From contig NZ_CP032684.1 of NCBI RefSeq assembly GCF_003627795.1, positions 1,589,001 to 1,653,000 on the forward strand: a DNA stretch of 64,000 nucleotides, read 5' to 3'. The DNA is from Rhizobium sp. CCGE531 (GTDB lineage: Bacteria > Pseudomonadota > Alphaproteobacteria > Rhizobiales > Rhizobiaceae). Below the pieces are notes generated by a model. The model saw nothing but the letters and a program-made list of their open reading frames with translations. It had not been told where the DNA came from and searched no databases. Position numbers and translations under genes: made by a program. Below are positions 1 to 64,000 of the stretch, in pieces. Numbering within the stretch: position 1 is the stretch's first letter; each line of letters starts with the position of its first letter.

Positions 1-45
1 ATCGAACAGAGCGTGGATACGGTGCTGAAATATCTGTTCCGGTAG
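1..45 (+). CDS. 3' end of an unidentified gene (partial)
   Basis: The frame starting at base 1 reads IEQSVDTVLKYLFR and then TAG at 43-45, so only the last 14 residues lie in the window. They have ordinary amphipathic protein character, but no family can be named. The next gene starts about 250 bases downstream, so this fragment need not share its operon. The other forward frames are less protein-like: one stops within 30 bases and the other runs on as a composition-poor open frame. Confidence 0.4.
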   Translation: MEQSVDTVLKYLFR

Positions 46-292
46 CTCCAATGATATCGTCACCGGACGGTGATATGGCTCTGCGTGAGTTCCGCTTTCG
101 CACGACGCACGGCATCCGCAACGAAATCATTCTTCCCGCCGGTATAATGATCCCAGTCGCCATTTGCCTGTTCGGCGAGCCGGCGTATCTATCCGATTAT
201 TTTGCCGGAAGAACCTCCGGTCACCAAGGCTTGTCTTGCGAAATGGGCGCAGGGGCCTATTTATCGCTCGATTTTCCAAGGAGGAGATTTTC

Positions 293-1186
293 ATGAAGAA
301 ACGTATTTTGTTCACGGGCGGCAGCGGCAAGGCGGGGCGTCACGCGGTTCCATGGCTGGTGAATGCCGGCTATGAGGTTCACAATATCGACCTCGTGCCG
401 CTGAACAGCCCCGGCGTCACCAACCTGCAGGTCGATATCACCGATGCGGGACAAGTATATGATGTCCTGACCATGCATCGCGATTTTCCCGATCTCGACC
501 ACGGCAAAGGCGTGCAGCCTTTCGACGCAGTCGTGCATTTCGCCGCCATACCGCGCATCCTGATCAAGCCCGACAATGAGACGTTCCGCATCAACACGAT
601 GAGCACCTACAATGTCATCGAGGCGGCCGCGAAGCTCGGCGTGAAGAAGATCATCATTGCCTCCAGCGAGACAACCTATGGCATCTGCTTTGCCGAAGGC
701 CATCGCGACTTCCATCAATTCCCGCTGGAGGAAGATTACGACGTCAACCCGATGGATTCCTACGGCTTGTCCAAGGTCGTGAACGAGAAGACGGCTCGGG
801 CTTTCGCCGAGCGTTTCGGTATCGACATCTACGCGCTGCGCATCGGCAATGTCATCGAGCCGCATGAATATGAGCGCTTTCCGGAATTTTTCGCCAACAG
901 CGAAATCCGCAAGCGCATCGCCTGGAGTTATATCGACGCCCGCGACCTCGGCCAGATCGTCCATCTCTGTATCGGCAAAGATGGTCTCGGTTTCCAGGTG
1001 TTCAATGCCGCCAATGATACGGTCTCGGCCAACACGCCGTCGCGCGAGCTTGCCGCGAAGCATTTTCCGAACGTGCTTTTCAACCGCGAGATCGGCGAGT
1101 ATGAGGGCCTTTTGTCCAACCGCAAGATCCGCGAAGTACTGGGCTTCAAGGAAGAGCATAATTGGCGGAAATATGTGAACGTCTAG
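293..1186 (+). CDS. NAD-dependent epimerase/dehydratase (extended SDR)
   Basis: This 297-aa protein belongs to the extended short-chain dehydrogenase family that acts on nucleotide sugars. It has the N-terminal Rossmann motif GGSGKAG (G9xxG12xxG15), Ser124-Ser125 before the active site, and the catalytic YGLSK pair Tyr157/Lys161. The ATG at 293 is chosen because AAGGAGGA lies at 279-286 with good spacing; a longer frame from 164 has no comparable site. Two glycosyltransferase-like genes follow, which suggests a role in surface-sugar synthesis, but the substrate cannot be read from sequence. UDP-glucose 4-epimerase-like and uronate dehydrogenase-like members are both possible. Confidence 0.85.
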   Translation: MKKRILFTGGSGKAGRHAVPWLVNAGYEVHNIDLVPLNSPGVTNLQVDITDAGQVYDVLTMHRDFPDLDHGKGVQPFDAVVHFAAIPRILIKPDNETFRINTMSTYNVIEAAAKLGVKKIIIASSETTYGICFAEGHRDFHQFPLEEDYDVNPMDSYGLSKVVNEKTARAFAERFGIDIYALRIGNVIEPHEYERFPEFFANSEIRKRIAWSYIDARDLGQIVHLCIGKDGLGFQVFNAANDTVSANTPSRELAAKHFPNVLFNREIGEYEGLLSNRKIREVLGFKEEHNWRKYVNV

Positions 1187-1511
1187 GGCTTTGCCTTTGA
1201 AACGATCCTCGGCGCTCTCTCGCGGCGCCGGGCGGGGAGAGGGGCAGCTGCGCTGCCTCTCCATTTGTTACGCAGCAAAACCAAAAATGCTTCCCCAAAC
1301 ACTCGACAAATATCGCCGTTTATTTAAGTAGGGTTGCGTTCGCGCAGCATCTCCTAGAGATTGCAGCGCATGGTCCGGTATATCCGCGCCCTTGTTTCGA
1401 ACCAGCACCCTCCGGCCGACGTGCTTCAAGGGTGAGCAGAGCGCGATTTGCGTCGCGGCGAAAAGATAGTTGCCGGCTGACCTGCATGCGCTCAGCCGTT
1501 TCGGAGGTATC
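1187..1511. other. 325-base intergenic region
   Basis: No convincing gene is seen. A GC-rich imperfect hairpin at about 1236-1262 (GGAGAGGGGCAGC paired with GCTGCCTCTCC, with a small bulge) lies 50 bases after the epimerase stop and may end that transcript, although no T-run follows. The rest should hold the promoter of the glycosyltransferase pair; no clear -35/-10 was found. GGAGG at 1502-1506 is the ribosome-binding site for the ATG at 1512. Confidence 0.35.
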
Positions 1512-2198
1512 ATGAAGGATAATGTCGCACGTATTTTTGTCGGTTTCGATTCCAAGGAAGTCGTGGCCTATCACGTCCTGACCCAGAGCATCATCGAGCG
1601 CTCGTCGATCCCGGTGGTCTTCTCGCCGATCGTGCTCAACAACCTCGACGGCATCTTCACGCGCGAGCGCAATCCGCTGCAGTCGACCGAGTTTTCCTTC
1701 TCGCGCTTCCTCGTGCCCTACCTCAGCGACTATCAGGGCTGGAGCATCTTCATGGATTGCGACATGCTCGCCCGCGCCGATATCGCCGAACTCTGGGCAT
1801 TGCGTGACGATCGCTACGCGGCCATGTGCGTCAAGCATGATTACCAGCCGAAGATCGAAACCAAGTTCCTCGGCCAGACGCAGACCAAATATGAGAAGAA
1901 GAACTGGTCGAGCATGATCCTGTTCAACAATGCCAAGTGCACGGCATTGACGAAGGATTTCGTCAACACGGCAACCGGCCTTCAGCTTCATCAGTTCAAG
2001 TGGCTGGAGAATGACGACCAGATCGGTGAAGTTCCGGTCGTCTGGAACTATCTCGTCAACGAATATGACCACCGCGAAGATGCCAAACTCGTGCATTTCA
2101 CCGACGGTGGCCCGTATTTCGACGAATATCGTAATGACGATTACGCCGAAGAGTGGTTCGCCATGCGAGACCGTATGCTGCACGTCCAGCAGAAGTGA
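1512..2198 (+). CDS. Glycosyltransferase, GT8-like fold
   Basis: This 228-aa cytoplasmic protein begins RIFVGFDSKE and carries a DxD-type metal/nucleotide-sugar motif, FMDCDML, with Asp82 and Asp84. A conserved HFTDGGP segment lies near the C-terminus. This pattern is typical of small retaining glycosyltransferases related to family GT8, which move a sugar from a nucleotide donor to a polysaccharide or lipid acceptor. The start is set by GGAGG six bases upstream of ATG 1512. Its stop overlaps the GTG start of the next gene, so the two are probably translationally coupled. Donor and acceptor are unknown. Confidence 0.7.
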   Translation: MKDNVARIFVGFDSKEVVAYHVLTQSIIERSSIPVVFSPIVLNNLDGIFTRERNPLQSTEFSFSRFLVPYLSDYQGWSIFMDCDMLARADIAELWALRDDRYAAMCVKHDYQPKIETKFLGQTQTKYEKKNWSSMILFNNAKCTALTKDFVNTATGLQLHQFKWLENDDQIGEVPVVWNYLVNEYDHREDAKLVHFTDGGPYFDEYRNDDYAEEWFAMRDRMLHVQQK

Positions 2199-3079
2199 GC
2201 GATTTGGATCGAAAGACGACAGGAAACATCGATCTCGGCATACCGGCCGCGGGTTCCGCCGCCGGCCTGAACAGCGCCGACGAGTGGCGGGCCATACTGG
2301 CGGGGTTTTCCCATATCGTTCTGGTCGCCAATAGCGACGTCGTCGATATCGCCAACCTGCAGGCGCAGTTTCCGGAGACTGCGCTCTTTGTCTTCTTCAA
2401 CAAGGTCTACAAGGTCCTCGACCGCCCATTCCATGGACATTCGCTGCTGATCTCGCGCGGCCAGCCGCGCGGGGCCAACATCGTCTATCGCGGCGAGGTG
2501 GGCGAGGTCGTGAAATTCTTTCCGAAGGAATATTTCCTCGGCATCATGAATATCCGGCTTGGTCCGGAAGAGAAGCTTAATCCGGCAGCGGATTTCCAGG
2601 GTGCGCCGACCGGTCATCTCGATCTGGTCGGCTTCTGCTCCGATTTCTACACGGAAGACAAGACGCCGACGAGCGGCTTTGCCCTGGCGCTCTGGCTCAG
2701 CGACCTGAAGCTGCCCGGCGCGATCGTGCTTGCCGGTTTCTCGGCCAGGCGCAGTCAGAAGTGGAGGGTGGTCTCCGCCCATGATTGGAACTTCGAGCAG
2801 ACGTTTTTGCGCCTGTTTGCCCGGCTCGGAAAAATTACCATCCATGGCGGGGTTGCGCTGAACCCCTATATCAGGCTTGCCCAGCGCTTTACCGAGCTGC
2901 CGCAGGCCGAAATTTCGCTGGCTGCGGCGGAAGTGCTGTCGGAACGGCTCGGCAATACGGATGCCGAAGTGGACAAGCTGATCTCACTGACGAATGTGAT
3001 TCGCTCCACCGATAATTTCCTGCGCCGGCTCAGGCCGAAGTTTCTCAAGCGCAAGCCGAAAGGCTCTTCCGGAGAATAG
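2195..3079 (+). CDS. Putative glycosyltransferase, GT29-like
   Basis: A 294-aa protein starting at GTG 2195, which overlaps the previous stop (GTGA). The motifs PTSGFALALWL, then VLAGFSARR, then HDWNFEQ resemble the three-part sialyltransferase-type signature (TSG, GF and a His/Glu segment) of GT29-like bacterial glycosyltransferases. No signal peptide or membrane helix is evident; the last 30 residues are very basic. Operon structure with the GT8-like gene supports a sugar-transfer role. The family assignment is by motif resemblance only, and an unrelated DUF-type polysaccharide protein remains possible. Confidence 0.5.
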   Translation: MSDLDRKTTGNIDLGIPAAGSAAGLNSADEWRAILAGFSHIVLVANSDVVDIANLQAQFPETALFVFFNKVYKVLDRPFHGHSLLISRGQPRGANIVYRGEVGEVVKFFPKEYFLGIMNIRLGPEEKLNPAADFQGAPTGHLDLVGFCSDFYTEDKTPTSGFALALWLSDLKLPGAIVLAGFSARRSQKWRVVSAHDWNFEQTFLRLFARLGKITIHGGVALNPYIRLAQRFTELPQAEISLAAAEVLSERLGNTDAEVDKLISLTNVIRSTDNFLRRLRPKFLKRKPKGSSGE

Positions 3080-3278
3080 CGAAGCCGTAGGCGCAGTTTC
3101 AGCGGCTTCCCCTCGCAAGTGCGTCCGGCAGCGCAAACATGGCCTGCGCGAAGTTGCGGGTGTGATTGGGAAAAACAAAAAACGCTCTTGCCAATCGTTT
3201 CGTCCCGCCGTAAAGGGAGCGCCATGTCTTCGAACTGCTTGGGCGGTCCACCGCTTGAAGCGAATAGTCGAAGGAAGA

Positions 3279-3354
<76 letters not shown>

Positions 3355-3450
3355 TTTTTCTTGATTTGACTGGCGCGTCGTTTTCGCTGCTTCTTGGGTC
3401 GAGGATTATGCCGAACTGGCGGCAAAATTTAGAAAACACCGTATTGCCTC

Positions 3451-3479
3451 TTGTTAAATCGGGAATCGGTGTTTATGTA
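3451..3479 (+). promoter_or_regulatory. Possible secE-nusG promoter
   Basis: TTGTTA at 3451-3456 and TATGTA at 3474-3479 are separated by 17 bases, an acceptable sigma-70-type pair about 70 bases before the secE start. The surrounding bases are AT-rich compared with the flanking genes. The call rests on visual matching alone. Confidence 0.4.
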
Positions 3480-3550
3480 GGGTTTAACAGACACGCGGTG
3501 CGTGGGGCTGATATGTTCAGCTTTACGCGCCGTAATTGCGTGGGCAGTCA

Positions 3551-3751
3551 ATGGCATCCAAAACGAATCCACTAGCGTTTCTGCAGCAGGTGCGCTCCGA
3601 GACGTCGAAAATTACTTGGCCCTCACGCCGCGAGACCATGATCTCGACGGTGATGGTGCTTGTCATGGTTGTTTTCGCTTCGCTGTTTTTCTTTGCCGCC
3701 GACCAGCTCATTGGCTGGATTCTCGGCTACGTACTGAATACCGGCAATTGA
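3551..3751 (+). CDS. secE: Preprotein translocase subunit SecE
   Basis: This 66-aa single-span inner-membrane subunit clamps SecY in the SecYEG channel. The sequence has the hallmark FLQQVRSETSKITWPSRRET amphipathic helix, followed by one membrane helix at about 37-60. It is the short, one-TM form, unlike the three-TM E. coli protein. ATG 3551 places the family's conserved block at the expected distance from the N-terminus. nusG follows after 18 bases, the classical secE-nusG pair. Confidence 0.96.
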   Translation: MASKTNPLAFLQQVRSETSKITWPSRRETMISTVMVLVMVVFASLFFFAADQLIGWILGYVLNTGN

Positions 3752-3769
3752 TATCGGGTGGAGATGAAC

Positions 3770-4300
3770 ATGGCGGCACGTTGGTACATCGTCCACGCTT
3801 ATTCTAATTTCGAAAAGAAAGTGGCTGAATCCATTGAGGAGAAGGCCAGGCAGAAGGGTCTCGAGCATCTGTTCGAGAGGATCCTTGTGCCGACCGAGAA
3901 GGTCGTAGAGGTCCGTCGCGGCCGCAAGGTCGATAGCGAACGCAAGTTCTTCCCGGGTTACGTGCTGGTGCGCGCCAACCTGACGGACGAAGCCTACCAC
4001 CTAATCAAGAATACGCCGAAGGTGACTGGCTTCCTCGGCTCTGACAATAAGCCCGTTCCGATTCCGGATTATGAAGCCGAGCGCATTCTCGGTCAGGTCC
4101 AGGAAGGTGTCGAGCGGCCGAAGGCTTCCGTATCCTTCGAGATCGGCGAGCAGGTCCGCGTTTCCGATGGTCCGTTCGCTTCGTTCAACGGCACGGTTCA
4201 GGATGTGGACGAAGAGCGTTCGCGCCTGAAAGTGGAAGTGTCGATTTTCGGCCGCGCTACGCCGGTCGAGCTGGAATACAGTCAAGTCGAGAAAGTTTGA
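3770..4300 (+). CDS. nusG: Transcription termination/antitermination factor NusG
   Basis: 176 aa. The N-terminal NGN domain (MAARWYIVHAYSNFEKKVAE) binds the RNA polymerase clamp; the C-terminal KOW domain (IGEQVRVSDGPFASFNGTVQ) contacts Rho or ribosomal S10. Length and both domains are normal. ATG 3770 is preferred over in-frame GTG 3758 and ATG 3764 because GGTGGAG ends six bases before it and the family starts at MxxRWYIVHAYS. Confidence 0.97.
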   Translation: MAARWYIVHAYSNFEKKVAESIEEKARQKGLEHLFERILVPTEKVVEVRRGRKVDSERKFFPGYVLVRANLTDEAYHLIKNTPKVTGFLGSDNKPVPIPDYEAERILGQVQEGVERPKASVSFEIGEQVRVSDGPFASFNGTVQDVDEERSRLKVEVSIFGRATPVELEYSQVEKV

Positions 4301-4316
4301 TTGTGTCCTTTATGAG

Positions 4317-4345
4317 GGGTCGGCCTGGCGGCTGACCTTTCGTTT
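4317..4345 (+). terminator. Weak stem-loop after nusG
   Basis: GGTCGGCC and GGCTGACC (one G-U pair) form an eight-pair stem followed by TTTCGTTT. The U-tract is broken, so this may attenuate rather than end transcription into rplK. Confidence 0.4.
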
Positions 4346-4514
4346 GAGTTTGGATATGAGTAATTGCTTACTTATATCTCGCGGCGAAGCCGCAATCCGC
4401 GTGGAAGGATAGGGTCTTAGCCGGGCCTGATGATCCGCACCACGCAACCGCAGCCGCCGGAGCGATCCGGCATTAGTCGACCGGGTAACCGGTCATGTAG
4501 AAAGGCAGAGAGAA

Positions 4515-4946
4515 ATGGCTAAGAAAGTTGCAGGCCAGCTCAAGCTGCAGGTCAAGGCCGGCTCGGCGAATCCGTCGCCGCCGATCGGTCCTGCGCTTGG
4601 TCAGCGTGGCATTAACATCATGGAATTCTGCAAGGCGTTCAATGCCGCCACGCAGGAAATGGAAAAGGGTATGCCGATCCCGGTCGTCATCACCTACTAC
4701 CAGGACAAGTCCTTCACCTTCATCATGAAGCAGCCGCCGGTCAGCTACTTCCTGAAGAAGGAAGCGAAGATCCCGTCCGGCTCGAAGACCCCCGGCAAGG
4801 GCGCCAAGGCTGGCACCCTCACCAAGGCTCAGGTGAAGTCTATCGCCGAAGCCAAGATGAAGGATCTGAACGCCGCCGATATCGAAGGCGCAATGGCCAT
4901 GATCGAGGGCTCTGCCCGCGCCATGGGCCTGGAAGTGGTGGGTTAA
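4515..4946 (+). CDS. rplK: 50S ribosomal protein L11
   Basis: 143 aa with the highly conserved N-terminal [19 protein letters not shown] (22-40), which forms the thiostrepton/stringent-factor interface with 23S rRNA, and a C-terminal rRNA-binding domain ending MGLEVVG. AGAGAGAA precedes the ATG. rplA begins four bases after its stop, so L11 and L1 are made as a pair. In other bacteria L1 represses this message; no specific L1 site was identified here. Confidence 0.98.
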
Positions 4947-4950
4947 GACC

Positions 4951-5652
4951 ATGGTAGCAAAGCGTATTCAAAAGATTCGTGAAGGCGTTGATCCGACCAA
5001 GCTCTATGCTCTGGATCTGGCCATCAGCATGGTCAAGGAACGTGCCGTCGCCAAGTTCGACGAAACCGTCGAAATCTCGATGAACCTCGGCGTTGACCCG
5101 CGTCATGCCGACCAGATGGTTCGCGGCGTCGTCAACCTGCCGAACGGCACCGGCCGTACGGTTCGCGTTGCCGTCTTCGCTCGTGGCGTCAAGGCTGACG
5201 AAGCCAAGGCTGCAGGCGCTGACATCGTCGGCGCGGAAGACCTGGTCGAAATCGTTCAGGGCGGCAAGATCGACTTCGATCGCTGCATCGCCACCCCGGA
5301 CATGATGCCGCTCGTCGGTCGTCTCGGTAAGGTTCTCGGCCCGCGCGGCATGATGCCGAACCCGAAGGTCGGCACCGTCACGATGGACGTCAAGGGTGCT
5401 GTCGAAGCATCCAAGGGCGGCGCTGTCGAGTTCCGCGTCGAGAAGGCTGGTATCATCCATGCCGGTATCGGCAAGGCTTCCTTCGACGCCAAGGCTCTGG
5501 AAGAAAACATCCGTGCCTTCGCCGACGCCGTCATCAAGGCAAAGCCGGCTGGCGCCAAGGGCAACTACGTCAAGCGCGTAGCGATCTCTTCGACCATGGG
5601 TCCGGGCGTCAAGATCGAGCCGTCGACGGTTACGGCGCCGGGCGCCCGATAA
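4951..5652 (+). CDS. rplA: 50S ribosomal protein L1
   Basis: 233 aa, full length. L1 builds the mobile L1 stalk at the E site and acts as translational repressor of its own operon in well-studied species. The signature [15 protein letters not shown] is at about 131-145, and the conserved [20 protein letters not shown] C-terminal strand is present (read here as [16 protein letters not shown]). No deviation from the family is seen. Confidence 0.98.
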
Positions 5653-5980
5653 GTTCTGCTAGGCCCTGCGCCTGGTATTTTAAGAATTCCCGGCCTTTCG
5701 GGGCCGGGATTTCCGGAGAAATCCGGAATTCCTGTCCGAGATTGCAGGTGGTTATCCCTTAATCACTTAAGCCTGCATGAGACGGGTAAGACCCGAATTT
5801 TGAAGAAGCATCGCTTCGATGAACTCGGTTCGAGCCTTGGATGCCTTGTGCCTTGGAGCCTTTCGGCTCGAGCGCGAGGGGACAGGATCCTCAAGCGTCG
5901 CTTGGGATCTGAATTGATCCCAGGAGGCAAAGGCAACCCGGCAGGTCCGTTAATCCGGTCCTGTCAACTGGAGAAAAGCA
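5653..5980 (+). promoter_or_regulatory. rplJL leader region with several stem-loops
   Basis: This is 328 bases without a gene. CCCGGCC-TTTCG-GGCCGGG at 5689-5708 forms a strong hairpin just after rplA, and TTCCGGA-GAAA-TCCGGAA at 5711-5728 forms a second. Further structure near 5862-5908 includes CAAGCG/CGCTTG. GGAGGC at 5921 and GGAGAA at 5970 precede the L10 GTG. L10-L12 autoregulates through a leader of this kind in other bacteria, which makes this the likely control site; the exact binding fold was not matched. Confidence 0.45.
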
Positions 5981-6499
5981 GTGGAAAGAGCGGAAAAACG
6001 CGAATTCGTCACGGAACTGAACGAAGTCTTCAAGGCTTCGGGCTCGGTTGTCGTGGCCCACTATGCTGGTGCTACAGTCGCTCAGATGAACGATTTTCGT
6101 TCCAAGATGCGCGCTGCTGGCGGCACTATCAAAGTCGCGAAGAACCGCCTGGCCAAAATTGCTCTTCAGGGCACCGAAGCGGAAGGGATTTCCAATCTCT
6201 TCACCGGTCAGACGCTGATCGCATACAGCACTGATCCGATTACCGCTCCGAAGGTCGTCGTGGATTTCGCCAAGGGCAACGATAAGATCGTTGTTTTGGG
6301 CGGCGCCATGGGAACAACAACGCTCAACGCCGAAGGTGTGAAGTCGCTCGCGACCCTGCCTTCGCTGGACGAGCTGCGCGCGAAGCTGCTGGGCATGATC
6401 CAGACTCCGGCTACCCGCATCGCAGGTGTTGTTGCAGCGCCGGCAAGTCAGCTTGCTCGCGTGTTCTCGGCCTACGCCAAGAAGGACGAAGCCGCGTAA
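5981..6499 (+). CDS. rplJ: 50S ribosomal protein L10
   Basis: 172 aa, starting at GTG 5981 after GGAGAAAA. L10 anchors the L12 dimers on the stalk. The conserved N-terminal [13 protein letters not shown]...VVVAHYAG block binds rRNA, and the C-terminal helix ([18 protein letters not shown]) is the L12 docking helix. The GTG start fits the family N-terminus. The protein is likely the feedback repressor of the rplJL leader. Confidence 0.97.
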
Positions 6500-6557
6500 G
6501 GCGGTTTTTCGCTGTTCATAACCAACCAGTTCGAACCGAACAAAAGGAACTACAAAA

Positions 6558-6938
6558 ATGGCTGATCTCGCAAAGATCGTAGACGACCTCTCCTCGCTGA
6601 CCGTTCTCGAAGCCGCAGAACTGTCCAAGCTTCTCGAAGAAAAGTGGGGCGTTTCCGCCGCTGCTCCGGTAGCTGTTGCTGCCGTTGCCGGTGGTGCTGG
6701 CGCCGCTGCTGCCGTTGAAGAAGAAAAGACCGAGTTCGACGTCATCCTCACGGAAGCCGGCGCAAACAAGATCAACGTCATCAAGGAAGTCCGCGCCATC
6801 ACCGGCCTCGGCCTCAAGGAAGCCAAGGATCTCGTTGAAGCCGCTCCGAAGGCTGTCAAGGAAGCTGTTTCCAAGGCTGAAGCCGCTGACATCAAGAAGA
6901 AGCTCGAAGACGCCGGCGCAAAGGTCGACGTCAAGTAA
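6558..6938 (+). CDS. rplL: 50S ribosomal protein L7/L12
   Basis: 126 aa. An N-terminal dimerisation/L10-binding helix pair ([21 protein letters not shown]), an Ala/Gly/Val-rich flexible hinge at about 35-55, and a globular C-terminal domain with [18 protein letters not shown] and [12 protein letters not shown] that recruits translational GTPases. AAAGGAAC precedes the start. A stem-loop directly after the stop probably lets L12 be made in excess over rpoBC. Confidence 0.98.
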
Positions 6939-6954
6939 GCTTGAAACTGCTTTT

Positions 6955-6979
6955 GGGAGGTGGCTTTTTGCCGCCTCCC
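6955..6979 (+). terminator. Stem-loop after rplL (attenuator-like)
   Basis: GGGAGGTGGC and GCCGCCTCCC form a ten-pair stem (one G-U) around TTTTT. The only following T-run (CCGTTTTTC) is at 6987-6992, so read-through into rpoB is expected. Confidence 0.55.
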
Positions 6980-7000
6980 ATTCGCCGTTTTTCTGAACGA

Positions 7001-7039
7001 ATTACCCAAAAGCCGCGGGCAAAACGGCTTTTGGGTAAT
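7001..7039. repeat. Perfect 15-bp inverted repeat between rplL and rpoB
   Basis: ATTACCCAAAAGCCG at 7001-7015 is exactly reversed and complemented at 7025-7039, with a nine-base centre (CGGGCAAAA). It could form an RNA hairpin in the rplL-rpoB transcript or a DNA operator. No T-run follows (next bases GGTTC). Confidence 0.85.
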
Positions 7040-7201
7040 GGGTTCTTCAAGAGGATGGTCTCAAGCCGAACCGCGACGCAATCCGGCCGAGCGGTTTTTG
7101 GTTAGTTAGACGAGATTGAACTACTCATTGATTGATGGGGTCGCCTGGCCAGCGATTCCCGTCCGTTGCAGGCCCGGGTGCAGGATTTTAAAGGAGCGAC
7201 G

Positions 7202-11344
<4,143 letters not shown>

Positions 11345-11353
11345 AAGCCTGTC

Positions 11354-11382
11354 GAGTGCGCGCTGTCGGTCAGCGCGCACTC
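11354..11382 (+). other. Perfect 12-bp stem-loop between rpoB and rpoC
   Basis: GAGTGCGCGCTG, loop TCGGT and CAGCGCGCACTC form a perfect GC-rich stem ten bases after the rpoB stop. No T-run follows, so it is more likely an RNA-processing or pausing structure than a terminator. Confidence 0.7.
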
Positions 11383-11518
11383 TTGGAATATTGCAGCGCC
11401 GTCGGCGTCCTCTCGGATGCATGGCGCCGCAAGGCGGTTTTAAAGCGTCAGTCCGGTTCCCGGGATTTGCCGGCACTGTTCGCAATTCGAGGGCGTTTCG
11501 CCCCTAAAGGAGATAGGC

Positions 11519-15727
<4,209 letters not shown>

Positions 15728-15751
15728 TCGGTACCGAAGCGAGAGAAATGA

Positions 15752-15787
15752 AAACCGCCCGGAGCGATCCGGGCGGTTTCTTTTTTT
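15752..15787 (+). terminator. Rho-independent terminator of the rpoBC operon
   Basis: AAACCGCCCGGA-GCGA-TCCGGGCGGTTT is a perfect 12-pair stem followed by C and seven T residues, 24 bases after the rpoC stop. It is the strongest canonical terminator in the window. Confidence 0.93.
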
Positions 15788-15841
15788 GCTTAGCGTGAAA
15801 TCGAATAGGCGAGGGCGGTTGGCCTCCGCCGGGCGGTTCCG

Positions 15842-16138
15842 TCAGCGGAAGCGGATGATGGCGACTTCGCCCTCGAGTGCGCCCTGATAGGCGGAGGCGT
15901 GCGGCTCCTCGTCCGGGATGTCTGTCAGCAGGCCGATCTGGTCGAGGTCGGCCTCGATGAAGCCTTCCTCGGCAAGTGCGTTGAGTGCCTCGCGCACGGC
16001 GGTATCGTCATCCGGCGCTTTCAGCATGACATGCAGGTCAATGCCTTCGCCGCCGTCGGTCTCGTAGCCTTTGCCGATGATGATGAAGACCATGGGGCCG
16101 TCGGAATTGTTGTCGTTGTCTGGCGTAGTAATCATCAT
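15842..16138 (-). CDS. Conserved-looking hypothetical protein, 98 aa
   Basis: Acidic small protein with an N-terminal MVFIIIGKGYETDGGEGIDLHVML strand region, then TAVREALNALAEEGFIEADLDQIG, which looks like an alpha/beta domain. GAAGGA lies just before the double ATG at 16138/16135. It runs against the surrounding operon and is the only minus-strand gene between secE and rplQ. It has no recognisable catalytic motif, signal peptide or membrane helix. Codon use matches neighbouring genes. Function unknown. Confidence 0.75.
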   Translation of the reverse strand: MMITTPDNDNNSDGPMVFIIIGKGYETDGGEGIDLHVMLKAPDDDTAVREALNALAEEGFIEADLDQIGLLTDIPDEEPHASAYQGALEGEVAIIRFR

Positions 16139-16644
16139 ACTTCCTTCGGGACTGTCGAATCGGCCCGGCGATTCCCGGCGGTCGCCTCGGGTCGTCGGGT
16201 GGAATTACCTTTCAGTGATTCCTTATAGGGATTTTGGCGAAATACCAAAGTCCATCTTGCCGAAGGGGCGGCATTTCCGTATCCCATGCGTCAAATGGCT
16301 GGTTTGCCCGGCCTTTCAGGCCTTTGTGACAAAGATAATTTCTTAACCGGCCTTGACGAACCGGCGGGAAACCAGTAGTACCGCCGCCATCGGAACCCAT
16401 GTGAGGCATGGCTGTTCGGGGCGACTCGCCCTGGAGTTCACCTCAAACAAGGTTCTAAACGCACGTTGAAGACACGAATGCTGCACGCAAGACGCCATTT
16501 TCGGCGTCCTCTGCTTTTCTGTGGTCCATCTGCGAAAGCGGATCGGGCCACGTTTTGCGCATTGAGACGAACGTGTGTCGTTGCCGGTGACGGCGAGAGT
16601 CATGCCCGTAAGGGTGTCGAGATAGATTTACAAGGGATGGTTGA
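16139..16644. promoter_or_regulatory. 506-base region upstream of rpsL
   Basis: No protein-like frame is convincing. It must contain the promoter of the 98-aa minus-strand gene and that of the rpsL-rpsG-fusA-tuf operon. GACGCC-ATTTTC-GGCGTC at 16491-16508, followed by CTCTGCTTTTCTG, is a small hairpin that could act as a leader attenuator. No tRNA, tandem repeat or clear sigma-70 hexamers were found. Confidence 0.4.
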
Positions 16645-17016
16645 ATGCCTACCGTAAACCAGCTGATCCGCAAGCCTCGCCAGGCGCAGGTAAAGCGTAA
16701 TAAGGTTCCTGCTCTTCAGGAGAACCCGCAGAAGCGCGGCGTTTGCACCCGCGTCTACACGACGACGCCGAAGAAGCCGAACTCGGCTCTGCGTAAGGTC
16801 GCAAAGATCCGCCTGACCAACGGCTTCGAAGTCATTGGTTACATTCCGGGTGAAGGTCACAACCTTCAGGAACACTCTGTCGTCATGATCCGTGGCGGCC
16901 GCGTTAAGGACCTTCCGGGTGTCCGTTATCACATCATCCGCGGCGTTCTCGATACCCAGGGTGTCAAGAACCGCAAGCAGCGCCGTTCGAAGTACGGTGC
17001 GAAGCGTCCGAAGTAA
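16645..17016 (+). CDS. rpsL: 30S ribosomal protein S12
   Basis: 123 aa. This decoding-centre protein is first in the str operon. The streptomycin-resistance positions are wild type: the PKKPNS loop (42-47) and [12 protein letters not shown] (near 88) are both intact. The C-terminus [11 protein letters not shown] is normal. rpsG starts 79 bases downstream. Confidence 0.98.
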
Positions 17017-17074
17017 TTCGGTTTTAGATAAACCGGCGCTGCGCGAGGTTCTCCGCGTGGTAAAGCGCCGCTAA

Positions 17075-17566
<492 letters not shown>

Positions 17567-17596
17567 TCCCGAACGGTTTCGGAAAGGCAGTCCATT

Positions 17597-19696
17597 ATGG
17601 CTCGCGAATATAAAATCGAAGACTACCGCAATTTCGGTATCATGGCGCATATCGACGCCGGTAAGACCACCACCACCGAGCGTATTCTTTACTACACCGG
17701 CAAGTCGCACAAGATCGGCGAAGTGCACGACGGTGCGGCCACCATGGACTGGATGGAGCAGGAACAGGAGCGTGGCATCACGATCACCTCCGCTGCCACC
17801 ACGACCTACTGGAAGGGCCGCGACGGCAAGACCCGCCGCTTCAACATCATCGACACCCCCGGCCACGTCGACTTCACCATCGAAGTCGAGCGTTCGCTGC
17901 GCGTTCTCGATGGCGCCATCGCTCTGCTCGATGCCAACGCAGGCGTTGAGCCGCAGACGGAAACCGTCTGGCGTCAGGCTGAGAAGTATCATGTTCCACG
18001 CATGATCTTCTGCAACAAGATGGACAAGACCGGCGCTGACTTCTACCGCTCTGTCGAGATGATCAAGACCCGCCTCGGCGCCATCGCCGTTGTCATGCAG
18101 TTGCCGATCGGTGCGGAAACCGAATTCAAGGGCGTTGTCGATCTGATCGAGATGAATGCTCTCATCTGGCGCGACGAATCGCTCGGCGCTCAGTGGGATG
18201 TGGTCGAAATCCCGGAAGACATGAAGGCAAAGGCAGCCGAGTACCGCGAAAAGCTGATCGAGGCCGTTGTCGACATCGACGAAGCCGCGACTGAAGCCTA
18301 TCTGGAAGGTATTCTGCCTGACAACGATCAGATCCGTGCGCTCGTTCGCCGCGGCACGATCGACGTCAAGTTCCATCCGATGTTCTGCGGCACTGCCTTC
18401 AAGAACAAGGGTGTACAGCCGCTGCTCGACGCCGTTGTCGACTATTTGCCGTCGCCGCTCGACATTCCGGCGATCAAGGGTATCGACGTCAAGACCGAAG
18501 CTGAGATCGAGCGTCATCCTGATGACAGCGAGCCGCTTTCCATGCTCGCCTTCAAGATCATGAACGACCCCTTCGTCGGTTCGCTGACCTTCGCCCGCAT
18601 CTACTCCGGCAAGCTTGAAAAGGGCACGTCGGTCATGAATACGGTCAAGGACAAGCGCGAGCGTGTCGGCCGTATGCTGCAGATGCACTCGAACTCGCGT
18701 GAAGACATCGAAGAAGCTTTCGCTGGCGACATCGTCGCTCTGGCCGGCCTCAAGGAAACCACCACTGGCGATACGCTCTGCGACCCGTTGAAGCCGGTTA
18801 TCCTCGAGCGCATGGAATTCCCCGAGCCGGTCATTCAGATCGCCATCGAGCCGAAGACCAAGGGCGACCAGGAAAAGATGGGCCTCGCGCTCAACCGTCT
18901 GGCTGCCGAGGATCCGTCCTTCCGCGTAAAGACGGACCAGGAATCGGGCCAAACGATCATCGCCGGTATGGGTGAGCTTCACCTCGACATCATCGTCGAT
19001 CGTATGCGTCGTGAATTCAAGGTCGAAGCAACTGTCGGCGCGCCGCAGGTTGCCTACCGCGAAACCATCACGCGTCAGACGGAAAAGGACTACACCCACA
19101 AGAAGCAGTCGGGTGGTACTGGTCAGTTCGCTCGCGTCAAGATCGTGTTCGAACCGAACCCGGAAGGCGACGACTTCAAGTTCGAGTCGAAGATCGTCGG
19201 TGGTTCTGTTCCGAAGGAATACGTCCCGGGCGTTCAGAAGGGCATCGAGAGCGTTCTGTCTTCGGGTCCGCTGGCTGGCTTCCCGATGCTCGGCGTCAAG
19301 GCGACGCTCATCGATGGTGCCTTCCACGACGTCGACTCGTCGGTTCTGGCCTTCGAAATTGCTTCGCGCGCTTGCTTCCGTGAAGCAGCCCGCGAAGCAG
19401 GCGCCCAGCTCCTCGAGCCGATGATGAAGGTCGAAGTCGTGACGCCGGAAGATTACGTCGGCGACGTCATTGGCGACCTGAACTCCCGTCGTGGCCAGAT
19501 CCAGGGCCAGGAAAGCCGCGGTATCGCCGTTGTCATCAACGCGAACGTCCCGCTGGCGAACATGTTCAAGTACGTCGATAACCTGCGTTCGATGTCTCAG
19601 GGTCGTGCACAGTACACGATGACCTTCGATCATTACGCGCCGGTTCCGTCGAACGTCGCACAGGAAATCCAGGCAAAGTATTCCGGTCAGAAGTGA
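17597..19696 (+). CDS. fusA: Elongation factor G
   Basis: 699 aa GTPase that drives ribosomal translocation. G1 is [15 protein letters not shown] (about 16-30), switch II is DTPGHVDF, and the base-recognition motif is NKMD. Domains II-V follow at normal length, including the [12 protein letters not shown] segment of domain IV. GGAAAGG lies upstream of the ATG. It is the third gene of the rpsL-rpsG-fusA-tuf operon; only this fusA copy is visible here. Confidence 0.98.
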
Positions 19697-19763
19697 CCGG
19701 AATACCAATTGACCGATAACAAGAATTGATCCCCTCGGGGACAGGAAAAATGGAGAGCCGAAA

Positions 19764-20939
<1,176 letters not shown>

Positions 20940-21251
20940 TTCGAAGGCGGCCACTCCATCCGAGTGGCCGATTCGATGACAATAATATGATGCAAGCGGC
21001 GGTAGCCGCTTGCTTATGACATGGAAATGTTGCAAATGGCGCGCGAGCGCGATTTGAGCACTGCTTCGCATATAGCGAAGCGGCCAATGCGATTAACAAT
21101 GAAGGTGGGCCGAAAGGTCTGAAGAGTGGATGGGGATTCCGTAGCCGGCGTCCCTCTCGATCTTTGAAACCGGTGATCCGCCTTAGGAAAAGAACAATCC
21201 GTGCCCTTTTTGAGCGGCACGCGAGATAACAAAACACAAGGATAACGTCGA
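20940..21251 (+). promoter_or_regulatory. 312-base tuf-rpsJ interval with three hairpins
   Basis: Three perfect or near-perfect stems follow one another: CGGCCACTC/GAGTGGCCG at 20948-20970, GCAAGCGGC/GCCGCTTGC at 20992-21013, and CTGCTTCGC/GCGAAGCGG at 21061-21083. None has a strong U-tract. The first may end the str transcript; the others lie in the probable leader of the S10 operon, which L4 controls in some bacteria. No clear promoter hexamers were recognised. Confidence 0.5.
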
Positions 21252-21560
21252 ATGAACGGCCAAAATATCCGCATTCGCCTGAAGGCGTTCGATCACCGGA
21301 TTCTCGATGCTTCCACGCGCGAGATCGTGTCGACGGCGAAGCGCACCGGTGCTAGTGTCCGGGGCCCCGTTCCGCTTCCGACCCGTATCGAGAAGTTCAC
21401 GGTCAACCGGTCCCCGCACATCGACAAGAAGAGCCGCGAGCAGTTCGAGATGCGCACGCATAAGCGCCTTCTCGACATCGTTGACCCGACCCCGCAGACG
21501 GTAGACGCGCTGATGAAGCTCGATCTCGCCGCCGGTGTCGATGTTGAGATCAAGCTCTGA
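21252..21560 (+). CDS. rpsJ: 30S ribosomal protein S10 (NusE)
   Basis: 102 aa, with [20 protein letters not shown] at the N-terminus and the conserved [20 protein letters not shown] loop. Besides its place in the 30S head, S10 is NusE, the partner of NusB and NusG in antitermination and coupling. First gene of the S10 cluster. Confidence 0.98.
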
Positions 21561-21597
21561 GACCTGGTTCTCGAGCTGAGTGAGAAGGATTGAACCG

Positions 21598-22239
21598 ATG
21601 CGTTCAGGTGTGATTGCACAGAAGGTGGGAATGACCCGCGTCTATAACGACGCCGGCGAGCATGTCCCGGTAACCGTATTGCGTTTGGATGGCTGCCAGG
21701 TCGTAGCCCAGCGCACAGTTGAGAAGAATGGCTACACCGCAGTTCAGCTGGGTGCCGGCCAGGCTAAAGTTAAGAACACGACGAAGGCCCTGCGCGGTCA
21801 TTTCGCCGTCGCAAGCGTTGAGCCGAAGGCCAAGCTCGTTGAATTCCGTGTTACGGACGACAACCTGCTCGACGTCGGTACCGAGCTCAAGGCCGCTCAC
21901 TTCACGGCGGGTCAGCTCGTCGACGTGACCGGCACGACGATCGGTAAGGGCTTTGCCGGCGCCATCAAGCGCCACGGCTTCGGCGGTCTGCGCGCCACGC
22001 ACGGTGTGTCGGTTTCGCACCGCTCGCACGGTTCGACCGGCTCGCGCCAGGATCCGGGCAAGGTGTTCAAGAACAAGAAGATGGCTGGTCACATGGGCCA
22101 GACGCGCGTGACGACGCAGAACCTTGAAGTGGTTTCGACCGATGAAGATCGTGGTCTGATCCTCGTCAAGGGTGCGGTTCCCGGCTCCAAGGGTGCCTGG
22201 ATCATCGTGCGCGACGCCGTCAAGTCGGCAGCGAAGTAA
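21598..22239 (+). CDS. rplC: 50S ribosomal protein L3
   Basis: 213 aa. The N-terminal [14 protein letters not shown] strand and the long extension [19 protein letters not shown], which reaches toward the peptidyl-transferase centre, are intact. ATG 21598 gives the expected [11 protein letters not shown] start; the in-frame upstream start at 21580 is rejected because it adds MRRIEP ahead of the conserved block. Confidence 0.97.
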
Positions 22240-22252
22240 GGGAGCCAAACCA

Positions 22253-22873
22253 ATGGAATTGAACGTCAAGACCCTTGAGGGCAAAGACGCTGGGAAGGTT
22301 TCCCTTTCTGACGCGATTTTCGGCCTCGAGCCGCGTGAAGACATTCTTGCCCGCGTCATTCGCTGGCAGCTTGCCAAGAAGCAGCAGGGCACGCACCAGG
22401 CAAAGGGCCGCGCGGACGTATCGCGCACCGGTGCCAAGATGTACAAGCAGAAGGGTACGGGCCGCGCTCGTCACCATTCGGCTCGCGCTCCGCAGTTCCG
22501 CGGCGGTGGTAAGGCTCACGGCCCGGTCGCCCGCAGCCACGAGCACGATCTGCCGAAGAAGGTTCGCGCCCTCGGCCTGCGTCACGCTCTCTCGGCCAAG
22601 TTCAGGGCTGAAGACGTGATCGTCATTGACGATCTCGTCGCAACCGACGCCAAGACCAAGGCACTCGCCGGCGCTTTCGAGACGCTCGGCCTGACGAACG
22701 CTCTGTTCATCGGCGGCGCTGAGCTCGACAGCAACTTCAAGCTCGCAGCCCAGAACATCCCGAACATCGATGTTCTGCCGGTTCAGGGCATCAACGTTTA
22801 CGACATCCTGCGCCGCGGCAAGCTCGTGCTGTCCAAGGCCGCAGTTGAAGCTCTAGAGGAGCGATTCAAGTGA
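22253..22873 (+). CDS. rplD: 50S ribosomal protein L4
   Basis: 206 aa. The conserved loop [20 protein letters not shown] lines the exit tunnel. In E. coli L4 also controls S10 operon transcription and translation; the structured leader at 20940-21251 would be the place for that here. GGGAGCC precedes ATG 22253. The last codons overlap the GTG start of rplW. Confidence 0.97.
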
Positions 22874-23163
22874 CGGATCTTCGCCATTATGATGTGATCG
22901 TTTCTCCTGCGATCACCGAAAAGTCCACGCTGCTTTCGGACAATAACCAGGTTGTTTTCAACGTTGCCAAGAACGCGACGAAGCCTGAAATCAAGGCTGC
23001 CGTCGAAGCGCTCTTCGGCGTGAAGGTTACGGCCGTTAACACTCTGCTGCGCCTCGGCAAGACCAAGCGGTTCAAGGGTCTCGTCGGCAAGCAGAAGGAC
23101 GTGAAGAAGGCTGTTGTGACGCTCGCCGAAGGCCAGTCGATCGACGTCTCCACCGGTCTCTGA
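22870..23163 (+). CDS. rplW: 50S ribosomal protein L23
   Basis: 97 aa, from GTG 22870, which overlaps the rplD stop by four bases (GTGA) after GAGGAGCG. L23 sits at the tunnel exit and docks signal-recognition particle and trigger factor. The ITEKSTLL block and the [20 protein letters not shown] segment are typical. Confidence 0.97.
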
Positions 23164-23174
23164 GGAATAAGAAA

Positions 23175-24011
23175 ATGGCATTGAAAACATTCAATCCGAC
23201 GACCCCGAGCCAGCGTCAGCTGGTCATCGTCGACCGTTCTTCGCTCTACAAGGGCAAGCCGGTCAAGGCGCTGACGGAAGGCCTGACCTCCAAGGGCGGC
23301 CGCAACAACACCGGCCGCATCACCGTGCGTTTCCAGGGTGGCGGTCACAAGCGTACCTATCGTCTGGTCGACTTCAAGCGTCGCAAGTTCGACGTCGAAG
23401 GAACCGTCGAGCGCATCGAATACGATCCGAACCGTACCGCTTACATCGCTCTGGTGAAGTACACGGACGGCGAACTGGCCTACGTTCTCGCTCCGCAGCG
23501 TCTCGCTTCCGGCGACAAGGTCATTGCTTCGGAAAAGGCTGTGGACGTGAAGCCGGGCAACACCATGCCGCTTCAGTTCATCCCGGTCGGCTCCATCATC
23601 CACAACGTGGAAATGAAGCCGGGCAAGGGCGGTCAGATCGCGCGTTCCGCCGGTTCCTACGCCCAGCTCGTCGGTCGTGACCAGGGTATGGCGATCCTTC
23701 GCCTGAACTCCGGTGAACAGCGCCTCGTGCATGGCACTTGCCTTGCTTCGATCGGCGCGGTTTCGAACCCTGATCACGGCAACATCAACGATGGCAAGGC
23801 CGGTCGTTCGCGTTGGCGTGGCAAGAAGCCGCATAACCGCGGTGTTGTCATGAACCCGGTCGACCATCCGCACGGCGGTGGTGAAGGCCGCACCTCCGGT
23901 GGTCGCCATCCGGTGACCCCATGGGGCAAGCCGACCAAGGGCAAGCGTACGCGGTCGAACAAGTCGACCGACAAGATGATTATGCGCTCGCGCCATCAGC
24001 GCAAGAAGTAA
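23175..24011 (+). CDS. rplB: 50S ribosomal protein L2
   Basis: 278 aa. The SH3/OB core is followed by the universally conserved [14 protein letters not shown] segment near the C-terminus, whose histidine is implicated in peptidyl transfer. Length and basic C-terminal tail ([16 protein letters not shown]) are normal. Confidence 0.98.
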
Positions 24012-24026
24012 GAGAGGAAGTCTCAA

Positions 24027-24305
24027 GTGGCTCGTTCAGTATGGAAAGGTCCGTTTGTTGACGGCTATCTTCTCAAGAAGGCTGAGAAGGTGCGCGAAGG
24101 CGGACGTAGTGAAATAATCAAGATGTGGAGCCGTCGTTCCACGATCATGCCGCAGTTCGTAGGCCTCACCTTCGGTGTCTACAACGGCAGCAAGCACATT
24201 CCGGTCAGCGTCAACGAAGACATGGTCGGTCACAAATTCGGTGAGTTCGCCCCGACCCGCACCTACTATGGTCACGGCGCGGACAAGAAGGCGAAGAGGA
24301 AGTAA
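24027..24305 (+). CDS. rpsS: 30S ribosomal protein S19
   Basis: 92 aa, starting at GTG 24027 after AGAGGAAG. S19 lies in the 30S head beside S13. Motifs [20 protein letters not shown] and [16 protein letters not shown] are conserved. The rplV ATG follows two bases after the stop. Confidence 0.97.
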
Positions 24306-24307
24306 CA

Positions 24308-24697
24308 ATGGGCAAGGCAAAAGCCGAACGCCGGCTGAAGGACAATGAAGCGCAGGCAGTTGCGCGCACGCTCCGCGTCAGCCCGCAGAAGCTCAACCTG
24401 GTTGCGGCTTCGATCCGCGGCAAGAAGGTTGATCGCGCACTCGCAGAACTGGAATTCTCCCGTAAGCGCATCGCAGGCGCCGTCAAGAAGACGCTCGAAT
24501 CTGCGATCGCCAACGCCGAGAACAACCACGATCTCGATGTTGACTCGCTGGTCGTAGCGGAAGCTTACGTCGGCAAGTCGATCGTCATGAAGCGTTTCCA
24601 CGCTCGTGGCCGCGGCCGCGCGTCTCGTATCGAGCGCCCGTTCGCGCACCTGACGATCGTCGTCCGTGAAGTTGAAGCTCAAGGGGAGGCCGCATAA
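24308..24697 (+). CDS. rplV: 50S ribosomal protein L22
   Basis: 129 aa. The beta-hairpin that lines the exit tunnel ([21 protein letters not shown]) is intact, so no macrolide-type deletion is visible there. The first eight residues (MGKAKAER) extend beyond the E. coli start, as is usual in rhizobia. The stop shares one base with the rpsC start (TAATG). Confidence 0.97.
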
Positions 24698-25422
24698 TGG
24701 GTCAGAAAATCAATCCGATCGGTTTTCGTCTCGGCATCAACCGTACCTGGGATAGCCGCTGGTTTGCGGACAATGCCGAGTACGGCCAGCTCCTTCACGA
24801 AGACCTGAAGATGCGCAAGTTCGTCATGAACGAACTGAAGCAGGCCGGTATCTCCAAGGTGGTTATCGAGCGTCCGCACAAGAAGTGCCGCGTCACGATC
24901 CACTCGGCTCGTCCGGGCCTGATCATCGGCAAGAAGGGCGCTGACATCGACAAGCTCCGCAAGAAGCTGTCGGACATGACGAATTCCGAAACGCACCTCA
25001 ACATCGTTGAAGTGCGCAAGCCGGAAATCGACGCGACGCTGGTTGCCCAGTCGATCGCTCAGCAGCTCGAGCGCCGTGTTGCTTTCCGTCGCGCCATGAA
25101 GCGCGCCGTTCAGTCCGCGATGCGTCTTGGCGCCGAAGGCATCAAGATCACTTGCGCCGGCCGTCTTGGCGGCGCGGAAATCGCTCGTACGGAATGGTAC
25201 CGCGAAGGCCGCGTGCCGCTGCATACGCTGCGCGCCGACATCGACTACGGTACGGCTGAAGCAGAAACCGCTTTCGGCATCTGCGGCATCAAGGTTTGGA
25301 TCTTCAAGGGCGAAATCCTTGAGCACGATCCGATGGCCTCCGAACGCCGCGCGCTCGAGGGCGACGCCCAGGGTCCGGCTAGCCGTGATCGCGATAGAGA
25401 CCGTCGCCGCGATAACGCTTGA
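24697..25422 (+). CDS. rpsC: 30S ribosomal protein S3
   Basis: 241 aa. N-terminal [13 protein letters not shown] block, KH domain with [12 protein letters not shown], and an RNA-entry-site domain. The C-terminus is a low-complexity charged tail ([12 protein letters not shown]) that is variable in the family. TAATG coupling with rplV. Confidence 0.98.
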
Positions 25423-25458
25423 TAGCGTACGTGGCAGATAAGTTCGGAGAATAAGAAA

Positions 25459-25872
25459 ATGTTGCAGCCAAAGCGTACGAAGTACCGCAAGCAATTCAAG
25501 GGCCGCATCAAGGGCGTTGCCAAGGGTGGTTCTGATCTCGCGTTCGGCGAATTCGGCCTGAAGTCGCAGGAGCCTAACCGCGTCAACGCTCGTGAGATCG
25601 AAGCGGCTCGCCGCGCGATCACCCGTTATATGAAGCGTGCCGGCCGTGTGTGGATCCGCGTGTTCCCGGATGTTCCGGTAACCAAGAAGCCGACCGAAGT
25701 CCGCATGGGTAAGGGTAAGGGCTCTGTCGAATACTGGGCATGCAAGGTCAAGCCCGGCCGTATGATGTTCGAGATCGATGGTGTGAGCGAAGAAATCGCT
25801 CGTGAGGCTCTGCGCCTTGGTTCCGCCAAGCTCTCGGTCAAGACGCGCTTTGTGCAGCGCATTGCAGAGTAA
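25459..25872 (+). CDS. rplP: 50S ribosomal protein L16
   Basis: 137 aa. Conserved [19 protein letters not shown] start and the [19 protein letters not shown] loop that approaches the A and P sites. GGAGAATAAG precedes the ATG. Confidence 0.98.
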
Positions 25873-25883
25873 GGAAGAAGCTC

Positions 25884-26084
25884 ATGAAAGCCGCAGATGT
25901 TCGCGCCCTGAGCGCCGACCAACTCAAGGACGAGCTTGCCAAGCTGAAGAAGGAGCAGTTCAATCTGCGCTTTCAGAAGGCGACCGGCCAGCTTGAGAAG
26001 TCCTCGCGCATCAACGAAGTCCGCAAGGACATCGCTCGCGTGAAAACCATTGCCCGCCAGAAGGCGGCAGAAGCAAAGGCCTAA
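25884..26084 (+). CDS. rpmC: 50S ribosomal protein L29
   Basis: 66 aa, two-helix hairpin protein at the tunnel exit next to L23. Contains the family pattern [32 protein letters not shown] lies before ATG 25884; rpsQ starts 12 bases after the stop. Confidence 0.96.
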
Positions 26085-26096
26085 AGGAAAAATAAC

Positions 26097-26336
26097 ATGC
26101 CGAAGCGCATTCTGCAGGGCGTCGTGGTCAGCGACAAGAACGAGAAGACGGTAGTAGTCCGCGTAGAGCGTCGTTTCGCTCATCCGCTGCTCCAGAAGAC
26201 TGTTCGTCGTTCCAAGAAGTACAAGGCTCACGACGAGAACAATCAGTACAAAATCGGCGACACCGTTTCCATCGAGGAATGCGCGCCGATTTCCAAGGAC
26301 AAGACCTGGACGGTCGTTCCCGCCCAGACCAAGTAA
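26097..26336 (+). CDS. rpsQ: 30S ribosomal protein S17
   Basis: 79 aa OB-fold primary 16S rRNA binder. [29 protein letters not shown] is followed by [31 protein letters not shown], both family-typical. It is the last gene before a 225-base break containing two hairpins, so it probably ends the S10 transcription unit. Confidence 0.97.
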
Positions 26337-26340
26337 CAGA

Positions 26341-26372
26341 ATTTCGCTCAAGCCCTTGCGCTTGGGCGAAAT
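26341..26372 (+). other. 13-bp stem-loop after rpsQ
   Basis: ATTTCGCTCAAGC, loop CCTTGC and GCTTGGGCGAAAT form a 13-pair stem (one G-U) four bases after the rpsQ stop. It lacks a T-run and may protect the S10 mRNA end from 3' exonucleases. Confidence 0.7.
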
Positions 26373-26399
26373 ATCTGTATGAAGCACGAGCTTGGAAGC

Positions 26400-26426
26400 A
26401 GGACGCTCGAGAACGAGCGTTCTTTT
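26400..26426 (+). terminator. Terminator between rpsQ and rplN
   Basis: ACGCTCG-AGAA-CGAGCGT, extended by AGG/TCT-side pairs, forms a stem of about ten pairs that runs directly into TCTTTTGCTTT. A canonical terminator here separates the S10 and spc units, which are often co-transcribed in other bacteria. Confidence 0.7.
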
Positions 26427-26561
26427 GCTTTGTTGATGGCCGGCAGAGACGACCCCAGTGGTCCCGAAGCCAGGCATAATCAGACAAGACACTAGTCCAT
26501 AAGCCGGGGTAGGGGGTCGTTTGACCCAACCATTCCGGTAACAACAAGAAGGCGACCTGAC

Positions 26562-26930
26562 ATGATTCAGATGCAAACAAACCTCGACGTGGCGGATAAT
26601 TCCGGCGCACGTCGTGTAATGTGCATCAAGGTGCTGGGCGGCTCGAAGCGCAAGTATGCCTCGATCGGCGACGTCATCGTCGTTTCGATCAAGGAAGCTA
26701 TCCCGCGCGGCCGTGTGAAGAAAGGTGACGTGATGAAGGCGGTTGTCGTTCGTACCGCCAAGGACATCCGTCGTCCGGATGGCAGCGTCATCCGCTTCGA
26801 TACCAACGCAGCAGTCCTCATCGACAACAAGAAAGAGCCGATCGGCACCCGTATCTTCGGACCGGTTCCGCGCGAACTGCGCGCCAAGAACCATATGAAG
26901 ATCATCTCGCTGGCTCCAGAAGTACTGTAA
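26562..26930 (+). CDS. rplN: 50S ribosomal protein L14
   Basis: 122 aa. Starts [21 protein letters not shown] and ends [10 protein letters not shown], both classical. First gene of the spc block after a terminator-bearing gap, so it is expected to have its own promoter. AGGCGACC is the closest weak ribosome-binding sequence. Confidence 0.98.
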
Positions 26931-26941
26931 GGAGCGGAGCG

Positions 26942-27250
26942 ATGCAAAAGATCCGTAAGGGCGACAAGGTCGTCGTATTGACCGGTAAGGACAAGGGCCG
27001 CACCGGTGAAGTTATTCAAGTGTTGCCGAAGGAAGATCGCGCGTTAGTTCGTGGCGTCAACGTCGTAAAGCGCCACCAGCGCCAGACGCAGAGCCAGGAA
27101 GCCGGCATCATCAGCAAGGAAGCCTCGCTTCACCTTTCCAACATTGCGATCGTCGATAGGGACGGCAAGCCGACCCGCGTCGGTTTCAAGGTTGTGGATG
27201 GCAAGAAGGTCCGTGTGGCCAAGACCTCGGGAGAAGTGATCGATGGCTGA
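26942..27250 (+). CDS. rplX: 50S ribosomal protein L24
   Basis: 102 aa, an assembly initiator with a KOW motif at the N-terminus ([21 protein letters not shown]). AAGGAGCG lies before ATG 26942. Its last eight bases overlap rplE, so L5 is probably translated by coupling. Confidence 0.97.
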
Positions 27251-27800
27251 GGCAAAGTACGAGCCGCGGCTCAAGAAGGAATACGTTGCTCGCATCCGTG
27301 CAGCCCTGCAGGAGAAGTTCTCCTACGCTAACGAGATGCAGATCCCGAAGCTGGACAAGATCGTGATCAACATGGGTGTTGGCGAAGCGACGGCTGATTC
27401 GAAGAAGCCGACCGTTGCTGCTGCCGACCTGGCGGCCATCGCTGGCCAGAAGCCGGTCATCACCCACGCACGCAACTCCATCGCTGGCTTCAAGGTCCGC
27501 GAGAACATGCCGATCGGCGCCAAGGTGACGCTGCGCGGCGCCCGCATGTATGAGTTCCTGGATCGCCTGGTCAACATCGCGCTTCCGCGCGTTCGCGACT
27601 TCCGCGGCCTGAACCCGAAGAGCTTTGACGGTCGTGGCAATTTCGCCATGGGCATCAAGGAGCACATTGTGTTCCCTGAGATCAACTACGACAAGGTTGA
27701 TCAGATGTGGGGCATGGACATCATCGTTTGCACGACGGCGACGACCGACGACGAAGCGCGGGCTCTTCTGAAAGAGTTCAACTTCCCGTTCCGTCAATAA
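27243..27800 (+). CDS. rplE: 50S ribosomal protein L5
   Basis: 185 aa, 5S rRNA-binding protein of the central protuberance. Conserved [38 protein letters not shown] and [20 protein letters not shown] segments are present. GGGAGAAGTG overlaps the rplX tail before ATG 27243. Confidence 0.98.
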
Positions 27801-27833
27801 CCGTAACGACGAGCGTAGAAAAGGAAACCTGAT

Positions 27834-28139
27834 ATGGCGAAGACAAGCGCAGTTGAAAAGAACAAGCGCCGCCGCAATACGGTTGCCAACCAGACCGCGA
27901 AGCGGGCTGCTCTGAAGGCAATCATCATGAACCAGTCTCTCTCGATCGAAGACCGGTTCAAGGCCACTCTGAAGCTGGCATCGCTCCCGCGCGATGGATC
28001 GAAGACCCGTATTCGCAATCGTTGCGAAGTGTCTGGCCGTCCGCGCGCCTATTACCGCAAACTGCGCATGTCGCGTATCGCGCTGCGTGAACTCGGCAAT
28101 CTCGGCAAGGTGCCGGGCATCGTCAAGTCGAGCTGGTAA
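27834..28139 (+). CDS. rpsN: 30S ribosomal protein S14, zinc-free long form
   Basis: 101 aa. It is the long C-minus type: only one Cys is present, in [21 protein letters not shown], where the short zinc form carries two CxxC pairs. It therefore does not need zinc. AAGGAAACC precedes ATG 27834. Confidence 0.97.
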
Positions 28140-28151
28140 GGAGCAGATTAG

Positions 28152-28550
28152 ATGACCATGACTGATCCTTTGGGCGATATGCTCACCCGCATCCGCAATG
28201 GCGCTTCGCGTCGCAAGTCGTCGGTTTCGACGCCTGCGTCCAAGCTCCGTGCACGTGTTCTCGATGTTCTGCAGGCTGAAGGCTACATCCGTGGCTACTC
28301 CGTCGTCGATTTCGGCAACGGCAAGTCTGAGCTCAGCATCGAGCTGAAGTACTACGAAGGCTCGTCGGTGATCCGTGAGATCGGCCGCGTGTCCAAGCCG
28401 GGCCGCCGAGTTTATGTCTCGGTTAAGTCCATTCCGCAGGTCGCGAACGGTCTCGGCATCACCATCCTTTCGACTCCGAAGGGTGTGATGGCCGATCACC
28501 AGGCTCGCGAACAGAATGTTGGTGGCGAGGTTCTCTGCTCGGTCTTCTAA
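28152..28550 (+). CDS. rpsH: 30S ribosomal protein S8
   Basis: 132 aa. Begins [15 protein letters not shown] and carries the C-terminal [21 protein letters not shown] block. In E. coli S8 is the translational repressor of the spc operon acting near the L5 start; no equivalent site was tested here. AAGGAGCAG precedes the start, with ATG at 28152 and an alternative at 28158. Confidence 0.97.
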
Positions 28551-28591
28551 GATCGAACAGAGATCTCCTTCGAAACAGACAGGTTTGAAAA

Positions 28592-29125
28592 ATGTCTCGT
28601 ATCGGTAAGAAGCCCGTTCAGGTACCTGCAGGGATCACGGCCACGGTTGATGGCCAGAAAGTGACTGCGAAGGGCCCCAAGGGCGAGCTGTTTTTCGTCG
28701 CTAACGACGAAATCGGTCTCAAGCTGGAAAATAATGCAATCGTCGTGACGCCGCTCAACGACTCCAAGGATGCTCGCGCAAAGTGGGGCATGTCCCGCAC
28801 GATGGTCGAGAACATCCTGAAGGGTGTTAAGGACGGCTACGAGCGCAAGCTCGAAATCAACGGCGTCGGCTACCGTGCCGCCCTGCAGGGCAAGAACCTG
28901 CAGCTCGCGCTCGGCTTCAGCCACGACGTGATCTACGAGCCGCCGGAAGGCATCACGATCGCTGTGCCGAAGCCGACGGAAATCGTCGTCACCGGCATCA
29001 ACAAGCAGCAGGTCGGCCAGGTTGCCGCTGAAATCCGGGAATATCGCGGTCCTGAGCCCTACAAGGGCAAGGGCGTTAAGTATGCCGGCGAGCGGATCGT
29101 CCGCAAAGAAGGCAAGAAGAAGTAA
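28592..29125 (+). CDS. rplF: 50S ribosomal protein L6
   Basis: 177 aa, two tandem repeats of one fold. Typical N-terminus [15 protein letters not shown] and C-terminal [20 protein letters not shown], the segment that contacts the sarcin-ricin loop region. Confidence 0.98.
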
Positions 29126-29137
29126 GGATCACGCGAA

Positions 29138-29500
29138 ATGGCTAGCAGGAAAGAAGCACTTGCACGTCGTGCCAACCGCGTGCGTCGTCAAATCAAGTCG
29201 GTGGCCAATGGCCGTCCGCGCCTGTCGGTTCATCGCTCTTCGAAGAACATCTACGTTCAGGTCATCGATGATGTGGCCGGCAAGACGCTTGCGTCTGCCT
29301 CCACCCTCGACAAGGATCTGCGCGGTTCTCTGAAGACCGGTGCCGATACCGCGGCGGCGGCCCTCGTCGGCAAGCTCGTAGCCGAGCGTGCCTCCAAGGC
29401 CGGCGTGAAGGAAGTCGTGTTCGATCGCGGCGCCTTCATCTACCACGGCCGTATCAAGGCTTTGGCTGAAGCAGCCCGCGAAGGCGGTCTGTCCTTCTGA
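29138..29500 (+). CDS. rplR: 50S ribosomal protein L18
   Basis: 120 aa, 5S rRNA binder. [20 protein letters not shown] and the C-terminal [25 protein letters not shown] are family-typical. A 130-base gap, unusually long inside the spc block, separates it from rpsE. Confidence 0.98.
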
Positions 29501-29630
29501 TCAAGTTTCCGGTCGGCAGCATTTAAACGCCGGCCGGATGTTCACCGGACCGCACGTCTCCCTTCAAGGGGAGGGCATGCGGTCTTTGTTGTTTGCCGAT
29601 TGCACCCGGAAAAGAAAAAGGAAGAGGACA

Positions 29631-30200
29631 ATGGCACAGGAAAAAAGGGGCTCGCGGGATGACCGTCAGAGCCGTGACGAGCGCGATAGCGAATTCGTCG
29701 ACAAGCTGGTCGCGATCAACCGCGTCGCCAAGGTTGTAAAGGGTGGCCGCCGTTTCGGTTTTGCCGCTCTCGTCGTCGTTGGCGACCAGAAGGGCCGCGT
29801 AGGCTTCGGTCATGGCAAGGCACGCGAAGTGCCGGAAGCTATCCGCAAGGCCACCGAAAGCGCCAAGCGCGACATGATCTTCGTACCGCTGCGCGACGGC
29901 CGTACCCTGCATCATGACGTTCATGGCCGTCACGGCGCCGGCAAGGTTCTGCTGCGTTCGGCCAAGGTCGGTACCGGTATCATCGCCGGCGGTCCGATGC
30001 GCGCCGTCTTCGAAACGCTCGGCGTTCATGACGTCGTCGCCAAGTCGACCGGTTCGTCGAACCCGTACAACATGGTTCGCGCCACGTTTGACGCCCTGAA
30101 GCACCAGGTTCACCCGAAGGACATCGCAGCTCAGCGCGGCATCAAGTATGCCACTCTGCAGGCTCGTCGTACCGCTTCGGGCAACGCCGCCGAAGAATAA
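29631..30200 (+). CDS. rpsE: 30S ribosomal protein S5
   Basis: 189 aa. An N-terminal charged extension ([16 protein letters not shown]) is followed by the S5 core with [20 protein letters not shown] and the helix-2 region involved in decoding accuracy. ATG 29631 follows AAAGGAAGAGGAC; the frame's earlier ATG at 29538 is rejected because it would add a non-conserved basic stretch. Confidence 0.97.
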
Positions 30201-30213
30201 GGGAGTTTGACCT

Positions 30214-30429
30214 ATGGCCAAGACGACCACCAAGAAGGCTGAAGCTAAGGCGACCGTTACGGTCGAGCAGATTGGCAGCCCGATCCGCCGTCCGGACGTT
30301 CAGCAGAAGACGCTGATCGGTCTCGGACTGAACAAGATGCACCGTCGCCGCACGCTGGAAGATACCCCGGCCGTTCGTGGCATGATCCGTGCTGTCCAGC
30401 ATCTCGTTCGCGTTGTCGACGAGAAGTGA
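30214..30429 (+). CDS. rpmD: 50S ribosomal protein L30
   Basis: 71 aa. A Lys/Ala-rich leader of about 14 residues precedes the normal core [21 protein letters not shown]. coli L30 lacks this leader. Start ATG 30214 follows AAGGGAG. rplO begins 17 bases after its stop. Confidence 0.96.
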
Positions 30430-30446
30430 GCCGGAGGTAAATCGTT

Positions 30447-30932
30447 ATGAAACTGAATGAGATCAAGGATAACGAAGGCTCGACCCATAGCCGCAAGCGC
30501 CTCGGCCGCGGCATCGGCTCCGGCTCCGGTAAGACCGGTGGCCGTGGTGTGAAGGGTCAGAAGTCCCGTTCGGGTGTTGCGATCAACGGCTTCGAAGGTG
30601 GGCAGATGCCTATCTATCGTCGCCTGCCGAAGCGCGGCTTCAACAATATCTTCGCCGCCGATTACGTTGTCGTATCGCTGGCCCGCATCCAGGCTGCCGT
30701 CGATGCCGGCAAGCTCGATGCCAAGAAGACCGTTGATGCGGCTGCCCTCAAGGCTGCCGGCGTGATTCGCCGCGTCAAGGATGGCGTTCGCGTCCTCTCC
30801 GACGGTGAACTGAAGGCGAAGATTGCGCTTGAAGTTGCAGGCGCTTCCAAGCCGGCGGTCGAAAAGATCGAAAAGGCAGGCGGCTCCATCAAGTTGCTCG
30901 CTTCTGCCGCAGAAGCTCCTGCCGCAGAATAA
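30447..30932 (+). CDS. rplO: 50S ribosomal protein L15
   Basis: 161 aa. The Gly/Arg-rich RNA-threading N-terminus [20 protein letters not shown] and the [18 protein letters not shown] block are conserved. The C-terminus has a short Ala/Glu tail. A terminator-like hairpin follows the stop by 11 bases. Confidence 0.97.
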
Positions 30933-30943
30933 TATTATCAAAG

Positions 30944-30976
30944 ATCGCCCGAGGTGCTTCACTTCGGGCGATTTTT
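30944..30976 (+). terminator. Terminator-like hairpin between rplO and secY
   Basis: ATCGCCCGA and TCGGGCGAT form a perfect nine-pair stem around an 11-base loop, followed by TTTTT. secY starts 180 bases later, so it may have its own promoter or be supplied by read-through. Confidence 0.75.
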
Positions 30977-31156
30977 CTCCCATATGTGAGCCTCACGAAC
31001 CTGAACGATGCGGCAGTGTCTTTCCGGTTGATAACGGGAACCGAGGGTGAGGCGTCCGATTGCATGGCAATCCGTCCGAAGCCCGAATTTTGAACAATTT
31101 ACTTACTGATTCCGGACCCGGCCGATTATGCCGGAATTGGTGATGCGGAGATTTGC

Positions 31157-32497
31157 ATGGCTTCTGCAGCGGAACAATTGGCGTCCAATCTCAATTTCTC
31201 GACCTTTGCTAAGGCTGAGGATCTCAAGAAGCGCTTGTGGTTTACGCTCGGCGCTCTCCTCGTCTATCGACTCGGCACTCACATTCCGCTTCCTGGCCTC
31301 AATCCTGCTGCTTATGCCCAGGCTTTCCAGAATCAGTCGGGCGGTATCCTCGGCCTCTTCAACATGTTTTCGGGCGGCGCCGTGCAGCGCATGGCTATCT
31401 TTGCGCTCGGCATCATGCCCTATATTTCGGCCTCGATCATCGTCCAGCTGATGACGTCGGTCGTGCCGTCGCTTGAAAACCTGAAGAAGGAAGGCGAGCA
31501 GGGCCGCAAGATCATCAACCAGTACACCCGCTACGGCACGGTTCTGCTCGGCGCGCTGCAGGCCTATGGCATTGCGATCGGCCTGGAGCATGGCAACGGC
31601 GTCGTGGTGGATCCCGGCTGGTTCTTCCGGATCTCCACCGTCATCACGCTGCTCGGCGGCACCATGTTCCTGATGTGGCTCGGTGAGCAGGTTACGTCGC
31701 GCGGTATCGGCAACGGTATCTCGCTGATCATCTTCGCCGGCATTGCCGCCGGTCTTCCGACCGCTCTTGCCGGCACGCTCGAGCTCGGCCGCACGGGTGC
31801 GCTGTCGACCGGTCTTATTCTTGCCGTTCTCGTCGTCGCCGTCCTGGTCATTGCGCTCATCGTCTTCGTTGAGCGCGCCCAGCGTCGCCTGCTGATCCAG
31901 TATCCGAAGCGCCAGGTCGGCACGCGCATGTTCCAGGGCGATACCTCGCACCTGCCGCTGAAGCTCAATACCTCGGGCGTCATTCCGGCCATCTTCGCAT
32001 CGTCGCTGCTCCTGCTGCCGGCAACGGTTGCCGGTCTCGGCAACAACACGGCGCTCCCGACCTGGGTAACGTCGATCGTCGCCGCGCTTGGTCACGGCCA
32101 GCCCGTCTACATGGTGTTCTACGGTGCGCTGATCGCCTTCTTCGCCTTCTTCTACACCGCGCTCGTCTTCAATCCGAAGGACACGGCCGACAATCTGAAG
32201 AAGCATGGCGGCTTCATTCCGGGTATCCGTCCGGGTGAGCGCACTGCCGAATATATCGATTACGTGCTGACCCGCATCACGGTCATCGGCGCGATCTACC
32301 TCGTCTTCGTCTGCATCCTGCCCGAAATTCTCGTATCCCAGACAGGTATTCCCTTGTCTCTGGGTGGCACTTCGCTTCTGATCGTGGTTAGCGTAACGCT
32401 GGATACGGTGGCACAGATTCAGGGTCACCTGATTGCACAGCAATATGAAGGCCTGATCAAGAAATCGAAGTTGCGTGGAGGAAAGAGGGGGCGATGA
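31157..32497 (+). CDS. secY: Preprotein translocase subunit SecY
   Basis: 446 aa, ten predicted membrane helices forming the protein-conducting channel with SecE. The family block [24 protein letters not shown] (quoted here in part as [15 protein letters not shown]) and the [11 protein letters not shown] segment are present. The ATGA overlap with adk indicates coupling. The usual rpmJ gene after secY is absent here, as in other alphaproteobacteria. Confidence 0.98.
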
Positions 32498-33147
32498 GAC
32501 TCATACTTTTAGGGCCGCCGGGAGCAGGTAAGGGGACCCAGGCCCAGCGTATCGTGGAAAACTACGGCATTCCGCAGCTTTCCACAGGTGATATGCTGAG
32601 AGCCGCGGTGGCGGCCGAGACTGAAGTTGGCAAGCGCGCCAAGGCTGTCATGGACGCCGGGAAGCTTGTTTCCGATGAGATCGTCAACGCCATTGTTTCC
32701 GAACGCATCGATCAGCCCGATTGCGCGAAGGGTTTCATTCTCGACGGTTTCCCGCGTACACTGGTGCAGGCTGATGCTACCGAGCAGATGTTGAAGGTCA
32801 AGGGCCTGGAGCTTTCGGTCGTCATCGAGCTCAAGGTCGATGATGCCGAACTGATTCGCCGGGTTTCCGGCCGTTATTCCTGTTCGAACTGCGGCAGCGT
32901 CTATCACGACACTGACAAGGTTCCGGCGACGGCTGGTGTCTGCGATAAATGCGGCTCGACGCATTTCAAGCGCCGGCCGGATGACAATGCCGAGACCATG
33001 GCAACCCGTCTCCAGGTCTACTACAAGGAGACCTCGCCACTGATCGGTTACTACTATGCCAAGGGCAAGTTGCAGAGCATCGACGGCATGGCCGATATCG
33101 AGCATGTGACCGACAGCATCGAAGGCATCCTCGCTAAGCTTGGATAG
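32494..33147 (+). CDS. adk: Adenylate kinase, zinc-LID type
   Basis: 217 aa; catalyses ATP + AMP = 2 ADP. P-loop GPPGAGKGT at 7-15, AMP-binding STGDMLR and DGFPRT blocks. The LID carries Cys130, Cys133, Cys150 and Cys153 (CSNC...CDKC), a structural zinc site that is absent from E. coli Adk. Start ATG overlaps the secY stop by four bases. Confidence 0.98.
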
Positions 33148-33360
33148 ACTAAAATAAACTTGCCGGAGCGGTTGCTTTTTTGCGCTGATTCCGCTAAACA
33201 CCGCGCCAACTCGCGACATGCTATGCGATCGGCGCGGATTTCCAACGGGAAGTCCGGGTACGGTCGTTTTGACATGTGGCGGACGCACATTGAACAAGCA
33301 GCTCCCGGGCTGCATAACAAGACCCTTTGCCAAGGCAAAAGGAATGCAAGGAGAACAGGC

Positions 33361-33729
33361 GTGGCTCGTATCGCTGGCGTCAACATCCCGACTGCAAAGC
33401 GCGTAGTTATTGCGCTTCGTTACATTCACGGGATCGGACCGAAGTTTGCACAGGAAATCTGCGAGAAGGTCGGTATTCCGGCCGAGCGTCGCGTCAACCA
33501 GTTGACGGATGCTGAAGTTCTGCAGATCCGCGAAACCATCGACCGTGACTACCAGGTCGAAGGTGACCTGCGTCGCGACACTGCGATGAACATCAAGCGT
33601 CTGATGGACCTGGGCAGCTACCGCGGCCTGCGTCATCGTCGCGGCCTGCCGGTTCGCGGCCAGCGCACGCACACCAATGCCCGTACCCGGAAGGGTCCGG
33701 CAAAGGCGATTGCTGGTAAGAAGAAGTAA
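33361..33729 (+). CDS. rpsM: 30S ribosomal protein S13
   Basis: 122 aa from GTG 33361, placed by the AAGGAGAAC sequence upstream and by the family start [14 protein letters not shown]. The C-terminal tail [20 protein letters not shown], which touches the A/P-site tRNAs, is intact. The 213 bases between adk and rpsM hold no gene. Confidence 0.97.
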
Positions 33730-33750
33730 TTTCCGGGAAACCGGAATGGG

Positions 33751-33777
33751 GAGGCTGGCGGTCCGCCGGCCTCTTTT
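33751..33777 (+). terminator. Hairpin with short T-run between rpsM and rpsK
   Basis: GAGGCTGGC-GGTCC-GCCGGCCTC (one G-U pair) runs into TTTT. The U-tract is only four bases long, so partial termination or pausing is more likely than a hard stop before rpsK. Confidence 0.5.
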
Positions 33778-33860
33778 GAGTTTGGAGTGGGGCTCAACGA
33801 GCGTCACTCCGGTGTAGCCGCTGGCATTACGGCGGTGCAGAGATCCAAGAAAGGACTACC

Positions 33861-34250
33861 ATGGCCAAGGAAGCCGTACGCGTTCGTCGTCGCGAACGTA
33901 AAAACATTTCGTCGGGCGTCGCACACGTCAACTCGACCTTCAACAACACGATGATCACTATCACCGACGCACAGGGCAACGCGATTGCCTGGTCGTCCGC
34001 TGGTGCCAAGGGCTTCAAGGGTTCGCGCAAGTCGACCCCGTTCGCTGCCCAGATCGCCGCTGAAGACTGCGCCAAGAAGGCTCAAGAACATGGCATGAAG
34101 TCGCTGGAAGTTGAAGTTTGCGGTCCGGGCTCCGGTCGTGAATCCGCTCTGCGCGCCCTCCAGGCTGCTGGTTTCATGATCACGTCGATCCGCGATGTGA
34201 CCCCGATCCCGCACAATGGTTGCCGCCCGCGCAAGAAGCGTCGCGTCTGA
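33861..34250 (+). CDS. rpsK: 30S ribosomal protein S11
   Basis: 129 aa. Conserved [21 protein letters not shown] and the C-terminal [12 protein letters not shown] tail. AAAGGACTACC precedes the ATG. Part of the alpha cluster rpsM-rpsK-rpoA-rplQ; rpsD is missing, as expected for the group. Confidence 0.98.
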
Positions 34251-34353
34251 TCATCGCCACTCACGACACTGGCCGGGGTAGATGCGCCCGGCTCGGTGTT
34301 ACTCAAGCTCGGTTGCCACGATTGGATGGTGGCAACGAACGGAAGGCAAAAAC

Positions 34354-35364
34354 ATGATTCAGAAAAACTGGCAGGAACTGATCAAGCCCAACAAGGTCGA
34401 GTTCACCTCGAGCGGCCGTACCAAGGCAACGCTCGTGGCCGAACCGCTGGAGCGTGGCTTTGGTCTCACCCTCGGCAACGCGCTGCGTCGCGTTCTGCTG
34501 TCTTCTCTGCGTGGCGCCGCTGTGACGGCCGTGCAGATCGACGGCGTGCTGCATGAGTTCTCCTCTATCCCGGGCGTCCGAGAAGACGTGACGGATATCG
34601 TGCTGAACATCAAGGAAATCGCCATCAAGATGGATGGCGATGATGCCAAGCGCATGGTCGTCCGCAAGCAGGGCCCAGGCGTCGTAACGGCTGGCGACAT
34701 CCAGACGGTCGGCGATATCGAAATCCTCAACCCCGAGCATGTGATCTGCACGCTCGACGAGGGCGCCGAAATCCGTATGGAATTCACCGTCAACAACGGC
34801 AAGGGCTATGTCCCCGCCGAGCGCAATCGTGCGGAAGATGCTCCGATCGGTCTTATCCCGGTCGATAGCCTCTATTCGCCGGTCAAGAAGGTGTCCTACA
34901 AGGTTGAAAATACCCGTGAAGGACAGGTTCTCGACTACGACAAGCTGAGCATGTCGCTCGAAACCGATGGTTCGATCAGCGGTGAAGATGCCGTCGCTTT
35001 CGCGGCGCGCATCCTGCAGGATCAGCTTGGCGTGTTCGTCAACTTCGACGAGCCGCAGAAGGAAACCGAAGAGGAAGCAGTTACCGAACTCGCTTTCAAT
35101 CCGGCTCTCCTCAAGAAGGTGGACGAACTCGAACTGTCCGTTCGCTCGGCAAATTGCCTGAAGAACGACAACATCGTCTACATCGGCGACCTCATTCAGA
35201 AGACCGAAGCAGAAATGCTCCGCACGCCGAATTTTGGTCGCAAGTCGCTGAACGAAATCAAGGAAGTTCTCGCTTCCATGGGCCTGCACCTCGGCATGGA
35301 AGTGCCGGCATGGCCGCCCGAGAACATCGAAGATCTCGCCAAGCGATACGAAGACCAATACTAA
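34354..35364 (+). CDS. rpoA: RNA polymerase subunit alpha
   Basis: 336 aa. The N-terminal assembly/dimerisation domain has the [20 protein letters not shown] block. The linker is acidic (ETEEEAVTE). The C-terminal domain, which binds UP elements and activators, has [20 protein letters not shown] and [17 protein letters not shown] 34354 follows GGAAGGC and matches the family's MIQKNW start. Confidence 0.98.
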
Positions 35365-35402
35365 GGCCGCAAGCGCTCCGTGGAGCGCTTAAAGCTGGCC
35401 TT
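35365..35402 (+). other. Nested stem-loop between rpoA and rplQ
   Basis: AAGCGCTCC/GGAGCGCTT with a two-base centre sits inside outer arms AAGGCC (35363) and GGCCTT. A second dyad, GCATGC...GCATGC, lies at about 35417-35460. Neither is followed by a T-run. The 144-base gap is otherwise empty. Confidence 0.55.
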
Positions 35403-35508
35403 AGCATCTTAAACTGCGCATGCACCTTTCGCTCCGCTGGGAATTGGAGCGGGGCATGCGCCCAACAAACTGCAGGCGAGCGATGCTTGCAAGTGAAGGA
35501 GAATAGCC

Positions 35509-35931
35509 ATGCGCCACGGTAAAGCCGGCCGCAAGCTGAACAGAACCGCTAGCCACCGTAAGGCGATGTTCGCCAACATGGCGGCTTCGCTCATCACCCA
35601 TGAGCAGATCGTCACCACGCTCCCGAAGGCGAAGGAAATTCGTCCGATCGTCGAGAAGCTGGTAACCCTCGGCAAGCGCGGTGACCTGCACGCTCGTCGT
35701 CAGGCCATCTCGCAGATCCGCGACGCTGTTGTCGTTGCCAAGCTCTTCGACGCGATCGCAACGCGCTACGCCACCCGCAACGGCGGCTACCTGCGCATCA
35801 TGAAGGCTGGCTTCCGCCAGGGCGACAATGCCGCTCTCGCAGTCGTCGAATTCGTCGATCGTGACATCTCTGCCAAGGGCGCAGCCGACAAGGCTCGCGT
35901 TGCTGCCGAGGAAGAAGCCGCAGCCGCTTAA
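35509..35931 (+). CDS. rplQ: 50S ribosomal protein L17
   Basis: 140 aa. [20 protein letters not shown] is invariant for the family; the core ends near residue 120 and an Ala/Glu-rich tail ([12 protein letters not shown]) follows, common in rhizobia. AAGGAGAATAGCC precedes the ATG. It is the last superoperon gene and is followed by a strong terminator. Confidence 0.97.
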
Positions 35932-35954
35932 GGCTCGCTTCGGACCAAAGATTG

Positions 35955-35984
35955 AAGGCCGGATGAGAAATCATCCGGCCTTTT
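35955..35984 (+). terminator. Terminator of the alpha operon
   Basis: AAGGCCGGATGA-GAAA-TCATCCGGCCTT, a perfect 12-pair stem with a tetraloop, ends in TTTT. It lies 24 bases after rplQ and just before the IS200-type element. Confidence 0.9.
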
Positions 35985-35997
35985 CTGTAATCAAAGT

Positions 35998-36598
35998 AAA
36001 CCTCCACCTACGGTGGAGGACTGGACGCGTTCTACACGGTAGTTGAGAGACCTCCTGCTTGAACCGCTGGCGTGGCCCAGACTTCGAACAAGGAGGTTTT
36101 ATGGATGAGCAAACGCTCTCGCATGCGACGTGGGACTGCAAGTATCACGTTGTTTTTGGCAGCAAATACCGAACGAAAAGACTCTACGGGGACGTACGGC
36201 GTGAGTTGGGAGAACTCTTACGTCGGCTGGCACAGCAGAAAGGCTGCCAGATCGAAGAGGGTCATTTGATGCCCGACCATGTGCATATGCTGATATCGAT
36301 CCCGCCGAAATATTCGGTTGCGCATATTGTTGGCTTTCTGAAGGGCAAGACGGCGCTTTATGTTGCCAACAAATATGCGCGCAAGCGGCGCTACAAGGGT
36401 TATCACTTTTGGGCGCGCGGGTATTTCGTATCGACGACGGGCTACAACGAGCAGGTCGTCAGACAGTATATCCGTAATCAGGAAAAGGCCGACAAAGCTT
36501 CCGACTTTGCCGACCTCTTCAATCGTAGCTACTAAGCGCTAACAAAACCACTTCTAGTGGTTCAAGCGCAGCGTTTCAAACCTCCACCTTTGGTGGAG
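35998..36598 (+). mobile_element. IS200-type insertion sequence
   Basis: About 600 bases bounded by two near-identical subterminal hairpins in the same orientation: AAA-CCTCCACC-TAC-GGTGGAGG at 35998-36019 and AAA-CCTCCACC-TTT-GGTGGAGG at 36577-36598. IS200/IS605 elements end this way and use hairpins instead of inverted repeats for single-strand transposition. Between them is a single Y1 transposase and no tnpB. A small hairpin (ACCAC-TTCTA-GTGGT, 36546-36560) follows the gene. Exact cleavage positions a few bases outside the hairpins are not fixed. Confidence 0.85.
36101..36535 (+). CDS. tnpA: IS200/IS605-family Y1 transposase TnpA
   Basis: 144 aa. HUH motif His60-Val61-His62 (MPDHVHML) and the nucleophile Tyr123 in VVRQYIRNQEK are intact, so the enzyme may be active. 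It nicks and rejoins single-stranded DNA at the hairpin-marked ends. ATG 36101 follows AAGGAGGTTTT, an unusually strong site; the in-frame upstream start at 36059 is not needed. The gene shows no frameshift or stop. Confidence 0.93.
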   Translation: MDEQTLSHATWDCKYHVVFGSKYRTKRLYGDVRRELGELLRRLAQQKGCQIEEGHLMPDHVHMLISIPPKYSVAHIVGFLKGKTALYVANKYARKRRYKGYHFWARGYFVSTTGYNEQVVRQYIRNQEKADKASDFADLFNRSY

Positions 36599-36726
36599 GT
36601 CATGACTTCGTTTGTGGATCTTGGAAGCGGACTTTCATTCCTCGCGATCACTATGGAATATCGACGCTGCATTGCTGAGTCGTAGGGCGACTTATGCGCG
36701 TCTATCTGTGAAGGGCACCGTCAGGC

Positions 36727-37143
36727 ATGCAGCGGGAATTGACACGCAGGAGAATAAGCCTGTTTCTGGCGCTGTTGCTGACCATAGCTTGCGGCCTAGC
36801 GCTCAGGCGGTTCGGATATGCGGCGCATCTGCCCTTCGAGATCGTCAAATACGGCGGCTCGATCCTGTGGGGAGCCATGGTCTACTGGCTGCTCGCGACG
36901 GTCTTTGCTGGGGCGCACCGGTTCAGGATCACCTTGGCCGCAATCATCGTCGCCGTGCTTGTCGAGCTTTTCAGGCTTTGGCACACGCCGGCGCTGGATG
37001 CATTTCGATTGACCACGACGGGTGCTCTGCTGCTGGGGCGGGTATTCTCGCCCTGGAATATTCTCGCCTATGTCACCGGTATCGCGGCGGCACTGACGCT
37101 GGATTGGGTGCTATCGCGGCGGAAACGGAACCGCTTGGTTTGA
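36727..37143 (+). CDS. DUF2809-like small membrane protein
   Basis: 138 aa with about four hydrophobic helices: 10-27, 40-60, 66-83 and a C-terminal one near 112-131. The sequence LPFEIVKYGGSILWGAMVYWLLA followed by VELFRLWHTPALDAFR strongly resembles the DUF2809 (VanZ-like) family of inner-membrane proteins of unknown role. It stands alone on the plus strand between the IS200 element and the MarR gene. Confidence 0.7.
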   Translation: MQRELTRRRISLFLALLLTIACGLALRRFGYAAHLPFEIVKYGGSILWGAMVYWLLATVFAGAHRFRITLAAIIVAVLVELFRLWHTPALDAFRLTTTGALLLGRVFSPWNILAYVTGIAAALTLDWVLSRRKRNRLV

Positions 37144-37233
37144 TGCCAGACACCCTACCGCATGCCCATCAATATTCGCATAGCTGCATTTCCCATTTCA
37201 GGTAGTGCTTTTGACCATAATAATTTGAATCCT

Positions 37234-37252
37234 AATTAGTTTAGTGCTAATT
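37234..37252. promoter_or_regulatory. Inverted repeat at the MarR start, likely operator
   Basis: AATTAG-N7-CTAATT at 37234-37252 lies eight bases before the MarR ATG, in an AT-rich patch. MarR proteins bind such 16-20-base dyads and often repress their own operon. The core TTAGTGCTAA (37241-37250) is itself a near-palindrome. Confidence 0.55.
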
Positions 37253-37259
37253 GAATTCC

Positions 37260-37736
37260 ATGACATCGTTAAATGCCCTGCAACGTCTCTTCACCGCCAA
37301 TCTGCTGACGACCGGTCGCCAATGGCGACGCGTCGTCGATCTCGCGCTGAGCTCCTATGGCATATCTGAGGCCGCGGCCGCGCCGCTGCTTTGGATCGGC
37401 CGTCTGGGGGGAGGCGTTCGGCAGGTGGCTCTCGCCACCTATGTCGGCATCGAAGGACCGTCTCTGGTCCGCTTGCTCGATCAGCTCGAAAGCATGGATC
37501 TCGTCATCCGCAAGGATGATCCGACGGATCGGCGCGCGAAAGGCCTGTGGCTGACGGCCGAAGGCGAGATGCTTGCCTCCCGCATGGAGGACGCCCTCGA
37601 CGAGCTGCGCGGCAAAATCCTCGCCAATGTCGACCCGGCGGATATCGAAGCTGCCGTTCGTGTTCTGAAGGCTTTCGAGGAATTCGAATCGCCGAGGACC
37701 GGCGGGGCCGAGCAGGAGCGGGAGAGAGCCCTATGA
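37260..37736 (+). CDS. MarR-family transcriptional regulator
   Basis: 158 aa. Winged helix with the recognition region VALATYVGIEGPSLVRLLDQLES and the wing RKDDPTDRRAKGLWLTAEG, the classical MarR signature (DxRxxxxxLT). The start is taken at ATG 37260 rather than TTG 37251. Its stop overlaps the FUSC gene (ATGA), making it first in a four-gene efflux operon that it probably represses until a phenolic or other ligand binds. Confidence 0.9.
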   Translation: MTSLNALQRLFTANLLTTGRQWRRVVDLALSSYGISEAAAAPLLWIGRLGGGVRQVALATYVGIEGPSLVRLLDQLESMDLVIRKDDPTDRRAKGLWLTAEGEMLASRMEDALDELRGKILANVDPADIEAAVRVLKAFEEFESPRTGGAEQERERAL

Positions 37737-39805
37737 GCCTTCCATCCTGGCGCGACTGGCTGTTTTCGGTCAAAGCCTTCATTGCGGCGATCATGGCGCT
37801 GTTCATCGCGCTGTCGCTGGACCTGCCGCGCCCCTATTGGGCGATGGCCGCCGTCTATGTGGTCGCCAATCCGCTTGCTGGCGCAACCAGCTCCAAGGGG
37901 CTCTATCGTGCTCTCGGCACGCTCATCGGCGCCTGCGCGTCGGTGGTCCTCGTTCCGCTCTTCGTCAATGCGCCGGAATTGCTCTCCATCGTCGTCGCGC
38001 TGTGGACCGGCACCTTGCTGTTCATCTCGATGCTCGACCGTACCTCGCGCAGCTATGTCTTTATGCTGGCCGGCTATTCGCTGCCGCTGATCGCGCTTCC
38101 GACCGTCGGCGCGCCAGAAACCGTATTCGATGTAGCTCTTGCCCGTTCCGAGGAGATCATTATCGGCATCGTCTGCGCGAGCGTCGTCAGCGCCATCGTC
38201 TTTCCGAGCAGCGTCGGCACGGTACTTGGCCAGCGCATCGGCTCTTGGCTGGATGATGCAGGTACCTGGGCGGATGAGATCCTGCGCGGCGAGGGCGCTT
38301 CTCCCGCGACGCCCCTGAAGCGCCAGAAGCTTGCCGCCGATGTTTCCGGCCTCGATCTTGTCATCAGCCAGCTCAAATATGATGCGGGCAGCCGCGATAT
38401 CGTCAGGCATTCGCGTGAGCTGCGCGGCCGCCTGCTGATGTTGCTGCCGCTCTTCTCCTCTCTCGCCGATCGCCTGCACGCGCTGAAAACCGGCGGAAAG
38501 CCACTGCCGCGGGAGCTTGTTGCGGTTTTGAACAATGTCGCCGATTGGCTCAGGCAGGGCGGTGGCGGCAAGGCCGACGATACCGCCGATGCGCTGTCGG
38601 GAAAGATCGAGGAATTGCAGCGGAGCGACATCGACCTCGGCTGGGATGATCTCGTCCGGTCGAGCGCTCTCGATCGCCTGAAGGAAATCGTCGATCTCTG
38701 GCAGGACTGCCTGACGCTGCGCGATCAGATCATCTCCGGCCAGCAGATCGGCACATGGCGTCCGGCCTTCCGCCACCGCAATGTCGTCGGTCATATCAGG
38801 CACTATGATTATGGCCTGCTTGCCTTCTCCGCCGGCGCGGTTGTCGTCGGCATCGCCGTTGCCTGCTTTTTCTGGATCTATTCCGGATGGCAGGATGGCG
38901 CGGGCTTTGTCACCATGGCGGCGGTTGCCTGTTCGTTTTTCGCCTCGCTCGATCGGCCCGCACCCTTCATCACCTCGATGTTTGTCTGGTGCGCCATGAG
39001 CCTGGTCATCGCCTGCGTCTATATCTTCGGCATATTGCCTTCTATTTCCGGCTTCGAGATGTTGGTCCTGGTCTTCGCGCCGCCCTTCCTGGTGATGGGC
39101 TTGTTGATCCCACGGCCGCAGACCAACATGCTCGCCATGCTGCTGGCGGTGAACGGTGCCACCTTCATCGCGCTGCAGGATCGCTACACGGCCGATTTCG
39201 CCAGCTTCGCGAACAGCGCCGTTGGGGCTCTCGCGGGCGTGGGCTTCGCTTTGGTCTGGACCTTACTCACCCGTCCGTTCGGCGCCGAACTTGCCGCTTG
39301 GCGGCTGGTGAGAGCCGGCTGGACCGATCTTGCTGAAACAGCGGCCGGCATCCGCCGCGCCGACCACGAGCGCCTGTCCGGCCGCATTCTGGATCGTCTA
39401 GGCCAGCTCGTACCCCGCCTGGCGGGCATCGAGAATCGCGAACTGAAGAAGGTCGACGGCTACGCCGATGTCCGTCTCGGCTTCAACGTGCTGATGTTGC
39501 AGAAGGAGCGCGGGCAACTGACGCCGGCTGCCGCCGCATCCGTCAGCGACGTCCTGATCGGCGTATCGGATTTCTATCGCTCCAGGCTGAAGGCCAAGCG
39601 CGCCATTGATCCCTCTGATGAATTGCGCGTGTCGATCGATCATGGCCTCGAAGCGGTCGCGCAGGAAAAACGCCACTCTGGCCGGGCGAGCCTCGATGCG
39701 CTGGTCGGCCTTCGCCGGGCTCTCTTTCCCCATGCCGAGCCGCCGGCGAGCTGGCGACCACCCGTATCGGACATAACCCAACCTCATTCCATTGCCGCCG
39801 AGTAA
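37733..39805 (+). CDS. FUSC-family (AaeB-like) efflux inner-membrane protein
   Basis: 690 aa with two hydrophobic blocks, about 10-165 and 365-510, each of several TM helices, separated by a cytoplasmic region and followed by a soluble C-terminal part. The conserved RPYWAMAAVYVVANPLAG segment occurs near 32-49. Such proteins export aromatic acids such as hydroxybenzoates or fusaric acid. Next come a DUF1656 protein and an HlyD-type adaptor, the known companions of AaeB-like pumps. Substrate is not predictable. Confidence 0.88.
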   Translation: MSLPSWRDWLFSVKAFIAAIMALFIALSLDLPRPYWAMAAVYVVANPLAGATSSKGLYRALGTLIGACASVVLVPLFVNAPELLSIVVALWTGTLLFISMLDRTSRSYVFMLAGYSLPLIALPTVGAPETVFDVALARSEEIIIGIVCASVVSAIVFPSSVGTVLGQRIGSWLDDAGTWADEILRGEGASPATPLKRQKLAADVSGLDLVISQLKYDAGSRDIVRHSRELRGRLLMLLPLFSSLADRLHALKTGGKPLPRELVAVLNNVADWLRQGGGGKADDTADALSGKIEELQRSDIDLGWDDLVRSSALDRLKEIVDLWQDCLTLRDQIISGQQIGTWRPAFRHRNVVGHIRHYDYGLLAFSAGAVVVGIAVACFFWIYSGWQDGAGFVTMAAVACSFFASLDRPAPFITSMFVWCAMSLVIACVYIFGILPSISGFEMLVLVFAPPFLVMGLLIPRPQTNMLAMLLAVNGATFIALQDRYTADFASFANSAVGALAGVGFALVWTLLTRPFGAELAAWRLVRAGWTDLAETAAGIRRADHERLSGRILDRLGQLVPRLAGIENRELKKVDGYADVRLGFNVLMLQKERGQLTPAAAASVSDVLIGVSDFYRSRLKAKRAIDPSDELRVSIDHGLEAVAQEKRHSGRASLDALVGLRRALFPHAEPPASWRPPVSDITQPHSIAAE

Positions 39806-39809
39806 TGTC

Positions 39810-40019
39810 ATGCCCGCAGAATTCGATCTTTATGGCGTCTATATCCCACGCCTTCTCGTTCTCATGCTCGTGACGCTGTTTGCCGTCATCATCCTACGGC
39901 GCCTGCTCGCATGGATCGGGGCTTACACTCTGGTCTGGCATCGCGGTCTCTTCGATCTCGCGCTTTACGTCCTGCTGCTCGGCGCCGTCTCCTCTGTCTC
40001 TCGTTGGTACTTCACATGA
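39810..40019 (+). CDS. DUF1656 (AaeX-like) small membrane protein
   Basis: 69 aa with two TM helices (about 11-30 and 46-64). The N-terminus PAEFDLYGVYIPRLL is typical of DUF1656, which accompanies AaeA/AaeB pumps. ATG 39810 is four bases after the FUSC stop; its own stop overlaps the next start (ATGA). Confidence 0.85.
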   Translation: MPAEFDLYGVYIPRLLVLMLVTLFAVIILRRLLAWIGAYTLVWHRGLFDLALYVLLLGAVSSVSRWYFT

Positions 40020-40906
40020 ACGCGCTCAAACTCATCGGCCGTGTGGCCGTCACTCTCATCTTCGTCATTGCCGCCGTCTATGTCGGCCGGCAGCTCTGGG
40101 GCCACTACATGGACGAGCCATGGACGCGCGATGCACGCCTCAGGGCCGATGTCGTTGGCATCGCGCCTGACGTCTCCGGTCTCGTGAGCGATGTGCTCGT
40201 CAAGGACAACCAGATCGTCAAGAAAGGCGATGTTCTCTTCCGTGTCGATCGCGATCGCTTTGCCATCGCTGCCGAGCAGGCGGATGCCGCCCTTGCAAGC
40301 AGCAAGGCCGCTCTCGATCAAGCCCGCCGCGAGAACCAGCGGCAGGCGCGCCTCGGCGATGCTGCCTCCCTCCAGCAGAAGGAGCAGGCGCAGACCACCG
40401 AAGAGCAGGCGGAAGCTTCTCTCCGTCAGGCGACCGCCAATCGCGAACTCGCACAGCTGAACCTCGACCGTTCCGAGATCCGCGCCACCGTCAACGGTAC
40501 GATCTCGAACTTCGGGCTGCGTCCAGGCGACTATGTTTCGGCCGGCACAGCCAAGGTAGCGCTCATCGACACCGATTCCCTGCGCGTCGAAGGCTATTTC
40601 GAGGAAACCAAGCTGCCGCGCATCCATGTCGGCGACGAGGTCTTCATCCACCTGATGGGACAGGCAGAGAAGCTGACCGGCCATGTCGAAAGCATCGCCT
40701 ATGGCATCGAGGATCGCGAGCGCACCTCCGGCAGCCTGCTCGCCAATATCACGCCGACCTTCAGCTGGGTGCGTCTGGCGCAGCGGGTGCCGGTGCGCAT
40801 CGCGCTCGACAAGGTGCCCGACGGCACGAAGCTGATTGCCGGCCTGACGGCGACCGTCGAGGTGCAGGAGCAAGGCCAGGCCAAAATCGCCAGCGCTGCG
40901 GAATGA
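40016..40906 (+). CDS. HlyD/EmrA-type membrane-fusion protein
   Basis: 296 aa. One N-terminal TM helix (about 6-26), a lipoyl-like half motif (VVGIAPDVSGLVSDVLVKDN), an alpha-helical hairpin (about 85-155, rich in Ala/Gln), then ATVNGTISNFGLRPGDYVSAG and a beta-barrel domain. It bridges the FUSC pump to an outer-membrane channel, which is not encoded here. Last gene of the MarR operon. Confidence 0.9.
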   Translation: MNALKLIGRVAVTLIFVIAAVYVGRQLWGHYMDEPWTRDARLRADVVGIAPDVSGLVSDVLVKDNQIVKKGDVLFRVDRDRFAIAAEQADAALASSKAALDQARRENQRQARLGDAASLQQKEQAQTTEEQAEASLRQATANRELAQLNLDRSEIRATVNGTISNFGLRPGDYVSAGTAKVALIDTDSLRVEGYFEETKLPRIHVGDEVFIHLMGQAEKLTGHVESIAYGIEDRERTSGSLLANITPTFSWVRLAQRVPVRIALDKVPDGTKLIAGLTATVEVQEQGQAKIASAAE

Positions 40907-40943
40907 CTATCCTCAGAGCCTGAGAAGAGCAGAGCGGCCGGCC

Positions 40944-41597
40944 TCAGGCCGCGCTGGAACTGGATGCTGCCACAGGCCTGCGCGCGGCCCGGCGTTTCTC
41001 CATCATGATCGGCCTGTAGGATCTGTAGAGGATCATGGCGATCAGCAGGCCGATATAGATGAACTGTTCCAGCGACAGCACCTTGGTCGATAGCGCAAAA
41101 TGCAAGGCACCACAGGCGGCGATGATATAGACCAGGCGATGCAGCCAGATCCATTTCTTGCCGAGCCGTTTGATCGAGAAATTGTTCGAGGTCACGGCAA
41201 GTGCCAGCAGCATGACGAGGCCCGCCATGCCGAACATGATGAAGGGCCGCTTCAGCACATCGTTGATGACGGCCTGTACGTCGAGCGCCTGATCGAGAAC
41301 CATATAGACGGTTAGGTGCATCAGCGCATAGTAGAAACAGATGAGGCCGAGTGCGCGGCGATAGCGCAGATAGTTCCAGCCGAAGAGATCCCGAAGCGGC
41401 GTGACCGCAAGCGTCAAAAGTAGGAAGCGGATCGCCCATAGCCCCAGGAAGAGCTCGAAGGTCTTCACTGCGTCGGCGCCGAGCTGGTCCGTCGCGCCGA
41501 GATAGAACTCCCATGCGGCCGGCAAAAGCCCGACAAAATAGAGCGCCCAAACGGAGGCGGGTTGCCAGCGCTTGGGCAGAGCGAAGGAGAGCGCCAT
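40944..41597 (-). CDS. msrQ: MsrQ heme-binding membrane subunit
   Basis: 217 aa with about six TM helices and conserved histidines in YYALMHLTVYM and HRLVYIIAACGALHF that fit b-type heme ligands (ferric-reductase-like fold). It passes electrons from the respiratory chain to MsrP. Starts one base inside the msrP stop. The C-terminus is an Arg/Ala/Ser tail. Confidence 0.93.
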   Translation of the reverse strand: MALSFALPKRWQPASVWALYFVGLLPAAWEFYLGATDQLGADAVKTFELFLGLWAIRFLLLTLAVTPLRDLFGWNYLRYRRALGLICFYYALMHLTVYMVLDQALDVQAVINDVLKRPFIMFGMAGLVMLLALAVTSNNFSIKRLGKKWIWLHRLVYIIAACGALHFALSTKVLSLEQFIYIGLLIAMILYRSYRPIMMEKRRAARRPVAASSSSAA

Positions 41598-42547
41598 CAG
41601 AAATTCACCCTGAGATCCATGCCGGTATAGAGGCTGGCGACCTGATCGGCATAGCCGTTGAAGGGCAGGGTGGGGTGGCGATTGGCGCCGAAGAAGCCGC
41701 CTTCGCCGATGCGACGCTCGGTCGCCTGGCTCCAGCGCGGATGGTCGACGGCCGGATTGACGTTGGCATAGAAACCGTATTCTTGGCTGTTGGTCGCCTG
41801 CCAGGTATTCAGCGGCTGCTTGTCGGTGAGCGTGATGCGGACGATCGACTTGATGCCCTTGAAGCCGTATTTCCAGGGCACGACGAGCCGAATCGGTGCG
41901 CCGTTCTGGTTCGGCAGGGTCTCGCCATAGAGCCCGACGGCAAGCAGCGTCAGCGGGTTGCGCGCCTCGTCCAGACGCAGGCCCTCGACATAGGGCCAGT
42001 TCAAGGATTGCAACAGGCCCGACTGCCCCGTCATCTCCTCCGGCCGGACCACGGTCTCGAAAGCCACGAATTGGGCGCTGGCTTGCGGTTCCACCTTGTC
42101 GAGCAGGGCGGAGAGCTGGAAGCCGTCCCAGGGGATCACCATCGACCAGGCTTCGACGCAGCGCATGCGATAGACACGCTCTTCCGGCGGGAACTCCTTG
42201 ATCAGCGCGTCGATATCGAAGGTGCCGGGCTTGTTGACCATGCCGTCGACCTTGACCGTCCAGGGTCGAGGTTTGAATTTGCCGGAGAGGTTGGCCGGGT
42301 CGGATTTGTCGAGGCCGAATTCGTAGAAATTGTTGTAGGTGGTGACGTCCTTGATCGGCGTCAGCTTCTCATTGACCGTATAATTGCTCTTGGTTGCCGC
42401 CAGCGCTTCCGCCATCGCAGCCTTGTCGCCGATGGCCACCATGCCGATGCCGGCGGCCGCCGCCGTCAGGAAGCCGCGGCGCTTGAGATAGATCGAGCGG
42501 GGTGTGATTTCGGAAGATGCGATTTTGGGCGGACGGTAGGCAGCCAT
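41597..42547 (-). CDS. msrP: MsrP periplasmic methionine-sulfoxide reductase
   Basis: 316 aa molybdopterin enzyme that repairs oxidised methionines in periplasmic proteins. The Tat signal contains KRRGFL at 22-27; Cys130 in [15 protein letters not shown] is the expected molybdenum ligand. Forms an operon with msrQ, and its promoter lies in the 340-base gap shared with ilvD. Confidence 0.95.
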
Positions 42548-42887
42548 GGAACAATTCCTCTATGCGATAGCAGCTTCGATATAAGCGATACGCAGCAGAC
42601 GCGGATTTTGTTACACTCTTAGGCCGGCATTTCTTTGGAAGTGAAAGCAACTTTTTGTGTGCGCTTGTGATCGGGCTGCTCCATTCCCAATTCTGGTCGT
42701 AACGCCTGCTTGCCCGGCTGCGGCCCATACCCGGCTGCGTACCGGATTCGCTTGAGTTGATAGTGACAGTATCGCACGATTGGATTAGGACAATTCCAAA
42801 AAGCGGAGTTGCCGGCGTCCCCTTTGGCTCGAAACCTTGGGCCCTGCCGACGCCACGCAAATTCCAGGATGACGAGGAAGAGACACC
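42548..42887. promoter_or_regulatory. Divergent msrP/ilvD intergenic region, 340 bases
   Basis: Holds both promoters by position. No convincing sigma-70 hexamers, leader peptide, T-box or strong terminator was seen. GAGGAAGAGACACC before 42888 is the ilvD ribosome-binding site. Confidence 0.4.
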
Positions 42888-44726
42888 ATGCCAGCTTATC
42901 GTTCCAGAACCACCACCCACGGCCGCAACATGGCTGGCGCGCGCGGCCTTTGGCGCGCCACGGGCATGAAGGACAGCGATTTCGGCAAGCCCATCATTGC
43001 GGTGGTCAACTCCTTCACCCAGTTCGTGCCCGGCCACGTCCACCTCAAGGATCTCGGCCAGCTCGTCGCGCGCGAGATCGAGGCGGCTGGCGGCGTTGCC
43101 AAGGAGTTCAACACCATCGCCGTCGACGACGGCATCGCCATGGGTCATGACGGCATGCTCTATTCGCTGCCATCGCGCGAGCTCATCGCCGACAGCGTCG
43201 AATACATGGTCAACGCCCATTGCGCCGACGCCATGGTCTGCATCTCCAACTGCGACAAGATCACTCCCGGCATGCTGATGGCCTCGCTGCGCCTGAACAT
43301 CCCGACGATCTTCGTCTCCGGCGGCCCGATGGAAGCCGGCAAGGTCGTCCTGCACGGCAAGAAGGTCGCCCTCGATCTCGTTGACGCCATGGTTGCCGCG
43401 GCCGACGACAAGATCAGCGATGAGGACGTTCAGGTTATCGAGCGCTCTGCCTGTCCGACCTGCGGCTCGTGCTCGGGCATGTTCACGGCCAATTCGATGA
43501 ACTGCCTGACCGAGGCGCTCGGCCTGTCGCTGCCGGGCAACGGCTCGACGCTCGCAACCCATTCGGACCGGAAGGAACTCTTCCTCGAAGCCGGCCGTCG
43601 GGTCGTTGCACTCGCGAAGCGCTATTATGAGCAGGACGACGTGACAGCTTTGCCGCGGACGATCGCGAGCAAGGGTGCGTTCGAGAATGCGATGGCACTG
43701 GATATCGCCATGGGCGGCTCGACCAATACCGTGCTGCATATTCTGGCGGCGGCGCACGAAGGCGAAGTCGATTTCACCATGGACGATATCGACCGCCTGT
43801 CGCGGCGCGTTCCCTGCCTTTCGAAGGTCGCGCCAGCCAAGTCCGACGTTCATATGGAAGACGTGCATCGCGCTGGCGGCATTATGGCAATCCTCGGCGA
43901 ACTGAACCGCGCCGGATTGTTGAACCCCGATCTGCCGACCGTCCACGCCCCGACCTTGGGCGAGGCACTGGCGCAATGGGATATTGCCGTCACCGATAAC
44001 AAGGCGGCTCTGGAGCTCTTCAGCGCTGCCCCCGGTGGTGTCCCGACGCAGGTTGCCTTTAGCCAGAGCGCACGCTGGGACGAGCTTGATCTCGATCGCG
44101 AAAAGGGCGTTATCCGCGATGCGCAGCATCCCTTCTCCAAGGATGGTGGCCTTGCAGTCCTCAAAGGCAATCTGGCGCTCGACGGCTGCATTGTGAAGAC
44201 CGCCGGCGTCGATGAATCGATCCTGAAGTTCTCCGGTCCGGCCAAGGTCTTTGAAAGCCAGGACGCTGCCGTCAAGGGCATCCTCAGCAACGAGGTAGTA
44301 GCGGGCGATGTTGTCGTCATCCGTTATGAAGGCCCGAAGGGCGGCCCCGGCATGCAGGAAATGCTCTATCCGACGAGCTATCTGAAGTCGAAGGGCCTCG
44401 GCAAGGCCTGCGCGCTCATCACCGATGGACGTTTCTCCGGCGGCACGTCCGGCCTCTCGATCGGCCACGCCTCGCCGGAAGCGGCCAATGGCGGCACGAT
44501 CGGCCTGGTGCGTGAAGGCGACATGATCGACATCGACATCCCCAACCGCACGATCAGCCTGCGTGTCGATGAGGCGGAACTCGCCGCTCGCCGCGAAGAT
44601 CAGAACGTTAGGGGTTGGCACCCGGCCGAACCGCGCAAGCGCAATGTCACTACGGCGTTGAAAGCTTATGCGGCTTTCGCAACCAGTGCGGACCGCGGTG
44701 CCGTTCGCGATCTCAGCGGGAAGTAA
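42888..44726 (+). CDS. ilvD: Dihydroxy-acid dehydratase
   Basis: 612 aa; converts dihydroxy-acids to 2-keto acids in isoleucine and valine synthesis. Iron-sulfur ligand candidates Cys122 ([11 protein letters not shown]) and Cys195 ([17 protein letters not shown]) are present, and the C-terminal [12 protein letters not shown] motif is intact. The N-terminus [19 protein letters not shown] fits the long form of the family. A terminator follows. Confidence 0.97.
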
Positions 44727-44751
44727 TAAGTCGCTTATCTAAAGCAAGCTG

Positions 44752-44781
44752 AAAACCCCTGATTACAAATCAGGGGTTTTT
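44752..44781 (+). terminator. ilvD terminator
   Basis: AAAACCCCTGAT-TACAA-ATCAGGGGTTTT plus T. The A-rich/T-rich arms could also terminate the converging minus-strand gene at 44806. Confidence 0.9.
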
Positions 44782-44805
44782 GAATTTTGGAACTCTTTCA
44801 TTCGC

Positions 44806-45153
44806 TCACAACGGCCGATTGATCTGCTTGTACGCGTCATTCAGCTCTTTCTGACGCTCCTGATAGGACAATGTGAGGCAAGCGACGTCCGCGCCACAGG
44901 CCTGCCGCTTCTTCAGCCATTCCGTCTGCTGGTCCTGCATTGTGCCGCGCGCGCCCATGGCGAGAAGGCCGGAGAGCAGGTCGAAGGTCGTCACCATCTT
45001 TACATCCGCATCGTTGAGCGCCCGTACCTCGCATATGGTCTTTTCGTCCGGCTTCAGGCTCTGCGCCTCGCAATCGAAGCTGGCGGCGTGGGAGGCGCCG
45101 GCCATGCCTAAGGAAATGAGGAAGGTGGCGGCGGCAAGATGATTCAATCGCAT
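44806..45153 (-). CDS. Exported LprI/DUF1311-like protein
   Basis: 115 aa with a signal peptide (hydrophobic 5-20, cleavage near SHAA-SF at about 23). The mature part has four Cys (FDCEA, ICEVRA, QACGADVAC) and the DUF1311 pattern ending in SYQERQKELNDAY. Some family members inhibit lysozyme; that is not shown here. ATG 45153 follows AAGGGA; the longer frame to 45243 has no site. Divergent from the HtrA gene. Confidence 0.75.
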   Translation of the reverse strand: MRLNHLAAATFLISLGMAGASHAASFDCEAQSLKPDEKTICEVRALNDADVKMVTTFDLLSGLLAMGARGTMQDQQTEWLKKRQACGADVACLTLSYQERQKELNDAYKQINRPL

Positions 45154-45327
45154 GTTTGGTTCCCTTTGACGATTCCCAACACGAAATGCATGACAGCATG
45201 TTTTTGTTCGGCGAGCCTGTTTTTTATCGTTGCCAGCGTCCATTTATGCTTCATGCTTCCGCCCTCTTTTCTTTCTAGCGTCGGGCGCTACAACGTTGTT
45301 TAAAGAGAATTAAAAAGGGAAATTTCC

Positions 45328-46731
45328 ATGCATGTCCTCCTGAAGCGCACTGCCGTTTCGATGATTGCCCTCATCATGGCGATGCCGCTTTCCGCTGGGG
45401 CCCAGACGGCGAAGACGCTGCCGGAAAGCAAGACGCAAATGCAGCTTTCCTTCGCTCCGCTGGTCAAGCAGACGGCCGGCGCCGTCGTGAACGTCTATGC
45501 CGAGCGTGTCGTGCAGCGCCAGTCCCCCTTCGCCGGCGATCCTTTCTTCGAGCAGTTTTTCGGCCAGCGCATGCCGAATCGCACCGAGAAGCAGTCTTCG
45601 CTCGGCTCGGGCGTCATCGTGGAGGCCAACGGCACCGTTATCACCAACAACCACGTCGTCGATGGCGCGGACGATATCAAGATCGCGCTTTCGGACGGAC
45701 GCGAGTTTCCCTGCAAGGTCATCCTGAAGGACGATCGCGTCGATCTCGCGGTGTTGAAGATCCAATCGAAGAATGAGAGCTTCCCGGTTCTGCCGCTTAG
45801 CAATTCCGATGGCATCGAGGTCGGCGATCTCGTGCTCGCGATCGGCAATCCCTTCGGCGTGGGACAGACGGTGACCAGCGGCATTGTTTCCGCGCTCGCC
45901 CGCAACCAGGTGAAGAACGAGGTCGGCTTCTTCATCCAGACGGATGCCTCGATCAACCCCGGCAATTCCGGCGGTGCGCTCGTCAACATGACAGGAGAGC
46001 TGATCGGGCTCAACACGGCGATCTTCTCCCAGGGTGGCGGTTCCAACGGTATCGGCTTCGCCATCCCCGCCAATCTGGTTAAGGTCTTCCTTGCCGCGGC
46101 CGATCGTGGCGACAAGTCCTTCGAGCGGCCCTATATCGGCGCCACTTTCGAGCCGGTTACATCCGATGTCGCCGAAGCGCTCGGCCTGGACAAGGTGCGC
46201 GGTGCGCTGGTGACCAAGGTGGTCGATGGCGGCCCGGCGGCCAAGGCCGGCCTCAAGCCCGGCGAGGTGATCACGGCGCTGAACAACATCTCGATCGAGC
46301 ATCCCGATGCGCTCGGCTATCGCCTGACGACGGCCGGCCTCGGCGTGACCGTGTCCCTGACCGTGCTTGACAACGGCAAGGAACATCAGGCCACGATGAC
46401 GCTTGCCGCGGCGCCTGAATCCATCCCGCGCGATGAGCGGGTGATCGAGGGCAACAATCCCTTCTCCGGCGCGACCGTTGCCAATCTTTCGCCGCGGGTT
46501 GCTGATGATCTGCATCTGCCGCCGGATTCCACCGGCGTCGTCATCGAAAGCCTGAAGCAGAGCTCGCCGGCCGATCGGCTGGGATTTGCCGCGCGCGATA
46601 TCGTTATTTCCATCAATGGCGTGGCGATCAATACGACCGAGATCCTCCAGCAGACCGTCACGTCAAACCCGAGCTTCTGGCGCGTCGAGATCGAGCGTGA
46701 CGGCCAGCGCATCCGGCAGTTCTTCCGATGA
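45328..46731 (+). CDS. degP: HtrA/DegP-type periplasmic serine protease
   Basis: 467 aa. Signal peptide (1 to about 25, ending AGA), trypsin-like domain with His109 (TNNHVV), Asp139 (DLAVLKI) and Ser214 (GNSGGALV), and two PDZ domains (about 245-340 and 365-465). It degrades or refolds misfolded envelope proteins. Shorter than the 500-aa rhizobial DegP; DegQ/DegS-like or DegP paralogue naming is possible. Its stop overlaps the rarA start. Confidence 0.88.
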   Translation: MHVLLKRTAVSMIALIMAMPLSAGAQTAKTLPESKTQMQLSFAPLVKQTAGAVVNVYAERVVQRQSPFAGDPFFEQFFGQRMPNRTEKQSSLGSGVIVEANGTVITNNHVVDGADDIKIALSDGREFPCKVILKDDRVDLAVLKIQSKNESFPVLPLSNSDGIEVGDLVLAIGNPFGVGQTVTSGIVSALARNQVKNEVGFFIQTDASINPGNSGGALVNMTGELIGLNTAIFSQGGGSNGIGFAIPANLVKVFLAAADRGDKSFERPYIGATFEPVTSDVAEALGLDKVRGALVTKVVDGGPAAKAGLKPGEVITALNNISIEHPDALGYRLTTAGLGVTVSLTVLDNGKEHQATMTLAAAPESIPRDERVIEGNNPFSGATVANLSPRVADDLHLPPDSTGVVIESLKQSSPADRLGFAARDIVISINGVAINTTEILQQTVTSNPSFWRVEIERDGQRIRQFFR

Positions 46732-48044
46732 GCAATGACCTGTTTGCACCGCGGATACCGGAGGAGGTCGCCAACAAGCGGCCTCTGGCCGATCGCCTGC
46801 GGCCGCAAACGCTGGCCGAAGTCACTGGCCAGGCGCATCTGACGGGCGAGGACGGTGTTCTGCGCCGGATGATCGAGGCGGGTTCGCTGGGATCGATGAT
46901 CTTCTGGGGACCGCCCGGCACCGGCAAGACAACCGTTGCCAGGCTGCTTTCGGGTGAGGCGGGTCTCGCCTTCGAACAGATTTCGGCGATCTTTTCCGGC
47001 GTCGCCGATCTGAAGAAGGTCTTCGAAGCGGCGCGGTTGCGCCGCATGGATGGCCGCCAGACCCTGCTTTTCGTCGACGAGATCCATCGCTTCAATCGCG
47101 CGCAGCAGGATAGCTTCCTGCCCGTGATGGAAGACGGCACCGTCATTCTTGTGGGAGCGACGACAGAGAATCCATCCTTCGAACTAAACGCCGCTCTCCT
47201 CTCCCGCGCCCGCGTCCTGACATTCCATTCGCATGACGAGGAAAGCCTGGAGGAGCTGTTGCGCCGGGCCGAAACGGTGGAAGGCAAGCCGCTGCCGTTG
47301 ACGGACGATGCCCGGGCCAGCCTGATCGGCATGGCCGATGGCGATGGCCGTTCGGTGCTGACCCTGGCGGAAGAGGTCTGGCGCGCCGCGCGCAAGGACG
47401 AGCTTTTCGATCCCGACATGCTGGTCAAGATCGTCCAGCGCCGCGCCCCGGTCTATGACAAGGCGCAGGATGGGCACTACAATCTGATATCGGCGCTGCA
47501 CAAGTCGGTTCGCGGTTCCGACCCTGACGCCGCGCTCTATTATCTCGCCCGCATGTTCGATGCCGGCGAGGATCCGCTCTATCTGGGTCGCCGGCTGGTG
47601 CGCATGGCCGTGGAAGATATCGGGCTTGCCGATCCGCAGGCCCTGGTCATCTGCAATGCCGCCAAGGACGCCTATGATTATCTCGGGTCGCCGGAGGGGG
47701 AACTGGCTCTGGCACAAGCCTGCGTCTATCTCGCGACCGCGCCGAAATCGAATGCCGTCTACACGGCCTTCAAGGCTGCCACGCAGGCCGCCAAGCAGAA
47801 CGGTTCGCTGCTGCCGCCCAAGCATATCCTCAACGCGCCGACGAAGCTGATGCGCACCGAAGGCTATGGCGACGGCTATCGCTACGACCACGATGAGCCG
47901 GACGCCTTTTCAGGCCAGAATTATTTTCCAGAGAAGATGGGTCGCCAGACCTTCTACGATCCACCGGAACGCGGTTTCGAGCGAGAAATCCGCAAGCGGC
48001 TGGATTGGTGGTCGAAGCTGCGTAAGGAGCGCGGCGAGCGCTAA
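46728..48044 (+). CDS. rarA: Replication-associated recombination protein A (MgsA/WRNIP1-type AAA ATPase)
   Basis: 438 aa. Walker A GPPGTGKTT at 61-69, Walker B LLFVDEIH at 113-120, sensor-1 GATTENPSFELN, and the C-terminal tetramerisation domain with VRGSDPDAALYYLARM. It acts at stalled replication forks with SSB. ATGA overlap with the HtrA gene, an operon seen in other rhizobia. Confidence 0.95.
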   Translation: MSNDLFAPRIPEEVANKRPLADRLRPQTLAEVTGQAHLTGEDGVLRRMIEAGSLGSMIFWGPPGTGKTTVARLLSGEAGLAFEQISAIFSGVADLKKVFEAARLRRMDGRQTLLFVDEIHRFNRAQQDSFLPVMEDGTVILVGATTENPSFELNAALLSRARVLTFHSHDEESLEELLRRAETVEGKPLPLTDDARASLIGMADGDGRSVLTLAEEVWRAARKDELFDPDMLVKIVQRRAPVYDKAQDGHYNLISALHKSVRGSDPDAALYYLARMFDAGEDPLYLGRRLVRMAVEDIGLADPQALVICNAAKDAYDYLGSPEGELALAQACVYLATAPKSNAVYTAFKAATQAAKQNGSLLPPKHILNAPTKLMRTEGYGDGYRYDHDEPDAFSGQNYFPEKMGRQTFYDPPERGFEREIRKRLDWWSKLRKERGER

Positions 48045-48053
48045 GGTCCGGTA

Positions 48054-48386
48054 TCACCGCCCGGTGGCGGTTTCCTGCGGTGCCTTCTGCATGCGGGGAG
48101 CCGATGCCGCATCGACGATCTTCACGCTCGATTCAGCCAGTCCGTTGTGGCCTTCCATGTCGACGACGAGATGCCAGTGACCTGATTCCGGAATGGTCAG
48201 CCGGATCGGTGATTTCTTGGCGACGCCGCCGATAAACTGGTGCTTGAGGGTTTCCGTGAAGCGCTCGAAATTCGCGCCGTTCATCAGCCTGACATTGGCA
48301 ATTGCCGAGAGGGTGATTTCGATCACCGTTCCCGCGCGCTGTTCCCTAAGATCGTAGTGGCTGTAACGGAAAGCAGGCTTCGACAT
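48054..48386 (-). CDS. DUF1883-domain protein
   Basis: 110 aa. The sequence SKPAFRYSHYDLREQRAGT followed by LSAIANVRLMNGANFERF matches the DUF1883 pattern, a beta-rich domain of unknown role found in alphaproteobacteria; in other proteins it occurs beside TIR domains. No TIR or membrane segment is present here. It converges with rarA, ten bases from its end. Confidence 0.75.
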   Translation of the reverse strand: MSKPAFRYSHYDLREQRAGTVIEITLSAIANVRLMNGANFERFTETLKHQFIGGVAKKSPIRLTIPESGHWHLVVDMEGHNGLAESSVKIVDAASAPRMQKAPQETATGR

Positions 48387-48481
48387 GGTTTTCTATTCTT
48401 TGGATATCTGGCCGAGAGCTTAACTGAGGGCGGTTAAGGAAGCGTTCGGCGGGATACTGTCGAAGCCTGCTAGGGGCAAGT

Positions 48482-48751
48482 TCAGTGCAGATTGGACGAT
48501 GCTGGCGCGAAGCCGTCCAGGTCGAGGATAGCGCCTTCGGGCGCATGGCAGATGTCGGCCGGATTATGGCTGCATTCCTCGGAGGCGAAGTGCAGGGCCG
48601 CCGCTTCGTTGCGGAACAGTCCGCCGACGAGGCCTAGCCGGTCCTGAACGATCCAGCTGCCACGGCGGTCACGCCCAATGATGAAGCGGGCCGGAGCCGG
48701 CGAAATCGGGCTGTGGGCCGAACGGCGCTGAATATGCTGTGCGTTTGCCAT
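48482..48751 (-). CDS. Hypothetical protein, 89 aa
   Basis: Small soluble protein with a FIIGRDRRGSWIVQDRLGLVGGLFRNEAAALHFASEE core resembling a conserved rhizobial small-protein family. The upstream sequence AGAGGAAATA in minus orientation is a plausible ribosome-binding site before ATG 48751. Function unknown. Confidence 0.65.
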   Translation of the reverse strand: MANAQHIQRRSAHSPISPAPARFIIGRDRRGSWIVQDRLGLVGGLFRNEAAALHFASEECSHNPADICHAPEGAILDLDGFAPASSNLH

Positions 48752-48785
48752 GTCTATATTTCCTCTTGGATCTCTTCGGTTTCAC

Positions 48786-48983
48786 TTAGTGTCCGGTCAG
48801 GCGCAGCACCATTTGCAAGGCGCCGGCGATCAGGAGGACAAGTCCGAGGCGCGGAGCGACGGAGCGAAGCCCGTTCAGCAATGCGTCCGAAGAAATGGGC
48901 CACTTGCTTCTTGCGAGGGCGGCCGTGCGAGGGCGTTGGAGGGGATCGGCGGATAGGCCGGCATGCGTATGGCGTGACATCAT
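48786..48983 (-). CDS. Hypothetical small protein with C-terminal TM helix
   Basis: 65 aa: a basic soluble N-terminus and one hydrophobic helix near the C-terminus (LGLVLLIAGALQMVLRL). AAAGGACC lies just before tandem ATGs at 48983/48980; an upstream in-frame start at 49007 is less well supported. It may be a tail-anchored membrane protein; nothing further can be said. Confidence 0.5.
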   Translation of the reverse strand: MMSRHTHAGLSADPLQRPRTAALARSKWPISSDALLNGLRSVAPRLGLVLLIAGALQMVLRLTGH

Positions 48984-49124
48984 AGGTCCTTTCAGTGTCA
49001 CCAGCACCGCCGGTCCGATAAGACCATTTCCGGTGCTATGCTGTTGAATCTATGGGGGAGTTGCTAGGTTTTCCATTTGCCTGAAGCGGCAAAAATATAA
49101 AAATCTCATAGGGATGGCGCGGTT

Positions 49125-50066
49125 TCACAATCCCAGGCGATAGGCATGGCGCGAGGCGAACCGGCCGCTGCCGTCGAGCTGAAACGGTGTGATTGCCGCT
49201 TGAATGGCCATAGCCGTCTCGCTGGTGACGCCGACCAAGGGCAGGCGTACATCCGCCTCGATATCCCTGACCAGTGACAGGGCGTGCTTGACCGTCGCCG
49301 GCTCGCTTTCGCGGGCCAGCGCGCTGAATAATGGCTGGAGGCGCTCGTCGATGGATTGAGCTGCGCTGACGTTGCCGCACGCAGCCGAATGCTGCATGGA
49401 TCGAAAGAGGCGTGGGACGATATTGGCCGCACTGGAGAAGCAGCCATGACCATGCGCAGTGGTGAAGCCGAGCGCGCTGGCGTCGTTCGACGTAAAGAGC
49501 CCGAACCGTTCCGGCAGCAAAGGCCGCCAGAGATCGATGCGCGAGAGGTCACCGCTGCCATCGGCGATCGCGATGATTCCTGGAATCTCCGCCAGCCGTC
49601 CGACCGTCGCCGGAGCCAGGTCGATCGCGGTATGCGATGGCTGATTGTGGATGATAATCGGCAGCTCCATCTGCGCCGACAGCTGCTCGAAATGGTGGAT
49701 GACGCCCTTCTGCGTCGGCTTGGAATAATAGGGGACTGTCACCAGGGCTGCATCGGCGCCAAGCCGCTGCGCCCGTATCGTTTCCTTTATGGTCGTCGCC
49801 GTATCGTTGGTTCCCGTTGCGACAATGACGGGAACCTTGTCTTCGGAAAGTTCGATACAGATTTCAATGGCGCGGATGTGCTCGGCTTCTGTCAGCGTCG
49901 GGCCTTCGCCCGTCAGCGAACAGACCAGCAGCCCGTCGATGCCGCTCAGCAGCTGCCATTTCACATGCGCCATCAAGGCGACACTATCGAAAGCGCCATC
50001 ATGAAACGGGGTAACAAGGGCGGTGATCGCACCGCAGATGCGTCTCTGAAAAGTCAGACTGCTCAT
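49125..50066 (-). CDS. DapA-superfamily protein lacking catalytic Tyr and Lys
   Basis: 313 aa TIM-barrel of the dihydrodipicolinate synthase/N-acetylneuraminate lyase superfamily. The fold markers are present: LTGEGPTLT (51-59), PYYSKPTQ (112-119) and GSGDL. The Schiff-base lysine of the family (E. coli Lys161, IGIKEA) is replaced by Ala168 (IAIADGSGDL), and the proton-relay tyrosine (E. coli Tyr133, LYNVP) by His140 (IHNQP). Spacing between the two sites is unchanged, so the alignment is secure. It is therefore unlikely to be a DHDPS. Twelve bases downstream of a small membrane-protein gene, probably co-transcribed with it. Confidence 0.85.
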   Translation of the reverse strand: MSSLTFQRRICGAITALVTPFHDGAFDSVALMAHVKWQLLSGIDGLLVCSLTGEGPTLTEAEHIRAIEICIELSEDKVPVIVATGTNDTATTIKETIRAQRLGADAALVTVPYYSKPTQKGVIHHFEQLSAQMELPIIIHNQPSHTAIDLAPATVGRLAEIPGIIAIADGSGDLSRIDLWRPLLPERFGLFTSNDASALGFTTAHGHGCFSSAANIVPRLFRSMQHSAACGNVSAAQSIDERLQPLFSALARESEPATVKHALSLVRDIEADVRLPLVGVTSETAMAIQAAITPFQLDGSGRFASRHAYRLGL

Positions 50067-50078
50067 GGCGGCTACGTC

Positions 50079-50306
50079 TCAGAGGTAATGCAGCACGATG
50101 AAGAGCTCCAGCCCGCCGAGGAGCAGACCAAAGGCGAACATGGCCTGAAAGGTACGCTTTTCGCGGACCTGGCGATTGTTAAGCGTTTGCTGGCGCCGGC
50201 CTTTTACGCCTGGGGCCGATGCCGCAACGCGGTGATGTCTCTCATCGCTGTTGTGAACGAGGGCACGGATGGATTCCGTCAGATTGGGTGCGTGCGTGTC
50301 GAGCAT
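50079..50306 (-). CDS. Hypothetical small membrane protein, 75 aa
   Basis: Charged N-terminal half followed by one TM helix (FQAMFAFGLLLGGLELFIVLHYL) at the C-terminus. ATG 50306 follows TGGAGATAGACCC; longer in-frame starts up to 50408 lack a site. It lies between the PanE-like and DapA-like genes on the same strand. No known family. Confidence 0.5.
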   Translation of the reverse strand: MLDTHAPNLTESIRALVHNSDERHHRVAASAPGVKGRRQQTLNNRQVREKRTFQAMFAFGLLLGGLELFIVLHYL

Positions 50307-50479
50307 GGGTCTATCTCCATATTCCACCGCAAGCGTAACGCTGGCCCCCATAGGAAATCCATTCGAGGCGGAAGGCGAAGAAGTAAGTGAGATATAAAGG
50401 GCCGGCATCCCCGGATTTTGCCCGGCAGCCGAGCCATAGACCGCTGCCGGAAAGTCAAAAATGCCTTTTGTGGCCAGCG

Positions 50480-51496
50480 CTAGGCCGCATCCTGCTGGTT
50501 CTTTTGGTCGAGCTGCGTGACCAGCGCCAGGATGGTTGCCGAGACCGGCGTCGGCACATTGGCGAGCTTGCCGAGCGAAACGACGACACCGACGAGCGGC
50601 GTGATTTCCAATGCCTTGCCGGCAAGCAGATCCTGCAGCATCGAGGTGCGCACAGGGCCAATCTGCCGCGAGCGCTCAACGCGTTCTTCGACCGACATGG
50701 CGATATGCGATCCCAAAGCCTCGGCGACGGCCTTCACCTCACTCATCACCTGGCCGACCATGGCTGCCAGCGCCGGGTCATCCATAATGTCGGACATCAA
50801 TCCGCGGGTGAGCGCACTGATCGGGTTGAAGGCGGCGTTGCCCATCAGCTTGCTCCAGATATCGTCGCGAATGCGCATGGAAATGGAGATGTTGACGCCT
50901 GCGTTCCGCAGCAGTGCCGCGATGCCTTCTATGTCGGCGGTCGTTTCGCCGGACGGCTCGCCAAGGATGAAATGGCCGTTGTTGGCGAGCTTGATCTCGC
51001 CTGGGCCGACAACTTCCGCTCCCTGATAGGCAACGCAACCGATCACGCGCTCAGGCCCGACCAGGCGCCAGAGATCGCCGTTCGGATCGAGCTCCTCCAT
51101 CTGGTGCTCGGCATGGCCGCTTTGCCTGTCCCGGTGAAAATACCACCACGGCACGCCGTTGAGGATCATGACGACGCGGGTGCCCGAATGCAGCAGTTTC
51201 GCAATGCCGGGGACGGCTGCGGCAAGCTGATGGCCCTTGAGCCCGGTGATGACGAGATCCTGCGGCGGTAGCTCGCCCGCATCGGCTGTTGCCGTCATCC
51301 GCGCCACAAGCGGGTTGTCCGCGCCGGCTTCCCAGAGGCGTATGCCGTCAGCGCGAATGGCCTCCAGGTGAGCTCCGCGAGCGACGACAGAGATCTGCGT
51401 CTCCGCTCCCTGGGAGGAAGCGAGCTTTGTGGCGATCGCGCCACCCAGCGCGCCGGCGCCGTAGACACAGATGTTCTTAAAGGGAGAGGATGTCAT
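50480..51496 (-). CDS. Ketopantoate-reductase-like oxidoreductase
   Basis: 338 aa of the ApbA/PanE family. Rossmann motif YGAGALGG (12-19), central KLMGNAAFNPISAL with the conserved Lys/Asn pair, and a C-terminal helical domain with SMLQDLLAGKALEITP are present, so the fold and active site look intact. PanE makes pantoate, but several paralogues reduce other 2-keto acids; the genomic setting with a DapA-like gene hints at keto-acid metabolism rather than pantothenate alone. Confidence 0.88.
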   Translation of the reverse strand: MTSSPFKNICVYGAGALGGAIATKLASSQGAETQISVVARGAHLEAIRADGIRLWEAGADNPLVARMTATADAGELPPQDLVITGLKGHQLAAAVPGIAKLLHSGTRVVMILNGVPWWYFHRDRQSGHAEHQMEELDPNGDLWRLVGPERVIGCVAYQGAEVVGPGEIKLANNGHFILGEPSGETTADIEGIAALLRNAGVNISISMRIRDDIWSKLMGNAAFNPISALTRGLMSDIMDDPALAAMVGQVMSEVKAVAEALGSHIAMSVEERVERSRQIGPVRTSMLQDLLAGKALEITPLVGVVVSLGKLANVPTPVSATILALVTQLDQKNQQDAA

Positions 51497-51639
51497 GGCT
51501 TGGTGCTCCGAATGAGATCGCGTGCTCAGAAGAGATATGTCGCGCTTTCGATTTAACGAAGGGTCTTTTAGATTTCAGGCAATTGGAATTGAAAATCGCC
51601 GAACCTTCCTCCACACTACATGCTTATGGAAGTTTCACC

Positions 51640-53646
51640 ATGCTCGCCCAGGCGCGAATGAGGGCGATCGGCAAGGAAAATCCCTCCCGGCCGTCACGGG
51701 TTCGTGCGGATTTCGTGAACAGGATCATGTTTTCACTACATACATTGGGCGGCCTTAGACTTCTGGACAGCGATGGTCGCGAGGTCGCCTTTCCCGAAAA
51801 GGGCTTGTTGATCCTGACCTATTTGATGGCGGAGCCGCCGGCGCGCACGTCACGCAGCGCGATCGCCCGGCTTCTATGGGGGGATGACAATGGCAGCGCG
51901 CAGGTCAATCTGCGCAAGCTGGTTTCGCGGATAAGGGGCCGCCAGGCAGCTCTCGGCAGGTCGTTCCTTCGTTTCAGCGAAACGATCGTGGAACTCGAAG
52001 CGCCTCCGGAAGCCATAGACATGCCGCTTGCGAACACGGAACAGGCTGAGCCGACCGTTGCGAGATTGAGAGGGCTGATGAAAGCGCTCGAGGCGGAGTT
52101 CCTGCCGGAGGTCGATTGTCAGAGCGCGGTTTTCTTTCACTGGCGCAAGGCGCAAAGGCGGCGCCATGCCGATATGCTGAAGGAAACGCTGACTGCCGCT
52201 GAGGCCCAGGTGAGCACCGTAGAGGATGCCGCACTGGTGAAGGAGGCAGCGCTTCTGATCCTCGGCCTCGATCCGGAGGATCGGGATATCCATCGCATCC
52301 TGCTGCGGATATTCGAAGCCGCGGGAGAGGTGGAACACTTCAGGCGAATATTCGAGCAGCGTTCAGAGCTGTTGTCGTCATGGTCGGCGCGGTGGCGGGA
52401 CGCTTCGGCAGGTGACGTGGCTGCAGACGCTCCTCCCGGCAGCCGGGTGTCGGGCAGGCCGCCGAAGGCGCGCATACCCCTAATTCTCCTGTCATCCTCG
52501 GAAAAGCAAGGCGCAGGATACGACGCCTCATCGCTGATGAGCGATATCACTGTCGGCTTCTGCGCCTTGGAGAGTCTCGACATTGCAGATCGCTGCACGG
52601 CGGTCCGGGTCGGCAGGGTCGGGGAGCGTGCTGTCGCAACGTTCGATCGATGGGATCGCTCTTACATTCTCGAAATGCGCCTCAGCGTTCGTGATGACGG
52701 ACCGCTGCTGTTTTCGCAATTGGTCGATGCCGCCAGCGATGAGGTCGTCTGGGCGGAGCGCATCAGCCTTGGACAGTCCTCTCCGGAACAGCAGAGGCAG
52801 ATGGTGACGCGCCATATCGTGCTATCCCTGGCAGGACAGATCGAACGTCGGGAGATGATGCGGTCTCACTTCGAAAAGGACCTGACAGCCTATCAGCGCT
52901 ATCTTGCCGGAAAGCGTCACCTTGCTCGTCTCTCGGTGCCAAGCCTGCAGGAAGCGCGGGTAGAACTCAAAGCCGTGCTGGAAAGCAGCGGCCATTTCGC
53001 CCCCGTCCTGAGTTCCATTGCGCGAACCTACTCCAAGGAATGGGTGCTGACATCGGGTAGCGACGCGGCCCTGCTGGACGAGGCCGAGAACTATGCGATG
53101 CGGGCCATTGCGGCCCGGCGCGATATCGCCGACGGCTATCGCGAACTGGGCATGACGAAGACCTTGAAGAAGGCGAATGAGGAGAGCATAGAAGCGCTGA
53201 AACTGGCCGAAGCCCTCAATCCGGGCCATGCCGGCATCATTGCCGACCATGCCGAAGCATTGCTGCATTCCTCGCGGCCGGATCTTGCGCTGAGGAAGAT
53301 CGAAAGCGCCATCGCGCTCAATCCGGCCAGCCCCGACACGTATTTCTGGACTGCTTCCGTGGCGAGCTACACGCTCGGCCGCTTCGAGGCAGCTCTCGAT
53401 TATATCGGCCGCATGGTCGATTCACGCTTGGCGGACAGGATTTCCGCGGCGAGCCTGGCAATGCTCGGAGAAGAGGAAAGGGCCGGCTTCTTCGTCCGGC
53501 GGGTTCAAAATACCCATCCGGATTTCGACATCGATCGCTGGATTTCCGTCGTGCCGTTCAAGGAGCAGTGGCAACGCGACATCTATCGCGAAGGGCTGCA
53601 ACGCGCCGGCTTCTGGAAACCTGTTTCGAACCCGATCCAGGTATAG
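51640..53646 (+). CDS. SARP/HilA-like transcriptional regulator with TPR repeats
   Basis: 668 aa from ATG 51640 (GGAAG seven bases upstream); the conserved region begins at MFSLHTLGGLRLLD (ATG 51727), so the real start could be either. Order: OmpR-type winged helix (about 30-115, with SAIARLLWGDDNGSAQVNLRK quoted in part), a bacterial activator helical domain (about 140-255), a TolB-like strand segment (IPLILLSS onward, about 290-420), then TPR repeats (about 470-590). No cyclase or kinase domain. It precedes the four-gene membrane operon by 189 bases on the same strand and may regulate it. Confidence 0.75.
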   Translation: MLAQARMRAIGKENPSRPSRVRADFVNRIMFSLHTLGGLRLLDSDGREVAFPEKGLLILTYLMAEPPARTSRSAIARLLWGDDNGSAQVNLRKLVSRIRGRQAALGRSFLRFSETIVELEAPPEAIDMPLANTEQAEPTVARLRGLMKALEAEFLPEVDCQSAVFFHWRKAQRRRHADMLKETLTAAEAQVSTVEDAALVKEAALLILGLDPEDRDIHRILLRIFEAAGEVEHFRRIFEQRSELLSSWSARWRDASAGDVAADAPPGSRVSGRPPKARIPLILLSSSEKQGAGYDASSLMSDITVGFCALESLDIADRCTAVRVGRVGERAVATFDRWDRSYILEMRLSVRDDGPLLFSQLVDAASDEVVWAERISLGQSSPEQQRQMVTRHIVLSLAGQIERREMMRSHFEKDLTAYQRYLAGKRHLARLSVPSLQEARVELKAVLESSGHFAPVLSSIARTYSKEWVLTSGSDAALLDEAENYAMRAIAARRDIADGYRELGMTKTLKKANEESIEALKLAEALNPGHAGIIADHAEALLHSSRPDLALRKIESAIALNPASPDTYFWTASVASYTLGRFEAALDYIGRMVDSRLADRISAASLAMLGEEERAGFFVRRVQNTHPDFDIDRWISVVPFKEQWQRDIYREGLQRAGFWKPVSNPIQV

Positions 53647-53835
53647 CGGCGATCCTTCGCGCAAGGATGATTGCCGCGATTGATATGAGTGTTTTCCAAT
53701 CGCTATAGGCTCGGGCTAGTCTTTACCACAATCGCATCCTAACCTCCGCTAGATCGCGCTGGACCAAGGACAACCAGTGCGGTATCGATTTCTCAATTGT
53801 CCTTTCTAAGTTGATGAATTCGCCGGGGAAGATCG

Positions 53836-55284
53836 TTGCGTTTCGAAGCCCTCAACCGTCTCTGGGACAGCGTTCGGGAGACCAGCCATGATTTCCGTGC
53901 CTCGACGGACGTTTTTCCCGTCGTCGACATCGAAAAGCTCGGTGCGACCCTCGACCTGAAGGAAAAGGGTGCCGCCGCCGGGCGCGAGAACCGGCCGCCG
54001 CCGGATGCGCAGTCGCATGACGAGACGGAGCAGCGTATCGTCGCCTGGGTTGAGGCGGAAAAGAAGAGTTCCTACCAGATCCTCGAAGACCAGTTCCAGA
54101 CCTTCGACAGCCGCCTGCGCAACCTCGATTTCGAGGGCCAGTTCGGGCTGATACGCCAGGCGAACGCCTCCAGCATCTCGGATTTCAAGGCGGAAGTCGC
54201 AAGCGGCGTCGATGAACTTCACGGTCTGCGCCGCAAGCTGAAGACGGCCGAGGATGAAATGGTGGGCTTCAAGGCCAGGCACAAGCTGCAGCGCGCCGCG
54301 AAGGTTTCCAGCAAAGCTGCTTGGGGTTTCAAGGTCTCGTTGATCGTCTTCCTCGTCCTCATCGAAATGGTGATGAACGGCAGCTTTCTCGCCAAGGGAA
54401 GCGAGCAGGGCATCGTCGGCGGCGTGACGGAGGCGGCCGCCTTCGCCTTCCTGAACATCGGCGCTGCGCTGATATTCTCTTTCTTCTGCGTCCGCTTCCT
54501 GGTGCATCGATCCTTTGCGCTGAAGCTGCTCGGTCTCCTCGGTCTCGTCGCGTATGTCGCCGTGGCCTTGGGGATCAACATCGTGCTGGCGCATTATCGC
54601 GAGGTCTCGGCGACGATCCTGAGCGGAGCCGGTGCCGAAGTGATTCAGCGCCTGAAGGCAACACCTCTCGGACTGCAGGAACTGAACTCCTGGATGCTCT
54701 TTGCCGTCGGCCTGATGTTCTCACTCGTCGCCTTCATCGACGGCTGCTATCTGACCGATCCCTATCCGGGCTTTGCCGGCGTGCAGAAGCGCCTCGATGC
54801 GGCGAGAGACAATTACATCGACCGCAAGCTCGATCTGATCGAAGCCCTGCGCGAGATCCGCGACGAGCACAACGGCAAGATCGAGGAAATCATCCGCGAC
54901 CTTTCGCTGCGCCGGCAGGAGACATCAGCCATCATCGCTCATCGCGCCAGGACGGCGGGTCTCTTTGCCGAACATCAAAACCATCTCGAGCGCGCCGCCA
55001 ATGTGCTGCTCACCTCCTACCGCGATGCCAACAGGGCCGCACGCACCGAGCCGGAACCATCCTACTTCAAGGATGCCTATAAGATGGAGCGGCTGACGCC
55101 TGTCATGCGCAGCGAAGAGGAATGGGACGACAAGGTTCTGGGCTCGCGCATCCAGGGCGCACAGGCGGAATTGTCGGAGCAGATCAAGCGGATTGGCGAG
55201 GAATTCGAGCGCGCCATCGAGAAATACCATCAGCTCGACAGTCTTTTCCCGGAGAGCATCCTTGGCGCGACGCAAGCGGCGTAG
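53836..55284 (+). CDS. Four-TM coiled-coil membrane protein (gene A of unknown operon)
   Basis: 482 aa from TTG 53836 (GGGGAAGA upstream). The cytoplasmic N-terminal half is acidic and helical (to about 150); TM helices lie at about 163-181, 200-224, 228-252 and 285-304; a long charged helical region follows (315-475, likely coiled coil). No enzyme motif was recognised. It overlaps the next gene by 23 bases. The arrangement with a VWA-like protein and an OmpA/MotB-like protein suggests an envelope-spanning complex. Confidence 0.7.
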   Translation: MRFEALNRLWDSVRETSHDFRASTDVFPVVDIEKLGATLDLKEKGAAAGRENRPPPDAQSHDETEQRIVAWVEAEKKSSYQILEDQFQTFDSRLRNLDFEGQFGLIRQANASSISDFKAEVASGVDELHGLRRKLKTAEDEMVGFKARHKLQRAAKVSSKAAWGFKVSLIVFLVLIEMVMNGSFLAKGSEQGIVGGVTEAAAFAFLNIGAALIFSFFCVRFLVHRSFALKLLGLLGLVAYVAVALGINIVLAHYREVSATILSGAGAEVIQRLKATPLGLQELNSWMLFAVGLMFSLVAFIDGCYLTDPYPGFAGVQKRLDAARDNYIDRKLDLIEALREIRDEHNGKIEEIIRDLSLRRQETSAIIAHRARTAGLFAEHQNHLERAANVLLTSYRDANRAARTEPEPSYFKDAYKMERLTPVMRSEEEWDDKVLGSRIQGAQAELSEQIKRIGEEFERAIEKYHQLDSLFPESILGATQAA

Positions 55285-56080
55285 CCGGCGCGGAGGATCC
55301 GCCGGCCTCATCATCGCAACGGTTTGTCTCGCGGTCCTGTCCCTCGGGATCGTCGGCGCCTATGGCTGGCTGCGCTACAAGGCGAGCGGCAATATCGCGA
55401 TCGACCAAGCCTCGCTTTGCCCGGTGGACGGGCCGAAGGCGGAAACCGCCATCCTGCTCGATGTCACCGATCCGATATCAGACACGACGGCGCTTGATCT
55501 GCGCAACCAATTCCAGAAGATCGTGACTGATGTGCCGATCGGCGGCGCGATCGATATCTATGCGCTGACCGAAAAGGAGGGCGAGCTGATCCAGACCTTC
55601 CATGGCTGCAACCCGGGAAGCGGCACTAATGTCGATGAATGGACCAGCAATCCTCGCCTCGCGCAGGCGCGGTGGGAAAAGGGGTTCCAGAAGCCGCTCG
55701 CCGATATCGCCGGCAAGCTGACCGCGGGCGAGTCAGGCAGGCTGTCGCCGATCATGGCAGGCATCCAGAAGATCAATCTCGAAGTCTTTGCCAACGCGCC
55801 AGCAGGCTTGTCGAAGCGCCTCTACATCGCCTCCGACATGATCGAGCACACTGCCGCCTTCTCGAACTACCGGGATGGCGTCTCCTATCAGAAATACCAG
55901 CATAGCCCGGCAAACGACCGGTTTCGCACATCATTGAATGGGGTCACGGTCAAGATCCTTGCCTTTCAAAGGCCGAACATGAAGTTCAGCATGGAGGACC
56001 TTGCGAACTTCTGGGCGCAATGGATCAAGAACAGCAACGGTGATTTCGGCGGCTTCGTGCGGTTGGAGGGGATACGCTGA
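55262..56080 (+). CDS. Membrane-anchored VWA-like protein (gene B)
   Basis: 272 aa from TTG 55262, six bases after GGAGAG. A very basic N-terminus (ARRKRRSRR) precedes a TM helix (15-37), so the rest is predicted periplasmic. The domain has a degenerate MIDAS-like pattern: ILLDVTDPIS with Asp67/Thr69/Ser73, a Ser162 segment (LSPIMAGI) and Asp192 (YIASDMIEHT). This suggests a von Willebrand A fold that binds metal and a partner. TTG is the best start seen and is not certain. Confidence 0.65.
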   Translation: MARRKRRSRRGGSAGLIIATVCLAVLSLGIVGAYGWLRYKASGNIAIDQASLCPVDGPKAETAILLDVTDPISDTTALDLRNQFQKIVTDVPIGGAIDIYALTEKEGELIQTFHGCNPGSGTNVDEWTSNPRLAQARWEKGFQKPLADIAGKLTAGESGRLSPIMAGIQKINLEVFANAPAGLSKRLYIASDMIEHTAAFSNYRDGVSYQKYQHSPANDRFRTSLNGVTVKILAFQRPNMKFSMEDLANFWAQWIKNSNGDFGGFVRLEGIR

Positions 56081-57018
56081 TGGCCGGCACCGAAGCGAGA
56101 TACCTCATCCGGGATTACGGGCCGATGGTGCTCTTCGCATCCATCACCATCGGCGGCATGATCTTCATCTGGTCGTCGAAACTCATGGGCTGGTCGTTGC
56201 CTGTCGTGACAGGCATACCGCTTCTGCTGATGGCGATCTATTTCATTGTGTCGCTGGCGGTTGCTGGGTTCCGGCTGCATAACGAGCAGGCGGGCGACAA
56301 CCTCTACTACATGGGTTTTCTCTTTACCCTGTCGAGCCTGGGCGTGTCGCTCTATCTCTTTGCAGGCGAAACATCGATCGAGACCATCGTCCGCAATTTC
56401 GGCATTGCCGTCACCTCGACCATTGCCGGCGTGACGCTGCGCATTCTCTTCAACCAGATGCGGCGTGACCCGATCGACATCGAGCGCAGCGTCCGGCATG
56501 AACTTGCCGAGATGACACGGCGCGTGCGCACCGAACTCGACTCGTCATCGCGCGAATTCTCCCACTACCGGCGTGTCAGCAACCAGATGCTGTCGGAAGG
56601 GTTCGAGGAGATCGCGCGGCAGGCCGAGCGCAACGGCCAGGAGATCAACAAGATCCTGGAAATGCTGGCAAAGCAGGCGGTGACCCCGATCAACGACGCG
56701 GCCGCGCAGCTGACGGCAACGACCACGCAATTGTCCGAGATCATCGGCACCTTCGGTGCCGCCGTCGAGAATGTCGGCAGGAAGCTGGAAGAGATCCGCT
56801 CGCCCGAGGATGTCGTGCGCGCCGAGCTGGCGCCGGCGATCAGTGCCATCAAGGAGATGTCGGAGGCGCAATTGCAGCCGCTGCGCAATATCGAGGCGGC
56901 ACTCGGCCGTATGGCGGAAGCGATGGGGCAGGCGCCGCCGCGATCCACTGCTGCTGACCTCGGGGCAGAGCCGGTGAGTGAAGCAGCGCCACGAAAACGT
57001 TGGTGGCATCTATGGTAG
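56080..57018 (+). CDS. Four-TM coiled-coil protein, stator-like (gene C)
   Basis: 312 aa; ATG overlaps the previous stop by one base after GGAGGGG. TM helices at about 15-33, 40-63, 74-95 and 104-124; the fourth, FGIAVTSTIAGVTLRILF, resembles the Thr/Gly-rich pore helix of MotA/TolQ/ExbB-type proteins, by inspection only. A long coiled coil (about 134-290) then projects into the cytoplasm. This layout, with gene D, recalls ZorA or MotA, although ZorA has a different helix order. Confidence 0.6.
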   Translation: MAGTEARYLIRDYGPMVLFASITIGGMIFIWSSKLMGWSLPVVTGIPLLLMAIYFIVSLAVAGFRLHNEQAGDNLYYMGFLFTLSSLGVSLYLFAGETSIETIVRNFGIAVTSTIAGVTLRILFNQMRRDPIDIERSVRHELAEMTRRVRTELDSSSREFSHYRRVSNQMLSEGFEEIARQAERNGQEINKILEMLAKQAVTPINDAAAQLTATTTQLSEIIGTFGAAVENVGRKLEEIRSPEDVVRAELAPAISAIKEMSEAQLQPLRNIEAALGRMAEAMGQAPPRSTAADLGAEPVSEAAPRKRWWHLW

Positions 57019-58025
57019 CAAATGGCTCGGACATTCAGCCGAAAATGGAGCACAAGGGCTACAATCGTGGCCTGATCCTTGGCCTGACGATGGCCGAATC
57101 CATGCTGCTTCTGGTCTTCTGCCTGCTGCTCGTGGCCGCTGCCTTGATTTCCGCGGAGAGAAACCGGCGCTACGAGGTCGAGCGCAAGCTCGAGAAGGCC
57201 GAACAGCAGGTCGCCTTGCTGGAGAAGAAGCGGGCCGAGCAGACCGCCGAGATCGTGCTGCTGCAATCGAAGGTCGTTTCCGGCGATCTCTCCGCCGCCG
57301 ATAAGGCCGTGGTGGACAAGCAATGGCGGGAACTGGTGCTGGCGAAGGAGGCACTCGACAGCATCACGGACCAGGGAGCGACCGCGGTCGATCTGCAGTC
57401 GCTTTCCAAGGTTGCCGCCGCTCTGAAGGAGCACGGCGTCTCGATGGCGGCAGCTCCCGACCAGATCGATAAGTTGCTGGCTGAAAGCGGGGGCGGGAAG
57501 GGCATGCACGACTGGCCGCCCATCATCAATCTCGACGATGCCAAGAAGAATTATTTCCAATCGGGAAGCGCCGAGCTCACCGGCACCTTTTCACAGCTGC
57601 TCGGCACGACGATTACCGACGAAATCGCCAGCAATCTGAGCCTTTATGGCGCCAATATCGTCGAGGTGATCGGCCACACGGACGAACAGCCGGTGGCGCG
57701 TGAAAAGTCCAACCTCGACGATACGATCATCAACGCGATGGACGGCAAGCTGCCGGTATCGGCCCTGCTTCCGGCCGACAATGCCGGGCTCGGCCTTGCG
57801 CGCGCCATTGCCGTCGCCAATGTGCTCAAGGCCAACCCCAAGCTCAAGGGCGCCACCATCCTGCCGATGTCCGCCGCACAGTTGATCCTGCCCGGCGATA
57901 CCGTCACCTCAGGCCAGCGCGGCGCCGTCGAGGCACGCCGCCGCATCGAAATCCGCGTGCGTGGCAGGACGGCACCGGTTGCCGTGATCAACGCCGGTGC
58001 CGCGCCCTCGACCAATACGCAATAG
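57012..58025 (+). CDS. OmpA/MotB-like peptidoglycan-binding membrane protein (gene D)
   Basis: 337 aa from ATG 57012, seven bases inside gene C. A short cytoplasmic N-terminus, then one TM helix (about 21-48) with Glu29 in TMAESMLLLVFCLLLVAA, the position where MotB and ZorB carry a proton-binding Asp. A periplasmic coiled coil (50-115) leads to a C-terminal OmpA domain (about 171-317): NYFQSGSAEL, EVIGHTDEQPV and EARRRIEIRV. It should anchor the complex to the cell wall. Confidence 0.8.
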   Translation: MVANGSDIQPKMEHKGYNRGLILGLTMAESMLLLVFCLLLVAAALISAERNRRYEVERKLEKAEQQVALLEKKRAEQTAEIVLLQSKVVSGDLSAADKAVVDKQWRELVLAKEALDSITDQGATAVDLQSLSKVAAALKEHGVSMAAAPDQIDKLLAESGGGKGMHDWPPIINLDDAKKNYFQSGSAELTGTFSQLLGTTITDEIASNLSLYGANIVEVIGHTDEQPVAREKSNLDDTIINAMDGKLPVSALLPADNAGLGLARAIAVANVLKANPKLKGATILPMSAAQLILPGDTVTSGQRGAVEARRRIEIRVRGRTAPVAVINAGAAPSTNTQ

Positions 58026-58043
58026 CGCCGGCACGGCGAGCTA

Positions 58044-59666
58044 TCAGCTTTTCAAGCCTGGCGCCTCGTAGCCGGTGCGCTCCACATACTCAGTGTAGCC
58101 GCCGGTGTACTGGTGAATGCCGTCCGGCGTCAGCTCCAGCACGCGGTTGGAGAGTGCCCCGAGGAAATGCCGGTCGTGCGAGACGAACAGCATCGTGCCC
58201 TCATATTGCGACAGCGCCTCGATGAGCATCTCCTTGGTATCGAGATCGAGATGGTTAGTCGGCTCGTCCAGCACCAGCAGGTTCGGCGGATCGAAGAGCA
58301 TGATCGCCATGACAAGCCGCGCCTTCTCGCCGCCCGACAGGACCCGGCATTTCTTTTCGACATCGTCGCCGGAGAAACCGAAACAGCCGGCGAGCGCGCG
58401 GAGCGAACCTTGACCTGCCTGCGGAAAATCGTGTTCGAGCTGCTGAAACACGGTGCGCTCGCCATCCAGCAGATCCATGGCGTGCTGGGCGAAATATCCC
58501 ATCTTGACGCTTGCGCCGAGCGCGACGCTGCCTTCGTCCGGCTGCGTCGAACCCGCAACCAGCTTCAGCAGGGTGGATTTGCCGGCGCCGTTGATGCCCA
58601 TGATGCACCAGCGCTCGCGGCGGCGCACCATGAAGTCCAGTCCCTCATAGATGCTGCGGCTGCCATATTTTTTGTGCACGTTCTTCAGCACGGCAACGTC
58701 TTCGCCCGAGCGCGGTGCCGGCTGGAATTCGAAAGCAACGGTCTGGCGGCGTTTCGGCGGCTCGACGCGGTCGATCTTCTCCAGCTTCTTCACGCGGCTC
58801 TGTACCTGCGAGGCATGCGAGGCGCGGGCCTTGAAGCGCTCGATGAACTTGATTTCCTTGGCGAGCATCGCTTGCTGGCGCTCGAACTGCGCCTGCTGCT
58901 GCTTCTCGTTCTGAGCGCGCTGCTGCTCATAGAACTCGTAGTCGCCCGAATAGCTGGTCAGGTTACCGCCATCGATTTCGATGATCTTTGTGACGATGCG
59001 GTTCATGAACTCGCGGTCGTGCGAGGTCATCAGCAATGCACCTTCATAACCCTTCAGGAATGCTTCCAGCCAGATCAGGCTCTCGAGATCGAGATGGTTG
59101 CTCGGCTCGTCGAGCAGCATGACATCGGGGCGCATCAGCAGGATGCGGGCGAGCGCCACGCGCATCTTCCAGCCGCCGGAAAGCGCACCGACATCACCGT
59201 CCATCATCTCCTGACTGAAGCTCAGGCCCGCCAGAACTTCGCGGGCGCGGCCCTCCAGAGCATAGCCGTCGAGCTCCTCGTAGCGCGCCTGCACCTCGCC
59301 ATAGCGCTCGATGATCTCATCCATCCTATCGGCCTGATCCGGATCGCTCATCGCGGCTTCCAGCTCGCGAAGCTCGGCGGCAACCGCGCTGACCGGGCCT
59401 GCGCCCTCCATCACCTCGGAGACAGCACTGCGCCCCGCCATTTCGCCGACATCCTGATTGAAGTAACCGATGGTCACGCCCTTATCGACCGAAACTTGCC
59501 CTTCGTCGGGCAGCTCCCGTCCGGTGATCATCCGAAAAAGCGTCGTCTTGCCGGCACCATTGGGACCGACGAGCCCGATGCTCTCGCCCCTGTTGAGCGC
59601 GGCGGATGCCTCGATGAAGAGGATGCGATGGCTGTTCTGCTTACTGATATTTTCGATACGAATCAT
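58044..59666 (-). CDS. ABC-F family ATPase, YheS-like
   Basis: 540 aa with two ABC domains and no TM segment. First Walker A GPNGAGKTT at 34-42, signature LSGGW, second Walker A GINGAGKST, second signature LSGGEKARL, both with LLDEP Walker B. The inter-domain linker is charged (KEIKFIERFKARASHASQVQ). ABC-F proteins act on the ribosome's E site. Converges with the gene D stop, 18 bases away. Confidence 0.93.
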   Translation of the reverse strand: MIRIENISKQNSHRILFIEASAALNRGESIGLVGPNGAGKTTLFRMITGRELPDEGQVSVDKGVTIGYFNQDVGEMAGRSAVSEVMEGAGPVSAVAAELRELEAAMSDPDQADRMDEIIERYGEVQARYEELDGYALEGRAREVLAGLSFSQEMMDGDVGALSGGWKMRVALARILLMRPDVMLLDEPSNHLDLESLIWLEAFLKGYEGALLMTSHDREFMNRIVTKIIEIDGGNLTSYSGDYEFYEQQRAQNEKQQQAQFERQQAMLAKEIKFIERFKARASHASQVQSRVKKLEKIDRVEPPKRRQTVAFEFQPAPRSGEDVAVLKNVHKKYGSRSIYEGLDFMVRRRERWCIMGINGAGKSTLLKLVAGSTQPDEGSVALGASVKMGYFAQHAMDLLDGERTVFQQLEHDFPQAGQGSLRALAGCFGFSGDDVEKKCRVLSGGEKARLVMAIMLFDPPNLLVLDEPTNHLDLDTKEMLIEALSQYEGTMLFVSHDRHFLGALSNRVLELTPDGIHQYTGGYTEYVERTGYEAPGLKS

Positions 59667-59931
59667 GGTTACGCCAGGCCCAAGGAAAGTTTTTCGGGGG
59701 CCTTATGCCACGGGTTACTGTCTCTGTCGCAGGTTTTTGGGCAGGCGAGTGCAACATCTGCGATCTGGGTCGCGAATGCGCTGAGCCTTTTCCGATTCAA
59801 CTTCCTTTGAGGATGCGGTTTGCGCGTCCCAATACGTACAGCCCGGACTGTTTCCGGCCGGCATGCTCCTCAAGCCGTGGGGATAGTGTGCCCTCCGGTA
59901 TCGTGTCGAGTTGGCGACGTCTGAATCCGCG

Positions 59932-60378
59932 CTAGGTCACCGACTCATAAGATCGTAGCCAGATACGAATTGAGGCGAGCTGGATAGATGCGAGGAAGTT
60001 GTCGTCGCGTTTGTCATATCGTGTTGCGATGGCCCGGAAGTGTTTGAGTTTGTTGAAGAACCGCTCGACAGCGTTGCGTTGTTTGTAGAGCCGTGAGCTG
60101 AAGGCAGGAATATTGACCCTGTTTGGCATGGGACGGATACAGCCCCATGCTCCACGTGCTTTGAGGTCTTGTCGCAGCCTGTCGCTATCATAAGCGCGAT
60201 CAGCCAGAAGTATTTGACCGGGCCCGATGGTCGCAAACATATCGGTCGCCGAGCGTCCGTCATGGGCCTGTCCGGCTGTCAGCTTTAAGCGGATCGGTCG
60301 GCCATCGGCATCGACAAGAGCATGGATTTTGGTTGTCAGCCCGCCGCGCGAGCGACCCATGCAACCGGATCGCTCGTC
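59932..60378 (-). CDS. IS427-like transposase, ORFB part
   Basis: Continuation frame of the transposase after a -1 shift, 148 residues. Contains the second DDE residue (LLADRAYDSDRLRQDL) and the catalytic Glu (RNAVERFFNKLKHFRAIATRY). The TAG stop at 59932-59934 is made of the duplicated TA target plus one flanking base, so the stop codon depends on where the element inserted. Confidence 0.85.
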   Translation of the reverse strand, partial: DERSGCMGRSRGGLTTKIHALVDADGRPIRLKLTAGQAHDGRSATDMFATIGPGQILLADRAYDSDRLRQDLKARGAWGCIRPMPNRVNIPAFSSRLYKQRNAVERFFNKLKHFRAIATRYDKRDDNFLASIQLASIRIWLRSYESVT

Positions 60379-60701
60379 TTTTTTTGACCGTTGGCAGCAT
60401 GTTGGTGAACGCGGATCGACGAGCTGTCGATCATCTGGATGTCGCCATCGTAAGCTTCTGATATTGCATCGAGAATACGTGCCCAATGCCCCGCGTGACG
60501 CCATCGGTTAAAGCGGTTGACACAGGTCGTATAAGGGCCATAGCGCGCGGGAATATCCGCCCACGGCGCACCAGTTCTCAGCCGCCAGAAGATCCCATTC
60601 AATACGCGTCGGTCATCAACGCGGGCCTTACCACGAACCTTTGTCGGCAGAAGGGGTTCGATCACCGACCATTCGAAATCCGTCAAATCAAAGCGCGCCA
60701 T
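60336..60701 (-). CDS. IS427-like transposase, ORFA part
   Basis: ATG 60701 follows GGAGG. Reads ARFDLTDFEWSVIEPLLPTK, then WRLRTGAPWADIPARYGPYTTCVNRF and the first DDE aspartate in QMIDSSSIRVHQHAANG. Ribosomes that do not shift end at 60336 (121 aa). At the heptamer A AAA AAG (60384-60378) a -1 shift joins ORFB to give a 256-aa enzyme; this fits known members but was not tested. Confidence 0.9.
   Translation of the reverse strand: MARFDLTDFEWSVIEPLLPTKVRGKARVDDRRVLNGIFWRLRTGAPWADIPARYGPYTTCVNRFNRWRHAGHWARILDAISEAYDGDIQMIDSSSIRVHQHAANGQKKTSDPVAWVARAAG
60378..60384 (-). other. Slippery heptamer for -1 frameshift in transposase
   Basis: The plus-strand run of seven T (60379-60385) gives A-AAA-AAG in the ORFA frame on the minus strand, the classical simultaneous-slippage site. 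Frame continuity on both sides confirms the -1 direction. Confidence 0.8.
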
Positions 60702-61015
60702 CTCTGCCTCCAAGCCTGACAGACAGAGAATCACAAATCATTCAAATCCAAAACTATTTTATGGGTATGTGACCTAGAATCAAATAGGTAGAGCATGGTT
60801 TCGTAGCCAGCAGGCACGGGGAAAGCGTGGCGTCAGGGAGGGTGGCTATGGCGTTTTTTTGCGCGAGATCCCTGGAAGTTCGAGGGACTGTTCTTCAAAC
60901 GAGGATTTTTTCGTGATCGCGACGGATTTTTCGCTGCTCCATCGTTCAAGCAGCGAGCTCACCGGTTGACGCCTGATCGGATGAGCATGTTCAATCAAAG
61001 CGCGGTAACCATACG

Positions 61016-62179
61016 ATGCCGTCCATTTCCACCTATCTTAGCCGAATCTTATGCTCGGGCATGCAGCGGAGCTCCGGGAATTTAGCCTGCATCCTATTGT
61101 CCGGAGCAGCATTGATCGCCGCCGGCGGATCATCCGAGGCATGGTCTGCAAATGCGGTCTCCCGTCATGCGAAGCTCCATAAGCCGGTCAAGCAGATCGC
61201 GGATCAACGCCTGCTGATCGACACGCCGGATGGGAAGGGGGAGCTGCCCGTCTACGCCAATCATGCGGTCGACACGCCGACACCTCAGGTGACGAAGGTG
61301 CTGATCGTGATCCACGGCACGCTTAGAAACGCCGATGCCTATTATGCGACGGGGCAGAGACTGCTTGCAAAGGCGGGAGATCTCGCGAAAGGGACGATGG
61401 TTATCGCGCCGCAGTTTCTGATAAGGCCGGATGCCAAGGCATTCTCACTGTCGGCCCAGACGCTGGCCTGGACACAAAACGGGTGGAAAGGCGGAGAAGC
61501 CGCGCGCCAGCCCGCGCCGATCAGCTCCTTCTCCGCGCTCGATGCCTTGCTTCGGCATTTCGGGGATCGTCGCTTGTATCCTTCGCTGTCGACCATCGTC
61601 GTGATGGGGCATTCGGCGGGGGCGCAATTGGTGCAGCGCTACGCGGTGGTGGGGCGCGAGGCGGAAAGCCTGGCGAGCGCCGGCATCTCCGTTCGCTATC
61701 TTGTCGCCAATCCGTCGAGTTACCTCTATTTCGACAATGAGCGGCCAGCCTTGCCGGCGGATCAATCGGCGGCTTCCTGCCTGCGCGCAACGCAATGGCG
61801 ATATGGCCTGACCTCCGCACCGTCCTATGTGTCCTCGCAGGATCCGAAGGCTCTCGAAGCCAGATATGCCGCGCGCAACGTCGTCTATCTGCTGGGGGAG
61901 GCGGACACGAACCCATATACCCATTTCATCGATCGGTCCTGCGCTGCCATGGCGCAAGGGCCATACCGGCTTGCGCGAGGGTTGACCTACTTCGACTATA
62001 TGAAAAAGAGGCATCCGTCCGACCTCAATCAGAAGGTCGTCGAGGTACCTGGCGCGGGGCATGATGACGAGGCGATGCTCACGTCCGATTGCAGTATTTC
62101 GGTCTTGTTCGATCGACCGATCCCGCAATCCTGCCCGGTCGTCGCCGGAACGGCAAAAGGGGCCGGAGCGCAGCCGTAG
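61016..62179 (+). CDS. Secreted alpha/beta hydrolase
   Basis: 387 aa with a hydrophobic N-terminal signal (about 22-45, possible cleavage near AWSA). Fold marks: VLIVIHGTLRNADAYY (oxyanion strand), nucleophile elbow GHSAGA with Ser200, acid Asp297 (GEADTNPY) and His349 (PGAGHDDEAM), giving a complete triad. Substrate unknown; family resemblance is to esterases and poly-ester/peptide hydrolases. ATG at 61016 or the later ATG at 61061 could be used. Confidence 0.8.
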   Translation: MPSISTYLSRILCSGMQRSSGNLACILLSGAALIAAGGSSEAWSANAVSRHAKLHKPVKQIADQRLLIDTPDGKGELPVYANHAVDTPTPQVTKVLIVIHGTLRNADAYYATGQRLLAKAGDLAKGTMVIAPQFLIRPDAKAFSLSAQTLAWTQNGWKGGEAARQPAPISSFSALDALLRHFGDRRLYPSLSTIVVMGHSAGAQLVQRYAVVGREAESLASAGISVRYLVANPSSYLYFDNERPALPADQSAASCLRATQWRYGLTSAPSYVSSQDPKALEARYAARNVVYLLGEADTNPYTHFIDRSCAAMAQGPYRLARGLTYFDYMKKRHPSDLNQKVVEVPGAGHDDEAMLTSDCSISVLFDRPIPQSCPVVAGTAKGAGAQP

Positions 62180-62201
62180 CATTGTCCGAGCAGTCGATGC
62201 G

Positions 62202-63200
62202 TCAGCTGCGATATGCCGGTCGCGGGCGCCGGGATCGCGTTTTCCGGAGGATCGGTCGTTCTATGAACAGGTAACAAACGATGGCAAAAGCCAGCGAACC
62301 CAATGCGATGAACACGGGCTGTGCGCCGTGCGGCACCCCGATACGCAACAGCAGCGCCGTTACCATGACGGCCATGAGCACGTGCCAAACGTAAATGGAA
62401 TAGGAGGCATCCCCCAGAAAATGCAGGGAGGCCAGTTTGGGCACGCGCCGCTCCCGTTCTGCGAAAACAGCGCCCGATAACAGCAGCACCGCAGGGATGC
62501 CCCAACGAACCGCCCGGTCGACATGAGGCGCCAGGTCACTCGCCAGCAGCAGCACGAAGCCGGCAATCATCAGGCCGATGGCGGCGTAAAAGGGCAGCCG
62601 AAAATCCTGCTTCCACAAGTGTCCGATGATGATTCCGGCCGCGAATTCAAGAATGACCGGCTCCGTGAAAACACTGAGATAGCCAAGAGGCAGCAGATAA
62701 TGCGCAATGACGATGCTCACCAGAGCCGCCATCAGGAACCACAACCGCCTGAACGCCGGCAGGAGCAATGAAATGGAGAAGACGAGATAGAAGAACATCT
62801 CGTAGGACAAGGTCCAACCTTGCTCGACAACGGGATGCAGCGCTTCGTCCTTCAATACGGGCAGGAAAAGCAGCGAGCCGATCAAATTCTCGGCGCTCGC
62901 GTTCGTGTTGAAGAAGAACTGCGGTTTCAACACGGCTATGACGAATGTCGCCGCCGTCGCAATCCAATAAAGCGGCACTATTCTGATGAGCCGACGCAAC
63001 ATGAATTGCTGCGGCCCCACAGGTTTTCCCTCGGTCGTGACCCACATGATGAAGCCGCTGATGACGAAGAATATATCGACGCCCGCCGCCCCGATCTGGA
63101 ATCTAAGGCCGTACGCCTCGCTGATGTGGAAGCAGAGCACGGAGATCGCGGCGATGCCCCGCAGATATTGAATGCCTGTGATGTCGTTGCCGATTTTCAA
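62202..63200 (-). CDS. Acyltransferase-3 (OafA/ExoZ-like) membrane protein
   Basis: 332 aa from TTG 63200, chosen because GAGAGG lies seven bases upstream and GIQYLRGIAAISVLCFH (the family Arg/His motif) sits near the start. About ten TM helices; FFVISGFIM and SYSIYVWHVL are typical. Such proteins O-acetylate or O-succinylate exopolysaccharide or LPS sugars. A longer frame up to 63311 exists but its first 37 residues are not family-like. Converges with the hydrolase gene, 22 bases apart. Confidence 0.85.
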   Translation of the reverse strand: MKIGNDITGIQYLRGIAAISVLCFHISEAYGLRFQIGAAGVDIFFVISGFIMWVTTEGKPVGPQQFMLRRLIRIVPLYWIATAATFVIAVLKPQFFFNTNASAENLIGSLLFLPVLKDEALHPVVEQGWTLSYEMFFYLVFSISLLLPAFRRLWFLMAALVSIVIAHYLLPLGYLSVFTEPVILEFAAGIIIGHLWKQDFRLPFYAAIGLMIAGFVLLLASDLAPHVDRAVRWGIPAVLLLSGAVFAERERRVPKLASLHFLGDASYSIYVWHVLMAVMVTALLLRIGVPHGAQPVFIALGSLAFAIVCYLFIERPILRKTRSRRPRPAYRS

Positions 63201-63528
63201 AACGGTGCCTCTCACGCGACTGGAATGCCGCCGCCAAGACCTTGCAGGCCGATTTGGCGATAGGAATGAGTCGAAAGGCCGGACACTCACGCAGAATGGC
63301 TTGGAGGGCACGGCGGACCGAATGTCAGTCGGGACAATTTCAGTGAAAACGGATGATTTCCCGCCGATTTCATGTCAGAAATCAGGCATTTCGGTTTGGG
63401 CGCGGTCGCTGCAAATTCGGGATTCTAGCTAGGTACGGCTTTGCTGGGAGGGTATATGAATGAGTAGGTACCGACAGACCTAAAATAAATGTATTGGTTT
63501 GATATACCTGAAAGCATAACGGCGGTGC
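63201..63528. other. 328-base intergenic region, GC drop
   Basis: No gene is supported. GC content falls visibly from about 63430, and GGTATAT (63448) has a matching ATATACC about 50 bases on. No promoter or terminator could be assigned with confidence. Confidence 0.35.
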
Positions 63529-63918
63529 TTATGCATGAACACGCGGAAAGTCGCGAACATGTACTTTATCTTCTGCAGCCATTTCTAGCGCCGATAGATA
63601 GGCGTATTTTTGTTTTTCTTCAAACACCTGTTCGCCCAATGTTTGCGTGACTTCTTTTAAAACATCCACCAACTCGATGAAATCTGGGCAGTTAACTCCC
63701 AGCCGGTTGCGAAGTTTTCTTACATAAAAATTCTTGAATCCCTTGAGTTTAAAACCCACAAGAGAACGATCTTCCATCGAAAAAATTAGAGTTAAAATCG
63801 GATCTATTCTCCTATAGATTGTAGGAGAGGACATGCGCAAGTACTCAAGGCTATCTGAGTCTTCGTAATAGATAGCCACAGGTTCGTATTCCTTTAAAGC
63901 TACCAAATCTATTTTCAT
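63529..63918 (-). CDS. Hypothetical protein, 129 aa, AT-rich
   Basis: Soluble protein, MKIDLVALKEYEPVAIYYED then RIDPILTLIFSMEDRSLVGFKLKGFKNFYVRK, mixed alpha/beta with a helical C-terminal half. Its codons are much richer in A/T than those of the rest of the window, which suggests horizontal acquisition. It starts two bases after the stop of an upstream gene on the same strand, so the pair form an operon. No known family recognised. Confidence 0.6.
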   Translation of the reverse strand: MKIDLVALKEYEPVAIYYEDSDSLEYLRMSSPTIYRRIDPILTLIFSMEDRSLVGFKLKGFKNFYVRKLRNRLGVNCPDFIELVDVLKEVTQTLGEQVFEEKQKYAYLSALEMAAEDKVHVRDFPRVHA

Positions 63919-63920
63919 CG

Positions 63921-64000
63921 CTACGTATCCGCTTTTCTACCATAGACGGCGGCGATATCTTTGTTTGTGGTCAATGGGCAGTAGGCCACTTTCGTCGGCT
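63921..64000 (-). CDS. 3' end of an unidentified gene (partial)
   Basis: The minus-strand frame entering at base 64000 ends NKDIAAVYGRKADT and TAG at 63923-63921, two bases before the ATG of the 129-aa gene. The close spacing supports a two-gene operon. Only 26 residues are visible, so the product cannot be named. Confidence 0.45.
   Translation of the reverse strand, partial: PTKVAYCPLTTNKDIAAVYGRKADT

Follow-up and report, generated by a model that had tools for sequence, protein, structure and literature searches.

The window, by which we mean the whole stretch of 64,000 nucleotides of Rhizobium sp. CCGE531 that was analysed, carries on its forward strand an operon of four overlapping genes, here called A to D, and all coordinates given below refer to that strand. 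Gene A (53836..55284) encodes 482 aa from a TTG start and gene B (55262..56080) encodes 272 aa, also from a TTG start, while gene C (56080..57018; 312 aa) and gene D (57012..58025; 337 aa) both start with ATG. The overlaps of 23 bases between A and B, 1 base between B and C, and 7 bases between C and D, previously described in a sequence-only reading of this DNA, were reproduced from the ORF coordinates. The host genome has 7.14 Mb in 5 contigs, and since the operon lies on a contig of 4.0 Mb, the window copy is presumably chromosomal. A scan for consensus promoters found none. All four frames are under purifying selection, with dN/dS values against five relatives between 0.04 and 0.26 (A, 0.04-0.13; B, 0.07-0.13; C, 0.07-0.15; D, 0.10-0.26). 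Proteins A, B and C passed no curated cut-off in Pfam or NCBIfam, and PADLOC returned only weak coiled-coil scores for them.

According to its hydropathy, protein A (53836..55284) has four transmembrane (TM) helices, at approximately residues 167-185, 201-219, 234-252 and 288-306 (overlapping windows merged by eye), placed between N- and C-terminal helical regions; a conserved DPYPG-type motif lies past the last helix. No known family was found for A in Pfam, NCBIfam or PADLOC, and the sole match in a PDB profile search was one coiled coil, with an E-value of 0.02. Protein B (55262..56080) consists of an N-terminal TM helix, which is its single hydropathy segment (residues 14-32), and a von Willebrand A-like domain that is predicted to be periplasmic. 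The VWA-like nature attributed to B by the sequence-only reading agrees with the structural model, in which the predicted fold is that of a VWA (Rossmann-like) domain. A complete MIDAS is composed of DxSxS, a T and a D. In B, the canonical DxSxS is not kept and is represented by a DxxD pattern, DVTD (D67 and D70; 55460..55471), with a third MIDAS-like position at D192 (55835-55837); D67, D70, S162 and D192 are invariant in all 47 sequences compared.

Protein C (56080..57018) is predicted to be a ZorA/MotA-like stator subunit, with four N-terminal helices followed by a coiled-coil tail. Three TM segments exceed the hydropathy threshold, and the AlphaFold monomer model shows four N-terminal helices (residues 2-36, 40-64, 68-94 and 100-128) and then a long helical tail. 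When the predicted fold was compared with type II ZorA, residues 39-133 of C aligned to ZorA residues 1-99 (95 of 99 residues, 2.4 A), with weak fold statistics, and the same structural comparison also retrieved TolQ/ExbB chains. The earlier suggestion that C is a MotA/TolQ-like subunit was not refuted, the monomer model resembling a ZorA/TolQ-type subunit with statistics that are not strong. The sequence profile of C, in contrast, could not be separated from controls in comparisons with MotA/TolQ, except for a suggestive score against ZorA; its link to TolQ was not above the null, and the curated ZorA models were missed (NF033914, 9.3 bits against a cut-off of 190; PADLOC ZorA2, 10.8 bits, E 0.037). 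PF01618 (MotA/TolQ/ExbB) is absent among the Pfam matches of C at E-values up to 1, and its three places in the host genome do not include C. The matches of C in a PDB profile search were mostly coiled coils of the tail, and this search was not used as evidence. Helices 3 and 4 (residues 68-128; 56281..56463) contain T83 and T114, both invariant in 37/37 sequences, and by analogy with Zorya they would be expected to line the ion path.

Protein D (57012..58025) has the layout of a MotB/ZorB-like subunit: one TM helix, a coiled linker and an OmpA-like domain. The arrangement proposed from the sequence, with one TM helix, Glu29 and a C-terminal OmpA domain, holds in each of its parts. The single TM segment spans residues 30-48 by hydropathy, and Glu29 (codon GAA, 57096-57098), at the start of the helix, is invariant in the 40 D sequences, so that a variable residue, which would have spoken against a stator role, was not seen. 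The OmpA-like peptidoglycan-binding domain (residues 181-288; 57552..57875) was recognised by Pfam and profile matches. As a single sequence, D scores 25.7 bits with PF00691, just below the cut-off of 27.2, and the family profile matches MotB/PomB/ZorB structures significantly, with E-values of 2e-7 for a solved OmpA-like domain and 6e-7 for type II ZorB. Among the relatives of D, PF00691 exceeds its cut-off in L144, L202 and L203, stays under it in L141 (27.0) and L145 (19.1), and is not listed for L137, L138 and L139. On the basis of these profile matches, D carries an OmpA-like peptidoglycan-binding domain, and its topology would place the N-terminus inside and the OmpA-like domain, together with any fused nuclease, outside.

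To describe the conservation of the cassette, we compiled 124 contexts from an A-family profile scan of genome contigs (110 relatives, of which the best 80 were kept), nine plasmid loci, and genome loci with their flanks, some genomes being duplicated. The four genes stay together, as the sequence-only reading had anticipated: in 113 of the 124 contexts, not all of them distinct, A-B-C-D are all present, in order and on one strand. In one of the loci (L233) the C frame extends beyond D, and the order was judged by the start codon. Nine of the remaining 11 contexts have A-B only, one has A alone and one has A-B-C, the last two being at contig ends. The recurrence of A-B-C-D as a unit in other genera, combined with the purifying selection, indicates that the observation is more than chance. 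For a phylogenetic tree of A, we dropped L115, L144 and L244, in which A is short or missing, and L070, L075, L094 and L140, which are on short contigs or at contig ends. The 117 contexts left were merged to 62 rows where A was >90% identical and the nuclease state, described below, was the same; counted from the tree, 55 rows have A-B-C-D, 32 of them with a linked or fused nuclease, and 7 have A-B only.

The closest relatives of A, among the best 80 of the 110, belong to tropici-type Rhizobium (95-96% identical). Counting the host genome in each case, C is present in 32 of the 120 relatives, including 30 members of the genus, and A in 25/397 genomes of the order, 13/385 of the class and 10/398 of the phylum; all ten phylum-level carriers belong to the same class as the window, and at least 20 listed genomes of the genus are without C. 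The one record from outside the phylum, L075, is a Micrococcales MAG contig of 4.9 kb whose A is 95% identical, and it is probably a contaminant. The cassette is thus patchy in the genus and is found on chromosomes and plasmids, and Rhizobium and Sinorhizobium copies are intermixed in the A tree; this patchiness and intermixing of sequences point to horizontal spread. A search for an empty site by means of the orthologous ABC-F gene in 8 operon-free genomes gave no clean site, the other tested flanking genes being absent from approximately 13 kb around that gene. There was no confirmed D relative in viral contigs and no match to A in phage records.

Twenty-four plasmid records carry C, of which MOB-suite classified 11 as conjugative and 4 as mobilizable. 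These 15 of 24 records would fit a complex for the control of conjugation or plasmid entry exclusion, which would sense mating channels and cut the transferred DNA with a periplasmic nuclease, or whose A-B pair would aid transfer; in L240, moreover, a stand-alone A-B pair lies beside putative coupling-protein and relaxase genes, identified by eye from the sequence. We consider this explanation unlikely, given that a contig of 4.0 Mb carries the window copy, that the clade of this copy comprises 31 loci with common flanking genes, and that transfer genes are named neither in the 8 annotated loci nor in the other annotated neighbourhood viewed.

In 43 of the 124 contexts a gene for a secreted-type staphylococcal nuclease (SNase) is located no more than 3 kb from the operon, in four arrangements, and the N-termini of these linked proteins resemble, by eye, signal peptides or a TM anchor. 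With an SNase profile made from 31 neighbours, the flank scan gave 43 matches at 0-3 kb (697 kb scanned), 0 at 3-6 kb (657 kb) and 1 at 6-10 kb (452 kb). In four genomes (L141, L144, L145 and L202) the SNase is fused to D as its C-terminal domain, behind the OmpA-like region, and in L203, from the same taxonomic family as L202, the place of the SNase is taken by a GmrSD_C HNH domain (44.2 bits, cut-off 23). All 12 linked or fused proteins scanned exceed the PF00565 cut-off of 21 bits, and the R, D, E and R columns, which we take to be R35, D40, E43 and R87, are invariant in 45/45 aligned sequences, fused copies included and three weak or partial hits excluded. Judged by these matches, the proteins are members of the staphylococcal nuclease family with its catalytic residues. 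Mapped onto the tree of A, the state “nuclease linked” requires 12 changes, and the three SNase-fused rows require three, two of them forced by well-supported branches (L144 is not in this tree).

The remark of the sequence-only reading that no effector gene is adjacent remains valid for the window and does not extend to the relatives, which carry an adjacent or fused SNase or a fused HNH. In the window and its clade we found no linked nuclease, and the three SNase matches of the host genome are all outside the window. No linked SNase or HNH was found in 76 of the 124 contexts, of which 31 are the clade of the window, 9 have A-B only and 8 have a flank shorter than 3 kb on a side. This number, together with the constraint on the core genes in the clade of the window despite the missing nuclease, could indicate an envelope-maintenance or Tol/Ton-like force device that has no nuclease role, the SNase linkage being incidental and the fusions late accidents. 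Such a device appears distinctly improbable to us: the SNase matches cluster close to the operon, with 43 within 3 kb against 1 at 3-10 kb and in four arrangements; the fusions occur at separate places of the tree, with an HNH at the same position of D; and a patchy presence speaks against housekeeping. The link between motor and nuclease is well supported for the family by these sequence comparisons.

We propose, with a probability of about 0.6, that the cassette encodes an ion-driven 5:2 motor of the Zorya kind whose nuclease is extracytoplasmic, can be swapped and cuts incoming DNA. From their fold, conserved residues and topology, C and D would assemble in the inner membrane as a 5:2 ion-driven motor of the Zorya/MotAB type, in which the OmpA domain would anchor D to the peptidoglycan. 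Protein A, with its four TM helices and helical arms, and the membrane-anchored VWA protein B may be a separable sensing/adaptor pair that gates the motor. The output would be a nuclease outside the cytoplasm, either a neighbouring secreted or membrane-anchored SNase or a domain of D itself, SNase or HNH, at its periplasmic end. We infer that the trigger could be a disturbance of the envelope or wall, for instance by a phage injecting its DNA or by a conjugation channel, sensed by B and by the peptidoglycan contact of D, and that the active motor would position, expose or release the nuclease in the periplasm at the site of the breach, where incoming DNA would be cut. Because it has no linked nuclease, the window copy would be core-only, the nuclease having been lost, being supplied in trans, or being dispensable.

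The role of the system is probably defence against incoming DNA. A nuclease that looks extracytoplasmic, from its signal peptide or TM anchor recognised by eye and its fusion to the periplasmic end of D, would also suit nucleic-acid scavenging or extracellular DNA processing, in which the motor would power an envelope complex for the uptake or degradation of environmental DNA and the secreted enzyme would be the digesting activity. Many of the hosts are soil and plant-associated bacteria, and in L036 a ComEC-annotated gene lies downstream of the operon at a distance of approximately 6 kb, for which reason we keep this DNA-uptake reading in view. It is nevertheless quite unlikely in our judgement, since the 8 annotated loci include ComEC only once and name no gene for a nucleotidase or for phosphate transport, and the patchy, plasmid-borne spread with nuclease exchange resembles conflict systems more.

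Regarding known systems, the closest likeness of the proposed motor-nuclease cassette is to Zorya type II. ZorE belongs to the HNH fold class, and a nuclease output would be common to both, with an HNH in one of our relatives (L203). In its predicted fold, C resembles the MotA-like subunit, with its long helical tail and minimal membrane core, and D resembles the single-TM partner with an acidic residue and an OmpA-like domain. The differences are the presence of A and of the VWA protein B as additional conserved proteins; an extra first helix in C; a Glu in D (40/40) where the ion-carrying residue of ZorB is Asp; curated ZorA models missed far below their cut-offs; and a nuclease that here looks extracytoplasmic and is in some relatives part of D. 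For ZorE, in contrast, PMC11890865 proposes recruitment on the cytoplasmic side, by the tail of ZorA; Zorya also depends on ion flow, on this tail and on the binding of ZorB to peptidoglycan. As the ZorA models were missed, the PADLOC families listed and the annotated neighbourhoods showed no Zor effector, and A and B have no place in Zorya, the cassette cannot be classed as Zorya by the features tested, even if in outline it would work alike.

The helical core of C in the fold comparison and the TM-plus-OmpA design of D recall MotAB/PomAB; however, helices 2 and 3 of C are not separated by a cytoplasmic domain of any size in the AlphaFold model, PF01618 was not detected in C, D has no MotB plug match at E-values up to 1, and the 8 annotated loci name no flagellar gene. 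TolQ/ExbB chains were retrieved with the structure of C, but D ends in an OmpA domain, as TolR and ExbD are not known to do, and no TolA/TonB gene is named in those loci. The long form of TssL, from type VI secretion, has the TM helix and OmpA-like domain of D (TIGR03350, 28.5 bits against a cut-off of 139.8), whereas the cassette is without other genes of that system. A VgrG gene is found approximately 0.9 kb upstream of A in L039, the only one of the 8 annotated loci to have it. The MoxR-vWA ternary systems described in PMC7159879 are likewise probable conflict systems with a VWA component; the cassette, in contrast, has no MoxR-type ATPase, and its VWA protein is TM-anchored and partnered with a putative membrane motor.

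No earlier description of the operon or of a motor-nuclease fusion was seen among the papers listed by full-text searches, which cover few subscription papers and preprints. There is a real chance that the cassette is a distinct class related to the Zorya anti-virus motor, which is, to our knowledge, the only defence system based on a 5:2 ion motor. The stronger statement is one to which we give somewhat less than even odds: that this is a new class of immune machine, in which a rotary motor with a peptidoglycan-anchored axle bears a periplasmic nuclease or hands over to it, foreign DNA is destroyed mid-envelope before it reaches the cytoplasm, and SNase and HNH are swapped on an A-B-C-D chassis with a VWA sensor. 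If true, evolution would have adapted such motors for defence against nucleic acids more than once in kind, both inside and outside the inner membrane, and a function could be given to operons of rhizobial chromosomes and plasmids whose present annotation is “hypothetical protein”. A nuclease covalently placed on the periplasmic end of a MotB-like subunit would be a direct handle on how rotation becomes nuclease action.

With respect to the defence context, no Zor effector appears among the 25 of 41 PADLOC families listed, or is named in the annotated neighbourhoods. The 41 families were matched by PADLOC in 122 proteins encoded in the neighbourhood of 14 loci, 7 of these proteins being from the window; the 25 listed have mostly one to three members, and among them PD-Lambda-2_B was counted in two and AbiEii in one. 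Twenty neighbours scanned singly gave one WYL/Cas3-type match and one PD-Lambda-2_B, numbers that stand without a background rate for comparison. The PD-Lambda-2_B match at L114:4932-6086 has an E-value of 4e-107 and is located 3.9 kb before A.

Turnover of the staphylococcal-type nuclease gene (SNase) that lies near the operon, or is fused to D, in part of the relatives is suggested by two loci, L032 and L072, whose A proteins are nearly identical and of which only one has an adjacent SNase gene. The nuclease appears to have been gained or lost recently. In the Aureimonas locus (L122), an HSDR_N-type gene, corresponding to a restriction enzyme N-terminus, is located at 8685-9770, immediately upstream of A, and is a possible alternative nuclease partner.

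The window itself carries a large regulator-like gene at 51490-53646, directly upstream of A, with weak Trans_reg_C and TPR matches, which could control the operon. Members of its cluster are present near 19 loci, 18 of them from the window's clade (the 31 loci that share flanking genes with the window copy and have no linked nuclease) and the other being L122. Downstream of the ABC-F gene, fragmented transposase-like reading frames were recognized by eye at 59932-60734.

The composition of the operon varies among the relatives. The D homologues of L137 (12063-13070), L138 (12007-12897), and L139 (11958-13112) keep the TM-Glu motif and have a different C-terminal region with a CW motif; a domain scan of these three found no OmpA match. 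Genes are split into two frames in L085 (B), L110 (C), and L111 (B and D), and therefore some operon copies may be decaying or mis-sequenced. A-B pairs without recognizable C or D were observed in L142, L143, L204, and L239-L244, several of them surrounded by housekeeping-type genes. By eye, the genes adjoining the pair of L240 resemble a T4SS coupling protein and a relaxase, and those adjoining the pair of L142 resemble one caspase-like and one FGE-sulfatase-like gene.

Further neighboring genes were seen at single loci: L114:4932-6086, approximately 3.9 kb upstream of A, matches the defence component PD-Lambda-2_B (E 4e-107); a ComEC-annotated gene of Microvirga (L036:18389-18801) lies about 6 kb downstream of D; and a VgrG (T6SS) gene of Paracoccus aminovorans (L039:3683-5770) lies about 0.9 kb upstream of A.

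The own genome of the strain also encodes a third MotA_ExbB-family protein (L191, G000:C1:3153995-3154258) of approximately 350-380 aa, longer than the TolQ- and MotA-type matches and also present in the genus genomes searched.
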